Assembly: GCA_025408425.1 (NCBI GenBank) | Contig: JANXYX010000036.1 | Span: 186,001 to 250,000, forward strand | Length of the DNA stretch: 64,000 nucleotides | From: Granulicella sp. | Lineage (GTDB): Bacteria > Acidobacteriota > Terriglobia > Terriglobales > Acidobacteriaceae | Reading direction: 5' to 3' | Shown: positions 1-64,000 of the stretch, in pieces | Numbering within the stretch: position 1 is the stretch's first letter | How the letters are laid out: the number at the start of each line of letters is the position of its first letter | Program-made: the position numbers and the translations under genes | Notes under the pieces: generated by a model | Told to the model about the DNA's origin: nothing | The model's input: the letters and a program-made list of their open reading frames with translations, nothing else | The model's database searches: none

Positions 1-90
1 AGCCCCAAACTCTGCAAACCCAGTACCGCAAACTCAACCCGCAAACGGTACTATTAACCGTGACCACCATCCCTCAGGAGCACCACTAAA

Positions 91-1407
91 ATGTTCGTCC
101 GACTCCTGATGGAATCCTTCCGCCGCCAGCGCCGCCGCAAGCTCCTCGCCGGCCTCGCCATCCTCCTCGGCACCACCGCAGTCACCGCAATGCTCGCCCT
201 CGCCACCACCATCGGCGACCGCATCCACAAAGAGCTGGCCGTCTACGGCGCCAACATCGTCATCTACCCCAAGGCCGACCAGCTAGACGTCAAAATCGGC
301 GGCGTAGACATCAAACCCGCCACCGGCAACGCTTACCTCCACGAGTCCGACCTCGACAAACTAAAAACCATCTTCTGGGCCAACAACATCACCGGTCTAA
401 GCCCCGAGTTGCCACTGCAGCTATCCATCGTCGCTCCACACACCAATGAGCATAAGGTTGAAGCAGTCGGCCTCTGGTTCAACCACCCTTTCGGCAACGG
501 CTCTACACTCACTGGCGCACCGCAGCTTCATCCATCGTGGAAACTCACCGGAGCGTGGCCTTCAAGCAACGATCAGGTCGTCGTCGGTAGAACCCTCGCA
601 GCCAAACTCGGGGTTACTTCAGGAGAAACGCTCGTCGTCCCCGCATCCCCACCCGCCGGAGACAGCCTACTGCACAAGGGCTACTCTTATAAGATCACTG
701 GCATCGCGGATACAGGCGGCTTACAGGACGATCAACTTATACTTCCCCTCGCTGCTGCCCAGACCCTCGCCAACCTTCCCGACGCCATCTCCCGCGTAGA
801 AGTCTCCGCCCGCACCAAACCCGAAGACGCCTTCGCCCGCGTAGACCCCGACACCCTCCCCGCCAAGCAGCGCGAGATCTGGTACTGCCGCCCTTACGCC
901 AACTCCATCGCCTACCAGATCCGCGAAGCCATCCCCGGGGCCGCAGCCGAGCAGGTCCGCCGCGTCGAGCAATCCGAAGGCACTATCCTCGAACGCATCT
1001 CCGGCCTCATGTGGCTCATCAGCGCTGCTGCCCTCCTCGCTGCCGGATTCGCCGTCTCCGCCGCCATGGCGACCGCCATCCTAGAGCGCCGCGCCGAAAT
1101 CGGCCTCATGCGCTCCCTCGGAGCCAGCAAATCCACCATCGCCATCCTCTTCTACGCCGAAACCGGCATCCTCGCCATCCTCTTCGGCTCCATCGGCTAC
1201 CTCCTCGGCTCCAGCCTCGCCGCACTCCTCGGCGCAAGAATCTTCTCCGGCGAAACGACCGCACCGTTCCTCTCCACAGCCTTCAATCCAGTCCTCCTTC
1301 CCATAGTCGTCGCCCTCGCGCTCATCGTAGCCATCGCCGGCAGCACCCCTTCCATCCGCGCCGCACTCCGCATGGACCCCTCCGCCATCCTCCGAGCCGA
1401 CGCATGA
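91..1407 (+). CDS. ABC transporter permease, FtsX/MacB type (first of two)
   Basis: 438-residue inner-membrane protein with the FtsX/MacB layout: an N-terminal basic segment and transmembrane helix (about residues 14-40), a large periplasmic domain (about 45-300), then three C-terminal helices. The sequence ERRAEIGLMRSLGAS between helices is the usual cytoplasmic coupling loop of this family. A YGANIVIYP motif just after helix 1 is shared, as FGANIVI, with the next gene. Permease pairs with this motif are known to me from p19/FTR1-type iron uptake loci (for example Campylobacter), so an iron role is possible; no iron gene is in the window. A GGAG about 11 bases upstream supports the ATG. The ATPase partner is probably the gene at 6887. 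Substrate is inferred only. Confidence 0.85.
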   Translation: MFVRLLMESFRRQRRRKLLAGLAILLGTTAVTAMLALATTIGDRIHKELAVYGANIVIYPKADQLDVKIGGVDIKPATGNAYLHESDLDKLKTIFWANNITGLSPELPLQLSIVAPHTNEHKVEAVGLWFNHPFGNGSTLTGAPQLHPSWKLTGAWPSSNDQVVVGRTLAAKLGVTSGETLVVPASPPAGDSLLHKGYSYKITGIADTGGLQDDQLILPLAAAQTLANLPDAISRVEVSARTKPEDAFARVDPDTLPAKQREIWYCRPYANSIAYQIREAIPGAAAEQVRRVEQSEGTILERISGLMWLISAAALLAAGFAVSAAMATAILERRAEIGLMRSLGASKSTIAILFYAETGILAILFGSIGYLLGSSLAALLGARIFSGETTAPFLSTAFNPVLLPIVVALALIVAIAGSTPSIRAALRMDPSAILRADA

Positions 1408-1429
1408 CGATGAACCCTGAAAAATCCGG

Positions 1430-1483
1430 ATACCCCATCTTCGCGACAGCTTCATCGTCGCTAAGGTGGGCATTCGCGAAGCG
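1430..1483. repeat. hairpin repeat, copy A
   Basis: Short palindromic unit between the two permease genes. A conserved left arm CCCCAT (1433-1438) is followed by stem CTTCGCGAC (1439-1447), a loop containing CTTC, the matching stem GTCGCTAAG with one mismatch, and a conserved right arm GTGGG (1466-1470). The tail GTGGGCATTCGCGAAGCG recurs in copy B 69 bp downstream. Looks like a dispersed REP-like element. Confidence 0.65.
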
Positions 1484-1502
1484 AACCACTCCCGCCCATG
1501 CC

Positions 1503-1552
1503 GGGTGCCCCATTCATGCGGCTTCATCGCATGAGTGGGCATTCGCGAAGCG
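1503..1552. repeat. hairpin repeat, copy B
   Basis: Second unit of the same family. Left arm CCCCAT at 1508-1513, perfect 7-bp stem TCATGCG/CGCATGA (1514-1520 with 1528-1534), loop GCTTCAT, right arm GTGGG (1535-1539). The stem sequence differs from copy A but still pairs, so the fold is kept while the sequence changes. Confidence 0.7.
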
Positions 1553-1585
1553 CCCCCTCGACGAATCGACGAATCAGGTGCCCGC

Positions 1586-2683
1586 ATGAAGCAACTCACC
1601 CTCCTCTCCATCCTCCGCCGCTCCCTCATCCACCGCCGCGCCCGCAGCCTCTCCGCCCTCGTCGCCATGACCGTCTCCGCCGCCGTCGCCACCGCCCTCC
1701 TCACCCTATACGCCGATCTCGACGCCAAGCTTCACCACGAGTTCCGCAGCTTCGGCGCCAACATCGTCATCACCGCTCTAGCCAATACCCCGCTCCCCTC
1801 AGACGCACTAGCCAAGGTCCGGCAAGCCGCAGGCCCCGACACCCTCGCCGCCCCCTTCGCCTACGCCGTAGCCACCACCGACCGCGGCACCCCCGTCGTC
1901 GTCGCCGGAACCGACTTCACCGCCGTCCGCCGCCTCAACGCCTGGTGGCAAGTCCAGCACTGGCCCTCCACCCCCGACGCCGCTCTCATCGGCCAACGCG
2001 CCGCCAACTTCATCGCCGACGAGCACGCCCTCAAACTCACCTTCAGCGGCTCCCCCATCACCCTCCAGTCCGCAGGACGCCTCAAAACCGGTGGCGATGA
2101 AGACAGCCGCATCTACATCCCTCTCGCCGCCTTCGAAGCCTGGACCCACACCGCTCCCAGCATCATCGAACTCCAGATCCCCGGCGGAGCCCCCCAGGTC
2201 GAAGCCGCCATCCAGCGCCTCCACCAGCAACTCCCCCAGCTACAAATCCAGCCCGTCCGCCAACTCGTCGAAGGCGAGTCCCGCATCGTCGACCGCACCC
2301 ACGCCCTCATGTACGGAGCCGTCCTCCTCATCGCCCTCACCGTAGCCGTCTCCGTCCTCGCCACCCTCTCCGCCAGCGTCCTCGAACGCCGCCGCGACTT
2401 CGCCCTCATGAAGGCCCTCGGCGGCTCCCAGCCCCAGCTTATGAGCATGTTCCTCCTCGAAGCCCTCACCCTCGCCCTCGCAGGAGTCATCGTCGGCTAC
2501 GGCATCGGCTCCGCACTCGCATGGGTCATCAGCGAGTGGAACTTCCACACCGCCACCCTGCCCCGCCTGTCAGTCCTGCCCCTGGTCCTCCTGCTCAACG
2601 TCGCCATCGCCGCCATCGCCGCCCTGCTCCCCGTCCGCGTCCTCCGCAACCTCCAACCCGCCGCCCTCCTAAAAGGCGAGTAA
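1586..2683 (+). CDS. ABC transporter permease, FtsX/MacB type (second)
   Basis: 365-residue paralogue of the permease at 91-1407 with the same plan: N-terminal helix (about residues 20-42), FGANIVI motif, periplasmic domain, and three C-terminal helices with the coupling loop LERRRDFALMKALGGS. I chose the ATG at 1586 (MKQLTLLSILRR). The frame is open back to 1535, but that stretch lies in the repeat units. It is separated from the first permease by about 180 bp of repeat DNA, so the two genes probably form one transcription unit interrupted by the repeats. It converges on nrdB with only 14 bp between stop codons and no terminator hairpin visible there. Confidence 0.85.
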   Translation: MKQLTLLSILRRSLIHRRARSLSALVAMTVSAAVATALLTLYADLDAKLHHEFRSFGANIVITALANTPLPSDALAKVRQAAGPDTLAAPFAYAVATTDRGTPVVVAGTDFTAVRRLNAWWQVQHWPSTPDAALIGQRAANFIADEHALKLTFSGSPITLQSAGRLKTGGDEDSRIYIPLAAFEAWTHTAPSIIELQIPGGAPQVEAAIQRLHQQLPQLQIQPVRQLVEGESRIVDRTHALMYGAVLLIALTVAVSVLATLSASVLERRRDFALMKALGGSQPQLMSMFLLEALTLALAGVIVGYGIGSALAWVISEWNFHTATLPRLSVLPLVLLLNVAIAAIAALLPVRVLRNLQPAALLKGE

Positions 2684-2697
2684 CCCCCAGTTTGTTG

Positions 2698-3762
2698 TTA
2701 GAAATCTTCTCCGAATTCGACCTCGCCCTGGACTGCGGACTGATAAGCCGAAACGCGCCGCTCGAAGAAGTTGGTGAGTTCCTGCACGTCCTGAAGGTCC
2801 ATGAAAGAGAAGGGATTCTTCGCATGGAAAGCTGGGGGGATCCCCAGGCGCTGGAGGCGAGAGTCGGCAACGTAGCCAAGGTATTGGCGCATATCGCGCA
2901 GTGATAGACCTGCCACGCCTCCAGACAGCAAGTCTTCCGCGAACTGCGCTTCTGCATCTACGGCTTCATGGAGCATCACGACAATCTGTTGCTCTAAGTC
3001 GGCGTCCCAAAGATCCGGCTCCTGGGCACGAACAACATTGACGACCTCGAAGGCGAATTCGAGATGACAGCTTTCATCTCGAAAGACCCAGTTTGTTCCG
3101 GCAGCGAGGCCGTGCAGCAGGCCCTTTGACCGGAAAAAATATACATAGGCGAATGCGGCGAAGAAGAAGAGTCCTTCAATGCATGCCGCGAAGCAAATGA
3201 GATTCAGCAAGAACTGGCGACGATGAGCGCGTGTTTCGAGAGCGTCGATCTCCTGAATGGAGTCCATCCACTTCATACAGAAGTCAGCCTTCTTGGAGAT
3301 GGATGGGATATTCTCAACGGCGGCGAAGGCAGCTGCACGTTCGTCCGGATCAGGGACATAGTTGTCTAGCAGCGTGAGATAGAACTGCACGTGAACAGCC
3401 TCTTCAAAGAGCTGGCGGGATAGATAGAGTCGTGCCTCAGGCGAGTTGATGTGCTTATAAAGGTTAAGCACCAGGTTGTTAGAGACGATACTGTCGCCGG
3501 TTGCAAAGAAGGCGACGAGGCGCTGAATGACGTGAACCTCTGCCGGTGTGATGCGCTGCTTCAGATCGGCCAGATCCGTTTGAAAGTCAACTTCTTCAAC
3601 CGTCCAGGTGTTCTTGATGCCGTCTCGGAACATATCGTAGAAGACCGGAAAGCGCATCGGGCGCAGCGTAAGGCAGAGGCCCGGATCGAGGATGTGGGTT
3701 GGGACGGCGACGGAGTTGTGGGTGGTGTGAGACGGCGCACCCGTGAATTCGGCACTTGGCAT
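2698..3762 (-). CDS. nrdB: class Ia ribonucleotide reductase, small subunit
   Basis: 354-residue R2 subunit of aerobic ribonucleotide reductase, which houses the di-iron tyrosyl radical cofactor for the NrdA partner. All six metal ligands can be placed by spacing against E. coli R2: Asp90, Glu121 and His124 (EAVH), Glu196 (IEGLFF), Glu230 and His233 (DESCH). The radical tyrosine is Tyr128, four residues after His124 as in the E. coli Tyr122 site, so this is a Tyr-radical enzyme rather than a class Ic one. The C-terminal acidic tail (EVEFGEDF) fits the peptide that docks into R1. It lies 66 bp downstream of nrdA and is probably cotranscribed from the nrdA promoter. Confidence 0.97.
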   Translation of the reverse strand: MPSAEFTGAPSHTTHNSVAVPTHILDPGLCLTLRPMRFPVFYDMFRDGIKNTWTVEEVDFQTDLADLKQRITPAEVHVIQRLVAFFATGDSIVSNNLVLNLYKHINSPEARLYLSRQLFEEAVHVQFYLTLLDNYVPDPDERAAAFAAVENIPSISKKADFCMKWMDSIQEIDALETRAHRRQFLLNLICFAACIEGLFFFAAFAYVYFFRSKGLLHGLAAGTNWVFRDESCHLEFAFEVVNVVRAQEPDLWDADLEQQIVVMLHEAVDAEAQFAEDLLSGGVAGLSLRDMRQYLGYVADSRLQRLGIPPAFHAKNPFSFMDLQDVQELTNFFERRVSAYQSAVQGEVEFGEDF

Positions 3763-3828
3763 GAAGATCTCGCTTTCTGACTTGCAGCGCGGTTTGAACT
3801 AGGCCGCGGAAAATGACAAAGGTTCGGG

Positions 3829-6267
3829 CTATTGGCAGGCTTCGCAGGACTCAGGATTCTCAAGCGAACAGGAAACTGCCGCAACAGACGTCAGGGCGTT
3901 GGAAGCCGCTGCGCCAGCGTGCGCAGAGCTGTTTTGCACCGTGGTCTTGGCGATCTTGGTTGCTGGACGCGAGCGCAGGTAGTACGTGGTCTTGAGGCCC
4001 TTCTTCCACGCATACATATACATCGAGGAGAGCTTGCCAATGTTCGGCGACTCGGCAAAGAGATTGAGCGATTGCGACTGGTCGATATAGGCGTTGCGTG
4101 CGGCCGCCATGTCGATCAGTGCACGCATGGGAATCTCCCAAACGGTGCGATAGAGCTGCTTGAGGTCATCCGGAAGCTCAGCGATGTTTTGAACTGATCC
4201 TTCAGAGAGCTTGAGCCGCATCCGCATCTCTTCCGTCCAGAGGCCGCGCACCTTGAGTTCATCGATGAGATAGCGATTGACCTGGAGAAACTCTCCGGAG
4301 AGTGTCTCGCGCTTGAACAGATTGGAGATCTGCGGCTCAATGCACTCATAGCACCCAACGATCGACGCGATGGTCGCAGTCGGCGCAATTGCGATGACCA
4401 GCGAATTGCGTACACCAGTCTTTGCAATTCGTTCGCGCAGTGCTTCCCAACGAGCGTTGTCTGCGGGGGTTACGTTCCAGAGATCGAACTGAAATTGACC
4501 AGCCGCGAGACGTGTTTCGGTAAATGTCGGGTGGGGACCATATTTTTCCGCGAGTGCCGCCGAAGCCGTCAGCGCGTGGAGGTAGATTTCTTCCTGAATC
4601 CTTGTCGAGAGTGCCTGCGCTTCAGCGGAGTCGAATGGCAATTGCAGCTGGAAGAACACGTCCTGAAGACCCATAATGCCGAGGCCGATAGGCCGCCACT
4701 GCGCGTTCGAACTCGCGGCCTGCGCAATGGGATAGTAGTTGATGTCGATGACTCGATCGAGCATTGGGACGGCAGTGCGCACGGTTGCTCCGAGTTTGTC
4801 GAAGTCGAAGCTGGCGACGCCGTCGGTGTCGACGATGACGTGCCGTGCGAGGTTGATGGAGCCTAGATTGCACACTGCAGTCTGGTCATGCGAAGTAACT
4901 TCAGTGATCTCCGTGCATAGGTTGGAGAGATGGACCACGTTGCCGGGTTTGCCAGTCTGATTGCACTTGAGGTTAGTCGCGTCTTTGAATGTCATCCAGC
5001 CATTTCCAGTTTCGGCAAGCGATCGCATCATGCGGGCGTAAAGATCGCGGGCCTTGATCTGGCGGTGGTAGAGTTTCTCAGCCTCGGCCTGCTCGTAGGC
5101 TTGGGTGAAGGCGTCTCCGTACAGATCGGGAAGCTGCGGAACGTCCTTGGGGTCGAAGAGCGACCATTGACCGTCCGCTTCTACGCGCTGCATGAAGATG
5201 TCGGGAATCCAGTTTGCGAGGTTGAGATTGTAGGTGCGGCGTGCGCCGTCGCCAGTGTTCTCGCGGAGTTCGAGGAAGGATTCGATATCCGCGTGCCAGG
5301 GTTCGAGGTAGACGCAGCATGCTCCCTTGCGCTTTCCGCCCTGGTTGACTGCCGCAACGGAACTATCGAGCGTGCGCAGCCATGGCACGATGCCATTGGA
5401 GAGGCCGTTCGTAGCGCGGATCAGAGAACCTTCGGAACGAACACGATGGAATGCGAGGCCGATGCCGCCGGAGAACTTCGAAAGCATAGCGACATTCTTG
5501 TAGGTGTCGTAGATGCTTTCGAGCGAATCACTCGGTGAATCGTGGAGATAGCAGGACGACATCTGGGCATGCTTCGTTCCGGAGTTGAACAACGTTGGCG
5601 ACGACGGCATGTAGTCGAGCGAGGCAATCAGCCGATAGAACTCGATGGCTTCGTGCGGTGTCCCTGCAAGTCCGCACGCAACGCGGAGAAAGAAGTGTTG
5701 TGGGGTCTCAATGATGCCGCGCGAGATGGGGTCACGTAGAAGATAGCGGTCGTAGACCGTGCGCAGGCCAAAGTACTCAAAGCGATCGGAGAACGTGTCG
5801 TCGATCGCATGATTCAGCTTGCGGGCATGCGTCTGGACGAACTCTGCAGTCGCCTTGCTAACGACACCTTCCTGATAACCGTAAGCGATAGCCTGCGAGA
5901 AGGAGTGCAAGTTGAGCGCGGAGACTTCCTTCACAATTGTCGCGAGCAGCAGCCTCGCAGCGAGACGGGAGTATTGCGGCTCCTCCGCGATCAGGGATGC
6001 GGCAGTGTCGATGGAGATGGTATCGAGTTCTCGGGTTGTGGCTCCGTCATAGAGCCCTCCGATCGTCTTGGACGCGACCCGGATCGCATCAACGTGGGTA
6101 AGACCAAAAGAAGATCTCTGGACGGCCCGGACAATCTTGTTGACGTCCACCGGTTCAAGCGCTCCGTTACGCTTGCGGACGTGCATAACGGGTGTCTCCT
6201 CACGCGCAGGGAAGCCGGGCGCGAGGTCGGAAAGGCTGGTCTGGATGTGATCTGCGGTCGTGGCCAT
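3829..6267 (-). CDS. nrdA: class Ia ribonucleotide reductase, large subunit
   Basis: 812-residue catalytic R1 subunit that reduces ribonucleoside diphosphates to deoxy forms. Order of domains: ATP-cone (about residues 28-120, allosteric dATP/ATP site), then the ten-stranded barrel. Active-site residues visible: Cys239 (SSCY) and Cys466 (AVCNLGS) as the redox pair, Asn449-Cys451-Glu453 in NLCTE as the thiyl radical site, and the tyrosine pair in TTYYLRS for radical transfer. The tail ends CEACQ, the Cys pair (808, 811) that re-reduces the active site. The Shine-Dalgarno AAGGAGA sits 7-8 bases before the ATG. Upstream lie a cobalamin riboswitch and two NrdR-like boxes, so expression should fall when B12 is plentiful. 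Confidence 0.97.
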   Translation of the reverse strand: MATTADHIQTSLSDLAPGFPAREETPVMHVRKRNGALEPVDVNKIVRAVQRSSFGLTHVDAIRVASKTIGGLYDGATTRELDTISIDTAASLIAEEPQYSRLAARLLLATIVKEVSALNLHSFSQAIAYGYQEGVVSKATAEFVQTHARKLNHAIDDTFSDRFEYFGLRTVYDRYLLRDPISRGIIETPQHFFLRVACGLAGTPHEAIEFYRLIASLDYMPSSPTLFNSGTKHAQMSSCYLHDSPSDSLESIYDTYKNVAMLSKFSGGIGLAFHRVRSEGSLIRATNGLSNGIVPWLRTLDSSVAAVNQGGKRKGACCVYLEPWHADIESFLELRENTGDGARRTYNLNLANWIPDIFMQRVEADGQWSLFDPKDVPQLPDLYGDAFTQAYEQAEAEKLYHRQIKARDLYARMMRSLAETGNGWMTFKDATNLKCNQTGKPGNVVHLSNLCTEITEVTSHDQTAVCNLGSINLARHVIVDTDGVASFDFDKLGATVRTAVPMLDRVIDINYYPIAQAASSNAQWRPIGLGIMGLQDVFFQLQLPFDSAEAQALSTRIQEEIYLHALTASAALAEKYGPHPTFTETRLAAGQFQFDLWNVTPADNARWEALRERIAKTGVRNSLVIAIAPTATIASIVGCYECIEPQISNLFKRETLSGEFLQVNRYLIDELKVRGLWTEEMRMRLKLSEGSVQNIAELPDDLKQLYRTVWEIPMRALIDMAAARNAYIDQSQSLNLFAESPNIGKLSSMYMYAWKKGLKTTYYLRSRPATKIAKTTVQNSSAHAGAAASNALTSVAAVSCSLENPESCEACQ

Positions 6268-6352
6268 GGATGATTCTCCTTGGCCTCAGAAGTGTGCGAA
6301 GAAACAGCGGATGCTTCCCTTTGAGTCGGGACCGGACAAGCCACTGCCACCT

Positions 6353-6535
6353 CGCCTCCCCTCGGAGGCGCGTGCAAATGTATTCATGGCAGGTCTTCGG
6401 ACTATGCAGGCTCAACCCTACTCGCCGGACTTCCCGGAGCCTGTGGCTCCAGTGTCATCTTGGGCTTTCGTACCTGCTTACCGCTGCGGGGCAGCTCCGG
6501 ATTCTCACCGGATTCCCTTTTCACTCCTTGCACAA
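6353..6535 (-). promoter_or_regulatory. cobalamin riboswitch in the nrdA leader
   Basis: On the - strand the leader holds the diagnostic cobalamin aptamer core, read as GGGAATCCGGTGAGAATCC followed by GGAGCTGCCCCGCAGCGGTA (complement of 6480-6518), and the 3' B12 box CCGAAGACCTGCCA (complement of 6387-6400). The closing helix P1 can be drawn between GTGCAA (6528-6533) and TTGCAC (6372-6377). Immediately 3' is a 7-bp hairpin CGCCTCC/GGAGGCG (6353-6370) with no U-tract, so control is more likely at translation than by termination. The nrdA start is about 85 nt further on. B12 riboswitch control of nrdAB is established in Streptomyces coelicolor. Confidence 0.93.
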
Positions 6536-6559
6536 GGCTCAGAGCACCACGAACGAAGA

Positions 6560-6606
6560 CTACCCTATCTTGTACGACATGGAAGAGCAAGCCCAATATC
6601 TTGACA
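6560..6606 (-). promoter_or_regulatory. nrdA promoter with two NrdR-like boxes
   Basis: A sigma70-like promoter reads on the - strand as TTGCTC (complement of 6585-6590), 17 bp, TAGGGT (complement of 6562-6567), with the riboswitch starting just downstream. Two 16-bp sites, 6560-6575 and 6591-6606, share TATCTTG and resemble the NrdR box (CAATATCTTG in the better copy). They are exactly 31 bp apart, three helical turns, which is the usual NrdR spacing. The sites cover the -10 and lie just upstream of the -35, as expected for a repressor. Box 1 is degenerate on its left half. Confidence 0.7.
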
Positions 6607-6773
6607 CAATGTGGAAAAGCTCGGACAACCGTATGTTTCAGACACAGCAACCTGAAGTCTGCTTGTAGCAAGTAATCTCTGGCTCCTGCATCACGGGCAA
6701 TTCGGAAACTGCCCCACGACCAACCACCGAAATCCTTGACGCCGCTGATACAATTAATTCAGAGATCAAAGGC

Positions 6774-6796
6774 AGCCCGGCGCAGCCGGGCTTTTT
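6774..6796 (+). terminator. rho-independent terminator or attenuator before the ABC ATPase gene
   Basis: Perfect 8-bp stem AGCCCGGC/GCCGGGCT with a GCA loop followed by five T on the + strand. No + strand gene ends just upstream. An extended -10-like TGATACAAT (6746-6754) lies 20 bp before it, so the hairpin could sit in the leader of the ABC ATPase gene as an attenuator, or end a short unannotated + strand RNA. Confidence 0.75.
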
Positions 6797-6886
6797 CATT
6801 GGGGGACCTTCAAGCCACACTCTGGTCCAAACCTAAAGTCTCTGTTTCGAAGACTTTGCACCATTGAGTACGGGGGAAGCGGCACC

Positions 6887-7651
6887 TTGAACAAGACCGA
6901 ATCAGGCAGCTACGACTTCGCGGAACAGACCCGCCCCGAGTGCTCCGTCATCGCCCTCTCTCACGTCACCCGCGAGTACGTCGGCCACGGCAGCGTAGTC
7001 CGCGCACTCGACGACGCCACCTTCTCCATCGTCGCCGGAGAGTGGGTCGCCATCACCGGCCCCTCAGGCTCCGGAAAATCCACCCTCGTCAACATGCTCG
7101 GCTGCCTCGACCGCCCCACCTCAGGCCAACTGAAAATCGACGGCCACGACGTCGCCTCCATGTCCCCCACCGAGCTCGACCGCTTCCGCGCCGACAAGAT
7201 CGGCTTCATCTTCCAGCAGTTCCACCTCATCCCCTACCTCTCCGCCCTCGAAAACGTCATGCTCGCCCAATACTTCCACTCCATGACCGACGAGAAAGAA
7301 GCCCGCGCCTCCCTCGAACGCGTCGGCCTCGGCGCACGCGCCGAACATCTCCCTAGCGAGCTCTCCGGCGGCGAGCAGCAGCGCGTCTGCATCGCCCGCG
7401 CCCTCATCAACAACCCACCCATCCTCCTCGCAGACGAGCCCACCGGAAACCTCGACGCCGCCAACCAGAAGATCGTCGCCAACCTTCTCGCCGATCTCCA
7501 CCGCAACGGTCACACCATCGTCATGGTCACCCACGACCCAGAGATGGCCGCGCTCGCCCAGCGCCGCATCGCCCTCAGCCACGGCAAGGTCTTCTGCCAC
7601 CCCGTCGGCGGTCCGGTCGTCACCCTGCGCCGCTCAACAGACCGCAATTAA
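6887..7651 (+). CDS. ABC transporter ATP-binding protein (MacB/LolD type)
   Basis: 254-residue cytoplasmic ATPase that would power the FtsX-type permeases encoded at 91-2683. Motifs in order: Walker A GPSGSGKS (about residue 58), Q-loop in [10 protein letters not shown], signature LSGGEQQR, Walker [13 protein letters not shown] and H-loop MVTHD. The TGNLD extension after Walker B is typical of the LolD/MacB/FtsE family. The only suitable start is TTG at 6887, preceded by GGGGGAAG; the frame has no ATG before the nucleotide-binding domain. The gene stands alone, with the divergent nrdAB operon and a terminator-like hairpin between it and the permeases. Confidence 0.88.
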
Positions 7652-7685
7652 TATTTGCTTATTTGTTAGCCAAAATCTGCCCAGG

Positions 7686-7712
7686 AAAAAGCGTGGGTTT
7701 AATAACCACGCT
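7686..7712 (-). terminator. terminator of nadK
   Basis: On the - strand an inverted repeat AAGCGTGG...CCACGCTT with a short A/T-rich loop is followed by a run of five T (complement of 7686-7690). It lies about 70 bp beyond the nadK stop and fits a simple intrinsic terminator. Confidence 0.7.
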
Positions 7713-7780
7713 TGCCGCACAATCCATCAACTTATAACCACCCAAAAACGTCCGCCCAACCGACCTGCCCCAGCAAAAAG

Positions 7781-8638
7781 CTACCGCTCGCCCCACTTTA
7801 GCTTGGACCGCAGCACGCTGAACAACCCGTTCGCATGCAGCCGTACCAGATGAACGCTGCACTCCGAGCGCCGGCAGTGGACCATATCCCCCAGCAGCAA
7901 CTCCACCGCCTCCTGCCCATCCACCGTAAGATAAGTCTCGTTCGGCACCCCTTCCACATGCACGCTGATCGCCGAATCCCCCGGCACCACAATCGGTCGA
8001 ATCGTCAGCAAATGCGGGCAAATCGGTGTCACGACCATCGCATTAACGCTTGGCATCACAATCGGTCCCGCTGCCGCAAGGTTGTATGCCGTCGATCCCG
8101 TAGGCGTCGCCACAATGATGCCGTCGGCACGGAATGTCGCCACAAACTGCTGATCGATCTCCACCGTAAAGTCCGCCATTCGCGCAATAGCGCCCTTGGC
8201 GACCACTACATCGTTCAACGCATCCCACTCCTGGAACAGCTTGCCATCGCGGTGCAACTCAGCATGCATCATGCTGCGCACTTCTATCCCCGCACAGTTG
8301 TCGCACCACGCCTGCAATGTACTGTACAGATCGCCCAGGGGGATCTCCGTCAGGAACCCAAGGGAACCTAGATTCACTGACAAAATAGGGGTCGTAGTAC
8401 GAGCAAACGCACGCGCCGCAGCCAACAGCGTACCGTCGCCGCCCAGAACGATCACCAGGTTGGGCTTATGCTGAGGCAAATCAGGCCGCTCGACCGCGTT
8501 CGAAGCACCAATATAGGCGGCGCTGTCAGGATCAAGCACGTACTGGTAGCCATGGATCCCGAGCCATGCAACGAGATCGTGCAGGATTCCGGCTAGTTCC
8601 GGCTTTTGCGGCTTGGAGATTATCGCGGCAAGGAGCAT
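7781..8638 (-). CDS. nadK: NAD kinase
   Basis: 285-residue cytoplasmic enzyme that phosphorylates NAD to NADP. The family GGDGT motif is at residues 66-70 with the catalytic Asp at 68. It is followed by NLGSLGFLTE and the nucleotide-binding segment DGIIVATPTGSTAYN. After this segment the common SAGGP reads AAAGP here, a mild variation. The gene is 5 bp downstream of tlyA on the same strand. tlyA-nadK pairing, often with recN, is common in bacteria; recN is not seen here. Confidence 0.95.
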   Translation of the reverse strand: MLLAAIISKPQKPELAGILHDLVAWLGIHGYQYVLDPDSAAYIGASNAVERPDLPQHKPNLVIVLGGDGTLLAAARAFARTTTPILSVNLGSLGFLTEIPLGDLYSTLQAWCDNCAGIEVRSMMHAELHRDGKLFQEWDALNDVVVAKGAIARMADFTVEIDQQFVATFRADGIIVATPTGSTAYNLAAAGPIVMPSVNAMVVTPICPHLLTIRPIVVPGDSAISVHVEGVPNETYLTVDGQEAVELLLGDMVHCRRSECSVHLVRLHANGLFSVLRSKLKWGER

Positions 8639-8643
8639 TGCGT

Positions 8644-9453
8644 TTAGTGTAACGGCTTGTCGCCTGATTGCGGATCAAAGTGTTTGCCATCAAGCCCCGC
8701 AAACCGGGCGTAGAGCAGATACTCGTGGTTCCCTTCCATCCCCCTAATCGGCGAATCAATCACGTCAATCCCAATTCCTCCCAGTTCCACCACGCACTCA
8801 CGAACCCGATCGATCGCAAGTTTTCTCGCTTCTGGGTCCCGCACAATCCCGCCCTTGCCCACATTCACCCGCCCAGCCTCGAACTGCGGCTTGATCAAAA
8901 TAACCGCCGCCCCCTGCCAGCGCCGTTCAGCCGACGAAAGAGCATCAAGTACCGCTGGCAGCACCAGGGTCGCCGAAATAAATGAGACATCCATCGCGAT
9001 AAACGCTGGAACCGGATCTCCTTGAATTAGCAGTTCACCCGTTGTCAGCAGGCGCGCGTTGGTGCGCTCCCTAAGCGCCACCCGAGGGTCGTCACGCAGC
9101 TTCTGCGCGATCTGCCCATAGCCTGTATCGACCGCCAGCACCGAGGCCGCCCCACTTTGCAACATGCAGTCCGTAAATCCCCCGGTGGAAGCCCCAATAT
9201 CTACGCAGGCAAGTCCCTCCAGATCAATCTTCCAATACGCCAAAGCCCGTTCTAGCTTCAACCCTCCGCGGCTGACGTACTTCAAGTCGGAACCCAGGAG
9301 ACGGATCACAGCACCCTCTTGAATCGGCGTGCCTGGCTTATCTATCCGTTGCTCATCCACCAGAACACGGCCCGCCAGAATCAGCGCCTGAGCGCGTTCG
9401 CGAGAGGCGGCATGGCCTTGGTCGACAAGAATTTTGTCCAGACGAATCTTCAT
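8644..9453 (-). CDS. tlyA: TlyA family rRNA 2'-O-methyltransferase / hemolysin A homologue
   Basis: 269 residues from the ATG at 9453, matching the usual TlyA length. An N-terminal S4 RNA-binding domain (RLDKILVDQGHAASRERA, residues 4-21) is followed by SRGGLKLE and an FtsJ-like Rossmann fold with SAM motif VDIGASTGGFTD (about 84-95). In mycobacteria TlyA methylates 16S and 23S rRNA; the hemolysin name is historical. The frame continues upstream to 9555, but that extension has no family counterpart. It is directly followed by nadK. Confidence 0.9.
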   Translation of the reverse strand: MKIRLDKILVDQGHAASRERAQALILAGRVLVDEQRIDKPGTPIQEGAVIRLLGSDLKYVSRGGLKLERALAYWKIDLEGLACVDIGASTGGFTDCMLQSGAASVLAVDTGYGQIAQKLRDDPRVALRERTNARLLTTGELLIQGDPVPAFIAMDVSFISATLVLPAVLDALSSAERRWQGAAVILIKPQFEAGRVNVGKGGIVRDPEARKLAIDRVRECVVELGGIGIDVIDSPIRGMEGNHEYLLYARFAGLDGKHFDPQSGDKPLH

Positions 9454-9662
9454 TGAGCTGTACTTTTCTCCCAAACTGTTCACTTCACAGATTACATGGC
9501 CTGCACTGTCACAACAGATCACATCCGGCTCCCGATTTTCGAGTAGCGTTTTCATGGAGTAGAGTTATCCAAGGCACAAGAAAATCAAGCGACACAATAA
9601 TTGCTGCTATCGGATTTCTTTTAGTCCTGCCAGCAATCTATTTGGGGTGTGGGTGCGTTTTT

Positions 9663-10229
9663 ATGTATAGAGAAACAGGAGCAATCAACGCTCCGCCGCT
9701 TTCGAACAAGGACGATGCAAGCCTGTTGTTATTGGTACAAAAAGGTGATGAATATGCGATGGCATCCTTGTTTGATCGCTACTCAAAAGTCGTCTACTCC
9801 GTCGCGCTACGCGTGCTACGGGACCCGGCTTCGGCCGAAGATGTGCTTCAGGAAATCTTTATGCAGCTTTGGCGTAACCCCGAAGGATTTATCGCCACCA
9901 GAGGCAGCCTTGGAGGCTGGCTCGCAGTGGTTGCAAGAAATCGCTCTATCGATGCGCTGAGACGCAAACGCCCCAGTGAACAAGCAGATGACATGGCACT
10001 CGCCTCGCCATACAATCTCGCCGACGAAGCTGAGCGAAACAACATGATGGAGAAGGCCAGAAGCGTCATCCATCTGCTGCCCCTCGAACAGCGCAAGACC
10101 CTCGAGATGGCTTTCTTTGATGGTTTGACCCACTCGGAGATCGCCGAAATGACAGGCGACCCCTTAGGAACCGTAAAAACAAGAATACGCAGCGCGCTGA
10201 CTACGTTGAGAAAGGCATTTAAAGCATGA
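9663..10229 (+). CDS. ECF sigma factor, SigK-like
   Basis: 188-residue RNA polymerase sigma factor. Region 2 (about residues 30-95) includes the helix SAEDVLQEIFMQLW that binds the -10 element. Region 4 (about 125-185) ends in a helix-turn-helix with LTHSEIAEMTGDPLGTVKTR. There is no region 1 or 3, as in group 4 factors. I chose ATG 9663; the frame is open to 9453, but that part overlaps the tlyA start on the other strand and is not sigma-like. The stop overlaps the start of the anti-sigma gene by ATGA, so the two are translationally coupled. Target genes cannot be read from the sequence. Confidence 0.92.
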   Translation: MYRETGAINAPPLSNKDDASLLLLVQKGDEYAMASLFDRYSKVVYSVALRVLRDPASAEDVLQEIFMQLWRNPEGFIATRGSLGGWLAVVARNRSIDALRRKRPSEQADDMALASPYNLADEAERNNMMEKARSVIHLLPLEQRKTLEMAFFDGLTHSEIAEMTGDPLGTVKTRIRSALTTLRKAFKA

Positions 10230-11080
10230 ACACGACCAAACACATCGAACAGGACGATCTTGCTTTGTTTGCCATGCAGTTGCTCTCTCCTCAGGAGAGT
10301 TCAGCGATCGCGTTGCACGTCGAGCACTGCCAGGAATGCCACCAGGAATTAGCCTCCATTCAGGGCGACCTTGCTGTTTACGCTCATACCGTCGATCTCC
10401 ACTCCCCCCCAGCCCTTGCTCGTGAGCGCCTCTTGAAGCAGGTAGCGCGCGAAAAGAAGGTCGTCCCCATCGACCGCCCAGCTGATACCGAATATCTGGG
10501 AAGATCGGAATCAATCTTTCGCTGTGGCATCTATACGGAAGACGACGAACCACAAAAGAGCGGCGGGGCTGGTAAGCTCTTGCCCTGGGTGGGCTGGGCC
10601 GTCGCAGCAGGTCTTGCCATAACGACGGTGAATTTCTACCACGAGCGCAATGCCCTGCGGACGACGGTTGCAAATGATGCCAACCAATTAGCTCAGTTCA
10701 CATCAGATGCCGCCGCGGCCCGTCAGCTGATGGACACCATGAATGATGCCACCGCGATGCGTGTCACGCTCAAAGATCCCAAGGCAGCGCCTATTCCACA
10801 GGGTCGAGCAACCTACGTCGCTGATAAGGGTGCCTTGATCTTTCTGGCCAGCAACATGGAGCCCCTGCAAATGTACAAAGTCTACGAGCTTTGGCTGATT
10901 CCAGCCGACGGACGTGACCCGATTCCAGCAGGCACCTTTCATCCCGACAGCCGAGGAAATGCCAGCGTCATTATGCCGACACTTCCTAAGGGCGTCGAAG
11001 CGAAGGCCTTTGGCGTAACTATCGAGGATGAGGGCGGCTCGCAGACTCCCACGTTGCCAATCATCATGGTCGGAACCTAG
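10226..11080 (+). CDS. anti-sigma factor, RskA/zinc-finger type
   Basis: 284-residue membrane anti-sigma factor that should hold the upstream ECF sigma at the inner membrane. The cytoplasmic N-terminus has the ZAS pattern H31-x3-C35-x2-C38 (HVEHCQEC). A single transmembrane helix follows at about residues 117-138 (LLPWVGWAVAAGLAITTV). The extracytoplasmic C-terminal part contains YELWLIPADGRDPIPAGTF, matching the RskA C-terminal domain. It overlaps the sigma gene by 4 bp. Release probably needs regulated proteolysis, as known for RskA; no protease gene is nearby. Confidence 0.9.
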   Translation: MNTTKHIEQDDLALFAMQLLSPQESSAIALHVEHCQECHQELASIQGDLAVYAHTVDLHSPPALARERLLKQVAREKKVVPIDRPADTEYLGRSESIFRCGIYTEDDEPQKSGGAGKLLPWVGWAVAAGLAITTVNFYHERNALRTTVANDANQLAQFTSDAAAARQLMDTMNDATAMRVTLKDPKAAPIPQGRATYVADKGALIFLASNMEPLQMYKVYELWLIPADGRDPIPAGTFHPDSRGNASVIMPTLPKGVEAKAFGVTIEDEGGSQTPTLPIIMVGT

Positions 11081-11120
11081 GTTCCAGCAACAGCCCTTAA
11101 TCCCATACCCATCAGATACC

Positions 11121-11152
11121 AAGAGAGCCATCCTGATCAGGATGGCTCTCTT
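11121..11152. terminator. bidirectional terminator, perfect 32-bp palindrome
   Basis: A perfect palindrome with arms AAGAGAGCCATCCTGA and their complement lies 40 bp after the anti-sigma stop and 49 bp before the stop of the convergent lipoprotein gene. A T-rich tail (CTCTTCTT) follows on +. It can serve both convergent genes. Confidence 0.8.
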
Positions 11153-11201
11153 CTTGATACTGAGTTTTGATGTTCGGTAGGATGCCCGGTCTAAACGAAA
11201 G

Positions 11202-12548
11202 CTACGGGGCAGTAACCCGAACTGAAACACCCGTGCCTTGCAGATTGATCGTCGTCTGCACAGTATCGGTGTCGGTGCGAATCACAGTCATGACGCTGTT
11301 CTTGTTTGGAGCGATTGTATCCGCGGATACAACATAGACCTTCCCGGTTGGAGTTCCCTGAGTCGCAGCGATATAGATAGGTCGCCCAACCACTGGGATA
11401 ATCGCAGTAACCGTATTCGTCGTCAGGTTTACTACCGAAACTGTGCTGTCATCATAGTTAGCCACATAGGCGCGGGTGCCATCCTGCAGCACTGAGACCA
11501 TCACAGGGTTGTGTCCAACCGGAACAGTTGCAAGCACTTGACCAAAACCCACAGCATCCACAGGGTTAGTGCTGCTGCAAGTTGGGTTCGCCGGTAGAGA
11601 CACCACAGAACACAGTGGGATGTTGATAATACTGAGCGTCCCTGGATTCTTGATATTTCCCGCGTTTGCGACTACCAGCTCTGACCGCGTCGGAACTAGG
11701 TCTGCCCATACAGGCGCAAATCCCACCGGAATCGGGTTCGTGCTACCAGAAGGCAAAGTATCCAGTTGATTGGTCTGCGCGTTGATGACGCTGACCGTGC
11801 CATCAGTCTGGTTGAGGATGAATGCACGCTTGCCGTCTGCGGTCATTACTCCGTAAACCGGACCACGTCCAACGGTCAATGTCGTTGAAATGGTATTGCT
11901 GGTAGTCTCGATCGCAGCAACCTGACCGTTGCTCCCAGGTGTACCCTGGCTGATCGCATAGGCGCGTGATGCGCCAACCACGCCCGTGACATAAACGGCG
12001 TTCGGAGCGACAGGAAGCTCCTGTTGCAGTGCGATCGGCGACCCCGTCAGTTGCGCAATCGCGTTACGACCGGGCTCCGTAATGTATGTGTTGAACCCCT
12101 GCACAAAAACGCTCGCCGGCGCTGCACCTGCAAGCAGCGTCGTCTGCAACACGTCCTTGGTCTGCAGCGATGTCGATATATCAAAAGAAGTAACGGTTGT
12201 ATCGCTATTCAGCGTGTAGCCCGTTGTCCCGGTGGAATCCAGCGCAAGGTAGTACGGTCCCACGCCAACATTGGCCGTGATCAACACCGTATCCCCCGAA
12301 AAGTCTACGAGCGTCACAAGCCCCTTACTCTTGGGATCAGGAGAACTGGAGACCGCCACGGCAAACTTCTGAGGTTGCCCCGCCGGACCCACAGGATTGA
12401 TGGCTGTAACCACAGGACGGTACGCATTTCCGCACCCCATCACCGAGGCTAAACCTGCTGCTGCCAATGCATACCGGGCGGCGGACCGAATCGTCAGCCG
12501 GTGTACCCGCGGCCTGTTTCCTTGTACTTCAATTATTGCTAAGTGCAA
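11202..12548 (-). CDS. YVTN beta-propeller repeat lipoprotein
   Basis: About 448 residues. A signal peptide with lipobox LASVMGC predicts a lipoprotein facing the periplasm or cell surface. The rest is a series of about 45-residue blades of the YVTN/NHL kind, with repeated cores such as GKRAFILNQTDGTVSVINAQ and GTRAYVANYDDSTVSVVNL. Such proteins are usually surface or binding proteins of unknown ligand. The start is uncertain. TTG at 12548 has GGGAG six bases upstream and gives a normal signal peptide; an ATG at 12608 would add 20 residues. It is transcribed divergently from the DUF92 gene. Confidence 0.75.
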   Translation of the reverse strand: MHLAIIEVQGNRPRVHRLTIRSAARYALAAAGLASVMGCGNAYRPVVTAINPVGPAGQPQKFAVAVSSSPDPKSKGLVTLVDFSGDTVLITANVGVGPYYLALDSTGTTGYTLNSDTTVTSFDISTSLQTKDVLQTTLLAGAAPASVFVQGFNTYITEPGRNAIAQLTGSPIALQQELPVAPNAVYVTGVVGASRAYAISQGTPGSNGQVAAIETTSNTISTTLTVGRGPVYGVMTADGKRAFILNQTDGTVSVINAQTNQLDTLPSGSTNPIPVGFAPVWADLVPTRSELVVANAGNIKNPGTLSIINIPLCSVVSLPANPTCSSTNPVDAVGFGQVLATVPVGHNPVMVSVLQDGTRAYVANYDDSTVSVVNLTTNTVTAIIPVVGRPIYIAATQGTPTGKVYVVSADTIAPNKNSVMTVIRTDTDTVQTTINLQGTGVSVRVTAP

Positions 12549-12623
12549 AACTACTCCCGCGTTGATGCTGGTGTTGGCTATGCTCAAGGTTTGATTGTAA
12601 ATCACCATTCGGAATGAGGCTGG

Positions 12624-13517
12624 ATGAACCACAAGGAAATGCTGCAGGAAGCAAATTGGCAGAAAACCATCCCAAGAGAGCGGGACCAAACCCAATCGCT
12701 CATCCTGGCATGGATAGTAGGCCTCGCTCTGCTAGGACTATGCCTCTGGACCTGGCGGCTGGCCAGCCCACAAGCCCCTGGTTACCCAACTTTTCTGTTC
12801 GAATCAATCGCAGTCAGTACTGCCTTTTCCCTTACCGTTTGGATAGTTAAAGCAGCCACGCCAGCCGGTGCAGCCATTGGAGGGATGATCTGTCTCCTGA
12901 TTACGTTCTGGACCCGCTCTGCCCAACCATCACTACTGCACACCGCATTGGCCCCGCTGGCGATCCTCTTCGTCGTCACTTTCCTCTCCACACGAGCAGG
13001 CCGTCGACGCAAAATATCCACAGGGTTGGCTGAAGGACCCAAGGGACGCACCGCCTCTCAAGTCATCGCAAATCTCTCCGTAGCCGCCTTATGCGTCGTT
13101 CCCTGGATGAGCATTGATGACGTCACCATGAAGGGAATGTGTCTCGCTGTGCTTGTAGAGGCCACGGCCGATACGGTCTCCTCCGAGCTGGGTCAGGCCT
13201 TTGGCGGCGCGCCCTTCATGCTCACCAGTCTCCACCGCGTCCAGCCCGGAGTAGACGGTGCCATCACGCTACTCGGAACACTCTCAGGCATCGCTGCAGG
13301 CGCCGTGGTCGTAATTTCCGGAGTCTGGTCGATGCATCTCCGCGCCCGAGACGCAGTTATCAGCTTGGCAGCAGGTATCTTTGGTTTGTTCTTCGACAGC
13401 CTGCTCGGTGCCACCGTGGAGCGCAGGGGGTGGCTCGGAAACGACCTCGTCAACTTCACCTCAACAGCCGCGGCCGCCTCCGTCACCGCTCTCGTCCAAA
13501 GAGCCTTTCCCCTCTAA
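12624..13517 (+). CDS. DUF92 family integral membrane protein
   Basis: 297-residue protein with about six to seven hydrophobic helices. Family landmarks of DUF92/TMEM19: TPAGAAIGG near residue 77, EATADTVSSELGQAFGG in the middle, GVDGAITLLGTLSG, and FFDSLLGATVERRGWLGND near the end. The plant relative VTE6 is a phytyl-phosphate kinase, and bacterial members are thought to act on isoprenoid alcohols, but this one is unproven. The stop codon region overlaps tail-to-tail with the ydcF-like gene on the other strand (13514-13517). Confidence 0.85.
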   Translation: MNHKEMLQEANWQKTIPRERDQTQSLILAWIVGLALLGLCLWTWRLASPQAPGYPTFLFESIAVSTAFSLTVWIVKAATPAGAAIGGMICLLITFWTRSAQPSLLHTALAPLAILFVVTFLSTRAGRRRKISTGLAEGPKGRTASQVIANLSVAALCVVPWMSIDDVTMKGMCLAVLVEATADTVSSELGQAFGGAPFMLTSLHRVQPGVDGAITLLGTLSGIAAGAVVVISGVWSMHLRARDAVISLAAGIFGLFFDSLLGATVERRGWLGNDLVNFTSTAAAASVTALVQRAFPL

Positions 13518-14191
13518 TCGTCCGACTTCCCCTCCAGCCAGCGATGTACCCAACTCGCGTTCAGGTGGAGACAGAGCGAAGTGTAGCTGAGTATCTCGTG
13601 AAAATAGCGCATCGACATGTCGTAGTTGCTGATGTGTCCAATTGTCGGTCGCGGCGAAGTATAAACATCCAGCCCAGCAGCCTCACAGAGCTCACGGATT
13701 CGGAATAGGTGGGTCCCATCACTCACCACCACAATGTGTTCCAGACCATTCTCCCGTGCAATTGCAGCCAGCCGGTGTACCTGCTGCTCCGTATCAACGG
13801 AATGCGTCTCGGCGATGATATTGCCAAAGGCAATGCCATTGGCCAGCAGATAGTCTCGGCCCACACCACCCTCCGTATTACCGGAATCCTTGTCACTGCC
13901 GCCGCCCAGTGTGATCACCAAGGGTGCGATCTGCTTGCGATAGAGTTCTACCGCATGATCCAGACGCGCATGCAAAATTGGCGAGGGGCGGCCTAGGTAC
14001 TCGGCTGCACCAAATACCGCGATAGCATCCGCCGGCTGAGCCTCGTCATGGTCAGCGACCTCATCAATCTGCCGATAGACCCAGATGCTCCAGCCCAACG
14101 CTACCAGCAGAATAAGCGCGAATAATCGGCGCACAACATGGTGCGATTGTGAGCCTTGGCGTCGGTGTTGCAAGTTGGAATTGGAAACCAT
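13514..14191 (-). CDS. YdcF/DUF218 family membrane-anchored protein
   Basis: 225 residues from the ATG at 14191. One N-terminal helix (RLFALILLVALGWSIWVY) anchors a DUF218 domain that starts ADAIAVFGAAEY and contains LVITLGGGSDKDSG, ETHSVDTEQQV and VVVSDGTHLFRI. The family is linked to envelope functions such as ElyC/SanA in E. coli, but the biochemical role is unclear. The frame extends to 14311 without any recognisable signal, so the shorter start is preferred. It overlaps the DUF92 gene end by 4 bp, tail to tail. Confidence 0.8.
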   Translation of the reverse strand: MVSNSNLQHRRQGSQSHHVVRRLFALILLVALGWSIWVYRQIDEVADHDEAQPADAIAVFGAAEYLGRPSPILHARLDHAVELYRKQIAPLVITLGGGSDKDSGNTEGGVGRDYLLANGIAFGNIIAETHSVDTEQQVHRLAAIARENGLEHIVVVSDGTHLFRIRELCEAAGLDVYTSPRPTIGHISNYDMSMRYFHEILSYTSLCLHLNASWVHRWLEGKSDD

Positions 14192-14365
14192 CGTGGTTAA
14201 AACATCGAGCCAGCTTGTCGAAAAACAGCCATTCACTACAAACCTGCCAGGTTGCACCAGGCTATCTGCGCTCCAAGAGCTATAAAAACAGTATGAGGCA
14301 CAAACCAGCAAGACACTAGGCGAAGGGCCGTTGGCTGAGATCTTCCCTTATTAATCAGTCTTGGC

Positions 14366-15010
14366 CTAGCGCTGCAGCGTCAGCGCAATCTCATGAGTAG
14401 GAATGGCGCCTTCCCGCAAAATCATCCAGGAATTGCCCCCGCCAGATAGATCGACAATTGTCGTAGCGGTAGAGCGTGCAGTTGGCCCACCATCTACAAT
14501 CAGCGGAATCTTGTCACCCAGTTGGTCACGCACGCCATTCGCATACGTACACTCCGGCAGACCGGACAGATTAGCCGACGTTGCGGTAATTGGAAGCCCC
14601 AGCTTGGCGACGACCGCGCGGGGGATTGCAGCTTCAGGAACCCTCAACGCAAGGTTACCGGTATTCGCCGTTACCCGCAGAGGCAGCTTGCTTCCTGCCT
14701 TGACGATAATCGTCAATGGCCCCGGCCAAAACTTCTCTGCAAGCCGATCGAAAGCAGTATCCAGTGAGCGTGCGATCTCGTACGCCTGGGCGACCTCAGC
14801 AATCAAGAGTGAAAGTGGCTTGTGTCGAGCTCTGGTTTTGATCTCATAGATTCGGTCAACCGCACGAAGATTCACCGGATCGACCGCCAGCCCATAAAAA
14901 GTATCGGTAGGCAGGGCAACAACATTGCCGCTGTTCAGACTGCTAACCACATGGGCGATAAGGTCTGGTTCGGGTTCGTCGGGATGGATACGGAGAATCT
15001 CAGCCGTCAA
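14366..15010 (-). CDS. tsaC: L-threonylcarbamoyladenylate synthase (TsaC/Sua5)
   Basis: 214-residue YrdC-domain enzyme that makes threonylcarbamoyl-AMP for the t6A modification of ANN-decoding tRNAs. Motifs seen: ALPTDTFYGLAVD, the basic KTRARHKPLS segment, FWPGPLTIIVKA, and PITATSANLSG. It lacks the extra C-terminal Sua5 domain, so it is the short TsaC form. I favour TTG at 15010 because AGGAG lies 7 bases upstream; ATG codons at 15043 and 15079 are in frame and would add 11 or 23 residues. It is divergent from the SpoU methylase gene. Confidence 0.88.
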   Translation of the reverse strand: MTAEILRIHPDEPEPDLIAHVVSSLNSGNVVALPTDTFYGLAVDPVNLRAVDRIYEIKTRARHKPLSLLIAEVAQAYEIARSLDTAFDRLAEKFWPGPLTIIVKAGSKLPLRVTANTGNLALRVPEAAIPRAVVAKLGLPITATSANLSGLPECTYANGVRDQLGDKIPLIVDGGPTARSTATTIVDLSGGGNSWMILREGAIPTHEIALTLQR

Positions 15011-15150
15011 AATCGGACTCCTGTGCCGCTGCCAGAATTGCATCCTGCAATTCAAAACCGCAAGTCCGCACCATAGCATATCGATGGCGCTGGCTCAATC
15101 TCATCGACAGAATAGCGGGAATCGGAGCCCAACGGCGTAAGATTTTGAAG

Positions 15151-15978
15151 ATGCCCATCGACGGAAGCCACCTCACACTGCCAGTCATATCAAGCCGCAC
15201 CAACAACCGCGTCAAGCAGTTGCGCGCCGCCTTTGCAGGACACGCTCGGCTCAGTGGTGGCATGGTCGCTATTGAGGGAGACCATCTCTTCGCGGAAGCA
15301 CTTCGCAGCGGCATGGTCTTCAAGACTGTATTTATTAGCGAACGTCGAGAAATCCCCGGCATCGTCCCCCGCAGCGTAGAGGTCCTTCGCCTCACAGATG
15401 AACTCTTCGCCAGCGTAGTCGAAACCCAGTCGCCCCAGGGAATCGCTGCCCTCATCGTCCCTCCCGTACCCAGCATCGAAGCCGTTATGGTGCACACTCC
15501 TCTAATCCTCATCGCGGCCGGGCTGCAGGATCCCGGCAATCTCGGAACTCTGGTTCGTTCTGCCGAAGCATTCGGAGCGACTGGTGTACTCACCACTCCC
15601 GGAACCGTAAACGCATGGAACCAAAAGGCTTTACGGGCCTCCGTCGGCAGCATATTTCGTATGCCTGTCGTTGCTGCCATGCCCGAAGATATCGCCGCCC
15701 TCAAAACACGCGGCGTACGACTCGTGGCGGCCGTTGGAACCAATGAGTTTGACGTCACCCCAGCACAAAACTCGGACTTTACTGGCCCCTGCGCCATCAT
15801 GATAGGCAACGAAGGTGCCGGTCTCGCCCCGGAATGGCTGGAACTCGCCGACCTCCGTATCACCATCCCCTGCCCCGGCCCCGTCGAAAGCCTTAACGCC
15901 GCTATTGCTGGAAGCCTCCTGCTCTACGAAGCCTCCCGTCAAAGGCTCGCTCAAAAGAACGCGGAATTCGCGACATGA
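15151..15978 (+). CDS. SpoU/TrmH family RNA 2'-O-methyltransferase
   Basis: 275-residue knotted (SPOUT) methyltransferase acting on rRNA or tRNA. An N-terminal substrate-binding part (SRTNNRVKQLRAAF, AIEGDHLFAEAL) precedes the catalytic domain. There, motif 1 is LQDPGNLGTLVRSAEAFGA, motif 2 is IGNEGAGL, and motif 3 is PVESLNAAIAGSLLLYE. It looks like the RlmB/TsnR-like branch that methylates 23S rRNA, but the exact nucleotide cannot be told. Start at ATG 15151; a TTG two codons earlier is possible. The stop overlaps rarA by ATGA, so the two are probably cotranslated. Confidence 0.9.
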   Translation: MPIDGSHLTLPVISSRTNNRVKQLRAAFAGHARLSGGMVAIEGDHLFAEALRSGMVFKTVFISERREIPGIVPRSVEVLRLTDELFASVVETQSPQGIAALIVPPVPSIEAVMVHTPLILIAAGLQDPGNLGTLVRSAEAFGATGVLTTPGTVNAWNQKALRASVGSIFRMPVVAAMPEDIAALKTRGVRLVAAVGTNEFDVTPAQNSDFTGPCAIMIGNEGAGLAPEWLELADLRITIPCPGPVESLNAAIAGSLLLYEASRQRLAQKNAEFAT

Positions 15979-17309
15979 GTCTCTTCGACCCATCGCCAAT
16001 GTCCGCTCCAGCCGCATCGCGGCAGAGTCCTCTCGCCGAGAGAATGAGGCCCCAAACCCTCAAGGAATACGTCGGCCAGGATCATCTTCTCGGCCCCGGC
16101 AAACCGCTGCGCCTCGCCATCGAAGGCGATGATGCCACGTCCATGATCTTCTGGGGGCCTCCCGGCACAGGCAAGACAACCCTCGCCAAGATCATCGCCC
16201 ACATGACACAGGCCAGTTTCATTGAGTTCTCCGCCGTCCTCTCCGGAATCAAGGAGATCAAACAGGTCATGATAGACGCGGAAAAGGCTGCAGGATTCGG
16301 CTCGCGCACCATCCTCTTCGTCGACGAAATTCACCGCTTCAACAAGGCTCAACAGGACGCTTTTCTGCCCTACGTCGAACGCGGCACCATTCGCCTCATC
16401 GGCGCAACCACCGAAAACCCTTCTTTCGAAATCAATGCCGCTCTGCTCTCCCGATGCCGGGTCTACACCCTGGTTGCGCTCACTGAGCAGCAGATCATCT
16501 CACTCCTCCAACGCTCGCTGGCCGATGCAGAACGCGGCCTCGGACGACTCAACCTCGAAGCTACCGAGGAAGCCCTCGCGACCATCGCCTCTTACTCCAG
16601 CGGCGACGCCAGAAATGCACTTAATGCCCTGGACGTAGCCGCAAAGCTGTCTGAAGGCCGCGGCGAGCAGGTCATTACCAAAACGCTGGCTGCAGAGGCC
16701 ATGCAGCGCCGCGTTTTGCTCTACGACAAAAAGGGCGAACAGCACTACGACATCATCTCTGCCCTCCACAAGAGCGTCCGCAACTCCGACCCGGACGCCG
16801 CGCTCTACTGGTTAGGCCGCATGCTGGAGGCCGGAGAAGACCCAATGTACGTCGCACGCCGTTTGGTACGCATGGCAGTGGAAGACATCGGCCTCGCAGC
16901 CCCAGAAGCGCTCAATCTCTGTCTGTCCGCTCGTGACGCAATGCACTTCCTTGGCCAGCCCGAGGGCGACCTGGCACTCGCGCAGGCGGTTGTCTATCTC
17001 GCACTCGCACCCAAATCAAATGCTGTCTACACGGCTTACAGCGCGGTTCGGTCTGACATCGAAGCAACCGCTGCCGAGCCCGTTCCTCTCCACCTTCGCA
17101 ATGCGCCCACCCGGCTCATGAAAGAACTCGACTACGGCAAGGACTATCAATACGCTCATGACGTCGAAGGCAAAGTTGCGGACATGCAATGCCTGCCGCA
17201 AAGCCTCGCCAGGCGCCAATACTACAAGCCCACAAACGAAGGACGAGAAAAACTGCTAGCTCAGAGAATGGAAGAGATCTCGCGAATCAAGGCCGCAAAA
17301 CGCGAGTAA
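15975..17309 (+). CDS. rarA: replication-associated recombination protein A, AAA+ ATPase
   Basis: 444-residue RarA/MgsA/WRNIP1 homologue that acts at stalled replication forks. Walker A GPPGTGKTT is at about residue 61, Walker B is FVDEIHRFNKAQQD, sensor 1 is in IGATTENPSFE, and the arginine-finger region is LLSRCRVY. The C-terminal tetramerisation domain (RRLVRMAVEDIGLA onward) is complete, and the total length is typical. The start overlaps the stop of the SpoU methylase gene by 4 bp. The gene ends 36 bp from the convergent dsbD stop. Confidence 0.96.
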   Translation: MSLFDPSPMSAPAASRQSPLAERMRPQTLKEYVGQDHLLGPGKPLRLAIEGDDATSMIFWGPPGTGKTTLAKIIAHMTQASFIEFSAVLSGIKEIKQVMIDAEKAAGFGSRTILFVDEIHRFNKAQQDAFLPYVERGTIRLIGATTENPSFEINAALLSRCRVYTLVALTEQQIISLLQRSLADAERGLGRLNLEATEEALATIASYSSGDARNALNALDVAAKLSEGRGEQVITKTLAAEAMQRRVLLYDKKGEQHYDIISALHKSVRNSDPDAALYWLGRMLEAGEDPMYVARRLVRMAVEDIGLAAPEALNLCLSARDAMHFLGQPEGDLALAQAVVYLALAPKSNAVYTAYSAVRSDIEATAAEPVPLHLRNAPTRLMKELDYGKDYQYAHDVEGKVADMQCLPQSLARRQYYKPTNEGREKLLAQRMEEISRIKAAKRE

Positions 17310-17345
17310 CAAGACCAGCCCAACCACTCCAAAGATGCTATGCCC

Positions 17346-19448
17346 CTATTTCAAGTCCTTCGTCAGCGCTTCAACAACAATTGGCTTGGTCAGCAGTTCA
17401 GGAAGTACGTCCGGCATACCAGTCAGACTAGCGGGATACAAAACATAAGTCGGCACGCCACTACGCTCAACCGCCGCAAGTTGCTTGGTGATCTCCGGAT
17501 CATACTGCGTCCAGTCGGCGCGCAGCAGAGTAACCTGATGCGCGCTGAACTGGCGTTGAACTTCGTTCGACTTCAGCACCACTCGCTCGTTGACCTGGCA
17601 GCTGAGGCACCATGCAGCAGTAAAGTCGATAAACACCGGATGACCAGCCGCTCGAGCCTGATCCAGTGCTTGTTGCGAGTAAGGCTGCCATACAAGCGTC
17701 GTATCCTTTGGCTGATACAGCGGAATAGCGAGTCCGATCATAGCAAGCAGAACCGCAGCAATCGCACTTGGCCACCGAGCCGGCCACTTGCCCAAAGCCC
17801 AGCCAGCCACCGCCAGAAACAGGAAGCAGATTAGCAACAGCCCGACGTGATCGATGCCTAGTGCGCCATTTACGCCAGAGGCATACAAACGGCCGTAAAC
17901 CCAGGCCAGCCAGATCACCGTAGCGAAAAGAGGAACCGCCGTGAGCTGCTTCAGTATCTCCATCCACGCCCCAGGACGTGGCAGAATCCTGGTCCATGCA
18001 GGCTGGAAGCTCAGCAACAAGTAAGGTGTCGCCAGCCCCAGACCGAGCGCTGTAAACACTGCAAACGTCACCCCGGCCGGCTGCGCTAATGCGAAACCAA
18101 TGGCAGCCCCCATCAGTGGTGCCGTGCAAGGCGTGGCAACGATGGTAGCCAGGATCCCAGTAAAGAAGCTCCCCGCAAAGCCTTGCTTCTGCGCCAGTTC
18201 TCCGCCAACACTGGTCAACGAAAGTCCCAAATCGAACTGCCCGGCCAGAGACAGCGCGAAAAAGAATAACCCCGCTGCAAGCAGTGCAATAAATGTTGGC
18301 GACTGCAGTTGAAAGCCCCATCCAGCCTGACTCCCACCAGCCCGCAGACCCAGCAGGACCGCCACAATAATCCAGAAGGAGACCAGGATGCCAAACGTGT
18401 ACACCAGCCCGTGGCTGCGTAGACGGCTGCGTTCTTCGCCTGAAGACTGCACCAGCGCCAAACCCTTCAGAAAAAGCACAGGAAAGACACACGGCATCAG
18501 GTTGAGGATGATCCCTCCCACAAATGCCAGACCAATCGCGCCAATCGTCGTCACCCCGCTCGCCGATCTGCCTCCTCTGGTCGGGGCTTCCGCCACCTCC
18601 CCAGCAACCACTGGAGCAGTAACGTCATATGCAACCGTGTCCGACAGCTTGATCAGCCCATGCAATTGCTCGGGAAGCTTCGTCAGTTCGGGTGCGCGCT
18701 CCACACGAATCCTCACGCCGTCAGGCATTGGCTCCACCGCTTGATCCGAGGCATTAGCTATCTGTTCCGGATCAGAAGGGTAGAACTCGGCATCTGTCTC
18801 ACGTTTGCCCGTTGTCAGCGTTAGAACGAAGTCGGACTTTCCGCCACTAACCACTACCTTCGCGTCAACCGGCAGTGGCTTCGGAATCAGCGTCAACGCT
18901 TCGCCCAGCGCACCCACCGTCGGAACCGACGCGCTGCCCCCCGGCCCCACCGTCAGGTTCATGCCAAGGTGCGCCTTACCTGGAATACATACCTCGCGAC
19001 ACACCAGCCACCGAACCAACGCATCAATATGGATCGGCCCCGGCTTCAAGCTCTTTGTAGCAGTCAGTTCTACCGGAAACGCAACGCTGTCCTCATATCC
19101 GAAATCCATCAAAGGCCCATTGGGCAGGCGGCTGGGTATCGGAAACTGCATAGATCCCGCGCTGATACCACTTGGCAAGGTCCACGAAATCTTCGGCGGC
19201 TCTCCAGCATCCCCGGCGTTCATCCAGTACACGTGCCAGTGCTCTTCCAGCGTCAGCAATAGGCCCACTTGTAAGCTACCGCCAGGGGCGATCGTCGGCC
19301 CCAGTGAAACCAGTTCGGCGGTGAGATGCTGTGCCTTAACCGGCCCGGGACCGCCATCGCCGATAACCTGCAACTGGCCGTGTCCCGGCATGCAAACCAG
19401 AAAGAGTCCTGCAAGCAGCAGCAAGCTGCAATATCGACGAATATTCAT
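17346..19448 (-). CDS. dsbD: protein-disulfide reductase DsbD
   Basis: 700-residue inner-membrane protein that carries electrons from cytoplasmic thioredoxin to periplasmic thiol proteins. Layout: signal peptide (to about residue 24), N-terminal DsbD-alpha-like domain with the pair in VCREVCIPGKAH, eight-helix CcdA-like core beginning ALVFVGGIILNLMPCVFPV and containing ATPCTAPLMGA with the redox cysteines, and a C-terminal thioredoxin-like domain with CLSC (TAAWCLSCQVNE). It is the last gene of the - strand run lnt-prfB-dinB-CoA_binding-dsbD. A TACAAT lies just before the ATG and could give it a separate promoter. Confidence 0.92.
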   Translation of the reverse strand: MNIRRYCSLLLLAGLFLVCMPGHGQLQVIGDGGPGPVKAQHLTAELVSLGPTIAPGGSLQVGLLLTLEEHWHVYWMNAGDAGEPPKISWTLPSGISAGSMQFPIPSRLPNGPLMDFGYEDSVAFPVELTATKSLKPGPIHIDALVRWLVCREVCIPGKAHLGMNLTVGPGGSASVPTVGALGEALTLIPKPLPVDAKVVVSGGKSDFVLTLTTGKRETDAEFYPSDPEQIANASDQAVEPMPDGVRIRVERAPELTKLPEQLHGLIKLSDTVAYDVTAPVVAGEVAEAPTRGGRSASGVTTIGAIGLAFVGGIILNLMPCVFPVLFLKGLALVQSSGEERSRLRSHGLVYTFGILVSFWIIVAVLLGLRAGGSQAGWGFQLQSPTFIALLAAGLFFFALSLAGQFDLGLSLTSVGGELAQKQGFAGSFFTGILATIVATPCTAPLMGAAIGFALAQPAGVTFAVFTALGLGLATPYLLLSFQPAWTRILPRPGAWMEILKQLTAVPLFATVIWLAWVYGRLYASGVNGALGIDHVGLLLICFLFLAVAGWALGKWPARWPSAIAAVLLAMIGLAIPLYQPKDTTLVWQPYSQQALDQARAAGHPVFIDFTAAWCLSCQVNERVVLKSNEVQRQFSAHQVTLLRADWTQYDPEITKQLAAVERSGVPTYVLYPASLTGMPDVLPELLTKPIVVEALTKDLK

Positions 19449-19452
19449 GTTT

Positions 19453-19935
19453 TCAAATTGTAGCCTTGCGGGAAGCCGCGAGGCTGGCCCTTTCGCGCCG
19501 GTGCTCCACCATAATGCAGCGATCCATCACCACCTTGATTCCCGCAGCTTCTGCGCGAATGGCCGCTTCCAGATTGACGATCCCCTGCTGCACCCACAAA
19601 TTCTTCAGTCCCAGATTCACCATCTCCTCAACAATTGCAGGGATATACTTCGGCAGCCGAAACACATTCACGATGTCAGGCTTCGTTGGCAACGCAGCCA
19701 GCGAAGGGTAGCATCTCTCGTCCATCACGGATTCCAGCGAAGGATTGACCGGAATGATTCGATACCCCTGCTCTTGCATATAAGCAGAAACATAGTAGCT
19801 CGGCTTGCTCGGATCATCCGACAAACCAACCACAGCGATCGTGACGCTCTTCGCTTCAGTATCTCCGAGCATGTCGCGGATTACCTCGGGCTCGTTCAAA
19901 GATATCTCCCTCGAATGATTCACTAGCTCGGCCAC
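19453..19935 (-). CDS. CoA-binding domain protein (YccU-like)
   Basis: 160-residue cytoplasmic single-domain protein of the CoA_binding family related to the N-terminal part of succinyl-CoA synthetase alpha. Visible landmarks: IAVVGLSDDPSKPSY (nucleotide-binding loop), YRIIPVNPSLESVMDERCYPSLAAL, DIVNVFR, LWVQQGIVNLEA and VMDRCIMVEHRR. Such proteins bind CoA or CoA-like ligands; no enzyme activity is known for the short form. Its start overlaps the 3' end of the DinB-family gene by 13 bp, indicating coupled translation. Confidence 0.9.
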   Translation of the reverse strand: MAELVNHSREISLNEPEVIRDMLGDTEAKSVTIAVVGLSDDPSKPSYYVSAYMQEQGYRIIPVNPSLESVMDERCYPSLAALPTKPDIVNVFRLPKYIPAIVEEMVNLGLKNLWVQQGIVNLEAAIRAEAAGIKVVMDRCIMVEHRRERASLAASRKATI

Positions 19936-20417
19936 ACACCCAGCAGACGGCGAATCACGATCAACTCGCCTAGGTGATAAGCCGTATGATCCCCAATCAA
20001 TAAGGCCTCACGGAGCAGGTTCTGTCCGTTGCCCCAGCGAAATACCTTGAACAGATCGGAGTCCTCCTTCAGCAAGAGAGCTTCGAACTTTTCACGGTCG
20101 CTGCGAATGCTGGCAACAGTTCGATCCCAGTCGCTCGCGGTCGGCGGCTCAGCAGACTTCGGCCAGTACTCGTCCGGCCACTGCAGAGGGTGATAACCAC
20201 CTGTAGGCGGTGCACTGAAGTTCAATATGTCGCGCTGCGTAATTCGCATATGTTCCAACAGCTGCCACGCCGAATAAGGCAGTGGCTCCGCCACCTTCCC
20301 ACGCAACTCCACAGGAAAGTCCTTGATCGCAGTCTCGAAGTCCGCGTGCGCCTGGCCACCCCTCAGTAGCGCAAGTAACTGTTTGCGAAGTTCCTCGATA
20401 TCGGTCTTCTTAATCAT
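19923..20417 (-). CDS. DinB-like four-helix protein
   Basis: 164-residue DinB/YfiT superfamily protein. The likely metal-binding histidines are in LLEHMRITQRD and in GDHTAYHLGEL near the C-terminus. This superfamily includes thiol-dependent S-transferases (bacillithiol, mycothiol) and many members of unknown role; a thiol transferase is only a guess. ATG at 20417 is preceded by GGAG nine bases upstream; the open frame to 20735 overlaps prfB and is not real. It sits in a - strand run between prfB and the CoA-binding protein gene, overlapping the latter by 13 bp. Confidence 0.85.
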   Translation of the reverse strand: MIKKTDIEELRKQLLALLRGGQAHADFETAIKDFPVELRGKVAEPLPYSAWQLLEHMRITQRDILNFSAPPTGGYHPLQWPDEYWPKSAEPPTASDWDRTVASIRSDREKFEALLLKEDSDLFKVFRWGNGQNLLREALLIGDHTAYHLGELIVIRRLLGVWPS

Positions 20418-20475
20418 CGGCCTGACTCCTTCTCTACCTGATGTTGGATGCAGGACCATCCCGATTCGAATCAAA

Positions 20476-21610
20476 CTACAAGTCGTCAGAATCATCCGCG
20501 GGTACCGCCGGAAGGTTCCCTTCCCGACGCATCCTGAGATACCCCCGAATAAAGGGCTCCAGGTAGCCATCCAGTACCTTGTCAACGTCTCCAACTTCGA
20601 CGCGCGTCCGAAGATCCTTCGCCATCCGGTACGGTTGCAGCACATAGCTTCGAATCTGCGATCCAAAACCAATCTCAAGCTTGGAGTCTTCCAGCTTCCG
20701 GCTAACCGCCTTCTTCTTATCCAACTCGTACTCATACAAGCGCGAACGCAGCATCTTCATCGCGCGTTCTTTATTCTTATGTTGCGAGCGCTCATTCTGG
20801 CATCCCGCAACCAATCCAGTCGGAATGTGCGTAATACGCACAGCAGAATCCGTCGTATTCACATGCTGTCCGCCCTTGCCGCCAGACCGGTACGTATCAA
20901 TCCGCAAGTCATCCGGCTTGATGTCGATCACAATCGTGTCATCAATCTCCGGCGACACATACACACTGGCAAAACTTGTGTGTCGACGTTTCGCGGAGTC
21001 GAACGGAGAGATCCTCACCAGGCGATGCACGCCCGTCTCACCGCTCAGCAGCCCGTAGGCAAAGTCCCCGGTAATCGTGAACGTTGCCGACTTGATACCA
21101 GCCTCATCACCATCCTGGATCTCATTGATCTCCACCTTGAAGTTCTGCCGCTCACCCCAGCGGATATACATCCGCATCAGCATCTCTGCCCAGTCCTGGC
21201 TCTCGGTGCCTCCAGCTCCCGGATGCACCACGACGATCGCATTCAGCATGTCCGTGTCACCGGATAGCATCGTCTTCGACTCCAGCTTCTCGGAGTACTC
21301 GATCAGGCCATCAACCTCGCGCTTCAGCTCCGGCTCAACTGGCTCCCCTTCACGGGCAAGATCAAAGTAGGCCTCGATATCGTCCGAGCGCCTGGCCAGT
21401 TCCGCGTCGTCAGCCAGCAGCGTCTCCAGCCTCTTGCGCTCACGCATCAATGGCTGCGAACGCGCCGCGTCAGCCCACACAGTAGGATCCGCAATCTTCT
21501 CTTCAATAATGGCTAATTCACGACGAAGGCGGGCCGAGTCAAAGATACTCCCGCAGATCGCGCACTCTGTCGCGGACCGGGGAGTAGGAGTATTCAAGAT
21601 CACTAAGCAT
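20476..21610 (-). CDS. prfB: peptide chain release factor 2, with programmed +1 frameshift
   Basis: RF2 recognises UAA and UGA stop codons. The gene is read in two frames. ATG at 21610 opens a 23-codon frame (MLSDLEYSYSPVRDR...REYL) that ends at an in-frame TGA (21541-21539). A +1 shift at CTT-T-GAC gives DSARLRRELAIIEEK onward, 354 more residues. The assembled protein is 377 residues, near the family norm. The SPF tripeptide (RISPFDSAKRRH) and the GGQ catalytic motif (SGGKGGQHVNTTDS) are intact. A single-frame reading from GTG 21603 gives an N-terminus unlike RF2. It lies 28 bp after lnt, with a TAGAAT just upstream of the ATG. Confidence 0.95.
21538..21552 (-). other. RF2 programmed frameshift site
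   Basis: On the - strand the site reads GGGAGTATCTTTGAC: a Shine-Dalgarno-like GGGAG, a 3-base spacer, slippery CTT, the in-frame TGA and a following C. This matches the known bacterial RF2 autoregulatory site (AGGGGGUAUCUUUGAC in E. coli) almost base for base. Low RF2 favours the shift and so restores RF2. Confidence 0.95.
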
Positions 21611-21638
21611 ATCTATTGATTCTAGTGCATCCGGGTTT

Positions 21639-23303
21639 CTAGTGTGTCCGGCCCAGCAGACTGAAGCCGAAAGCAAACATCGTGATCAACGCACAAGCAG
21701 CAGCAAAAAGATCCCCGTGCACGGTGTAAAACGTCAAATCCCGCTCATAGCCAAACCGAACTGCAATGGCCGTGCGTATATGACGAGGTGCAGCCGCCAT
21801 CACCCGGCCATACGGATTAATGGCAGCCGTCACCCCTGTATTCGTCGCCCGCAATATCCAGCGATGGTTTTCGATCGCTCGCATCCGAACCATGTTCAAG
21901 TGTTGCCACGCCGCACTTGTATCGCCGTACCATCCGTCGTTCGATATATTTACCAGGACATCCGCACCACCTTCCGCGTACTCCCGCACCTCGTCCCCAA
22001 AGATCGACTCATAACAAATAAAGGTGCCATAGCTATGCCCACCCGTGGTGAATATGCTTCTCTTCCGCCCGGCGTCGAAGGTTCCCACTTCATTCAACAG
22101 GCTCTTAGCAAAGAAAAACAACTGCTTGAACGGCACATACTCACCAAATGGCACTAGATGCATCTTGTCGTAGCGTCCCGCAAACCTGCCGTCAGGAGTA
22201 ATAAACGAGGCCGAGTTGAATAGCTTGTAACCGCGCACATTATCCTCCGTCCGGTCAATACCTATATTTCCAACAATCAAAGGCGCCTTGGCTGCACGTG
22301 CAAGAGCACTGGCTGCGGCCCGAAACTGTGGATCATTCTCTTCAAAAGGAGCAGGTGACTCCGGCCACACAATAATGTTTGTGGCTACTGGAACACCGGG
22401 GTCCACCGCCTCCCCCAGCGAATCTCTCCGCAACAATACAACCGACGGCGTATCTGGTAACTCAGGAATTCCCATAAAAAATTTTGATGTGGGGTATTCG
22501 CTTAAGTAAGAGAAAGACTCGAGTAATTGTTGAGTGCTTGGCTCTGGCCCAGTATTTGCGGCCCCAACCTCAAGATTCTCCTGCACTAAAGTGGCCGTTG
22601 CAGTTGCGGGGCTCTCCATAGGTTGCTGAGAGCGATGCACTGCAAATAAATAAATTACGATAATCGCCACACCCAACGCAGTAAGAGCTGTCCGCGTATA
22701 CCGCCGTTCGCGAATTCTTATGCGAATTAGCCACAACGCATTCACCGCTGCAATAACAAAAGAAAGCCCATAAACTCCTGTAATCGGAGCCAGACGAGTC
22801 AGCAAAGGGTTATCCACCTGCGTGATACCAAGTAAGTCCCACGGAAGCCCCGTAATGCGTGCACGCGCCAACTCTACAGCAACCCAAGCAAAAGGAGCCA
22901 ATAGTAGCGCACCACGAACGCCTACCTTGCTGCGGCGAAACGCCACCAGCAGCGTGGCAAACAAAGCGTGGTAAAGCCCCAGATATAGGCAGAAAAGAAC
23001 CAGAATGCCCACAGATACCGGCTTCGCAAGACCACCATAAAGGTGCATGGTCTGATAGATCCAGTAACAGTTCCCCATGTACCAGACAAATCCGCAGACG
23101 TAACCGAGTGCTGCGCCCTGCGCCAAACCAAGTGGCTTCGATGCCTTACTTGTACCCAGCACCGCAGCCAGAAGCGGTAGAACGGCCACCCAGCAGAAAG
23201 CGGTACGCCAGAGCGGCACCGGGCCCGCAACAGGAAAAGGCAAAACCTGAAGTATCCCGGAGAGTAACGCCAGGGCCCAGAGTCGTACAGGTATCAGTCG
23301 CAT
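21639..23303 (-). CDS. lnt: apolipoprotein N-acyltransferase
   Basis: 554-residue inner-membrane enzyme that adds the third acyl chain to lipoproteins. About six to seven N-terminal helices are followed by a periplasmic nitrilase-like domain. The catalytic Glu is in IVWPESPAPFEEND, the Lys in DKMHLVPFGEYVPF and the Cys in ICYESIFGDEV. A C-terminal helix closes the protein. I use ATG 23303 (MRLIPVRLWAL); a GTG at 23321 would add six residues. It is the first gene of the - strand series that continues with prfB. Potential clients in this window are the beta-propeller and OmpA lipoproteins. Confidence 0.94.
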   Translation of the reverse strand: MRLIPVRLWALALLSGILQVLPFPVAGPVPLWRTAFCWVAVLPLLAAVLGTSKASKPLGLAQGAALGYVCGFVWYMGNCYWIYQTMHLYGGLAKPVSVGILVLFCLYLGLYHALFATLLVAFRRSKVGVRGALLLAPFAWVAVELARARITGLPWDLLGITQVDNPLLTRLAPITGVYGLSFVIAAVNALWLIRIRIRERRYTRTALTALGVAIIVIYLFAVHRSQQPMESPATATATLVQENLEVGAANTGPEPSTQQLLESFSYLSEYPTSKFFMGIPELPDTPSVVLLRRDSLGEAVDPGVPVATNIIVWPESPAPFEENDPQFRAAASALARAAKAPLIVGNIGIDRTEDNVRGYKLFNSASFITPDGRFAGRYDKMHLVPFGEYVPFKQLFFFAKSLLNEVGTFDAGRKRSIFTTGGHSYGTFICYESIFGDEVREYAEGGADVLVNISNDGWYGDTSAAWQHLNMVRMRAIENHRWILRATNTGVTAAINPYGRVMAAAPRHIRTAIAVRFGYERDLTFYTVHGDLFAAACALITMFAFGFSLLGRTH

Positions 23304-23342
23304 CGTGCTGAAGTCTAACACTTACGGATCAATAAGAACGCA

Positions 23343-23370
23343 TTGCATAGACACAGTCAGGGGATACAAT
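23343..23370 (+). promoter_or_regulatory. promoter of a 43-residue membrane miniprotein
   Basis: TTGCAT (23343-23348), a 16-bp spacer and TACAAT (23365-23370). The predicted transcription start falls 1-2 bases before the ATG at 23379, giving a leaderless or almost leaderless mRNA. No useful Shine-Dalgarno lies between. Confidence 0.55.
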
Positions 23371-23378
23371 CGCTCCGT

Positions 23379-23510
23379 ATGGATTTCATAATTAATATCG
23401 TCGCAAAACTTATTGTGCCCTTCTTCTTCATCGGAACGGGAGGCTCAGCGGTGGTGATTCTGGTGAGTCTCTTTGGAGATATTAAGGAAATGCTGGAAGA
23501 CCGAAACTAG
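23379..23510 (+). CDS. small membrane protein, 43 residues, unknown
   Basis: Short reading frame in the gap between lnt and the APC permease. The protein begins MDFIINIVAKLIVPFFF, continues with a Gly-rich turn and a second hydrophobic stretch (SAVVILVSLFG), and ends in a charged tail DIKEMLEDRN. That pattern gives one long or two short membrane helices with a cytoplasmic tail. The start codon is 8 bases after a good -10 box. I do not recognise a family. The hydrophobic/charged organisation and well-placed promoter argue that it is real, but comparison with related genomes would be decisive. Confidence 0.5.
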   Translation: MDFIINIVAKLIVPFFFIGTGGSAVVILVSLFGDIKEMLEDRN

Positions 23511-23606
23511 CCTTCGGACACAAATCAACAGGGAACATATTTGCTCCACCCAACAGCAAAGCTCGAAGTACCTTTTTAATTAAGCAAGCGTCTTGAACGA
23601 GAAATA

Positions 23607-26006
23607 ATGGCCCCCAATCACAGCTTCTCCAAGCCTCAATCGAATCGCATTCGTCTAGTCGTGGCCTCCTCGGTCATGCTCACCTTCATCTCCTTCTGGC
23701 GGGCAGCGGCCATAGTCCTCAACGATCTTGGCTCTTCTGCCTTTTATGCAGAGGGCATCGCAGAAGAAGCAATCGGCAAGTCCGCCCCTTGGCTGATTCT
23801 CGTTGTAGTGATGTTTAGCTTTGCCGTCCGCAAGGTGTATGTCGAGAGCTGCAGCATGTTCACTCGCGGCGGCGTCTACCGCATCGTCAAGGAAGCGCTG
23901 GGTGGCACCTTCGCAAAGCTCAGTGTTTCGGCCCTCATGTTCGACTACATTCTTACGGGGCCTATCTCTGGAGTCTCCGCTGGGCAATACATCGTCGGCT
24001 TGTTGAATGAAATCCTTAGGGTTTGCACCGCACACCACTGGGCCAAACTAATTGCAACACATGCAAATGGCAGTTCTCGTCAATTTCCTGTCGATGGAAC
24101 GTCCGCAGTCTTCGCAGCACTTGTAACTATTTACTTCTGGTGGCAGAACACCAAGGGAATGGAAGAGTCGAGCGACAAGGCCCTCAAGGTGATGAAGATC
24201 ACGACGGTCATGGTTGTGATCCTACTTAGCTGGGGTATCTTTAGCGCCATCCACGTTGGAGCGCACTTACCACCCTTCCCCACGCCGCAGAACCTGCATT
24301 TTACCCAGGATGCCATGGGCTTCCTGCGCCACACGAACTTCATGCGGAACTTCGGCCTGTTTGGAGTCCTCATGGCCTTTGGCCACTCAGTCCTCGCAAT
24401 GAGCGGTGAAGAGTCTCTGGCCCAGGTCAATCGCGAAATAGAACACCCCAAGCTCAAGAATCTCAAACGCGCCGCAATCGTTATCGCGATCTACAGCTTC
24501 TTCTTTACCGGAATTGGATCGCTCTTAGCTGTAATGCTGATTCCCGATGCCGTGCGCGTCCCCGTCTACCGCGACAATCTTATCGCTGGCATGGCCATGT
24601 ATATGGTCGGTCCGCTGGCTCTGCGTATTGGCTTCCGTGTCTTCGTCGTGATCGTGGGCTTCCTGATTCTTGGCGGCGCGGTCAATACCGCAATCGTAGG
24701 CTCAACCGGCGTCCTCATGCGTGTAGCGGAAGATGGTGTCCTCACCGACTGGTTCCGCAAACCCCAACGACGTTTCGGTACCAGCTATCGCATCGTAAAT
24801 CTGGTCGTCGCGATGCAGATGCTTGTCATCGTGATGTCACGGGGCAACGTAATCATGCTCGGCGAAGCCTACGCCTTCGGTGTTATCTGGAGCTTTACCT
24901 TCAATTCACTCGCCATGCTGGTCTTGCGCTGGAAGTATCACGGCGAACGCGGCTGGAAGGTGCCGCTCAACCTTCGTATTGGCAAGACCGAGATTCCACT
25001 CGGACTCTTCTCTGTTTTTCTCGTTCTATTTACAACTGCAATCGTTAATCTATTTACCAAGTCAGTAGCTACGATAAGTGGCGTAATCTTTGCAGCTGCA
25101 TTCTTTGTCATCTTCTCGTTATCTGAGCGCGACAATAAGCGCCGGCACGACCTCGCTGCTCGCCAAATGCGAGAACACTTCCAGTTGGAGCACCAGGACA
25201 CCGTCGGCCGCGAGGAACTTGAAATTCGATCAGGTGCGGTCGTCGTGACGATGCGCGACTCAGCCGCGCCCTTTGCCTTGAAGTGGGCACTAACTCATAC
25301 CAATACCGACGATCAAGACATCGTCGTGCTTGCAGCGCGCATGATGGGAGCAGGAGGCTCGGAGTATGTCGAAGCATCGGAGCAGCTCTTCAGTGAGCAT
25401 GAACAGATGCTCTTTACCAAAGCCGTCTCAGTCGCAGAAAGCTTTGGAAAGCACATCTCACTTCTCGTAGTACCCGCTGGTGACATATTCGCGGCTCTGG
25501 TCCAGACTGCTAATTCGCTCGACGCAGCAGCGGTAGTAGCGGGCCTATCCTCTAAGTTGACCGCACAGGAACAGGCCTACCACATGGGTCAGGCATGGGA
25601 AGTCCTTCCTGAACCAAAACGTCAATTTACCTTTTACGTCGTCAAGCCGGACGGCGAGTCACTAAGCTTTCACATAGGTCCGCATGCGCCGACGATTCAA
25701 CCCGACGAAGTCGAATTAGTTCACCGCTTGTGGCTCAACATGCGACGCGCTCCTGGAATGCAGGAACTACACCATAGCGATGTCCTTACTTATGCCCTCA
25801 CTCGCTTAGCTACTGAATTCACCACCGATAAGCAGACAACCATGAATGAACTCGAGAAATGCGTTGAAGAGATCAAAACCCATCGCGGTCTCGGCAGATC
25901 CCGCTACGAAACATTTGATTTAAATGGTCCTGGCTACTCCATTCCGGCACCTCGTATCAGCTCCAGTCCGGACGAAAATACTAAAGATTCTGAGCCACAG
26001 AGATAG
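23607..26006 (+). CDS. APC superfamily amino acid permease with a large C-terminal cytosolic domain
   Basis: 799-residue transporter. The first ~500 residues carry about 12 hydrophobic helices with APC features (NDLGSSAFYAEG in the first helix pair, FTRGGVYRIVKEALGG, MSGEESLAQVNREIE). From about residue 530 a soluble domain follows (LEIRSGAVVVTMRDSAAPFALKWAL, DIVVLAARMMG, AAAVVAGLSSKL) that resembles a universal-stress-like fold, by pattern only. Substrate unknown. The ATG at 23607 starts a run typical of APC N-termini. No operon partner is evident. The downstream gap of 135 bp separates it from the AT-hook gene. Confidence 0.85.
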   Translation: MAPNHSFSKPQSNRIRLVVASSVMLTFISFWRAAAIVLNDLGSSAFYAEGIAEEAIGKSAPWLILVVVMFSFAVRKVYVESCSMFTRGGVYRIVKEALGGTFAKLSVSALMFDYILTGPISGVSAGQYIVGLLNEILRVCTAHHWAKLIATHANGSSRQFPVDGTSAVFAALVTIYFWWQNTKGMEESSDKALKVMKITTVMVVILLSWGIFSAIHVGAHLPPFPTPQNLHFTQDAMGFLRHTNFMRNFGLFGVLMAFGHSVLAMSGEESLAQVNREIEHPKLKNLKRAAIVIAIYSFFFTGIGSLLAVMLIPDAVRVPVYRDNLIAGMAMYMVGPLALRIGFRVFVVIVGFLILGGAVNTAIVGSTGVLMRVAEDGVLTDWFRKPQRRFGTSYRIVNLVVAMQMLVIVMSRGNVIMLGEAYAFGVIWSFTFNSLAMLVLRWKYHGERGWKVPLNLRIGKTEIPLGLFSVFLVLFTTAIVNLFTKSVATISGVIFAAAFFVIFSLSERDNKRRHDLAARQMREHFQLEHQDTVGREELEIRSGAVVVTMRDSAAPFALKWALTHTNTDDQDIVVLAARMMGAGGSEYVEASEQLFSEHEQMLFTKAVSVAESFGKHISLLVVPAGDIFAALVQTANSLDAAAVVAGLSSKLTAQEQAYHMGQAWEVLPEPKRQFTFYVVKPDGESLSFHIGPHAPTIQPDEVELVHRLWLNMRRAPGMQELHHSDVLTYALTRLATEFTTDKQTTMNELEKCVEEIKTHRGLGRSRYETFDLNGPGYSIPAPRISSSPDENTKDSEPQR

Positions 26007-26141
26007 TTATCTCACTTCCGCAATATTGCACGCATCTAACAGGTTATGTATCGTTCTTATGTGTAGTATCGGAATGAGTGCTTCAGCTATGGTCGCCGCT
26101 GAGCAATCACGACTCAGCCGACGGCCAACTGGAGGTAACAA

Positions 26142-26402
26142 GTGGAAGTAAGTCGTATCGTTGCAGAAATTGACGCTCAGATTTCAAAGTTACAGCAGGC
26201 TCGCGCACTACTCGCAGGAACGCCGGTCGCGCGTACAGGCCCCGGACGCCCCAAGGGCAGTAAGAACTCCGCTGCACCAGTTGCCACACCGCCGACCAAG
26301 ACACCTCGCAAGCGAAAGCTTAGCCCAGAAGGCCGCAAGCGAATCGCAGACGCGATGAAGAAGCGCTGGGCCGATCGCCGCAAGCAGGCCGCCAAGGCCT
26401 AG
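26142..26402 (+). CDS. small basic AT-hook-like protein
   Basis: 86-residue protein rich in Lys and Arg. An N-terminal amphipathic segment (VSRIVAEIDAQISKLQQARALL) could form a coiled coil. It is followed by GPGRPKGSKN, close to the AT-hook core GRP, then a Pro/Ala/Thr linker and a second basic block (KTPRKRKLSPEGRKRIADAMKKRW). It is likely a DNA- or RNA-binding chromatin-like protein. The start is GTG with a strong GGAGGT Shine-Dalgarno (26131-26136). A perfect terminator follows. Function not known. Confidence 0.8.
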   Translation: MEVSRIVAEIDAQISKLQQARALLAGTPVARTGPGRPKGSKNSAAPVATPPTKTPRKRKLSPEGRKRIADAMKKRWADRRKQAAKA

Positions 26403-26423
26403 CCGGTACAGACTCAAACGAGA

Positions 26424-26464
26424 AAAGGGCAGCTACCAACAATCGGTAGCTGCCCTTTCTTCTT
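26424..26464. terminator. strong bidirectional terminator
   Basis: Perfect 14-bp stem AAAGGGCAGCTACC (26424-26437) with its complement (26445-26458), a 7-base loop, then CTTCTT on +. A+AAAG on the far side gives T bases on -. It serves the AT-hook gene and the convergent methyltransferase gene. Confidence 0.9.
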
Positions 26465-26486
26465 GCCTACTTCCGTAGCTTGCACC

Positions 26487-27128
26487 TCACCGGGTAGCAA
26501 TAACCTCACGGAGGTTATCCTTCGCCAGAAAAAATCGGTAGTTACTAAAACCACTCAGCATATTTTCAACTTGCCGATTGTTGTAGGTATGCAGCACAGG
26601 GTAATTTCCAGCCCGTTGCATTTGTACTACGTCGGTATCCGTCAAGTGATAACGAGAGAAACCAGTCTCGGGTCCCGTAGCTTTCGTATGGAAAAACGCA
26701 AGCATCAATCCGCCTGGCTGCATCGCTTCGTGGATGCGACTGATCACCTGCGGCAGCAAAACTTCGGGCAGATAGTCCGCCGTATCCCAAAAAATTACAA
26801 CGTCGAAAGTGCGGCCTGAAAAATTGAGGTTGGCCGCTAAAAAACCGTCCACATCAAAAGTGACGGGCTCTCCGCCTGCGCCAGCTACCATCCACTCCGG
26901 CTTGCTGGCCTCCTCCACCAGGTTCGCCATGTAGATACTATGACCCAGACTCGTAATGTAATTAATATTTGTAGACGACGTAGGGCCGATATCCAGAATC
27001 CGCAGTGACTCCTGTGACTTCAGGTACTTCAACAGCTCTTTCCACCCACTCGAGTGACGGGAAACCCGATCCATCTCGGTTCCCCGTGTGCTATCAGAGT
27101 TATCGTTGCCACCAAAAATATTGCGCAT
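26487..27128 (-). CDS. class I SAM-dependent methyltransferase
   Basis: 213-residue cytoplasmic protein with a Rossmann-type methyltransferase core: LRILDIGPTSSTNINYI (motif I), VTFDVDGFL, FDVVIFWDTADYLPE (motif IV region), and ISRIHEAMQPGGLMLAFFH (motif VI). Motif I has GPTSST instead of the common GxGxG, so cofactor binding is a little atypical. The substrate cannot be told. The bactofilin gene ends 15 bp upstream on the same strand, so they are probably one operon. Confidence 0.8.
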   Translation of the reverse strand: MRNIFGGNDNSDSTRGTEMDRVSRHSSGWKELLKYLKSQESLRILDIGPTSSTNINYITSLGHSIYMANLVEEASKPEWMVAGAGGEPVTFDVDGFLAANLNFSGRTFDVVIFWDTADYLPEVLLPQVISRIHEAMQPGGLMLAFFHTKATGPETGFSRYHLTDTDVVQMQRAGNYPVLHTYNNRQVENMLSGFSNYRFFLAKDNLREVIATR

Positions 27129-27143
27129 GCCTAGTCCTGTCCT

Positions 27144-27551
27144 CTATCCCTTGGGCTCCAGCACAAGAGTTGTGCTGCCAACAGCAGGCGCCGCCGAAGG
27201 GACCACCGCTGCACTCGGCGTTGACGCCGTAAGTTCGACTCGCCCTTTGATCACGGCACTCTCCTCAATCGAAAGCCTGCTCGCAAACAAATCTCCGTTG
27301 ACCACCGCAGACTGCCGCAGATCGATCCGCCCCGTCGCGTGCACATTCCCCATCAAATTTCCGAACACAACCAGGTCGCGAACCGTAATATCCGCTAGAA
27401 CCCGGGCATTGGGCCCAATCGTCAGGCGACTCTCGGTCAGGGTAATCGTTCCCTCAAGATCGCCATCCATGTAGAGGTCTTCGTTGCCTGACAACTCTCC
27501 CCGAACGACGACCGACTTGCCGATCACAGTGGAACCTTCTGCTGGCTTCAT
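27144..27551 (-). CDS. bactofilin (polymer-forming cytoskeletal protein)
   Basis: 135-residue bactofilin (DUF583). The core is a right-handed beta-helix of short repeats: STVIGKSVVVRGELSGNEDL, MDGDLEGTITLTES, VVFGNLMGNVHATGRID, AVVNGDLFASRLSIEES and AVIKGRVEL. Ala/Pro-rich tails flank it. Bactofilins self-assemble into membrane-associated filaments for cell shape or polar localisation. Strong Shine-Dalgarno GAGGAG. First gene of a likely two-gene operon with the methyltransferase. Confidence 0.93.
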   Translation of the reverse strand: MKPAEGSTVIGKSVVVRGELSGNEDLYMDGDLEGTITLTESRLTIGPNARVLADITVRDLVVFGNLMGNVHATGRIDLRQSAVVNGDLFASRLSIEESAVIKGRVELTASTPSAAVVPSAAPAVGSTTLVLEPKG

Positions 27552-27712
27552 GAACTTTTGCTCTCCTCAAAAAAATACTGCTTTGTCGGTGACTCTTGCC
27601 CGAACTATACGCAAGGCCGTGTCACGAGGCAAACCAGAAAACTTTGCAGCCCCTCACTACGTCTCACCTAAGATAGGTGGGACGTCACAAAGGATCCGGG
27701 AGACCAGGTTTC

Positions 27713-28732
27713 GTGAAAGTTGTAATCGCTCAGCAGCTGACAAACTGGTCGCCTTGGAAGCCATGGCAACGCCTCACCGTGCTCCTCACCCCAAAGCGGC
27801 GCCCAGCCGCGCCAAGATATCTTTCATACTTCTTGATCCTTACGTCAATTCTCGCGTATCCCGCGTCATCCCACAGCCAGACCCAAAACCAAAGCCAGAT
27901 CACCGCAGCGCTTCTAACACCCGCAACGAAGGACGGCGATGATAACCCTTTACTCACGCTGCCACCCCGCTCCTGGGCAGTCGACGCGGCCGCAAACGAA
28001 CTTGTCGCGCTCAATCATCCTGGCTCTTACCTCCGCTATCGCATGCACACCGTCGACGAAAAGGGCGATAAGGTCCGCGACGTGATCGAGAGCAAAGATG
28101 GCACCGTAGCGCGCCTGATCCTGAAAGATGGTCGCCCTCTCACCGACGATGAAGACCAGGCGGAACGCAGACGGCTGAATGCAATGATCGCTTCACCCTC
28201 AGACTTTGCCAAACACATCAAGAACGATGACACTGGCAAGAAAGTCGCCAATGACCTCATCAAACTGATGCCGGATGCCATGCTTTACGCCTATACCCCC
28301 GGTCAGCCGCAGACCGGCCGCAACAGTCAGGACCCGGAAATTGTGCTCGACTACAAGCCAAACCCGAAGTTCGTTCCACCCACCACCACCTCCCAGGCCC
28401 TTACAGGCCTTGAAGGCAGGGCATGGATCGATTCAAAAACCCATCAACTCGTCCGCATGGAAGGAACCATATTTCAAAGCATCAACTTCGGATGGGGAGT
28501 GTTGGCCCACATCTACCCTGGTGGAAAGGTTTCGCTGGAGATGACCAATGCAGGGGGCCAGCGCTGGATATTCACCCATTTCACACAGCAGGTCAGTGTG
28601 CGCGCGCTCATGGTCAAAACACTGAAAGTCAACGCCATCATCGACGGCTCAGACTTCCAGACGCTGCCCGGGCCTATCAGCTATCAGGACGCGATCAAGA
28701 TGCTTCTCAACGCGCCACTACCAACCCGCTAG
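27713..28732 (+). CDS. exported hypothetical protein
   Basis: 339 residues from GTG 27713, which has GGGAG ten bases upstream; another GTG at 27677 is in frame. A basic n-region and hydrophobic stretch (YLSYFLILTSILAYPASSHS) make a signal peptide with likely cleavage near HSQ. The mature part has HPGSYLRYRMHTVDEKGDKVRD and a C-terminal half with GRAWIDSKTHQLVRMEGTIF, which looks like the beta-rich LolA/outer-membrane lipoprotein-sorting type of fold, by pattern only. Function unknown. It ends 7 bp from the convergent racemase-family gene. Confidence 0.75.
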   Translation: MKVVIAQQLTNWSPWKPWQRLTVLLTPKRRPAAPRYLSYFLILTSILAYPASSHSQTQNQSQITAALLTPATKDGDDNPLLTLPPRSWAVDAAANELVALNHPGSYLRYRMHTVDEKGDKVRDVIESKDGTVARLILKDGRPLTDDEDQAERRRLNAMIASPSDFAKHIKNDDTGKKVANDLIKLMPDAMLYAYTPGQPQTGRNSQDPEIVLDYKPNPKFVPPTTTSQALTGLEGRAWIDSKTHQLVRMEGTIFQSINFGWGVLAHIYPGGKVSLEMTNAGGQRWIFTHFTQQVSVRALMVKTLKVNAIIDGSDFQTLPGPISYQDAIKMLLNAPLPTR

Positions 28733-28739
28733 GCCCGTC

Positions 28740-29870
28740 TCAGGCAGTAACACGAGCTTTCGCGCGGATCGACTGGCGGCGAACCGTCAGCGCTTCAATC
28801 CGGTCTTTTTGTACCGGATACCCTGAACCCGCACCCGTCGGTACAACAATCTCGCCCTTGGCACTTACCGTGACAGCCGGCTCGATGATGTCCTCTTCCC
28901 AATAGCGACTGGAGGCGGAAACGTCCCCTGGCAATGAGAAGTTCGGCAGTGAAGACAGTGCAATATTGTGTGCCCGCCCAATCCCCGTCTCCAGCATTCC
29001 GCCACACCATACAGGAACCCCGCGTTCCGTAGCAGCGTTGTGCACAGCGATTGCCTCGCTGAATCCACCCACCCGGCCCACTTTAATGTTGATGATTCGG
29101 CATGATTCCATCTCGATCGCCGCCAGCGCATCCCGGCGGTTACGAATTGATTCATCCAGACAGATTGCGGTGTCCAGACGTTTTTGCAGCATCGCGTGAA
29201 AGTAGAAATCGTCATACCACAGTGGCTGCTCGATCATCAGCAGGTTGAACTGGTCCCAGCTCACAATATGGTCAAGGTCCCGCACCCGGTACGCCGAGTT
29301 CGCATCGCAACTCAAAGTAATATCAGGCCAGCGCGCCCGAACCGCCTCAAATATCTTCGTATCCCAACCCGGCTTACACTTCAGCTTGATCCGTTGATAG
29401 CCGGCCGCTAGCTCAGTCGCAATCTTGTCCATCAATTGCTCCGGCGAGGCCTGGATTCCAATCGAAACCCCACACGGAATTACAGTCCGAGTCCCACCCA
29501 GCAGCGACGCCAGCGAAACCCCTTGACGCTGAGCCTCCAAGTCCCAGACGGCATTCTCCAGCGCAGCCTTGGCCATACGGTGCCCACGCACCTGCTTAAA
29601 GAGCTTCAGGCAACCGCCACCACCATCCACCTCAACATCCAGCAGCCTCGGAGCCAGCTCCGACTCCGTGATAATCCAGGCCGTATCGATCATCTCGTCG
29701 CTGTAGTAAGGGTGCTCGCCGGCAACGCACTCGCCCCAGGCAGTCAGGCCGTCGCTCTCGAGCTCTACCAGCAGAATCCGGCGGCCAGTCGTAACCCCAA
29801 AGCTGGTCTCAAACGGATACGCCAGAGGCATGTTGATCTCGCGCAGGTGAATTGCATCGATCTTGATCAT
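28740..29870 (-). CDS. enolase-superfamily enzyme: N-succinylamino acid racemase / o-succinylbenzoate synthase
   Basis: 376 residues from ATG 29870 (a TTG at 29891 is also open). The MLE-type active-site residues are present in order: KLKCK (general acid/base Lys), SCDANSAY (metal Asp), LMIEQPL (metal Glu), CLDESI (metal Asp) and NIKVGRVGG (second Lys). The closest relatives of this pattern are the NSAR/OSBS branch. OSBS would serve menaquinone synthesis, but no other men gene is nearby. The upstream GNAT gene favours a D- to L-amino acid route, as described in Geobacillus kaustophilus. Both activities can coexist in this family. Confidence 0.88.
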   Translation of the reverse strand: MIKIDAIHLREINMPLAYPFETSFGVTTGRRILLVELESDGLTAWGECVAGEHPYYSDEMIDTAWIITESELAPRLLDVEVDGGGGCLKLFKQVRGHRMAKAALENAVWDLEAQRQGVSLASLLGGTRTVIPCGVSIGIQASPEQLMDKIATELAAGYQRIKLKCKPGWDTKIFEAVRARWPDITLSCDANSAYRVRDLDHIVSWDQFNLLMIEQPLWYDDFYFHAMLQKRLDTAICLDESIRNRRDALAAIEMESCRIINIKVGRVGGFSEAIAVHNAATERGVPVWCGGMLETGIGRAHNIALSSLPNFSLPGDVSASSRYWEEDIIEPAVTVSAKGEIVVPTGAGSGYPVQKDRIEALTVRRQSIRAKARVTA

Positions 29871-30040
29871 GAGCGGAACCTGTCTCTCCAAACTTCAACC
29901 AACGCCACAGCACTTATGTCGGCAACCACACAACATCCTACAACCACGTCTCGACAAATCCCTAGAAGCCTCGTCCCCAGGACTGCGCACTTGTCTTTAG
30001 ACCTCAACCGCCAATCGATGGAAGAGCACAATCACTCAAA

Positions 30041-30793
30041 TCATTTACTCAAATCATAGCCACCCAGCAGAAAACAGCCATCCCCATCGCCCGTCCGTTC
30101 ATATCCAATTGCCGCCAGCCCCCTGCTGAACGCAGTTTGCAGCGCCTCCCGGTTCCTGCGCTGCAACGCTAGGGCCATATCCCGCCTATCCGCATCTCGC
30201 TTCCACACCTCAATCGCCTGCGGGACGACCACGCGCTCTACAACCGTCTCCGCCCGAGCCTCTCCACTCAAATACCTGATAACCCGCGGAGAGCGCAGCC
30301 ACCACTCCGCATACAGCCTGTCCGTCGGCAGCCCTCCCTGCAGGGGCGAAGAAGAAGGCCCATAAAAATCGGGCTGATACCGACGACAGATCGCCCCAAG
30401 TCGAGCTAGGTTTAGATACGAGTTCTTAATCTCCAGAGGATCGAACGTCCACTCCATCAGCTCGAATCCACGTGCAATCGCATCATCCCGCTGCGCTAGC
30501 TTCAGCCGTCGTCCCAGCCCCATATTGCGATACTCCGGCAGCACCGCCAGCATGTGTGAGTGCAGGTACGGCCGCCCATCGCGATAGCCCGGCAGCGCCA
30601 TCGCAAAGCCCACCATTAGCTCACCCTCATACGCTCCCAGAACCTGCCCGCCAATGCGCTGCGCCAGCAGGAACATCCGTCGCGGCACCACCTCACCCTC
30701 GCTATAACCCCATACCGCTACCTGCAGATCCACGCACCGTTGAAACTCTGCGTGCTCATACAACCCGCGTATCTCTATGGAGTCCCCACTCAT
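30041..30793 (-). CDS. GNAT-superfamily acyltransferase (COG3375-like)
   Basis: 250 residues. The acyl-CoA binding motif is LAVLPEYRNMGLGRRLKLAQRD (R-x2-G-x-G core), preceded by YEGELMVGFAMALPGY. ATG at 30793 shares its A with the mazG stop codon (TGATG), so translation is coupled to mazG. In other bacteria similar GNAT genes stand next to NSAR-type racemases, where the transferase succinylates D-amino acids. I infer the same here because the racemase-family gene follows on the same strand 170 bp downstream. The third enzyme of such a route, a desuccinylase, is not in the window. Confidence 0.8.
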   Translation of the reverse strand: MSGDSIEIRGLYEHAEFQRCVDLQVAVWGYSEGEVVPRRMFLLAQRIGGQVLGAYEGELMVGFAMALPGYRDGRPYLHSHMLAVLPEYRNMGLGRRLKLAQRDDAIARGFELMEWTFDPLEIKNSYLNLARLGAICRRYQPDFYGPSSSPLQGGLPTDRLYAEWWLRSPRVIRYLSGEARAETVVERVVVPQAIEVWKRDADRRDMALALQRRNREALQTAFSRGLAAIGYERTGDGDGCFLLGGYDLSK

Positions 30794-31677
30794 CAGCGCC
30801 CACCCTTCCGCAACGTCCGCTTCGCCTCGCTCCACAGCTCTTCCAGTTCTGCGGGCGTAGCACTCTCCAGAGCCTCCCTGCTGCCGGCAACCGTCTCCAT
30901 TGCTGCAAATCTCACCCGAAACTTCGCATTTGCCGCACGCAGCGCCGACTCCGGATCAAGCTTCAAGTGACGCGCAAGATTCACGGCCGTAAAAAGCAGG
31001 TCCCCAAGCTCCGCCTCCACCGCGGCCTGCGAGATGCTCTCCTCAATGTCCAGCTTCGCCGGAGCCAACTCAGCCCTCAGCTCCCCAATCTCCTCCTGTA
31101 GCTTGTCAAACAGTCCCTCAGCATCTGGCCAGTCAAACCCCACCTTCGCTGCGCGCGAGCCCAGCTTCCCCGCTTCCAGCATCGCCGGCATAGATCGTGG
31201 AACGTCATCCAGCATCGAAACGCCCCTTGCAGTCGCCGCGGACTCTTTCTCGGCTCGTTTGATCTGCTCCCAGTTGCGCAAAACCGCATCGGAGTCGTTC
31301 GCCTCCACTCCGGCAAAAATATGCGGGTGTCGTCTTATCAGCTTGGCATTCAGGTTTGTGGCAACATCCTCAATAGTGAAATACCCCGCCTCAGACGCCA
31401 TCTGCGCGTAAAAGAGAACCTGCAGCAACAGGTCGCCCAACTCGTCCTTCAGGTCCGGCCAGGCTCGTCGCTCAATCGCGTCAAAGACCTCATAGGTCTC
31501 CTCCAGCGTATGTTTCTTGATCGAGTCAAAAGTCTGTTCGCGGTCCCACGGACACCCGTCAGGAGAGCGAAGACGCGCCATAATCGCGATCGCCTCAGCC
31601 ACCGCCATAGCACCAGACTCCTGCGCTGACACTTCAGTCTTTGATAGTTTCGACATCTTGGAGATAGGCACAGCCAT
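30793..31677 (-). CDS. mazG: nucleoside triphosphate pyrophosphohydrolase MazG
   Basis: 294-residue housecleaning enzyme that hydrolyses (d)NTPs to monophosphates. Two MazG domains are visible. The N-terminal one has CPWDREQTFDSIKKHTLEE and ELGDLLLQVLFYAQMA with the Glu/Asp metal ligands. The C-terminal one has AEVEAELGDLLFTAVNLAR, which is a second EELGDLL-type motif. A TAGAGT box ends 6 bases before the ATG at 31677, so the mRNA may begin at or near the start codon. First gene of a mazG-GNAT-NSAR series. Confidence 0.93.
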   Translation of the reverse strand: MAVPISKMSKLSKTEVSAQESGAMAVAEAIAIMARLRSPDGCPWDREQTFDSIKKHTLEETYEVFDAIERRAWPDLKDELGDLLLQVLFYAQMASEAGYFTIEDVATNLNAKLIRRHPHIFAGVEANDSDAVLRNWEQIKRAEKESAATARGVSMLDDVPRSMPAMLEAGKLGSRAAKVGFDWPDAEGLFDKLQEEIGELRAELAPAKLDIEESISQAAVEAELGDLLFTAVNLARHLKLDPESALRAANAKFRVRFAAMETVAGSREALESATPAELEELWSEAKRTLRKGGR

Positions 31678-31723
31678 ACCTTAACTCTATCCGACGATCA
31701 CATGGTTCCACTTCAAGCGATCC

Positions 31724-31963
31724 ATGCTTTATCCTTTGCATCAGATGAAGCCCGCCTCCAAACACCCACGGAAACCACGGCCGCGCAACAAACCTTGGCT
31801 CTGGTTGCTTGCACTTCCCTACCTCGGGCTGCTTTTTCCGCAGCTCTACTCCCGCGCAACGCCAGCACTCATGGGATTTCCATTCTTTTATTGGTATCAG
31901 TTCGCCTGGGTCATCCTCGCGTCGGCGATCTTGGGAATCGTGTATCGCAAGACAAAGACCTAA
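31724..31963 (+). CDS. DUF3311 small membrane protein
   Basis: 79 residues. A basic N-terminus (KPASKHPRKPRPRNKPW) precedes two hydrophobic helices (LWLLALPYLGLLFPQLYS and WYQFAWVILASAILGIVY), the DUF3311 pattern. DUF3311 genes usually precede a sodium/solute symporter as a small partner; here the next gene is unrelated, so it is an orphan. A second ATG at 31745 may be the true start. Divergent from mazG. Confidence 0.75.
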   Translation: MLYPLHQMKPASKHPRKPRPRNKPWLWLLALPYLGLLFPQLYSRATPALMGFPFFYWYQFAWVILASAILGIVYRKTKT

Positions 31964-32209
31964 TCACAAATTACCCGCAAAGCAGCGCGAACGCAGCGCA
32001 GAGGCAACGCGATTCCGATCGAGACATGCCGATGAATAAGACAGGCAGGCGAGGTAAACTGTGCCGTCCTCGCCGCCAGTAAGGAAGATTTGAGCAACGC
32101 GCCAGCAGCACTCCGGCCCGTTGCTAACGGTAGGGTTGGTATTGCAGTTGTTCTTGCGAAGATTGAGGCCCGGAAATTTGCTTCACTAAAACGGTGATGA
32201 GTATAACCA
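31964..32209. other. 246-bp gap between DUF3311 and the OmpA lipoprotein
   Basis: No supported gene. It holds one hairpin, GGCGAGG/CCTCGCC, around 32047-32074. No T-tract makes it a clear terminator. A possible 18-codon basic peptide in + has no ribosome site and is not annotated. Confidence 0.5.
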
Positions 32210-32971
32210 CTACTCGCCTGTGGGTGCACCTGGGGCTGGGGCTGGGGTGCTCACATTAGTCATTAGCTTGATCTCCACACGGCGATTCTGTGCACGCCCG
32301 GCAGCTGTCCGGTCGCTCGCAACCTGCTGATCCTTGCCAATTCCGATCAGATAGAACTTGTGCGGCGGAATGTTGTACTTCGATGCCAGGTAGTTCACCA
32401 CGGCATCAGCACGTCGCTGGCTCAGCTTGTAGTTATAGTCGGCATCGCCCGTCGAGTCCGTCCCGCCAGTAACTTCAAGAATGTATCCACGCGCGCTGGT
32501 GAGACTCGCTGCAAAATCGTCCAACTGCTTGCGATCAGCGGCAGTCAACACCGCCTTATCAAAGCCAAAGGTCACGCTAACATCAGCAAGCGGCTTGTAG
32601 TTGTCCAGGTTGGCAACCACTCCGCTCAGACTGTCGACGCGGTTATACGCCTCCTGTGCAGAGTGCCCAGCGGCTTCCGCAGCCTGACCAGCCGCAACGG
32701 CATGTTGGTCCGCCGTTCCAGCCGCGCCCAGCGCGCCAGCAATCCCTTTCTGCGCACGTTCGTCGGTATCCACAATCGCGCGGTGATCCGCGGCTGTCTT
32801 CGTATCCAGTTCATTCGTCTGCTGGATAATCGGGGCAGTCTGCGAGCGAACGTAGTTCTTCGTGGAACAGCCGACTGTCAGCACCAGAACCAGTCCTCCA
32901 GCGAGAGCAGCCGCAAAGGCTGTGGATACTTTGCTATCTTTGCCGAAAGCTTGGCGAATATTGGGGGTCAT
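32210..32971 (-). CDS. OmpA-family peptidoglycan-associated lipoprotein
   Basis: 253 residues. A signal peptide with lipobox LTVGC gives an outer-membrane lipoprotein. The middle (residues 40-125) is Ala-rich and probably helical, like Lpp-type spacers. The C-terminal OmpA domain has VTFGFDKAVLTAADRKQLDDFA, GGTDSTGDADYNYKLSQRRADAV and GKDQQVASDRTAAGRAQNRRVEI, including the Asp and Arg that bind diaminopimelate. An Ala/Pro tail ends the protein. It should tether the outer membrane to peptidoglycan. AGGAG lies 8 bases before the ATG. Confidence 0.93.
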   Translation of the reverse strand: MTPNIRQAFGKDSKVSTAFAAALAGGLVLVLTVGCSTKNYVRSQTAPIIQQTNELDTKTAADHRAIVDTDERAQKGIAGALGAAGTADQHAVAAGQAAEAAGHSAQEAYNRVDSLSGVVANLDNYKPLADVSVTFGFDKAVLTAADRKQLDDFAASLTSARGYILEVTGGTDSTGDADYNYKLSQRRADAVVNYLASKYNIPPHKFYLIGIGKDQQVASDRTAAGRAQNRRVEIKLMTNVSTPAPAPGAPTGE

Positions 32972-33256
32972 AACGTCATCTCCTAAAACTTCCTGAATCC
33001 AAAATAATGGACATACCGATCAACATAATTGACTATAGCAATTAGGATGCCAAATAGCTGATCTCCGATAAATTGCTCATCTAGATACACTTAGCGACCT
33101 TTAGCAAATCTCATCTAAACTTGCAGAAGATTGCGACCTTGGAACTTTTGATGGATGATCGCGTCAAATCTACTTGGAGCGAAACCGCCCATACGATCGG
33201 CTAAGTCCATCTAAACTAAGACCCTAGCTCGCCCCCGCACTGTCTTTACCAGAAAA

Positions 33257-35236
33257 ATGGATCTCTACCAGAAAATCCGGACCATCCCCGCCCAGCCAGG
33301 CTGCTACCTCTACAAGAATGCAGAGGGCGAGGTCATCTATGTCGGCAAGGCAAAGAATCTCCGTGCCCGCGTCCGCTCTTACTTCCTTGAAGCCTCCCAG
33401 GCCAACGCCAAGACCGGCTCCCTCATGCGTGAGGCCGTCGATGTCGAATACATCACAGTTGACAACGAACGCGAAGCCCTGGCCCTCGAAAACAATCTCA
33501 TCAAGCAGCGCAAGCCTCGCTTCAACATCCTTCTCCGCGACGACAAGACCTACCCCTACATCAAGCTCACCATGGGCGACCGCTACCCCAAGGTCTTCGT
33601 CACCCGACGCCTCCGTAAAGATGGCGGCCTCTACTTCGGCCCCTACTTCCCCGGCAACCTTGCTCACCGCCTCGTTGACCTCATCCACCGCAGCTTCCTC
33701 ATCCCCTCCTGCAAGGTCGATCTCTCCCGCTACCACCCCCGCGCCTGCCTCCAGTACTACATCAAGCGCTGCCTCGGCCCCTGCGTCGAAGGCCTCACCA
33801 CTCCAGAAGCCTACAAACAGACCATCCGCGACGTCCAGCTCTTCCTCGAAGGCCGCACCAGCGAACTAGAATCCCTTCTGACGAAGCGCATGACCGCAGC
33901 CGCTGAAAACGAGCAGTTCGAACTGGCCGCCCGGCTCCGCGACCAAATCGTCACCGTCCATCAGATGCAGGACAAGCAACGCATCGCCACCGCAGACAAC
34001 GAGGACGCCGATGTCTTCGGCTACCACTACGAAAACCACATGCTCGCCGTAAACCTCTTCCACATGCGTGGCGGCAAGATCGTCGACCGCCGCGACTTCT
34101 TCTGGGAAGACCTTCCCGAATTTCTTACCGAAACGCTCAACGAATCTCTTCCGGAAGAATTCGAATCCCCCTCGCGCATCGAACCCAGCCCCAACACATC
34201 AGCGCCCGAGATCCCAGAAGCCGCCGACCTCGTCCAACACACCCCTATCGCAGAACTCGGCTCCGCTTTCTCCCCAGCCGCCTTCTTCTCCGCCCTCCTC
34301 AAACAGCTCTACCTCGACCAGTCCTACATCCCCCGCTCCATCCTCGTCCCCATCGACTTCCCCGACCGAGCCATCCTCGCCGATCTCCTCTCCGAGCGCA
34401 CCGGCCACCGCATCGAGCTAGCCGCCCCTCAGCGCGGCGACAAGCGCTCCCTCGTCGACCTCGTCTGCCAGAACGCACGCCAGTCCTACGACCAGCGCTT
34501 CCGCGTCCTCCAGCCCAGCATCAAAGCCATCCAGGAGTCCCTCCAGGAAGCACTCACCCTCGAAGAGCTCCCCACCCGCATCGAGTGCTTCGACATCTCC
34601 CACATCCAGGGTGCCGAAACCGTAGCCTCCATGGTCGTCTGGGAAGACGGAGCCATGAAGAAATCCGATTACCGCAAATTCCAAGTCAAAACCGTCTCTG
34701 GCGTCGACGACTTCGCCAGCATGCGCGAAATCATTCACCGCCGCTACAAACGCCTGCAAGACGACAAGAAGCTGTTCCCATCCCTCATCCTCATCGACGG
34801 CGGACTAGGCCAACTTCACTCCGCAGCGGACGCACTGGCTGAACTCGGCATCACCCTCCAGCCCCTCGCCAGCATCGCGAAAAAAGAAGAGATCATCTAC
34901 GTCTACGGCCAGGAGAACGACCCTGTCATCCTCGACCGCCGCTCTCCCGTACTCCACCTCATGCAGAAGATCCGCGACGAATCCCACCGCTTCGCCGTCA
35001 CCTACCATCGCAAACGCCGTCAGATGCGCGACCGCGACAGCGAGCTCGACGCCATCGCCGGCGTAGGCCCCCGCACCCGCCAGCGCCTCCTCGAACACTT
35101 CGGCAGCATCCGCGCCCTCAAACAAGCCACCCCCGACGCCCTCACCGCCGTAGTCAACGCCGCAACCGCAGCCCGCATCCGCAGCCACTTCGACACACCA
35201 GCACCCAACACAAATACCCTGCCCGTCCTCAACTAA
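33257..35236 (+). CDS. uvrC: excinuclease ABC subunit C
   Basis: 659-residue nuclease that makes both incisions in nucleotide excision repair. N-terminal GIY-YIG domain (PGCYLYKNAEGEVIYVGKAK, residues 15-34) for the 3' cut, a Cys-rich region (CLQYYIKRCLGPC), a UVR motif for UvrB (about 205-240), an endonuclease-V-like domain (ECFDISHIQGAETVASMVVW) for the 5' cut, and C-terminal helix-hairpin-helix motifs (AIAGVGPRTRQRLLEHFGSI). About 40-50 residues longer than E. coli UvrC, mainly an Asp/Glu/Pro-rich insert near residues 290-340. The 285-bp upstream gap shows no other gene. Confidence 0.96.
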   Translation: MDLYQKIRTIPAQPGCYLYKNAEGEVIYVGKAKNLRARVRSYFLEASQANAKTGSLMREAVDVEYITVDNEREALALENNLIKQRKPRFNILLRDDKTYPYIKLTMGDRYPKVFVTRRLRKDGGLYFGPYFPGNLAHRLVDLIHRSFLIPSCKVDLSRYHPRACLQYYIKRCLGPCVEGLTTPEAYKQTIRDVQLFLEGRTSELESLLTKRMTAAAENEQFELAARLRDQIVTVHQMQDKQRIATADNEDADVFGYHYENHMLAVNLFHMRGGKIVDRRDFFWEDLPEFLTETLNESLPEEFESPSRIEPSPNTSAPEIPEAADLVQHTPIAELGSAFSPAAFFSALLKQLYLDQSYIPRSILVPIDFPDRAILADLLSERTGHRIELAAPQRGDKRSLVDLVCQNARQSYDQRFRVLQPSIKAIQESLQEALTLEELPTRIECFDISHIQGAETVASMVVWEDGAMKKSDYRKFQVKTVSGVDDFASMREIIHRRYKRLQDDKKLFPSLILIDGGLGQLHSAADALAELGITLQPLASIAKKEEIIYVYGQENDPVILDRRSPVLHLMQKIRDESHRFAVTYHRKRRQMRDRDSELDAIAGVGPRTRQRLLEHFGSIRALKQATPDALTAVVNAATAARIRSHFDTPAPNTNTLPVLN

Positions 35237-35302
35237 GCCACTGCACTTTGTGCTCGAGAAATCGCGCTGACCGTATGATGCTAGGTCTCAGGAGCCAGCG
35301 AA

Positions 35303-36910
35303 ATGATGCGAGCCCGAACCACGGTCGTCCGCCCCTCTGACCAGTCACTGCACTCCGCCATATGCCTCGCCCTCGCCTTCGCAGCCATCAAGCTCGTCCT
35401 CCACATCGCCGCCAACCTCTGGGAAGCTCACATCGGATACGGCTACTTCCGCGACGAACTCTACTACCTCATCTGCGGACGCCACCTCGCCTGGGGCTAT
35501 GTAGACCACGGCCCCATCGTCGCACTCCAGGCCCGCGCCGCAGAACTCCTCTTCGGCAAATCCCTAGCCGGCATCCGTATGCTCTCGGCCACCGCCGGAG
35601 CCGCCCGTGTCTTCCTCACCGGCATCTTGGCCTGGTCCCTCGGCGGCCGCAGGCCAGCCCAGTCCCTCGCCATGCTCGGAGTCCTCGTCTCGCCGCAGTA
35701 CCTCGGCATCGACAGCTATCTCTCCATGAACTCTTTCGAGTCCCTCTTTTGGATGACCTGCCTCCTCGCTATGATCCTCATACTCCGCGGCGCCTCCACT
35801 GATAGAGATAATGCAAAGCTCTGGCTCCTCTTCGGTCTTTCAGCAGGCATCGGCCTCCTCAATAAGCCATCGATGACCTTCTTCCTTGTAGCGCTCCTCA
35901 TCGCCCTGATCCTCACTCCGCAACGCCGTCTCCTCGCCAACCGCTGGACCGCCGCAGGCATCGCTCTCCTCATCCTCATCCCCCTGCCCAACCTCCTCTG
36001 GCAGATCCACCACCACTGGCCTACCCTCGAATTCCTTCACAACGGTCAAATCGAAAACAAGAACATCAAGCTCGCCCCACTCCCCTTCCTCGTCACCCAG
36101 ATTCTCAACATGCAACCCGCAACCGTCCTCATCTGGGGAGCGGGCCTCCTCTGGCTTCTCCGCAATCCACTCGCAAAACCATGGCGCTGGCTAGGCCTCA
36201 CCTACCTCTTCTTCCTCGCGATCATGATGGCACTGCACGCCAAGGACTACTACGTAGCGCCCATCTATCCCATCCTCTTCGCCGCAGGCGGCATCGCATG
36301 GGAGCGTCGTTATGCTCAACGCCCAGCCGTCATTGCAAACCGCAGCTTCGCCTTCCCTATCCTCCAGACCATCATCCTCACCGCCTGCGTCCTCATCCTG
36401 CCCATGTCCCTGCCCCTCATGCGGCCTCAGGCATGGCTCGCCTATACCAAGGCCACCCACCTCTACTCCGCCAGCAGCAACACAGAAAATATGTCCAGCG
36501 GCCCCCTGCCTCAGTTCTACGCAGATCGTTTCGGATGGCAGGAGGACGTCGATCAAGTCACCCGCATCTACCGTTCCCTCTCTCCGCAGGACCAGCAGAA
36601 GGTCGGTATCTACTGCTCTAACTACGGCGAAGCCAGCGCCATCAACTTCCTCGGCCACAATCTGCCTCAAGCCATCAGCGGCCATAACAGCTACTTCCTT
36701 TGGGGCTCCCACGCAGAGACAGGCGAACTCATGATCGTCATCAACGGCGCATCTCCGGAAGAAATGCGCGGATACTACGACTCAGTTCAGATCGTCGGCC
36801 GCATGGACCACCCATTCTCCATGCCCTTTGAGCATCGCAACATCTATCTCGTACGCGGACGCCGCAAGAAAATCTTCGAAGATTGGCTCCACTTCAAGCT
36901 CTACATCTGA
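35303..36910 (+). CDS. GT39/ArnT-like membrane glycosyltransferase
   Basis: 535-residue protein with about 11-12 hydrophobic helices. The first loop has YGYFRDELYYLICGRHLAWGY, where the acidic pair of the PMT/ArnT (GT39/GT83) family sits. A second landmark is GLLNKPSMTFF. The C-terminal third is soluble. These enzymes transfer sugars from polyprenyl-phosphate donors to lipid A or proteins on the outer face of the inner membrane; acceptor and donor are unknown here. CAGGAG precedes the ATG by 10 bases. It is followed 52 bp later by an amino acid permease. Confidence 0.82.
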   Translation: MMRARTTVVRPSDQSLHSAICLALAFAAIKLVLHIAANLWEAHIGYGYFRDELYYLICGRHLAWGYVDHGPIVALQARAAELLFGKSLAGIRMLSATAGAARVFLTGILAWSLGGRRPAQSLAMLGVLVSPQYLGIDSYLSMNSFESLFWMTCLLAMILILRGASTDRDNAKLWLLFGLSAGIGLLNKPSMTFFLVALLIALILTPQRRLLANRWTAAGIALLILIPLPNLLWQIHHHWPTLEFLHNGQIENKNIKLAPLPFLVTQILNMQPATVLIWGAGLLWLLRNPLAKPWRWLGLTYLFFLAIMMALHAKDYYVAPIYPILFAAGGIAWERRYAQRPAVIANRSFAFPILQTIILTACVLILPMSLPLMRPQAWLAYTKATHLYSASSNTENMSSGPLPQFYADRFGWQEDVDQVTRIYRSLSPQDQQKVGIYCSNYGEASAINFLGHNLPQAISGHNSYFLWGSHAETGELMIVINGASPEEMRGYYDSVQIVGRMDHPFSMPFEHRNIYLVRGRRKKIFEDWLHFKLYI

Positions 36911-36962
36911 GTCCTCCACTCTCGGGCATCGAACGCTCCTGTGCTACGCTGCCATCATCCTG

Positions 36963-38318
36963 ATGCTCAAACAGCGAGAACTTCCTCGCGTCCTCAACGC
37001 GTCCCACGCCACCTCCATCGTCGTGGGAATCATCATCGGCAGTGGCATCTTTCTTGTGCCGCGCGAGATGATGGCCGCCGTTGGCTCATCTCGCCTCGTC
37101 TACGCCGTATGGATCGTAGGAGGACTCCTCTCCCTCTTCGGCGCCATGACCTACGCGGAAATCTCAGCCCAACACCCTCGCTACGGCGGCGAATACGCCT
37201 TCCTCCGCGAGGCCTACGGCGACCTCACCGGATTCCTCTATATGTGGACCCAGATCACTGTCGCCAAACCAGCCTCACTCGCTACGATCTCCGCCGGACT
37301 CGCTCGCGTCCTCGGCACCTTCGCCATCTTCAGTTCCTTCTCCCAAACAGCCTTCGCCCACCTTACCTGGGGACAGGTCTTCGCCATCGCAACCACTTGG
37401 CTCATCACCGGCCTGAACATCGTCGGAACCCGCCGCTCCGCCAACGTTCAACTCGTCCTAACCTGGCTTAAAGGGCTGCTCATTCTTGTAATCGCAGGCT
37501 TCTGCTTTGGGGCTGCTGGCACTCATGGCTCATGGCATAATTTCGCCACTGACTTCTCCACAGCCCGCGGAGGATTTTACGGATTCATGCTCGCCCTGGT
37601 CGCCGCGCTCTGGGCCTACGACGGCTGGAGCGGCGTAGCAACCATGGCCGGAGAGGTCGAGCGCCCACAACGAACCATGCCCATCGCACTCGTCGGCGGT
37701 GTCGTCATCGTCGGCGGACTCTACATGCTCACCAACGCCACCATCCAATATGTCCTGCCCGCCGCCATCATCGCCACATCAGACCGACCCGCCGCCGCTG
37801 CCATGAGTCTCGTCGCGGGGCACTGGGGAGCAGCTCTCGTCTCCATCGGCATGGCCGTCAGCATCGCCGCCACCTTCGTCGGATCATCCCTCTCCGGCGC
37901 TCGCGTTCCCTTTGCCGCAGCCCACGACGGACTCTTCTTCCGGCAACTCGCCTACGTCCATCCCCGCTTCCACACACCAGCCGCAGCACTCGCTCTGCAG
38001 GCCATCCTGACCTCGCTGCTCTTGCTCGCCATCGGCAGATTTCAGGCTCTCTTCTCGCTCGCCATCTTTGGCGAGTGGCTCTTCTACGCCCTCACAGCCA
38101 GCACCATCTTCGTCTTCCGCCGACGCAATCCCACCGCCATCCGCCCCTACAGCATCTGGGGATACCCCATCCTCCCAGCGCTCTTCATCGCCGCAGCCAG
38201 CGTCCTCCTGGTCTTCTCCTTCGCCGACCAGCCCCGCAACTCCGTCGTCGGATCAGCAATCATCCTCCTCGGAATCCCCGTCTACTACGCCTTCAAAAAG
38301 AACTCCACCAGACACTAG
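36963..38318 (+). CDS. APC superfamily amino acid permease
   Basis: 451-residue transporter with about 12 helices. The first helix has the classical ATSIVVGIIIGSGIFLVP signature with the unwound GSG, and the next regions contain MTYAEISAQHPRYGGEYAFLREAYG and LWAYDGWSG. It belongs to the LAT/amino acid-exchanger branch by overall pattern; substrate not known. ATG at 36963 gives a short standard N-terminus; the frame stays open back to 36828 inside the previous gene. It ends 7 bp from the convergent glgA stop. Confidence 0.87.
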   Translation: MLKQRELPRVLNASHATSIVVGIIIGSGIFLVPREMMAAVGSSRLVYAVWIVGGLLSLFGAMTYAEISAQHPRYGGEYAFLREAYGDLTGFLYMWTQITVAKPASLATISAGLARVLGTFAIFSSFSQTAFAHLTWGQVFAIATTWLITGLNIVGTRRSANVQLVLTWLKGLLILVIAGFCFGAAGTHGSWHNFATDFSTARGGFYGFMLALVAALWAYDGWSGVATMAGEVERPQRTMPIALVGGVVIVGGLYMLTNATIQYVLPAAIIATSDRPAAAAMSLVAGHWGAALVSIGMAVSIAATFVGSSLSGARVPFAAAHDGLFFRQLAYVHPRFHTPAAALALQAILTSLLLLAIGRFQALFSLAIFGEWLFYALTASTIFVFRRRNPTAIRPYSIWGYPILPALFIAAASVLLVFSFADQPRNSVVGSAIILLGIPVYYAFKKNSTRH

Positions 38319-38325
38319 CCGATTG

Positions 38326-39774
38326 CTAGTTACGATTTTCGATAGCTCGTTGGTAAACCCGTGCATACTCCACCGCCGGCTTGTCCCACGAGAAGTCCTG
38401 TGCCATGCCTCGCTTCATCATCTGCGTCCATTCGCCCTTGTTCTGGAAGGTCCCCAACGCTCGTAGTATCGCGTCCAGGAACGCCTCAGAATCGTAGCCC
38501 CAGAACTTGAATCCAGTTCCCCCGCCAGCGGGTTGTTCATCGATCGTGTCATCCAACCCACCCGTAGCCCGTACCACCGGAATCGTCCCGTACTTCAAGC
38601 TGTAGATCTGGTTCAAGCCACAAGGCTCATAGCGCGAGGGCATCAGAAACATATCTGATCCAGCCTCAATCTTGTGCGCAATCACATTGTCGTACTTCAC
38701 TTGAACCCGTACCTTTTCGGGGTGCTCTGCCGCCATCTCCGTCAGCAATCGCTCGTAATACTCCTCACCATTGCCCAGGATTACCAACACCATATCTTCC
38801 TGGACCAGCCGCTCCATAATCTCGACAATAAAGTCGAAGCCCTTCTGCGTGGCAAATCGCGATACCACTCCAATCACAGCCGTCTCTTCCGCTACCGACT
38901 CCAACCCGAATGCGTGTAACACATCCCGGCGGCACTCTTTCTTCCCGTCAAGCTTCTCCGCTGTGTAATGCGCTGCGATATGAGGATCAACAGCCGGATC
39001 CCACTCTGCGTAGTCCACCCCATTCAATATCCCGAACAGATCCCCACTACGCATTCGCAACAACCCATCCAGACCATTCCCGAACTCAGCGGTCTGGATC
39101 TCTTCGGCGTACTTCTTGCTCACCGTTGTAATAGCATCGGCATATACGATCCCGCCCTTCAAGAAGTTGAGCGTATCGTCTTGCTCCAGCGCCTCAAATG
39201 TAAACATCTCCCACGGCAACAACAGCGTCTCCATCGTTCGTGGCGGAAACCAGCCCTGATATCCCGCATTGTGGATCGTCAACACCACAGGCACCGGTGC
39301 CAGAACCGGATCAAAGTAATACGTCGATCGCAGCAACACGGCCAACATCGCAGCCTGCCAGTCATGCACATGAAAGACGTCAGGAACCCCAATAACCTTC
39401 GAAGCTTCAATCACTGCCCGGCTGAACAGCCCGAATCGCTCCGCGTTGTCCCAGTAGTCTCCAGAAGGCGTCCCGTAAAAACTCTCCCGGTCAAACATCT
39501 CAGGGCAATCAACAAAATAGTGCTGCACACCTTCCTTCAATCCACCATCCAGAATGCGAACAAAACGGTTATAAGAAGGAAAAGGAATCGTTACGCTCGG
39601 CAACACGACCGGCGCACTTGGAACAGCTTTGGCAACCTGACGGTAGTACGGAAGGAACACACTCACACGATGGCCCAGCTGCACCAGGGCCCGAGGCAAC
39701 GACCCAACCACATCCGCCAGTCCACCTGTCTTTGCCCAGGGCGTGCACTCCGATGACGCAAATACGATATGCAT
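38326..39774 (-). CDS. glgA: glycogen synthase (ADP-glucose type)
   Basis: 482-residue GT5 enzyme that elongates glycogen with ADP-glucose. The N-terminal donor motif KTGGLADV is at residues 15-22, DWQAAMLAVLL gives the central domain, and the C-terminal GT-B domain has FATQKGFDFIVE, PSRYEPCGLNQIYSLKYGTIPVVRATGGL with the catalytic Glu. No other glycogen gene is nearby. ATG 39774 is preceded by AAAGGACGG. It is transcribed divergently from rsmA. Confidence 0.95.
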   Translation of the reverse strand: MHIVFASSECTPWAKTGGLADVVGSLPRALVQLGHRVSVFLPYYRQVAKAVPSAPVVLPSVTIPFPSYNRFVRILDGGLKEGVQHYFVDCPEMFDRESFYGTPSGDYWDNAERFGLFSRAVIEASKVIGVPDVFHVHDWQAAMLAVLLRSTYYFDPVLAPVPVVLTIHNAGYQGWFPPRTMETLLLPWEMFTFEALEQDDTLNFLKGGIVYADAITTVSKKYAEEIQTAEFGNGLDGLLRMRSGDLFGILNGVDYAEWDPAVDPHIAAHYTAEKLDGKKECRRDVLHAFGLESVAEETAVIGVVSRFATQKGFDFIVEIMERLVQEDMVLVILGNGEEYYERLLTEMAAEHPEKVRVQVKYDNVIAHKIEAGSDMFLMPSRYEPCGLNQIYSLKYGTIPVVRATGGLDDTIDEQPAGGGTGFKFWGYDSEAFLDAILRALGTFQNKGEWTQMMKRGMAQDFSWDKPAVEYARVYQRAIENRN

Positions 39775-39838
39775 GCTGCCGTCCTTTATCAGTCTTCACA
39801 ACCAAACCGTTAGTCTATACAAGCCACACAACTTTTGG

Positions 39839-40651
39839 ATGCCCATGATACACAAGCCCAAACTCGGTCAGAACTTCCTTATCGACGACGCCGCCCGCCA
39901 CGCCATTGTGGACGCCCTCGGCGACGTGTCCCAACGTACCGTCATCGAAATTGGCCCCGGCCACGGAGCCATCACCGAGATACTCGCCCGCCGCTGCAAA
40001 CGGCTCATCGCCCTCGAACTGGATCGCGCCCTCGCCGCCGAACTCACCTTCCGCTTCCGCGACCAGCCAAATGTCCAGATCGTCGAAATCGACGTCCTGA
40101 AAGCCGACCTCAGCGCTCTCATCCCACCAGGAGAAACCGCCGACGTCATCGGAAACCTCCCCTACTACATCACTTCCGATATCCTGCTGAAGCTCTTCGC
40201 CGCCGGCACCCTTGGCATCGTCGCCCGCGCTGTCCTGATGATGCAGCGCGAAGTCGCTGATCGAGTCTCCGCCTCCCCCGGCGTCCGCGACTACGGCCTC
40301 CTGTCGGCAACCGCCCAGATGAACGCCAGTATTACTTCCCTCTTCACCCTTCCCCCATCCGCCTTCTCCCCACCGCCAGACGTCTACTCCACCGTCCTCC
40401 GCTTGCAGTTTGCACCTCGCTTCGAAGAACTGGGTGTTGACGCCCCAGGCTTCGACGCCTTCCTCCGCCAATGCTTCGCTCAGAAGCGCAAGACCCTGCA
40501 GAACAACCTCCGCGCCGCCGGCCACACCGCCGCCACGCTCGCAGCACTCTGGCCAGCCAGCATCCCCGCTCAGGCACGAGCCGAATCCATTGCTCTGGAA
40601 CCAATGGCCGAACTATATCGCGCACTGTCAGCTACGGCCGAATCAACCTGA
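39839..40651 (+). CDS. rsmA: 16S rRNA dimethyladenosine transferase KsgA
   Basis: 270-residue methyltransferase that dimethylates A1518 and A1519 of 16S rRNA late in small-subunit assembly. Motifs: LGQNFLIDD at the start, VIEIGPGHGAITEIL (SAM motif I), EIDVLKADL, and the catalytic NLPYYIT. The C-terminal helical domain has FAQKRKTLQNNLRA. I use ATG 39839 (MPMIHKPKLGQ); codons upstream to 39743 overlap glgA on the other strand. Start could also be the ATG two codons later. Confidence 0.95.
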   Translation: MPMIHKPKLGQNFLIDDAARHAIVDALGDVSQRTVIEIGPGHGAITEILARRCKRLIALELDRALAAELTFRFRDQPNVQIVEIDVLKADLSALIPPGETADVIGNLPYYITSDILLKLFAAGTLGIVARAVLMMQREVADRVSASPGVRDYGLLSATAQMNASITSLFTLPPSAFSPPPDVYSTVLRLQFAPRFEELGVDAPGFDAFLRQCFAQKRKTLQNNLRAAGHTAATLAALWPASIPAQARAESIALEPMAELYRALSATAEST

Positions 40652-40689
40652 GAACATTCAGGCCCAACGACACCTGTCGGCACAAACCG

Positions 40690-41397
40690 CTACTTGGTTT
40701 CAGCCGCCTGCTCCAACAACTTCGAGGCATGCAACCGCACTCGCTGCATCAAATCCACGTCACTTGCAATCACATTCAGAATCGCTGAAATCGTGCCGAT
40801 CTCCAAAGCATTCTTCTCTTGCACTTGACGTTCCAGCGAAATCAACTCCGCGTCCAATCCCAACCGGTCAAATCGACGCTCAAACTCAAGCTTCCGCCCC
40901 ACGTCCATCGTGTTTGCAATCGCTAAGTAAGTGTCGGCAAGCATGGCAACATTCTTGTCCTCAGAGTAGTTATAGGTGCACGACCCAGTTCCATCCGCAC
41001 CAGAATAGGTCAGGGTCTTCTTCCCTGTATTCGCAATATTCTTCGCCTTTGAAGCGCAATCCGTATTAAACCGGTTCAGCGTTCTGGCTGCCGTGAATAT
41101 CTTCTCCACCATCTCGCGACTCACGGACAGTGTCCGATCCACATGCTTGCGACTGACCACTTGCACAGCCGAGTCAGCCGAGCGACGCTCCACCTCATCG
41201 GCCTGGTACGTCCCTCTGCCATCCTCATGGATCGCCAGCAAAAAGTGCGGCACCGGCAAGCCAACACGATCAAACTCAAAGCTGACGACAGCCGTCGAAC
41301 CATCGGACGATTGCGCTGCGGTCTGCCCCTGTGCCCCACAAAACCCTGACAAACCTGTCAGCACGATTGCCCCATATATCCAGTGCAATCCCTTCAC
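40690..41397 (-). CDS. exported hypothetical protein downstream of ruvC
   Basis: 235 residues from GTG 41397, whose codon overlaps the ruvC stop (GTGA), so the two genes are coupled. A signal peptide (GLHWIYGAIVLTGLSGFCGAQG) sends it to the periplasm. The mature part contains FLLAIHEDGRGTYQAD, a pair of cysteines (DCAS and GSCTYNY) that could form a disulfide, and a helical C-terminus rich in Glu/Arg/Leu. No family recognised. The frame runs upstream through ruvC to 41610, but that part is antisense-like and not real. Confidence 0.75.
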   Translation of the reverse strand: MKGLHWIYGAIVLTGLSGFCGAQGQTAAQSSDGSTAVVSFEFDRVGLPVPHFLLAIHEDGRGTYQADEVERRSADSAVQVVSRKHVDRTLSVSREMVEKIFTAARTLNRFNTDCASKAKNIANTGKKTLTYSGADGTGSCTYNYSEDKNVAMLADTYLAIANTMDVGRKLEFERRFDRLGLDAELISLERQVQEKNALEIGTISAILNVIASDVDLMQRVRLHASKLLEQAAETK

Positions 41398-41903
41398 CGC
41401 CGCACCCCCTGCAACTGCAGCGTCTGCGCTGTATGAATATGGCAGATCGCGATCGCCAGCGCGTCCGCCGCATCCGGAGAATCCGGCGCACTGTCCAACT
41501 CCAGCAACCGCATCACCATAAACTGCACCTGCTCCTTCGCAGCCAATCCATACCCCACCACCGCACTCTTGATCGAGAGCGGAGCATACTCCGCCACCGG
41601 CATTCCACACGTCGCCGCAGCCAGCATCGCTACCCCCCGCACCTGCCCCAGCTTCAACGCCGACTTCGCATTCGCGGAAAAGAAAACCTCTTCGATCGCC
41701 ACCGTCTCCGGCTCATGTAACGTGATCAGCGCCACCAACTCCGCATAAACCTGCGCCAGCCGCTGCGGGGTCTTCTCTTTCTTGTTCAACCGGATCGTCC
41801 CTGCGGCGCAATGCACTAGCTTCGGCATCCGCGCATCGCAGTCCACCTCCACCACCCCATAACCGGTGAACTCCGTGCCGCAATCGATCCCAAAGACTCG
41901 CAT
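41394..41903 (-). CDS. ruvC: Holliday junction resolvase RuvC
   Basis: 169-residue endonuclease that cleaves Holliday junctions with RuvAB. Catalytic acidic residues: Asp7 in VFGIDCGTEFTGYG, Glu in VAIEEVFFSANAKSALKLGQ, and the Asp pair in DSPDAADALAIAICH. The length is typical. ruvA and ruvB are not adjacent. The small exported protein gene starts on its stop codon. Confidence 0.96.
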   Translation of the reverse strand: MRVFGIDCGTEFTGYGVVEVDCDARMPKLVHCAAGTIRLNKKEKTPQRLAQVYAELVALITLHEPETVAIEEVFFSANAKSALKLGQVRGVAMLAAATCGMPVAEYAPLSIKSAVVGYGLAAKEQVQFMVMRLLELDSAPDSPDAADALAIAICHIHTAQTLQLQGVRR

Positions 41904-41989
41904 GCCCGAAGTTTACTGCACCGTCTCGCGCTTTCCTATGGCATAAGCGATTCGCTTCGCCAGCCCGACCACCCCCCACCGTGCACCAT

Positions 41990-42760
41990 CTACCTCGAAA
42001 TCCCTTCCATTGGAGAACTAGCCGTCGCATACAGCTTCCGAGGCATCCGACCCGCCAGAAACGCCTGCCGCCCCGCCAATACAGCATGCTGCATTGCCTC
42101 AGCCATCAGGATCGGATCGCTTGCCCCCGCAATCGCCGTATTCAGCAGAACCGCGTCAAATCCAAGTTCCATCGCCACCGCCGCATCCGAAGCCGTCCCC
42201 AGCCCCGCATCTACTATTAGCGGAACCTCCGTAATCAGCTCCCGCATCATCCTCAGATTATGCAGATTCGCAATCCCCGCACCCGTTCCAATCGGCGCTC
42301 CCAGCGGCATCACCGCCGCCGCACCCACATCAATCAGCCGCTTCGCAAACACAATATCGTCTGACGTATACGGCAGAACCGTAAACCCTTCTTTGACCAA
42401 TACCCGCGTCGCCTCCAGCGTCGCCTGCACATCCGGATAAAGCGTCTGCTGATCCCCAATCACCTCAATCTTCACCCAGTCCGAGAGCCCCACCTCGCGC
42501 CCAAGTCTAGCCGCCCGAATCGCCTCATCCGCCGTATAGCAGCCCGCAGTATTCGGCAATAAGAAATACCGCAGCGGATCGATGAAATCCAGCAGTGACT
42601 CGCTGGTCCGGTCAAGATTCACGCGCCGCACCGCAACCGTCACCATCTCCGCGCCCGAGGCCTCGATCGCGGCCTGCGTCTCTGCCCCATCCTTATATTT
42701 TCCGGTCCCAACAATCAAGCGCGACTGGAAGGCTCTGCCAGCAATAACAAGAGGTTTCAT
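41990..42760 (-). CDS. thiG: thiazole synthase ThiG
   Basis: 256-residue TIM-barrel enzyme that forms the thiazole phosphate of thiamine from DXP, dehydroglycine and ThiS thiocarboxylate. Landmarks: [36 protein letters not shown], the Schiff-base lysine in [10 protein letters not shown], and [12 protein letters not shown] near the phosphate site. ThiS, ThiF and ThiO are not next to it. A terminator-like hairpin and a short peptide/RNA locus lie directly upstream on the same strand, and no TPP riboswitch core is seen. Confidence 0.95.
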
Positions 42761-42797
42761 CCCACTATTCTAAAGCCGCATCATCTACAAAACGCAA

Positions 42798-42831
42798 ACG
42801 GCTCGCACTCTGCAAAAGAGTAGCGAGCCGT
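42798..42831 (-). terminator. terminator-like hairpin upstream of thiG
   Basis: Perfect 9-bp stem ACGGCTCGC (42798-42806) with GCGAGCCGT (42823-42831), extended by ACTCT/AGAGT around a small loop with one bulge. On the - strand it is followed by a T-rich tail TTTGCGTTTT. It ends the micropeptide/RNA unit or attenuates thiG. Confidence 0.65.
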
Positions 42832-42857
42832 CTGTCGGTGATCTGTGGGGATTGACC

Positions 42858-42935
42858 AGAGGCGTCCAAACTCGGACTGGGCCTCGGCGAGGACTTTACA
42901 AGCTAAAGACCGCCAGGACTAGAGCAGGACGCTCT
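42858..42935 (-). ncRNA. candidate structured RNA (nested hairpins) upstream of thiG
   Basis: On the - strand AGAGCGTCC (complement of 42927-42935) can pair with GGACGCCTCT (complement of 42858-42867), with one bulge, closing a domain. Inside are CTGG/CCAG, GGCG/CGCC and CTTTA/TAAAG, nested around one axis. An alternative local hairpin TAGAGC/GCTCTA competes with the closing helix. I do not recognise it as any known riboswitch; it lacks the TPP core. Its 5' edge overlaps the stop of the micropeptide. Confidence 0.45.
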
Positions 42936-42999
42936 AAGCCTCAGTCACCTCACGTACGTTGGTGCAACTATTACAGTCAATTTTCATAGGCTGAATCAT
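42934..42999 (-). CDS. 21-residue (or 17-residue) Cys-containing peptide, unknown
   Basis: Tiny frame with the best Shine-Dalgarno of the window, AAAGGAGG, next to two in-frame ATGs (42999 and 42987). The second gives a 17-residue peptide MKIDCNSCTNVREVTEA, 12 bases after the ribosome site; the first is too close to it. The peptide has a CNSC pair and an acidic tail. It is followed at once by a nested RNA fold and a terminator, then thiG. It could be a regulatory leader peptide (two Cys codons) or a free small peptide. No family recognised. Confidence 0.45.
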   Translation of the reverse strand: MIQPMKIDCNSCTNVREVTEA

Positions 43000-43020
43000 C
43001 CTCCTTTCCCGTGTATCTGC

Positions 43021-43050
43021 ACTTTACTCTGAATTCGCCGATCAAATCAA
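43021..43050 (-). promoter_or_regulatory. possible promoter of the Cys-peptide/thiG region
   Basis: On the - strand TTGATT (complement of 43045-43050), an 18-bp spacer, then TAAAGT (complement of 43021-43026). A start would fall about 15 nt before the AAAGGAGG site. Fair match to sigma70 consensus only. Confidence 0.4.
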
Positions 43051-43155
43051 GGCTTCATCCGGCGGGCTAATCCAACCGCCCAAGCATCTACTTCGCACTG
43101 TCATCGCATCCCACCCTATATCGCTCATATCGTTACATCTGAAAGGCACTTCATC

Positions 43156-43374
43156 TTGAAACCCGCCACCATTATCGGAATTCTTCTCATCATTCTCGGC
43201 ATCATCGGCTTCGTCACCGGCGGAATCAGCTTCACCCAACAGAAGAAGGACGTCGATATAGGCCCCGTTCAAATCAGCCACGAGAGCCGACAGACGATTC
43301 CCTTCTCTCCCATCCTCAGTGGCATTGCACTCATAGCGGGCATTGGCCTTGTAGCGGCAGGATCAAGAAGCTAG
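43156..43374 (+). CDS. DUF3185 small membrane protein
   Basis: 72 residues with two helices (ATIIGILLIILGIIGFVTGG and FSPILSGIALIAGIGLVAAG) around a polar loop KKDVDIGPVQISHES. This fits DUF3185, a family of small envelope proteins of unknown role. The start is TTG, with AAAGG nine bases upstream. It is divergent from the Cys-peptide locus. Confidence 0.75.
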   Translation: MKPATIIGILLIILGIIGFVTGGISFTQQKKDVDIGPVQISHESRQTIPFSPILSGIALIAGIGLVAAGSRS

Positions 43375-43724
43375 CAGTTCGACAACCACTACACGTGCGC
43401 CTCTGTCGACTCCGCTGGAAGGAGGCGCACATCGTATCTTCTTGAATCCGCACTGCCCTCGGCACAACGGCACCCTTTCCAGCAATGCCCCCTTCAGAAC
43501 AACTACCGGTCTCAGGCCTCTACCTTCGATCAGTTTGCCTGACCAATTCGACAGTCAGGGTTCAGCGACCAGGCACCACAAGGCTTTGCCGTATTCCGTT
43601 GATCACTTGGAATTCGCGCCGCCAATATACCCTACCGGGATATACTATTTAAAGTGACCTAGCCGCTCCCCACATCATCTTTCGCACTCTATTCACACAA
43701 ACCAACGACCATACCTTATCAACC
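43375..43724. other. 350-bp gap without a supported gene
   Basis: Contains a 9-bp perfect stem GTGCGCCTC/GAGGCGCAC (43395-43403 with 43422-43430) just after the DUF3185 gene, possibly its terminator although no T-run follows. Further on is an imperfect A/T-rich palindrome around 43626-43644 (TATACCC and GGGATATA), about 80 bp before the porin gene, which could be an operator. Nothing else stands out. Confidence 0.5.
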
Positions 43725-45164
43725 ATGCACACCAGCACTCCAAAATTTCTGGGCCTCTGCCTATCGCTCGCACTGATGGCGCCAACGCGTCCAGTCTTAG
43801 CCCAGCAGACCACATCCCAGGTTCCGGCACCAGAGATCAAAGTCCCCGCGTCGACAGATCCACGCCTCACCATCCTGCCTCACCCCGACTCCAGCCGATT
43901 CCTCGTCTCTGGCCAGGCGAACATCATCTTCCAGGCGCACGCCCCATTTCACTCCCCCTACGAAGGCATCAACAGCCTGGTCGGCCATGGTGAATACAAG
44001 ACCTCACTGCTCGGAACCCTCTTCCTCGGCGCCCAACTCAATAAGTCCCCGCAAGCCAACACCGACGTCATCCTCGACATCGAGTCCTCAGGCGGTCGCG
44101 GCATCAGCCAGGCCCTCGGCCTCGCTGGATTCACTAACCTTGATGTAGTCCGCAACCCTAACCTCGGCTCTGCTCCTTATATCGGCCGTGTCCAACTCCA
44201 CCAGACCATCGGCCTCTCCAGCAAACTCGTCGATGCCAGCCGCACACCATTCTCCCTCGCCACCCAGGTACCCGAGCGCCGCATCGAACTTCACATCGGC
44301 AAGATGAGCCTCCCTGACTTCCTCGACATAAACACCATCGGCACCGACAGCCATCTCCAGTTCCTCAACTGGACCATCGACAACAACGGCGCATGGGACT
44401 ACGCCGCAGACACCCGTGGCTACACCTACGCCGCCGTCGCCGAGTTTATTGATAAAAACTGGACCGCACGCTACGCCCTGGCAGCCATGCCTACCGTGGC
44501 CAACGGCATCGACCTCGACTGGGACCTCCGCCGAGCCAGCGGGCAAAACTTCGAGTTCGAACTCCGTCACTCCCTGCTCGGCCACCTCGTCTCGTCAGAC
44601 AGCAAAGGCACCATCCGCGCCATCGGCTACGTCAACCACGCCCACATGGGCTCCTACCGCGAAGCCGTCAACGCCTATCTCGCCGGCACGGACCCCACCC
44701 CCGACATCGTCGCTCACGAGCACTTCAGCGCGGTCAAGTACGGCTTCGGCCTCAACGCCGAGCAGGAACTCACCCCCGACCTCCGTGTCTTCGGCCGCTT
44801 CGGCTGGAACGAAGGCCAGCACGAGTCCTTCGCCTACACCGAAGTCGACCAGACCATCGAACTAGGTGGCGACTACTCCGGCCATGCGTGGTCCCGACCA
44901 ATCGACAAACTCGGCCTCACCTTCGTCTCCAACGCCATCAAACGCGACCACCAGAACTATCTCCGCTACGGCGGCCTCGGCTTCCTCATCGGCGACGGCA
45001 AACTCAACTACGCCCGCGAAGACATCCTTGAGGGCTACTACAACCTACACATCTGGCGCGGCGTCTACTACGCCCTCGACGCCCAATACATCTCCCACCC
45101 CGGCTACAACCAGGACCGCGGCCCCGTCCTCGTAGAATCCGTCCGCATGCACGTCGACTTCTAA
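43725..45164 (+). CDS. OprB-like outer-membrane porin
   Basis: 479 residues. Signal peptide (GLCLSLALMAPTRPVLAQ) with cleavage near AQQ, then a beta-rich protein with alternating aromatic and polar strands. It ends VESVRMHVDF with a terminal Phe, the usual outer-membrane insertion signal. Segments such as ARYALAAMPTVANGIDLDWDLR, FGRFGWNEGQ, YSGHAWSRPIDKLGLTFVSN and YNLHIWRGVYYALDAQYISHPGYN match the carbohydrate-selective porin OprB pattern. Substrate not known; no transport or catabolic operon is attached. Confidence 0.8.
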   Translation: MHTSTPKFLGLCLSLALMAPTRPVLAQQTTSQVPAPEIKVPASTDPRLTILPHPDSSRFLVSGQANIIFQAHAPFHSPYEGINSLVGHGEYKTSLLGTLFLGAQLNKSPQANTDVILDIESSGGRGISQALGLAGFTNLDVVRNPNLGSAPYIGRVQLHQTIGLSSKLVDASRTPFSLATQVPERRIELHIGKMSLPDFLDINTIGTDSHLQFLNWTIDNNGAWDYAADTRGYTYAAVAEFIDKNWTARYALAAMPTVANGIDLDWDLRRASGQNFEFELRHSLLGHLVSSDSKGTIRAIGYVNHAHMGSYREAVNAYLAGTDPTPDIVAHEHFSAVKYGFGLNAEQELTPDLRVFGRFGWNEGQHESFAYTEVDQTIELGGDYSGHAWSRPIDKLGLTFVSNAIKRDHQNYLRYGGLGFLIGDGKLNYAREDILEGYYNLHIWRGVYYALDAQYISHPGYNQDRGPVLVESVRMHVDF

Positions 45165-45233
45165 AACAAACCCGACCTCCCCTTCTCCACGCCCTCCGAA
45201 GTGTCATTCCCACACCACCCCAACCGCCCGCCC

Positions 45234-45269
45234 GGGTGCCCCATCCTTCGCGAACTTCCGAAGGGTGGG
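45234..45269. repeat. hairpin repeat, copy C
   Basis: Third unit of the family seen at 1430-1552. Left arm GGGTGCCCCAT (45234-45244), perfect stem CCTTCG/CGAAGG (45245-45250 with 45259-45264), loop containing CTTC, right arm GTGGG (45265-45269). It lies in the gap before the prepilin peptidase gene. Confidence 0.7.
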
Positions 45270-45331
45270 ACCTACGCCGCCCGCCAGCCACCGTTCACAG
45301 CAGCGACAGCCCAACACCGTATACTTCAACC

Positions 45332-46285
45332 GTGACCTCGCTCACCCTCTACGAAATCATAGGATTCCTCCTCGGCCTGCTCTTCGGCAGCTTCCTGAAC
45401 GTCTGCATATCGCGCCTGCCCAAACACGAATCCATCTCCACCCCCCGCTCCCACTGCCCACAATGCGGAACCCCCATCCGCTGGTACGACAACATCCCCG
45501 TCATAAGCTGGCTCCTCCTACGAGGCCACTGCCGCGACTGCAAGCAGCCAATTTCGTCGCGATACCCACTTGTCGAACTGCTTACGGGGATATGGTTTGC
45601 AAGAGCCGGAGCACAGATCTGGACGAACTGGCACATGGGTCTTATAAGCAGCGGCGATATTAATTACACCGCAAGCCAATCACTCTTTTACAGCCTCGAT
45701 GTTCTTGGCGTCGCCATCCTCGGCTTCCTCCTCATCGGCCTGATCGTCATGGACTGGCAGACCCAACTCCTCCCCGACGCCTTTACCCTCACCGGAATCG
45801 CCATCGCAGCCTTTCTGGTCTGCGCCAAGGCCGTCTTTCTCGGCCCAACCGAAGGCCAGATCATCTTCAACACCACTCACCAGCTCCGTCTCAGCAGTCC
45901 CGGCAGCTCAGCCGCACACGGCAACGTATTCATGACCGGCCCCGAAGCCGTCATCTTGGGCCGCCTCTTCGCCATTCTCGGCGTCGCTGCGATTCTGCTC
46001 ATCATCCGTTGGCTCTATAAGGCCCTCCGCCACCGCGAAGGACTCGGTCTGGGAGACGTAAAACTCATCGCCATGATCGCCGCCTTCCTCGGTTTCTGGC
46101 CCGCAATCCTGGCGCTATTCCTTGGAGTTCTCTCCGCTAGCGCCTACGCCCTGCTCCTCCTGGCCCGAGGCAAAGCAGGATTGGCCTCCAAACTCCCATT
46201 AGGCACCTTTCTGGCCATCGGGGGCCTCATCTCCGCTCAGTTTGGGAATAGCCTCATCAACATGTATGCAGCATTGCTGCGATAG
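45332..46285 (+). CDS. prepilin peptidase / type IV leader peptidase
   Basis: 317-residue inner-membrane aspartyl protease that cleaves and N-methylates type IV prepilins and pseudopilins. The N-terminal methylase part has two CxxC pairs (CPQCGTPIRWYDNIPVISW and CRDC). The catalytic Asp residues are in GLIVMDWQTQLLPD and GLGLGDVKLIAM. About eight hydrophobic helices. GTG 45332 (VTSLTLYEIIGFLL) is the natural start; an upstream GTG at 45236 lies inside the hairpin repeat. Pilin substrates must be elsewhere. Confidence 0.92.
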   Translation: MTSLTLYEIIGFLLGLLFGSFLNVCISRLPKHESISTPRSHCPQCGTPIRWYDNIPVISWLLLRGHCRDCKQPISSRYPLVELLTGIWFARAGAQIWTNWHMGLISSGDINYTASQSLFYSLDVLGVAILGFLLIGLIVMDWQTQLLPDAFTLTGIAIAAFLVCAKAVFLGPTEGQIIFNTTHQLRLSSPGSSAAHGNVFMTGPEAVILGRLFAILGVAAILLIIRWLYKALRHREGLGLGDVKLIAMIAAFLGFWPAILALFLGVLSASAYALLLLARGKAGLASKLPLGTFLAIGGLISAQFGNSLINMYAALLR

Positions 46286-46308
46286 CACCCAGAATCACCG
46301 TTCGCTGC

Positions 46309-46337
46309 TTGACACTTGTCAGCGGCAAACTTAGAGT
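46309..46337 (+). promoter_or_regulatory. nuo operon promoter
   Basis: Perfect -35 TTGACA (46309-46314), a 17-bp spacer and -10 TAGAGT (46332-46337). Only five bases separate it from the nuoA ATG at 46343, so the mRNA should start at or within a base of the start codon, that is, leaderless. Confidence 0.75.
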
Positions 46338-46342
46338 CGAAG

Positions 46343-46756
46343 ATGGCGATGCAAACGTACCCTTATATCTGGAACTATCTTCCCTTGGTCCTGCAGGTTC
46401 TCGCAGCGCTTGGAATGGCTTGCGGCATGGTGGGAGTCTCTTTCCTCATCGGCAAGCATAAAAACTCCCGTACCAAGGCCGGCGCCTACGAGTGCGGAAT
46501 GGACCCCGTCGGCGATGCCCGTGGACGATTCTCCGTCCGCTTCTACATGGTCGCCATGCTCTTCATTCTCTTCGACGTCGAAGCCGTCTTCATGCTTCCC
46601 TGGGCGGTCATCTTCCGTCGCCTTCCAGTCATCACCGGTTCCCGCATGTTCGGCTTCTACGAGATGCTCACTTACCTCGGATTCGTCGCCGTCGGCCTCT
46701 TCTACGTCTGGAAAAAAGGCATCCTGGACTGGGCAAACGATAAGGGAGATCTTTAG
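46343..46756 (+). CDS. nuoA: NADH-quinone oxidoreductase subunit A
   Basis: 137-residue membrane subunit of complex I with three helices. Family landmarks are YECGMDPVGDARGRFSVRFYMVAMLFILFD, where the Cys-containing loop is near the quinone site, and the acidic FDVEAVFMLPWAV. It is first in the operon under a strong promoter that abuts its start codon. The next gene is nuoC, 2 bp away; nuoB, which normally lies between A and C, is missing. Confidence 0.95.
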   Translation: MAMQTYPYIWNYLPLVLQVLAALGMACGMVGVSFLIGKHKNSRTKAGAYECGMDPVGDARGRFSVRFYMVAMLFILFDVEAVFMLPWAVIFRRLPVITGSRMFGFYEMLTYLGFVAVGLFYVWKKGILDWANDKGDL

Positions 46757-46758
46757 TC

Positions 46759-47250
46759 ATGTACGATCCCGCCTCTGCCCTCGTCGGCACGGAAGCAGTC
46801 TTCGCCGCGCACCCTGAAAATCCAGCCGTCGTCGCACTCACTTCCATCGCAACCGACGCTAAATTCGACCGCGGCGAGCTAAGCATCACCGTACCCCGCG
46901 AAAGCATAGTAGCCGCCTGTCAGGCCGTTCAGTCCGCCGGTTACAACTTCCTCGAAGACGTAACCGCCGTCGACTGGTACCCATCCAAACCTCGATTCCA
47001 GATCACCTACCACATCCTCTCCCACTCCCTGAAGGCCCGAGTTCGCCTCATTGTCCGACTCGACGGCAGCGACGCTTCAGTTGACTCCATCACCGGAGTC
47101 TGGCCCTCCGCCAATTTCTACGAGCGCGAAGTCTTCGACCTCTTCGGCGTTCACATCGGCGGACACCCCAATCTCAAGCGCATCATGATGCCCGAAGACT
47201 GGGAAGGTCACCCACTCCGTAAGGACTACCCCGTGGAGGGCTACCGCTAA
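46759..47250 (+). CDS. nuoC: NADH-quinone oxidoreductase subunit C
   Basis: 163-residue 30-kDa-type subunit of the peripheral arm. Signature: VWPSANFYEREVFDLFGVHIGGHPNLKRIMMPEDWEGHPLRKDYP, where the two ends are diagnostic (EREVFDLFG and LRKDYP). It is separate from nuoD rather than fused. Its stop TAA shares its last A with the nuoD ATG. Confidence 0.96.
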   Translation: MYDPASALVGTEAVFAAHPENPAVVALTSIATDAKFDRGELSITVPRESIVAACQAVQSAGYNFLEDVTAVDWYPSKPRFQITYHILSHSLKARVRLIVRLDGSDASVDSITGVWPSANFYEREVFDLFGVHIGGHPNLKRIMMPEDWEGHPLRKDYPVEGYR

Positions 47251-48506
47251 TGGCACCCCTTGCAGCCCCCGACCTCATCAATCCCGGCGTCGAAGACGTT
47301 ATCGCCGATGCAGCGCGTCACGATGGCACCAACCAGGCCAAAGACCACACCATGATCATCAACATGGGACCGCAGCACCCTTCCACCCATGGTGTTCTGC
47401 GCCTCGTGCTCGAGATCGATGGCGAATCCGTCGTCTCGCTTGCCCCAGACATCGGCTACCTCCACACCGGAATCGAGAAGACCTGCGAAGCCAAGTTCTA
47501 CCAGCAGGTCGTCCCTCTCACCGACCGCATCGACTATCTCTGTCCCATGACCAACAACCTTGCCTACTGCCTCGCAGTGGAGAAGTTGCTTGGTCTCGAG
47601 ATCCCCGAGCGCGCCCAGTATCTCCGCGTCCTGCTCAACGAACTCACCCGCATCCAGTCCCACCTCGTATGGCTCGGAACGCACGCCATGGACGTGGGCG
47701 CACTCACCGTATTCCTCTACTGCTTCCGCGAGCGCGAAGACATCCTCCGCATCTTCGAGAATCTATCTGGCCAGCGCATGATGACCAGCTACTTCCGAAT
47801 CGGTGGCGTCTCCGTTGAACCACCCCTCGACTTCTACAAACAGGTACAGGACTTCCTCAACATCATGCCGGATCGCATCCAGCAGTATGAGAACCTGCTC
47901 ACTGGCAATCCGATCTGGATGGGACGCCTCAAAGGCATCGGACACCTCACCGCAGCGGAAGCCATCTCCCTCGGCGTCACAGGTCCCCCGCTCCGCGCCT
48001 CAGGCGTCGATTGGGATCTCCGCCGCGACATGCCCTACAGCGGCTACGAGAAGTTCCAGTTCAAGGTTCCCGTCTCACAGGATTGCGACGTCTGGGCCCG
48101 TTACGTCGTACGCATGGAAGAGATGCACGAGTCGGTCAAAATTTGCCAGCAGGCTCTCGACGGAATGCCCGAAGGCCGCATCGTAGCCGACGCACCCAAG
48201 ATCGTCCTGCCCGACCGCGAGCAGATGAAGACCCAGATGGAGTCCCTCATTCATCACTTCAAGATCGTCACCGAAGGCTTCGCAGTTCCCGCCGGAGAGG
48301 TCTACCAGGCCGTCGAATCCCCACGCGGAGAGATGGGCTACTACGTCGTCTCCGACGGTACCGCCAAGCCCTATCGCGTTCACATGCGCAACCCCTCCTA
48401 CGCCACCCTGCAGGCTCTCGAAACCATGTGCAAAGGCCGCCTGCTCGCCGACGTAGTCGCCGTCATCGGTTCCATCGATATCGTCCTCGGCGAAATCGAC
48501 AGGTAA
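47250..48506 (+). CDS. nuoD: NADH-quinone oxidoreductase subunit D
   Basis: 418-residue 49-kDa-type subunit forming the quinone site with NuoB. Landmarks: MGPQHPSTHGVLRLVLE at the start, DIGYLHTGIEKTCE, HLVWLGTHAMDVGALTVFLY, and a C-terminal DIVLGEIDR. A 30-residue N-terminal extension precedes the core. The quinone-site residues His and Tyr (QHPSTHG; DYLCPM) are in place. It is followed by a hairpin-rich insert and an unknown small gene before nuoE. Confidence 0.97.
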   Translation: MAPLAAPDLINPGVEDVIADAARHDGTNQAKDHTMIINMGPQHPSTHGVLRLVLEIDGESVVSLAPDIGYLHTGIEKTCEAKFYQQVVPLTDRIDYLCPMTNNLAYCLAVEKLLGLEIPERAQYLRVLLNELTRIQSHLVWLGTHAMDVGALTVFLYCFREREDILRIFENLSGQRMMTSYFRIGGVSVEPPLDFYKQVQDFLNIMPDRIQQYENLLTGNPIWMGRLKGIGHLTAAEAISLGVTGPPLRASGVDWDLRRDMPYSGYEKFQFKVPVSQDCDVWARYVVRMEEMHESVKICQQALDGMPEGRIVADAPKIVLPDREQMKTQMESLIHHFKIVTEGFAVPAGEVYQAVESPRGEMGYYVVSDGTAKPYRVHMRNPSYATLQALETMCKGRLLADVVAVIGSIDIVLGEIDR

Positions 48507-48519
48507 GAAGTTTTGATAA

Positions 48520-48588
48520 GGTACGGCTTCGCCGTGCCGCACAGTTTGCAGCAGAAAGGGGCTTTAGCCCCTGAGGTACAGTTTGCAG
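48520..48588. repeat. composite hairpin/direct-repeat element inside the nuo operon
   Basis: Order: hairpin GGTACGGC-TTC-GCCGTGCC (48520-48538, one mismatch), direct repeat CACAGTTTGCAG, hairpin GGGGCT-TT-AGCCCC (48558-48571), then the repeat again as TACAGTTTGCAG (ending 48588). It looks like an inserted small mobile repeat. It supplies a GAGG ribosome site and the TTG start of the next small gene. Confidence 0.6.
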
Positions 48589-48921
48589 GACGAAACAATA
48601 CGCCGGGAACTCTGGATATCGCTCGTCGGTTCCCTCCGTTCCCATCTTGCGGCACTACAAGTTACAAACAGAATCAGCAGTGCACTAATTATTGAATCGC
48701 AGCAAGGTTTTCTCGAAGTACAGGTAAAAGCAGATACCGCCATCCTCAGCCTCAGGTTCGATCCTGACAGTGGAACCGGTATCTGGACATTGCACAAAGG
48801 CAAGCAAAGCATGGGCGGATGGTCTCTCGCACAAGACGCGACAGTCACCTTCAATCAGCCGCCGCAAACGATGGATTTGGAACTGGCCGTGGAACACTTC
48901 GCGGCGATGTTATTAGGCTAG
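48583..48921 (+). CDS. unknown 112-residue protein within the nuo operon
   Basis: Lies between nuoD and nuoE on the same strand; its stop is 8 bp before the nuoE ATG. The sequence looks like a compact alpha/beta protein: ETIRRELWISLVGSLRSHLAAL, then alternating strands (SALIIESQQGFLEVQVK, TAILSLRFDPD, GIWTLHKGKQSMGGWSL) and a helix (LELAVEHFAAMLLG). The codon use is less GC-rich than its neighbours. The only start available is TTG, inside a repeat. No family recognised. It may be a passenger rather than a complex I subunit. Confidence 0.6.
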   Translation: MQDETIRRELWISLVGSLRSHLAALQVTNRISSALIIESQQGFLEVQVKADTAILSLRFDPDSGTGIWTLHKGKQSMGGWSLAQDATVTFNQPPQTMDLELAVEHFAAMLLG

Positions 48922-48929
48922 AAAACTCT

Positions 48930-49439
48930 ATGAGCACAGTCGCCAACACGATCTTTTCGCCGGAGCTGGCCGCACGCTTCGATCACCTCGTCACCATCTA
49001 TCCCCTCAGCCGTTCGGCCCTCGTCCCAATGCTGCTCTACGCGCAGGACGAGATCGGCTACGTCTCGGACGCCGCCGTCGCAGAGATCGCCCAGCGCCTC
49101 GACCTCGTCGAACTCGAAGTCCGCAACGTCCTCAGCTACTACTCCATGCTCCGCACCAAGCCTGCCGGCAAGTACAACGTCCAGGTATGCACCAACATCT
49201 CCTGCATGCTGCGCGGCGGCTACAAAATCCTCGACCACTGCAAGGAAACCCTCGGCATTGGTCACAAGCAGACCACCCCCGACGGCGTCTTCTCTCTCGA
49301 AGAGGTCGAGTGCATCGGTGCCTGCTGCTGGGCTCCAGCCATGCAGATCAACTACGACTTTCACGAAGACCTCACTCCGGAGAAGGTCGACGTACTATTC
49401 CAGATGTACCGTGACGGCCAGGGAAAGGACGTGAAGTAA
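48930..49439 (+). CDS. nuoE: NADH-quinone oxidoreductase subunit E
   Basis: 169-residue 24-kDa-type subunit of the NADH module with thioredoxin-like fold. The N1a [2Fe-2S] ligands are the cysteines in CTNISC and CIGACC (C-x4-C ... C-x3-C). An N-terminal helical part contains PLLYAQDEIGY-like VPMLLYAQDEIGYVSD. ATG 48930 is chosen; upstream codons overlap the unknown gene. The stop TAA is followed at once by the nuoF ATG. Confidence 0.96.
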   Translation: MSTVANTIFSPELAARFDHLVTIYPLSRSALVPMLLYAQDEIGYVSDAAVAEIAQRLDLVELEVRNVLSYYSMLRTKPAGKYNVQVCTNISCMLRGGYKILDHCKETLGIGHKQTTPDGVFSLEEVECIGACCWAPAMQINYDFHEDLTPEKVDVLFQMYRDGQGKDVK

Positions 49440-50756
49440 ATGCCAACACTCGTCTCGCATCCCGATGAAGTCAAAGTAATCTCCCGCCGCTTCGGCCAGG
49501 GCGCAGCAGACATCGAGAAATACCTCGAACTAGACGGTTACAAAGCTGTCCAGAGGGCCATCGCAGAAGGCCCTGAGTGGATCATTAACACCATGAAGGC
49601 CAGCGGCCTCCGCGGTCGTGGCGGAGCAGGCTTCCCCACGGGCATGAAGTGGTCCTTCGTCCCCAAAGTCTCTGAGAAGCCCAAATACGTCCTCGTCAAT
49701 GGGGACGAGTCCGAGCCCGGAACCTGCAAAGATCACGTCCTCTTCCTGCATGATCCTCACTCCATCATCGAAGGCACCATGATCGCCGGCCTCGCCATTG
49801 GCTCCAGGCTCGGCTTCATCTACCTCCGTGGCGAGTACCGCTACCTCCTCAAGATCGTCGAAAAGGCAGTCGCCGACGCCTACGCAAAAGGCTTCCTCGG
49901 CAAAAACATCTTCGGCTCCGGCATCGACTTCGACATCATCACCCAGACCGGCGCAGGCGCCTACGAAGTCGGCGAAGAGTCCGCCCTCATGGAGTCCCTC
50001 GAAGGCAAGCGCGGCGTCCCTCGCATCAAGCCGCCCTTCCCCGCCGTCGTCGGCCTCTATGGTGGCCCCACCGTTATCAATAACGCTGAGACCATCGCCA
50101 ACGCCCCCCACATTCTCCTCATGGGCGGCGAAGCCTACGCCAAACTCGGCACCGAGCGCAACGGCGGAACCCGTCTCTTCGGCATCTCCGGCCACGTTGA
50201 ACGCCCCGGTGTCTACGAGCTCCCCATGGGCTACTCGCTCCGCAAAGCCATCTACGAAGTAGCTGGCGGCATCAAGGACGGCAAGAAGCTCAAAGCCGTC
50301 GTCCCCGGCGGCTCCTCCTGCCCCGTCCTCACCGCAGACGAGATCGACGTAGGTCTCGACTTCGACCAGATGGGCAAGGCCGGCACCATGCTCGGCTCAG
50401 GCGGCATCGTCGTGCTCGACGAGACGGTCTCCATCGTCGAGTTCGCCCTCCGCGTCATCTCCTTCTACCAGCATGAGTCCTGCGGTTGGTGTATCCCCTG
50501 CCGCGAAGGAACCGACTGGATCAAAAAGACCCTCACACGCGTCCACGCCGGCGGCGGTTCAAAGAAAGACATCGACAACGTCCAGTACCTCGCCGAAAAC
50601 ATGATGGGCCGCACCTTCTGCCCACTCGGCGACGCAGCTGCCATGCCCACCCTCGGCTTCGTCAAGAAGTTCCGTAAAGAATTCGAAGAATATATCGACG
50701 GCAAGCGCGTCGACACGCCACTGATCACAATTGACCAGCTGGTCGGAGCACACTAA
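49440..50756 (+). CDS. nuoF: NADH-quinone oxidoreductase subunit F
   Basis: 438-residue 51-kDa-type subunit that binds NADH and FMN. The FMN/NAD motif GLRGRGGAGFPTGMKW is at about residues 57-72, with NGDESEPGTCKD after it. The N3 [4Fe-4S] ligands are in ESCGWCIPCREGT and FCPLGDAA. ATG directly abuts the nuoE stop. Full length and conserved. Confidence 0.97.
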   Translation: MPTLVSHPDEVKVISRRFGQGAADIEKYLELDGYKAVQRAIAEGPEWIINTMKASGLRGRGGAGFPTGMKWSFVPKVSEKPKYVLVNGDESEPGTCKDHVLFLHDPHSIIEGTMIAGLAIGSRLGFIYLRGEYRYLLKIVEKAVADAYAKGFLGKNIFGSGIDFDIITQTGAGAYEVGEESALMESLEGKRGVPRIKPPFPAVVGLYGGPTVINNAETIANAPHILLMGGEAYAKLGTERNGGTRLFGISGHVERPGVYELPMGYSLRKAIYEVAGGIKDGKKLKAVVPGGSSCPVLTADEIDVGLDFDQMGKAGTMLGSGGIVVLDETVSIVEFALRVISFYQHESCGWCIPCREGTDWIKKTLTRVHAGGGSKKDIDNVQYLAENMMGRTFCPLGDAAAMPTLGFVKKFRKEFEEYIDGKRVDTPLITIDQLVGAH

Positions 50757-53141
50757 ATGGCAGACGTAACTTTTACCGTAGACGGCAAACAAATCACCGC
50801 ACCCGCAGGCACCCTCCTCATCGAGGCCTGCAAGACCGCCGGCATCGAAATCCCTGCATTCTGTTACTACCCCGGGCTCTCCCTCCAGGCCGCATGCCGC
50901 ATGTGCGTCGTCCGCATCGAGAAGATGCCCAAGCTCCAGACCGCCTGCACTACCCCGGTCGCCGAGGGCATGATCGTCTACACCGAGACCCCCGACATCG
51001 CCCAGGCCCGCAAGGCCACACTGCAACTTCTCCTCGGCAACCATCCCCTCGACTGCCCCGTCTGCGACGCCGGCGGCGAGTGCGAGCTACAGGACATGAC
51101 CTTCAAGTACGGTGCCGCCGACAGCTTCTACGCCGAGCCCAAGAACCACCGCGAAGAGCAGAAGTGGTCTCCCGTCGTCTACTTTGACCGCCCCCGCTGC
51201 ATCCTCTGTTATCGCTGCGTCCGCATGTGCGGCGAAGGCATGGACGTCTTCGCGCTCGGCATTCAGAACCGCGGCAGCTCCTCCGTCATCGCCCCCAACG
51301 TCCCCGCGCACATGTCCCCCGACGACCTCGCCCACGTGGACTGCGAGCAGTGCGGCATGTGCATCGACGCCTGTCCCGTAGGTGCCCTCACCTCCGGCAC
51401 CTATCGCTACAAGACCCGCCCCTGGGAGATGAATCACGTAGCCACCATCTGCACTCACTGCGGAGACGGCTGCAAGACCACCCTCGGCGTCCGCTCCACC
51501 TCCGACGGCTCTGAGATCGTCCGCGGCGACAACCGCGACAAGTCTGGCATCAACGGCGACTTCCTCTGCAACAAGGGCCGCTACGCCTTTGACTTTGCTA
51601 ACCACGAAGACCGCATCACCCAGCCTCTCGTCCGCCAACCCAACGGCGAACTCAAGCCCGTCTCCTGGGAAGTTGCCCTCGACCACGTCGGCAGCAAACT
51701 CCGCGCACTCCGCGACACCCGCGGCGGCAAGTCCATCGGCGTCATCGGCTCGAACCGCATCACCAATGAGGAAGCTTACCTCCTCCAGAAGTTCGCCCGC
51801 ACCGTCCTCGGCACCAACAATATCGACCACCACCGCACCGCCGACTATGTCTCGTTCGCCCAGTCCCTCGCAGGCCACACCGGCCGCACCGCCTCGCTGA
51901 ACGACACACTCAAAGCCCCCGCGATCCTCCTCGTCGGCGGCGACCCAACCAACCAAAGCCCCGCCACCGCCTGGAACCTGCGCACTGACGTCCGCCTCAA
52001 CCGCGCCCGCCTCTACGTAGCTAACAGCGAAGAGATCAAACTCCGCCGCCAGGCCAAGGCTTTTGTACAACTCGCTCCCTTCGGTTACAACGCCTTCGCC
52101 GCCTACCTCGCTGGCGATAACGCAGCCGCGGCCAGTGCAGCTTCCGACAGCAACGCTCTCAGCGCCTTCCGCGATGCAGTCAAGGCAGAGGAAAACCTCC
52201 TCATCCTCATAGGATCCGAACTCCGCGGCGCGGAGCTCAAGAAGCTCATCGACTTCGGCCTCACCATTCCAGGTGCTAAGTTTGCTCTCCTCTCCGACTA
52301 CGTCAACTCTCGCGGCGCAGCCGACATGGGCCTCCTGCCCGATATGCTCCCCGGCTACATGCCCGTCGGCTCCCCCAGCGATCTAGCCACCGAATACGCA
52401 GTACCCAACGAACCCGGCCTCGACATGCTTGAAATGTTCGACTCCGCCGGTCGTGGAAATCTATCCGCCCTTTACATCGTCGGATCCAACCCAGTCGCCC
52501 GCTACGGAATCGATCCCGCGTCACTCAAAGACACCTTCATCGTCGTGCAGGACATGTTCCTCACCGAGACCGCAGCCCTGGCCGACGTCGTCCTGCCCGC
52601 GGCCAATCTCTACGAGAAGTCCGGCTCCGTCACCAACAGCTACGGCGACCTCCAGCAGGTCAACAAAGCCGGAGACCGCGCCGGCGTACGTAGCGACTTC
52701 GAGATGATCGTCCGCATCGCCGACAAAATCGGCGCCGACATGCGCAAGCTCGTCCCCTTCGGCAAAGGCCTCCGCGCCGACATGGGCCAGTCCCGTGGAG
52801 CCCAGTCTGGCGAGGCCGACCGCCATGCCGTCTGGCTCACAGCCAACAACCTCGAGCCACGGCTCAGCCCCTTCGATGCCTTCGCCATCCTCGACGAGAT
52901 CCAGCGCCTCGTTCCCGGCTACAACATCCTTCGGCTCCAGCTCCTCTCAGGAAACGACCAGCACCTGTCACCCGTCGCCCCAACCCCGCTCGTCCAGATC
53001 GGTACTCGGCGCGATCAGGTCCTCCCGGCGAACGATTCCCTCTTCACCTCAGGCACCCTTGGTCGCTTCTCGACCATGTTAGGTGACCTGCAACAGAACG
53101 AAGCACAGCGGCTCATCCAGATTCAAACCGCCGCAGACTAG
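50757..53141 (+). CDS. nuoG: NADH-quinone oxidoreductase subunit G
   Basis: 794-residue 75-kDa-type subunit. Clusters readable from cysteines: N1b [2Fe-2S] at C36, C47, C50, C64; N5 at H96, C100, C103, C109; a ferredoxin-like region with C148, C151, C154, C158 and C196, C199, C202, C206; and N7 at C232, C235, C239, C271. The ferredoxin-like part has two complete CxxCxxCxxxC motifs, enough for two [4Fe-4S] clusters, whereas E. coli and Thermus NuoG use only one (N4). The rest is a molybdopterin-oxidoreductase-like domain without cofactor. ATG abuts the nuoF stop. Confidence 0.96.
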   Translation: MADVTFTVDGKQITAPAGTLLIEACKTAGIEIPAFCYYPGLSLQAACRMCVVRIEKMPKLQTACTTPVAEGMIVYTETPDIAQARKATLQLLLGNHPLDCPVCDAGGECELQDMTFKYGAADSFYAEPKNHREEQKWSPVVYFDRPRCILCYRCVRMCGEGMDVFALGIQNRGSSSVIAPNVPAHMSPDDLAHVDCEQCGMCIDACPVGALTSGTYRYKTRPWEMNHVATICTHCGDGCKTTLGVRSTSDGSEIVRGDNRDKSGINGDFLCNKGRYAFDFANHEDRITQPLVRQPNGELKPVSWEVALDHVGSKLRALRDTRGGKSIGVIGSNRITNEEAYLLQKFARTVLGTNNIDHHRTADYVSFAQSLAGHTGRTASLNDTLKAPAILLVGGDPTNQSPATAWNLRTDVRLNRARLYVANSEEIKLRRQAKAFVQLAPFGYNAFAAYLAGDNAAAASAASDSNALSAFRDAVKAEENLLILIGSELRGAELKKLIDFGLTIPGAKFALLSDYVNSRGAADMGLLPDMLPGYMPVGSPSDLATEYAVPNEPGLDMLEMFDSAGRGNLSALYIVGSNPVARYGIDPASLKDTFIVVQDMFLTETAALADVVLPAANLYEKSGSVTNSYGDLQQVNKAGDRAGVRSDFEMIVRIADKIGADMRKLVPFGKGLRADMGQSRGAQSGEADRHAVWLTANNLEPRLSPFDAFAILDEIQRLVPGYNILRLQLLSGNDQHLSPVAPTPLVQIGTRRDQVLPANDSLFTSGTLGRFSTMLGDLQQNEAQRLIQIQTAAD

Positions 53142-53180
53142 TCACCCAGACCGCCGCCCACAGGAGCGCGACCCATTACC

Positions 53181-54239
53181 GTGAGCCATCTATCACCGTT
53201 CCAGACATTTCTGCTGCTCAGCATCCTCAAGATTGTCGTCGTCCTCGTCATCACCCTGACGGCGGTCGCCTACACGGTGCTGCTGGAGCGTAAGGTTCTC
53301 GGCCGCATGCAGAATCGCTGGGGCCCCTCCCGCGTCGGCCCCTTCGGCCTCCTTCAGCCCCTCGCCGACGGCATCAAGCTCTTCCTCAAGGAAGACCTCA
53401 TGCCAATGGCAGCTCAGCGCCCACTCTTCATCATCGCGCCCATCATCGCGCTCGCCTGCTCCCTTATCTCCATCGCCGTCGTTCCCTTCGGAGCGGTCCA
53501 GCGCGTCAAGGGCGTCGATATCTTCAACGTTGCCGACCTTAACATCGGCCTCCTCGTCATCCTGGGCATCACCTCCATCGGCGTCTACGGCATCGCCCTC
53601 TCCGGCTGGTCCTCAAACAACAAATTCGCACTGCTCGGCTCTCTCCGTGCCACCTCGCAGATGATCAGCTACGAGCTCGCGCTCGGCCTCTCCCTCGTCG
53701 GCGTCGTCCTTCGGGCCCAGTCCCTCAGCCTCCGCGACATCGTCAACAGCCAGGCCGCGCACGGTGCCCTCTCCTGGAACATCTTCGGCGGCTTCCAGTT
53801 CGTCGCCTTCTTCATCTACCTCATGGCCGCCTACGCCGAGACCAATCGCTCCCCATTCGACCTCCCCGAGGCCGAGTCCGAGCTCGTCGCCGGCTACCAC
53901 ACCGAATACTCCTCCATGAAGTTCGCCATGTTCTTCATGGCCGAGTATGCCAACATGATTACCGTCAGCTGCGTCGCCACACTGCTCTTCTTCGGCGGCC
54001 CATCCAGCCCCTTCGGCCATCTAATCCCAGACTTCGGCGGCCCAATCGTCCAGGCCATCCTGCCCATCGGCTGGTTCGTCCTCAAAGTTCTTGCATTCCT
54101 CCTGCTGTACATCTGGGTCCGCGGCACGCTGCCACGTTTCAGGTATGACCAACTCATGAGCTTCGGCTGGAAGGTTCTACTGCCGATCGCCATGGTCAAC
54201 ATCATCGTCACCAGCCTTATCCTTGCACTGCGCGGCTAG
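53181..54239 (+). CDS. nuoH: NADH-quinone oxidoreductase subunit H
   Basis: 352-residue membrane subunit at the joint of the two arms, with eight helices. Landmarks: ERKVLGRMQNRWGPSRVGPFGLLQPLADGIKLF and AETNRSPFDLPEAESELVAGYHTEYSSMKFA, which line the quinone channel. GTG start with AGGAG 14 bases upstream. nuoI, normally the next gene, is absent; nuoJ follows after 99 bp. Confidence 0.97.
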   Translation: MSHLSPFQTFLLLSILKIVVVLVITLTAVAYTVLLERKVLGRMQNRWGPSRVGPFGLLQPLADGIKLFLKEDLMPMAAQRPLFIIAPIIALACSLISIAVVPFGAVQRVKGVDIFNVADLNIGLLVILGITSIGVYGIALSGWSSNNKFALLGSLRATSQMISYELALGLSLVGVVLRAQSLSLRDIVNSQAAHGALSWNIFGGFQFVAFFIYLMAAYAETNRSPFDLPEAESELVAGYHTEYSSMKFAMFFMAEYANMITVSCVATLLFFGGPSSPFGHLIPDFGGPIVQAILPIGWFVLKVLAFLLLYIWVRGTLPRFRYDQLMSFGWKVLLPIAMVNIIVTSLILALRG

Positions 54240-54338
54240 TCCCACCGCACAAGCTGCTTTACAATCAACAGGTAACCCCCTCAACCTCTGCTCTGTTCGA
54301 GAGTTCTTAAAGCTTCAGGAAAGACTCAGCGGATCATC

Positions 54339-54845
54339 ATGCAACTGGCACTCTTCATCATCTTCGGCGCGCTTGCGGTAGCAGGAGCTCTGAATCTGCT
54401 CTTGCAGCGTCATCCCATCAACAGCGCTCTGTCGCTCGTTGTCGTCATGATGTCGCTCGCCGTCCTCTACTGGTCCCTCGGTGCGGAGTTCCTCGCCGCC
54501 GCCCAGGTCATCGTCTACTCCGGCGCCATCATGGTGCTCTTCGTCTTCGTCATCATGCTGCTCAACGCCGGAGAAGAAGAACACACCACAGGCAGCCGTG
54601 CCGCCTACATCGTAGGATTCCCTGGCGCAGCCGCAATCTTCTGCATCCTCAGCTTTGTCTTCCTCTCGGAGCGCAAGGCCCTTGGCCTTACCAACCTCGG
54701 CGGTCAGCTCAACAGCGGACTCAGCAACATCGCAGAGATCAGCACGGTGCTCTTCACCAGACTCCTGCTGCCCTTTGAGGTCACCTCCGTTCTCATCCTG
54801 GTAGCCATCCTCGGGGCCGTCGTCCTCGCGCGAAAGGAGCAATAG
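54339..54845 (+). CDS. nuoJ: NADH-quinone oxidoreductase subunit J
   Basis: 168-residue membrane subunit with about five helices. The conserved region AAAQVIVYSGAIMVLFVFVIMLLN contains the helix-3 pi-bulge and Tyr seen in the family. The next gene nuoK starts 3 bp after its stop. Confidence 0.95.
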   Translation: MQLALFIIFGALAVAGALNLLLQRHPINSALSLVVVMMSLAVLYWSLGAEFLAAAQVIVYSGAIMVLFVFVIMLLNAGEEEHTTGSRAAYIVGFPGAAAIFCILSFVFLSERKALGLTNLGGQLNSGLSNIAEISTVLFTRLLLPFEVTSVLILVAILGAVVLARKEQ

Positions 54846-54848
54846 CTC

Positions 54849-55160
54849 ATGTCCGCAGAAGTCCCTGTCGCCTACTACCTCGTTCTCGCCGCCATCCTCT
54901 TCTCCGTCGGCGTCGCTGCGTTTCTCATCAAGCGCAACGTAATCACCATCTTCATGTCCATTGAGCTGATGCTCAACGCTGTCAACCTGACCTTCGTCGC
55001 CTTTAGCCACATGTGGCACCAGATACAAGGCCAGATCTTCGTCTTCTTTGTGATGGTCGTAGCCGCCGCGGAAGCCGCAGTCGGTTTTGCCATCATCATC
55101 GCCATCTTCCGCACGCGCCAGACGCTGAACGTTGACCAGATCAACCTGATGAAATCGTGA
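54849..55160 (+). CDS. nuoK: NADH-quinone oxidoreductase subunit K
   Basis: 103-residue three-helix subunit. The helix with [19 protein letters not shown] has the conserved Glu of the proton path, and the second Glu is in [18 protein letters not shown]. The stop codon overlaps the GTG start of nuoL (GTGA). Confidence 0.96.
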
Positions 55161-57148
55161 CCAATATGCCCTCTTCTTATCTCTGGTTGATTCCGCTGCT
55201 TCCCTTCACAGGCTTCCTCATCAACGGAACCCTCGGACGCAAGTTGCCCCGCGCCGCAGTCACCGCCATCGCCCTGCTCTTCACTGCCGTCCCTGCCGCC
55301 ATCGTCGCGTGGCTCTGGGTCACAATGAAAGCTGTCGGCGCACCCGATTCCATCAGCATCAATGCCGGTCCCTGGATCACCATCACCGGATTCCACGTAG
55401 ACTTCGCCTTCACCGTAGACCACCTCACCCTCATCATGCTCGGCGTAGTCACTGGCGTAGGCTTCCTCATCCATCTCTACTCCGCCGGATACATGGCGCA
55501 CGAAGAGGGCTACTGGCGCTTCTTCGCCTACCTCAATCTCTTCATGTTCTTCATGTCCGTTCTCGTCCTCGCAGAGAGCTTCCTGCTCCTCTTCGTAGGA
55601 TGGGAGGGCGTTGGTCTGGCCTCATACCTCCTCATCGGCTTCTACTTCAAGAAGGACTCCGCCGCCAACGCCGGTAAAAAAGCCTTCATCGTCAATCGCA
55701 TCGGCGACTTCGGCTTCCTCCTCGCGATGTTCCTCATCGTCGCCCACTTCGGCTCGCTGGACTTCGCCCACGTCTTCAACGCCATCAGCGTCAACCCTGA
55801 CTGGCACGGCGGCGTCCTTACCGCCATCGCCCTGCTCCTGGTCGTAGGCGCAGCCGGCAAATCCGCCCAGATTCCCCTCTACGTCTGGCTACCAGACGCC
55901 ATGGAAGGTCCCACCCCTGTCTCGGCCCTCATCCATGCCGCAACCATGGTCACCGCTGGCATCTACATGGTCGCCCGCTGCCACACCATCTTCGACCGTT
56001 CCCCCTATGCACTCGGCGTAGTCGCCATCATCGGAGCGGCCACCGCCATCTTCGCCGCCTGCATCGGCATAGTGCAGCACGACATCAAGCGCGTTCTCGC
56101 CTATTCCACCGTCTCCCAGCTAGGCTACATGTTCCTCGCCTGCGGAGTTGGTGCCTACACCGCCGGCATCTTCCACCTGCTCACCCACGCCTTCTTCAAA
56201 GCCCTGCTCTTCCTCGCCGCCGGTTCTGTTATCCACGCCCTCTCCGGCGAACAGGACATGCGCAAGATGGGCGGCCTCTGGCGCAAGATCCCCATCACCT
56301 TCTGGACCATGACCATGGGCGTCTTCGCCATCGCCGGCATCCCTCCGCTGGCTGGCTTCTTCTCCAAGGACGAAATCCTCTACCAGGCCTTCATCTCTCC
56401 CAACCCCATCGGCAAGCTCCTTTGGGCAGTCGGCCTTATCACCGCCGGCATGACCTCCTTCTACATGTTCCGCCTGTGGTTCAAAACCTTCTTCGGCGAA
56501 TCCCGCGTTGAGGAGACCCACGCCAGCCACGGACACGACGATCACGCGTCACACGGAAATGGTGGAGTCCACGAGTCCCCCTGGATCATGCTCTTCGCCC
56601 TCGTCATCCTCGCCATCCTCTCCGTCATCGGCGGATGGGTCGGCGTTCCGACAGCCATGTTCGGCCACAACGAGATTGAGCACTTCCTCGCCCCCGTCTT
56701 CGAATCCGGAGCCTCTGCCCAGGCAGCCACAGCAGCAGCCAGCCAAGGCCTCGAGCTCACTCTCGCTGCACTATCAGTCCTCACCGCCCTCGCGGGACTC
56801 GGCCTCGCCTACACCTTCTACTACAAGAAGCCCGGCACAGCAGCCACACTCGCCCAGCGCGCCCCAGCCCTCTATCGTCTCGTCGAAAACAAGTTCTACG
56901 TCGATGAGATCTACAGCGCAGTCATCATCACACCGCTGCTCATGTTCACCCGCCTTATCCTCGGCGGCCTCGTAGACAGCGGCCTCGTCAACGGCTCCGG
57001 TGCTCTCGCTGGCGCAACCACTCGCGGACTCAGTACTCTCACCCGCCGCGTTCAATCAGGCAACATCCGCTCCTACGCCGGCTGGCTGGCGCTCGGAGCA
57101 GCAGCAGTTCTCATCGTCATGATCTTCGGACGTTTCTGGGCTCACTAG
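55157..57148 (+). CDS. nuoL: NADH-quinone oxidoreductase subunit L
   Basis: 663-residue antiporter-like subunit with 14 core helices and the long lateral helix at the C-terminus. Conserved charges: the Glu in [19 protein letters not shown], the Lys in [34 protein letters not shown] and [11 protein letters not shown] His-rich loop ([20 protein letters not shown]) is inserted between helices after residue 450. GTG 55157 overlaps the nuoK stop; ATG 55166 is an alternative. Confidence 0.96.
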
Positions 57149-57181
57149 CCGTTCGTTTGTGCCGTTGTTTTTTCTTTTGTT

Positions 57182-57204
57182 TGTCATCCCGAAGGGATCT
57201 GCTT
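57182..57204. repeat. short ATCCC-GAA-GGGAT hairpin between nuoL and nuoM
   Basis: Perfect 5-bp stem with GAA loop (57186-57198) in the stretch TGTCATCCCGAAGGGATCTG. Similar units recur in Terriglobia intergenic DNA as far as I recall; only one copy is in this window. Confidence 0.45.
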
Positions 57205-57256
57205 CTGTCGTTGTAGTTGCTCTTAAGAACCGCAACACCGCTTCACCAAGGAAACG

Positions 57257-58840
57257 ATGAATCTCGACCACTCCATTCTGTCCATCATCACCTTCGTCCC
57301 GCTCGTGGGCGCGGTCCTGCTGGCTCTCCTGCCCGACCGTGGCAAGCTGATGCAATGGGGCGCACTCGCCGTCACCCTCATCACCTTCGCCATCACTCTG
57401 CACCTGCCCGTCCACTACAACTACGCAGCTGCCAGTGGCGCGTTCCAGTTCGCCACCGATAACCCCTGGATCGCCACACCCGCCATCCGCTACCACCTCG
57501 GCGTCGACGGCCTCTCCATGTGGCTCATCGTCCTCACCGGCTTCCTCGCCCCACTCGGCGTCCTCATCTCCTGGCGCACCGTCAGCGAGCGCAAGAAGCT
57601 CTTCTACACCCTCTTCCTGCTCCAGCAGGTCGCCATGCTTGGCATCTTCGTCTCGCTCGACCTCTTCCTCTACTACGCCTTTTGGGAGCTCTCCCTGGTC
57701 CCGATGACCATCCTCATCGCCACCTTTGGCCGCACCGAAAACCGTCGTAGCGCTGCCATCAAGTTCTTCCTCTACGCCTTCATCCCCTCCGCCGTCATGC
57801 TCGTCGGAATCCTCTGGCTCTACGTCAACACCGGCACCTTCGACATGCCGCAACTGGCACAGCTCGCAGCCACCCACGGCATCTCCGGTAACTCCGCAGC
57901 CCTCTGGCTGGCCTCGCTCTCCTTCCTCATAGCCTTTGCAGTCAAAGTTCCTGTCTTCCCACTTCACGGCTGGCTCTCAGACGCTATCTCTGAAGCCCCG
58001 ACAGCCGCTGTCATGGTTCTAGCCGGAAAACTCGGCCTCTACTCCATCCTGCGCTTCTCTTTCGGCATCTTCCCCGAGCAATCTCGTCACATCGCCCCGC
58101 TCATGATCGCCCTCGGAGCCATCGGCATCGTCTACGGCGCGCTCCTCGCCCTCGTCCAGAAAGACCTCAAGCGCCTCGCAGCCTACGGAACCCTTGGCCA
58201 CGTCAGCCTCGTCATCCTCGGCATCTTCACCTTCACTATCGCTGGTCTCGACGGTGGCATCTACCAGACCCTCAACGAGGGCATCGGCGGTGGCGCACTC
58301 TTCATGCTCCTCGGCATCCTCTACGAGCGCTACAGCACCTACGACATGCGCGAGTACGGTGGCCTTGCTGCCAAACTCCCCTGGATGGTCACCCTCTTCG
58401 TCATCACCACCCTCTCCGTCGTTGGCCTGCCTATGCTCAACGGCTTCGTCGGCGAGTTCCTTGTCTTCTCCGGCACCATGCAGTCCACCATCGCGCATCA
58501 CGTCGGCTGGACGGTTCTTGCCACCACTGGCGTCATCCTTACCGCCGCTTACATGCTCCTCATGATTCAGAAAGTCTTCTACAGCAACCTCGGTCTCAAG
58601 CCCCGCAGCGTCACCGGCTGGGATCTGGACGTCCGCGAACACCTCGCTCTCTGGCCCATGATTGCGTTGATGCTCCTGATGGGAATCGCCTCGCCCTACT
58701 GGATGCAATCCATCGACACCGTCGGCACCTACCTCGCCAATCAGATCGGTTCCCCTGATCTGACGGCTCCCAAAACCATCACCAGACTCCCCGGTTCCAG
58801 CTTCCCCATGCGACCCTACCAAGAAGGAGGCCAACGCTAA
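57257..58840 (+). CDS. nuoM: NADH-quinone oxidoreductase subunit M
   Basis: 527-residue antiporter-like subunit with 14 helices. Conserved Glu in [16 protein letters not shown], Lys in [32 protein letters not shown], and GFVGEFLVF near the C-terminal half. The gene is separated from nuoL by 108 bp that include a short hairpin repeat. Its stop shares an A with the nuoN ATG (TAATG). Confidence 0.97.
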
Positions 58841-60375
58841 TGCCAAGCCTCTCGCCTAACATCATCGGCCTGCTCCCCGAGTACATTCTCACCATCACCG
58901 GCGTCCTCATCATGCTCGCCGAGCCCTGCATCAAGCCCAGCTCCAGCCGCAAGCCTCTCGGATGGCTCGCCATCCTTGGCACAATCGCAGCAGGCGTCGC
59001 CAGTGGCTACCAGACCCTCTTCGCCAGCGACCACCCCCTGCGCGCCTTCTCCAATACCATCCAGGTCGATACCTTCTCCATCTTCTTCCACCTGCTCATC
59101 GCCGCAGTCGTCCTCGTCACGCTCCTCGGCTCAATGGACTACTTCGAAGGCAACGCCTCCCACGCCGGTGAGTACTTCGCCCTCGTCCTCTTCGGAGCGA
59201 CCGGCATGATGCTCATGACCTGCTCCGTCGAGCTCCTCATGGTCTTCATCGGCCTTGAAATCTCCTCCATCTCCACCTACATCATGGCTGGCATGCGCAA
59301 AGGCCAGGGCACCGCCTCCGAGGCCTCGATCAAGTACTTCCTGCTCGGATCCTTCGCTACCGCCTTCTTCCTCTACGGCATAGCCCTCGCCTTCGGAGCC
59401 ACCGGCTCTACCAGCATCGCCGCTATTGCAGCAGGCCTCGCTGCCACTAAAACCCCACTCCTCGCCCTCATGGCCCTCGCCATGATCATCATCGGCCTCG
59501 GCTTCAAGGTCTCCGCCGCCCCCTTCCATGTCTGGACCCCCGACGTCTACCAGGGCGCACCCGCCCCCGTCGTCGGTCTCATGTCCACCGCACCCAAAGC
59601 GGCTGCCTTCGCCGTCCTGCTCCGCATCACCTTCTCCGGATTCCCCGGCATGCAGCACCGCTGGTCCGTCCTCATGTGGGTGCTTGCCGCCCTCTCCATG
59701 ACCGTCGGAAACCTCGGCGCCCTGCTCCAGCGCGACGTCAAGCGCATGTTGGCTTACTCCTCCATCGCCCACGCCGGATACCTCCTCGTAGCCTTCACTG
59801 CCTTCCCCCAGGAAGGCATAGCCGCCGCCTGCTTCTACACCGCCACCTACGCCGCCATGAACGTCGGTGCCTTCGCCGTCATCACCCAGGTCAGCGGCTT
59901 CAACGAGTCCACCCGTTCCATCGAAGACTACACCGGCCTCGCACTCAAACGCCCCGTCATCTCGGCGGTCTTCGCCTTCTTCCTGCTCTCCCTCATCGGC
60001 ATCCCCTTCACCGGAGGCTTCTTCGGCAAGTTCTATGTCTTCTCCGCAGCCATCGGCGCCGGCCACGTCTGGCTTGCCGTCATCGGCCTCTTCAACAGTG
60101 GAGTCGCCTGCTTCTACTACCTGCGCCTGCTGGCCGCCATCTACTCCCGCAAGCAAGCCGCTGCACACGATGTCCAGCCACGCAGCGTCAGCGTACCTGC
60201 AGCCATCGGCCTCACCCTTGCCGCTCTAGCCACCCTGATACTTGGAATACTCCCCGGCAATGTCCTCGAAATGGCCCAGTACGCCGGAACCAGCACCATG
60301 ATCGAGAACGCCCGCCAGCAGTGCGCAGCCCACCCGGACAACTGCCAGTTGCAGGTCAAGGTCGACTCCCACTAA
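58840..60375 (+). CDS. nuoN: NADH-quinone oxidoreductase subunit N
   Basis: 511-residue antiporter-like subunit with about 14 helices, last in the operon. Conserved Glu in [20 protein letters not shown], Lys in [31 protein letters not shown], and [15 protein letters not shown] strong terminator follows 21 bp after the stop. Confidence 0.97.
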
Positions 60376-60396
60376 ACGACTTATCGCAACCAACAG

Positions 60397-60424
60397 AAAA
60401 GCCTCCGCATCGCGGAGGCTTTTC
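60397..60424. terminator. bidirectional terminator between nuoN and atpE
   Basis: Stem AAAAGCCTCCGC / GCGGAGGCTTTT with a 3-base loop. A-rich on one side and T-rich on the other, so it works on both strands and ends both the nuo operon and the F0 cluster. Confidence 0.92.
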
Positions 60425-60447
60425 CTTGCAAGCAATCTGACCTGAAG

Positions 60448-60747
60448 TTACTTGACCTTCAGGAAGATGATGACGAACGTGAACAGTGCGAGGGACTCGA
60501 TAAACGCCAGACCCAGAATCAGGAAGATAAAGATTCCAGGACGTGCGCCCGGGTTACGTGCCAAAGCCTCGGTTGCGGAGGCAGTCGCCTTACCCTGACC
60601 CAGACCGCAGAGACCGGCAGCAAGCGCCATGCCCAGACCGGCAGCAAGCGGAACCCACTGGTTGGCAACTTCACCACCCTGCGCGAAAGCCGGTGATGCA
60701 AGCAGCATCGCGGCCAAAGACATAAACAGATATTGCAGCTTCTTCAT
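60448..60747 (-). CDS. atpE: F0 ATP synthase subunit c
   Basis: 99-residue ring subunit. A signal-peptide-like start (LMSLAAMLLASPAFAQ in outline, residues 9-23) precedes the two helices, as in some bacteria. The ion-binding Glu is E84 (AFIESLALF), with Ser85 next to it. Gln51 in GLGQGKA is 13 residues before the loop Arg (ALARNPG), as Gln32 is in the Na+-binding c ring of Ilyobacter. The third ligand-associated Thr is Leu86 here. AGGAGC precedes the ATG. Last gene of the F0 cluster; no b, delta or F1 gene follows. Confidence 0.95.
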   Translation of the reverse strand: MKKLQYLFMSLAAMLLASPAFAQGGEVANQWVPLAAGLGMALAAGLCGLGQGKATASATEALARNPGARPGIFIFLILGLAFIESLALFTFVIIFLKVK

Positions 60748-60912
60748 CGTATTGCTCCTGCTCCCGTTAGATTCGCCGCCAGTGGGTGGTTGATGCTCAC
60801 CGTGCTGGCACCCTCACGCTATGCGGCGATGCTACCTGCCACGAAGAGGGAGCCCTCCGCAGCAAACTCAAATTTGTCTTACCTTCTAGTTAGCCCTGGG
60901 TACAGCGAAGTT

Positions 60913-61644
60913 CTAATGGTCGTGCGCCACTGCCAGCGACAGATAGATCGCAGCCAGCAGGAAGAACACATAAGCCTGAACCACAGCCACACCAAGGTGC
61001 AGCCCAAGAAATACCAGTGGAATACCGATCGGCACCAGCGAAAAGAACGCCAACGTCACAAGATCGCCAGCAAACATATTCGCGTAAAGACGAACCGTCA
61101 GAGATAGCACGCGAGCACAGTGCGAAATCACTTCAATCGGGAACAGTAGCCACGAAAGCCACCACACCGGCCCGAGGAACTGCTTGACGTACGCCCCGCC
61201 GTTCGACCGAACACCGTGATAATGGTAGTAAACAAAAGTCACCAGCGCAAATCCCAGCGGCACCACAGAATTGGCCGTCGGCGACTCCAACCCCGGAACC
61301 AACCCCATCAGGTTGCTCAACAAGATAAAAAGAAACAGCGCCGTCAGATAGCTTGTAAAACGCTCCGACCCATGGCCGATAATCGACTCGCCCTGCTCCG
61401 ACACGAACTCATGCGTCATCTCGGCCAGATGCTGGGCAGCCGCTGGCTTCTCGACGCTCAAGGTCACCCGCACCACCAGAAAATAGGCAATCAGGAACAG
61501 GAAAACCAGCAACTCCATCGCGAACGCATTCGTAATTGGAGTGTTCGGATACGTCGGGTGCACATGCACCGCACGCAGCAACGCCGTCACAGGAGACGCA
61601 AAGTGGGCGTTCAAAAATTGGGTAAACAGTAACTGAGTAGGCAT
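60913..61644 (-). CDS. atpB: F0 ATP synthase subunit a
   Basis: 243-residue membrane stator subunit with about six helices. The essential Arg is R185 in SLTVRLYANMFAGD. Other landmarks are NLMGLVPGLESPTANSVVPL and LGVAVVQAYVFFLLAAIYL. A 165-bp gap separates it from atpE. It lies downstream of atpI and atpZ on the same strand. Confidence 0.95.
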   Translation of the reverse strand: MPTQLLFTQFLNAHFASPVTALLRAVHVHPTYPNTPITNAFAMELLVFLFLIAYFLVVRVTLSVEKPAAAQHLAEMTHEFVSEQGESIIGHGSERFTSYLTALFLFILLSNLMGLVPGLESPTANSVVPLGFALVTFVYYHYHGVRSNGGAYVKQFLGPVWWLSWLLFPIEVISHCARVLSLTVRLYANMFAGDLVTLAFFSLVPIGIPLVFLGLHLGVAVVQAYVFFLLAAIYLSLAVAHDH

Positions 61645-61689
61645 AGTGAAAATAAACAGAAGTTCTTTCTAACTGGATCCTAGCCCGGC

Positions 61690-62103
61690 CTAAACCGTCC
61701 ACGCCTTCATCAGCCGAAGCCCTTCCACTGTGAGCGCAAACACCCCCAATGCAAGGCCTCCCGCCAGCGCGTAGACCGAACCATCCAGAATCTTAAGGCT
61801 AACATACAGAAGCACTACAGTCAGCCCCAGCCGCAGGAAGAATCCCACCAAAACCATCCCCATAGGCTTCGCCGTCGCCCCGCCATCCATCCGCACCATC
61901 ACCGCCGTCATCAGACGCAGCCACTCATACAGGCCAGACCCAGAAATCAGCGATCCCACCAGCAGCAGCACCGCACTCTGCCACCCCAGCTTCCACCACA
62001 CTAGCGGAGCAGCCACCACCGTAATAATCACCAGCAAGCGCAGCGCACTCAGAATCGTCCGCTTGAAATCCGCGTCGCTGTAACCTTCTATAACCTTCAT
62101 CAT
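61690..62103 (-). CDS. atpI: ATP synthase subunit I-like protein
   Basis: 137 residues from ATG 62103, which shares its A with the atpZ stop (TAATG). Four hydrophobic helices (LRLLVIITVVAAPLVWW, SAVLLLVGSLISGSGLY, GMVLVGFFLRLGLTVVLLY, YALAGGLALGVFALTVEGL) fit the ATP-synt_I family, which helps assemble the c ring. The family is variable, so the name rests on position as well as pattern. Confidence 0.75.
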   Translation of the reverse strand: MMKVIEGYSDADFKRTILSALRLLVIITVVAAPLVWWKLGWQSAVLLLVGSLISGSGLYEWLRLMTAVMVRMDGGATAKPMGMVLVGFFLRLGLTVVLLYVSLKILDGSVYALAGGLALGVFALTVEGLRLMKAWTV

Positions 62104-62348
62104 TAATCTCTCTTCAAAAACCGCGCAGCCGTCGTAAATATCTGGATAAACCCAGCCACCGCGCCCAGCACGATACCCACAATCCCAATCCAGTTCTGAT
62201 GGAAATGCCCGTCCAGCCAACTCCCCACCAGCCAACCGATCAGGCAGCCCGCCGGCAGCGCAATCGCCAGCTGAATCATCGACTCAGCCTTCACCAGGTC
62301 TCCCAGCGCCCCGCTCTTCTTTCCCTTCCCTGCTCCATCATCTGCCAT
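62103..62348 (-). CDS. atpZ: AtpZ/AtpQ-type small F0 accessory protein
   Basis: 81 residues with two helices: MIQLAIALPAGCLIGWLVGSWLD and WIGIVGIVLGAVAGFIQIF, followed by RFLKRD. This is the ATPase_gene1 (AtpZ) pattern. With AtpI it forms a small complex in the membrane of some bacteria, with a role in ion handling proposed. First gene of the F0 cluster. Confidence 0.82.
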   Translation of the reverse strand: MADDGAGKGKKSGALGDLVKAESMIQLAIALPAGCLIGWLVGSWLDGHFHQNWIGIVGIVLGAVAGFIQIFTTAARFLKRD

Positions 62349-62436
62349 AGCCTGTCCATTACATCACGTCGGCCCCTCCCGTGCTTCCACCTCACCGCTA
62401 TACTGAATCGTCTACCTCATTACAAAAGGAACCATC

Positions 62437-64000
62437 GTGTTCGAGTCAGAGTTTGAGCAAAATCTATACGCCCTCCGCCGCGAAAAGCTAACCCAGATCG
62501 CCGCCCTCGGCCAGCAGACCTACCCCAACAGCTACGCCGCCAGCCACACCATCCCAGAGCTGCGCGCCGCCTACGACTGCTACTCCGCTGAGCAGCTTGA
62601 GTCCGGCCCCACCCCCATCCAGGTCAGCATCGCCGGACGCATCATGGCCATCCGTGTCCAGGGAAAAGCCGGCTTCGCCCAGCTCCAGCAATCCGGCCAG
62701 CGCTTCCAGATCTACGTCCGCAAAGACGACGTCGGCGAAACCGCCTTCGCCATCTACAAGCTCCTCGACCTCGGCGACCACATCGGCGTCACCGGACATC
62801 TCTTCCGCACCCGCACCGGCGAGCTCACCGTCCACGTCAGCGCCCTCACCTTCCTCACCAAGGCCATGCTCGCCCTGCCCGACAAGTACCACGGCCTCGA
62901 AGACACCGAACTCCGCTACCGCCAGCGCTACGTCGACCTCTTCGTCAACACCGGCCAGCCGGTCAAACTAGCCGAAGGCGAGGTAGCCGACCCCAACGCC
63001 GAACCGCCGATCAACGTCCGTGAAGTCTTCGTCAAACGCGCCGCCATCCTCCGCGCCATCCGCACCTTCTTTGACTCACGCGGCTACCTCGAAGTCGAAA
63101 CCCCCATGATGCAGCAGATCGCCGGCGGCGCCGCAGCCCGCCCCTTCATCACCCACCACAACGAGCTGGACCTCGACCTCTTCCTCCGCATCGCGCCCGA
63201 GCTCTACCTCAAGCGCCTCGTAGTCGGCGGCTTCGACCGCGTCTACGAGATCAATCGCAACTTCCGCAACGAGGGCGTCAGCACCCGCCACAACCCCGAG
63301 TTCACCATGCTCGAGTTCTACCAGGCCTACGCCAACTACCACGACCTCATGCAGCTCACCGAAGAACTCGTAACCTTCGTCGCTACACAAGTCAACGGAA
63401 CCACCATCACCCACTTCAACGGCCACGAAATCGACCTAAGCAAGTGGACAAAGCTCTCGATGCGCGAAGCGATCATCAAGTTCTGGCCGAAAGATGCTGG
63501 CGTTCCTCCGTCGATGGGTGATTTTGAACACCTTGTTGCGTTGAAGGGCTTCGTCGACAATGCCATCGTCATGCTGAACAAGAAAACAGAGCATCCCATT
63601 GATGCAGGAGCATTCAACAATCGCTTACGTCTGATCGCAGAATTTGCAAATATACATGTTGAAGCACGCAATCAAGCGCCTATTGGAAAAATCGTGGCCA
63701 GTATCTTCGAAATCGTAGCCGAACCCCACCTCATCCAGCCCACAATAATCTACGACTTCCCCCTCGCCGTCTCGCCTCTCTCCAAGCAAAAGCCCGACGA
63801 GCCCGACTGGGTCGAGCGCTTCGAGTTCTACATCGGCGGCTTCGAAGTCGGCAACGCCTTCTCCGAGCTCAACGACCCCGAAGAGCAGCGCATCCGCTTT
63901 GAGCAGCAGCTTCTGGAAAAAGAGCGTGGCGACGCCGAAGCCCACCAGATGGACGAAGACTACGTCCGCGCCCTCGGCTACGGCCTGCCCCCCACCGGCG
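62437..64000 (+). CDS. lysS: lysine--tRNA ligase, class II (3' end outside the window)
   Basis: 521 codons are present and the frame is open at the window end. GTG 62437 is preceded by AAAAGGA. The N-terminal OB-fold anticodon domain (about residues 60-150, [22 protein letters not shown]) is followed by the class II core with motif 2 [41 protein letters not shown] lies near the end. Compared with E. coli LysRS there is an insert of about 25-30 residues between LSMREAI and HLIQPT. The DNA from about 63440 to 63720 is clearly more A/T-rich than the rest of the gene. Confidence 0.95.

Follow-up and report, generated by a model that had tools for sequence, protein, structure and literature searches.

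A cobalamin riboswitch and a pair of NrdR-like boxes precede the class Ia nrdAB operon of a Granulicella genome and suggest two-layer control

The nrdABS operon of Streptomyces coelicolor reportedly carries a B12 riboswitch (Borovok 2006). Streptomyces also has NrdJ and NrdR. According to the accessible part of PMC3848588, nrdAB of Propionibacterium (Cutibacterium) acnes has an nrd-box and a cobalamin riboswitch in its 5' UTR, with premature termination. Bacillus methanolicus has AdoCbl riboswitches before nrdAB and metE (PMC4342826, accessible part). For NrdR itself, the portion available of PMC12051234 gives efficient repression for spacers of 15-17 bp or 26 +/- 1 bp, and explains this by the need for the box centres to sit an integral number of helical turns apart. 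A literature search, with most subscription journals outside its reach, returned no precedent for an acidobacterial nrdAB riboswitch and, within the same scope, no paper on ribonucleotide reductase in Terriglobus. The accessible sections of PMC2667541 and PMC8620254 contain no acidobacterial nrdAB riboswitch either.

We analyzed a window of 64,000 nt from Granulicella sp. (GCA_025408425.1, contig JANXYX010000036.1, positions 186,001-250,000 of the forward strand). The nrdA gene (3829-6267, minus strand) encodes a class I large subunit of 812 residues, which scored 706.7 bits against TIGR02506 (cut-off 341.05). A family profile search revealed the domains PF03477, PF00317 and PF02867, with a single ATP cone. 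The class I small subunit of 354 residues is encoded by nrdB (2698-3762, minus strand; PF00268, 258.7 bits). Its best PDB chain alignments were those with 2ani and 1syy, which we take to be Chlamydia R2 chains, 1syy being the Chlamydia class Ic protein. At the radical position, the Tyr of NrdB aligned with Phe in 1syy and with Tyr in 2ani, and the Asp of NrdB aligned with the Glu of both chains. Tyr and Asp at these sites presumably indicate a tyrosyl-radical class Ia enzyme and not class Ic, which fits the class Ia label that the original prediction had given to nrdAB. The next long ORF after nrdB (1535-2683) is on the other strand, and the operon therefore comprises nrdAB only. In the whole genome, there are two Ribonuc_red_lgC matches in all, NrdA of the window and NrdJ. 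The oppositely oriented nrdAB genes are flanked by a LolCE/FtsX-like permease gene (91-1407, plus strand) and an ABC ATPase gene (6887-7651, plus strand), both assignments being weak or under the NCBIfam cut-offs; ORF 1535-2683 (plus strand) was judged by eye to be a second permease-like gene.

A complete cobalamin aptamer had been predicted in the minus-strand leader of nrdAB, and the covariance search bore this out. RF00174 matched at 6566-6371 with 115.9 bits (cmscan, cut-off 31.5, E = 2.3e-28). The match lies above the gathering score and covers model positions 1-189 of 189, i.e., the full length, and it was the sole gathering-level Rfam match in the whole window. By its family assignment, the nrdAB leader RNA is a switch of the vitamin B12-sensing kind. 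The distance from the aptamer end to the nrdA start is 103 nt. The boundary first proposed for the element, 6353, is where the hairpin downstream of the aptamer (6370-6353) ends.

The conservation of the leader was assessed in 61 genomes, the Granulicella genome and 60 relatives. A close class I NrdA was found in 18 of these (14 at 76-100% identity and 4 at ~45%), and RF00174 was located directly upstream of nrdA in all 18. A second, distant reductase match was present in 17 of the 18, the exception being G007 (85% complete), and the start of NrdJ was matched in 15 of those 17, in fetched DNA for the relatives or at the NrdJ locus of the Granulicella genome itself. Beyond the 18, three genomes (G039, G047 and G058) yielded large-subunit matches at E values of 1e-45 to 1e-48. 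Among the matches listed, the nearest named relatives were Acidobacteriaceae, including Terriglobus roseus (NrdA 79%). Eight nrdA neighbourhoods had nrdA and nrdB, and nothing else, in common with the first 30 kb of the window, save for two weak matches in one. The four genomes with ~45% identical NrdA (L052-L055) are of the same genus, yet their nrdA has a leader of the same kind, with the hairpin and the box pair. In a quick leader tree, the leaders of this group were nested inside those of the window group. The IQ-TREE leader tree was poorly supported, and by the AU test a single clade of window-type leaders was not rejected (p = 0.092). In this group, the leader may have stayed the same while the enzyme was swapped. 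In two relatives (G012 and G019), metE with its own cobalamin riboswitch follows nrdAB (L176:10558-13134 and L173:11865-14420), and in G010 and G029 a second riboswitch occurs at a comparable place.

The original prediction also placed two NrdR-like sites, three helical turns apart, over the promoter. Both a consensus scan and leader-derived matrices recovered them. Box 1 (TGTCAAGATATTGGGC, 6591-6606, minus strand) belongs to the best pair of the leader and lies directly 5' of the presumed -35 element. Box 2 (GTACAAGATAGGGTAG, 6560-6575, minus strand) begins 31 bp downstream and overlaps the presumed -10 element. This start-to-start distance corresponds to a 15 bp spacer and three helical turns. 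Against the NrdR box consensus of the literature, the pair scored 33 of 48, the top pair value of the window for spacings of 30-33, 41 and 42; one other pair, at spacing 30, reached the same score. Separate matrices built from the 17 other leaders ranked the pair first of 127,908 positions. A single symmetric box matrix ranked it second, with a score equal to the top one; such a model gives a site the same value on either strand, so a tie of this kind is expected. Taken singly, the boxes ranked 90 and 5 with the separate matrices, and 2 and 45 with the symmetric one. The 17 training sites come from homologous leaders, so these ranks express conservation and not binding.

When spacings of 30-32 were scanned, the best pair fell at the same place within 3 bases in 18 of 18 nrdA leaders. 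Counted from the aptamer start, the boxes lie at -40 to -38 and -10 to -7, with a spacing of 30-31. Five leaders have one weak box in the fixed register (box 1 in L039, L043 and L054; box 2 in L053 and L055). Alignment of the 18 leaders suggested a promoter at 6562-6590 (minus strand), composed of the -35 element TTGCTC (6590-6585), a 17 bp spacer and the -10 element TAGGGT (6567-6562). The -35 element is between the boxes and the -10 element is inside box 2; many relatives have TTGACN and TATAGT. The consensus promoter scan found nothing at this site of the window, where both elements are degenerate and the -10 is poor, and the presumed promoter therefore rests on the alignment with the relatives.

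The overlap of the boxes with the promoter could mean that the pair is not an NrdR operator and has been conserved merely along with the promoter elements of homologous leaders; among 18 homologous leaders, conservation alone is no proof of a binding protein. We regard this explanation as distinctly unlikely. Box 1 is upstream of the -35 element, and its core is kept although the DNA upstream of the box pair does not align across the 18 leaders. The riboswitch-less leaders L094 and L093 keep the pair at 31 bp. The 15 bp spacer is within the range reported for efficient NrdR repression in the part of PMC12051234 available. The same box also recurs at another nrd promoter, where the original prediction had suggested looking. 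Upstream of nrdJ, a palindromic NrdR-like box, ACACAACATGTTGTGC and variants, was found in all 21 genomes examined (20 chosen relatives and the Granulicella genome), being weak in one, though its partner box is weak. The symmetric matrix trained on the nrdA leaders scored this palindrome highest in each of the 21 nrdJ upstream regions; in G011 its lead over the runner-up was minimal, and in G012 the second-best position scored nearly as high. Since two different promoters carry the same box, these data support the control of nrdA and nrdJ by one shared regulator, in a genome that has NrdR. We accordingly keep to the reading of the pair as a putative NrdR operator.

The genome was expected to encode NrdJ, NrdR and either the synthesis or the uptake of B12. 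NrdJ is encoded at L004 (520-3777, minus strand), with 548.6 bits against TIGR02504 (cut-off 399.95) and 1448.1 bits against PRK06556 (cut-off 859). NrdR is encoded as well (TIGR00244, 191.3 bits, cut-off 124.65), and nrdR and nrdJ are on different contigs. With regard to B12, the evidence pointed to uptake as the likelier of the two options. CbiC, PduO and CobT had no matches in the genome, in a search that covered these three synthesis marker families. BtuR was present (214.8 bits, genome profile search), and the gene behind the only other cobalamin riboswitch of the genome has a TonB-receptor plug domain. On these grounds, the most likely source of the cofactor is imported B12 that is adenosylated in the cell. 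One relative (G031) has CbiC and tetrapyrrole methylases behind a cobalamin riboswitch.

To examine the relation between the riboswitch and NrdJ, the 18 leaders were turned into a covariance model, which was used to search 80 named nrdA loci (the best 80 of the matches listed). The leader model matched upstream of nrdA in 35 of these best 80, and Rfam gave no cobalamin riboswitch in the other 45. NrdJ was found in 71 of the 80 genomes, in 67 above the curated cut-off and in 4 as fragments. Among these best 80 of the matches listed, a riboswitch was present in 34 of 71 genomes with NrdJ and in 1 of 9 without it (Fisher one-sided p = 0.036; p = 0.024 without 5 loci of short upstream DNA). In this count, the four fragments were taken as NrdJ, and L095, in which Rfam recognized AdoCbl-II, was taken as riboswitch-bearing. 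No riboswitch was found at the nrdA examined in 37 of the 71 NrdJ-bearing genomes, 5 of the 37 having short upstream DNA, and L139 has the riboswitch while NrdJ was not found there. Phylogenetically independent pairs were then drawn on the NrdA tree, a quick tree, from 92 rows, after removal of the duplicate L041 and of 5 loci with short upstream DNA. Of the 6 pairs obtained, on average 1.0 supported the association, 0.6 opposed it and 4.4 carried no information; exchanging the two traits gave 4 pairs, with means of 1.1 supporting, 0.3 opposing and 2.6 uninformative. A general riboswitch-NrdJ correlation is not claimed here; it was not significant once phylogeny was allowed for.

Terriglobus offers the clearest single case. 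NrdJ had no match in Terriglobus roseus (complete genome) or in an uncultured Terriglobus MAG, and neither the leader model nor Rfam detected a riboswitch at their fetched nrdA. Both keep the NrdR-like pair at 31 bp (9.1+6.5 and 15.8+9.7 bits), and other cobalamin riboswitches are still present in both genomes. In the quick NrdA tree, the two were nested with support inside the riboswitch-bearing clade. This natural contrast bears on why such riboswitches persist. Since the Granulicella genome showed no marker of de novo B12 synthesis, the models of CbiC, PduO and CobT matching nothing, its riboswitch might be an inherited passenger of little function. This is very improbable given the full-length aptamer, the retention of BtuR and NrdJ, and the presence of the riboswitch at every close class I nrdA in the 61 genomes; in Terriglobus, where NrdJ was not found, the nrdA riboswitch is missing as well. 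A functional riboswitch thus remains our reading for Granulicella.

Two observations concern individual loci. In Terriglobus roseus (L094, NC_018014.1), two equal-score NrdA matches and two equal-score cobalamin riboswitches are each ~460.5 kb apart, which may reflect a very large duplication in the chromosome or in the assembly. In L095, an Acidobacteriaceae MAG with NrdJ, AdoCbl-II (RF01689, 4792-4868, 60.5 bits, cut-off 36.5) precedes nrdA and follows the NrdR-like pair, where the relatives have RF00174; it is possibly a shortened descendant of RF00174.

The region between the aptamer and nrdA was inspected for an expression platform. The aptamer is followed by the hairpin CGCCUCC-GAGG-GGAGGCG (6353-6370, minus strand), which we take to be P13. 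It occurs in 18 of 18 nrdA leaders, and the copy in the window reaches -14.8 kcal/mol on its own. Its proposed loop-loop partner is the CCCC loop (6488-6491, minus strand) of the CUG-CCCC-GCAG hairpin, presumably L5. We examined 53 loci for this contact, 17 of which were unmatched by the pattern; L095, whose loop also has U, was left unscored. In the 36 loci matched at both sites, bases 6491 and 6359 were C-G in 31, U-A in 4 and a mismatch in 1. The U-A loci (L040, L041, L043 and L099) form one clade in the quick NrdA tree, and L041 and L099 encode an identical NrdA, so the U-A variants probably reflect a single evolutionary event. In these leaders, the G-to-A change removes the innermost pair of the hairpin itself, and it is therefore better explained by the loop-loop contact.

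A long second helix can form at 6298-6353 (minus strand), with a 5' strand able to reach into the 3' arm of the hairpin before it. A pairing of this kind exists in all 18 leaders, formed by different sequences. The z values against shuffles ranged from +0.08 to -3.94 over the leaders and were mostly modest (-1.37 for the window), the helix not going beyond the shuffles in many leaders. A competition in which the second helix invades the first hairpin is suggested by this fold. Closer to the gene, the minimum-energy fold of a 121-nt stretch contains a hairpin GGCCA..UGGCC (6262-6285, minus strand; z = -1.87, with 7 of 200 shuffles folding as well), which encloses the Shine-Dalgarno sequence AAGGAG (6281-6276) and the nrdA start codon (6267-6265). 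By eye, CUUC or CUCC 5' of the Shine-Dalgarno sequence (6288-6292 in the window, and equivalents) could pair with it in L038, L039 and L052-L055; in L039, CUCC is matched by GGGAG, which may be a compensating change.

No terminator, i.e., a stem with a U-run, was found on the minus strand between the aptamer and nrdA. Together with the Shine-Dalgarno sequence and AUG inside a hairpin and the conserved hairpin after the aptamer, this favours translational repression, which we hold with moderate confidence on the basis of the predicted folds. The same dual control with a riboswitch acting by transcription attenuation, either Rho-dependent or through a terminator further in, appears rather unlikely. 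The title of Borovok 2006 does speak of transcription, strong hairpins are present in the platform, and the accessible part of PMC3848588 describes termination ahead of nrdAB in Propionibacterium acnes. Against this stand the interval from the aptamer to nrdA, which lacks a stem with a U-run on the minus strand, and the gene-proximal hairpin, which encloses both the Shine-Dalgarno sequence and the start codon.

With these results, we propose a mechanism with translational repression as its second layer. It is highly probable that NrdR and a B12 riboswitch both lower nrdAB. The whole scheme, in which the class Ia reductase is switched off at two layers and the second acts on translation, is the more demanding claim, and we consider it reasonably probable. 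At the DNA level, NrdR would bind the two conserved boxes, three turns apart over the promoter, when nucleotides signal enough dNTP, and the promoter-bound NrdR would block nrdAB transcription. At the RNA level, transcripts would begin just after box 2 and fold the aptamer. The bound B12 cofactor, most likely adenosylcobalamin, would lock the loop-loop contact with the next hairpin, in which one base pair co-varies. The locked contact would shift the following helices and hide the nrdA ribosome-binding site. The dNTPs would then come from the B12-dependent NrdJ, using imported B12 adenosylated by BtuR, all three proteins (NrdR, NrdJ and BtuR) being encoded in the genome. In this soil acidobacterium, the oxygen-dependent nrdAB is thus probably turned down when B12 lets NrdJ take over. 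As the organism seems to import B12, its supply of DNA precursors would depend on B12 that neighbours produce.

A broader view, which we offer tentatively and with more doubt than confidence, is that the Acidobacteriaceae nrdAB leader is a portable 'B12-off, dNTP-off' module, selected for redundancy with NrdJ, the layers of which evolution can separate. The leader fronts two class I enzymes that are only ~45% identical; in Terriglobus, where NrdJ appears to have been lost, the aptamer is gone and the NrdR-like pair is kept; and in L095, a relative with NrdJ, the short AdoCbl-II class occupies the aptamer position of the nrdA leader. If true, such loci would constitute a natural experiment on what each layer contributes.

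The locus had been said to mirror Streptomyces nrdABS. This holds for the cobalamin riboswitch before class Ia nrdAB and for NrdJ and NrdR in the same genome. It does not extend to the gene order or the apparent mode of action: in this other phylum, no nrdS follows nrdB, control appears translational, and B12 is probably imported. Judging from the accessible part of PMC3848588, Propionibacterium acnes shares the NrdR-like site over the promoter, the cobalamin riboswitch, and nrd-boxes also at nrdJ. It differs by a single nrdAB box with termination, as opposed to a pair 31 bp apart and no terminator found here, and by an nrdR-nrdJ operon, where the two genes are on different contigs in Granulicella. 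Bacillus methanolicus likewise has riboswitches on B12-independent isozymes, comparable with metE after nrdAB in G012 and G019, but it belongs to another phylum, and the accessible part of PMC4342826 mentions no NrdR sites. The putative acidobacterial operator shares with the NrdR operators in the available portion of PMC12051234 the architecture of two boxes with a 15 bp spacer, three turns apart and overlapping the promoter. The arrangement as such is already known, being of the Streptomyces/Propionibacterium type. Here it occurs in a new lineage, the Acidobacteriaceae, together with a box pair and a probable translational platform. This would extend the B12-controlled choice between oxygen-dependent and B12-dependent reductases to this family.
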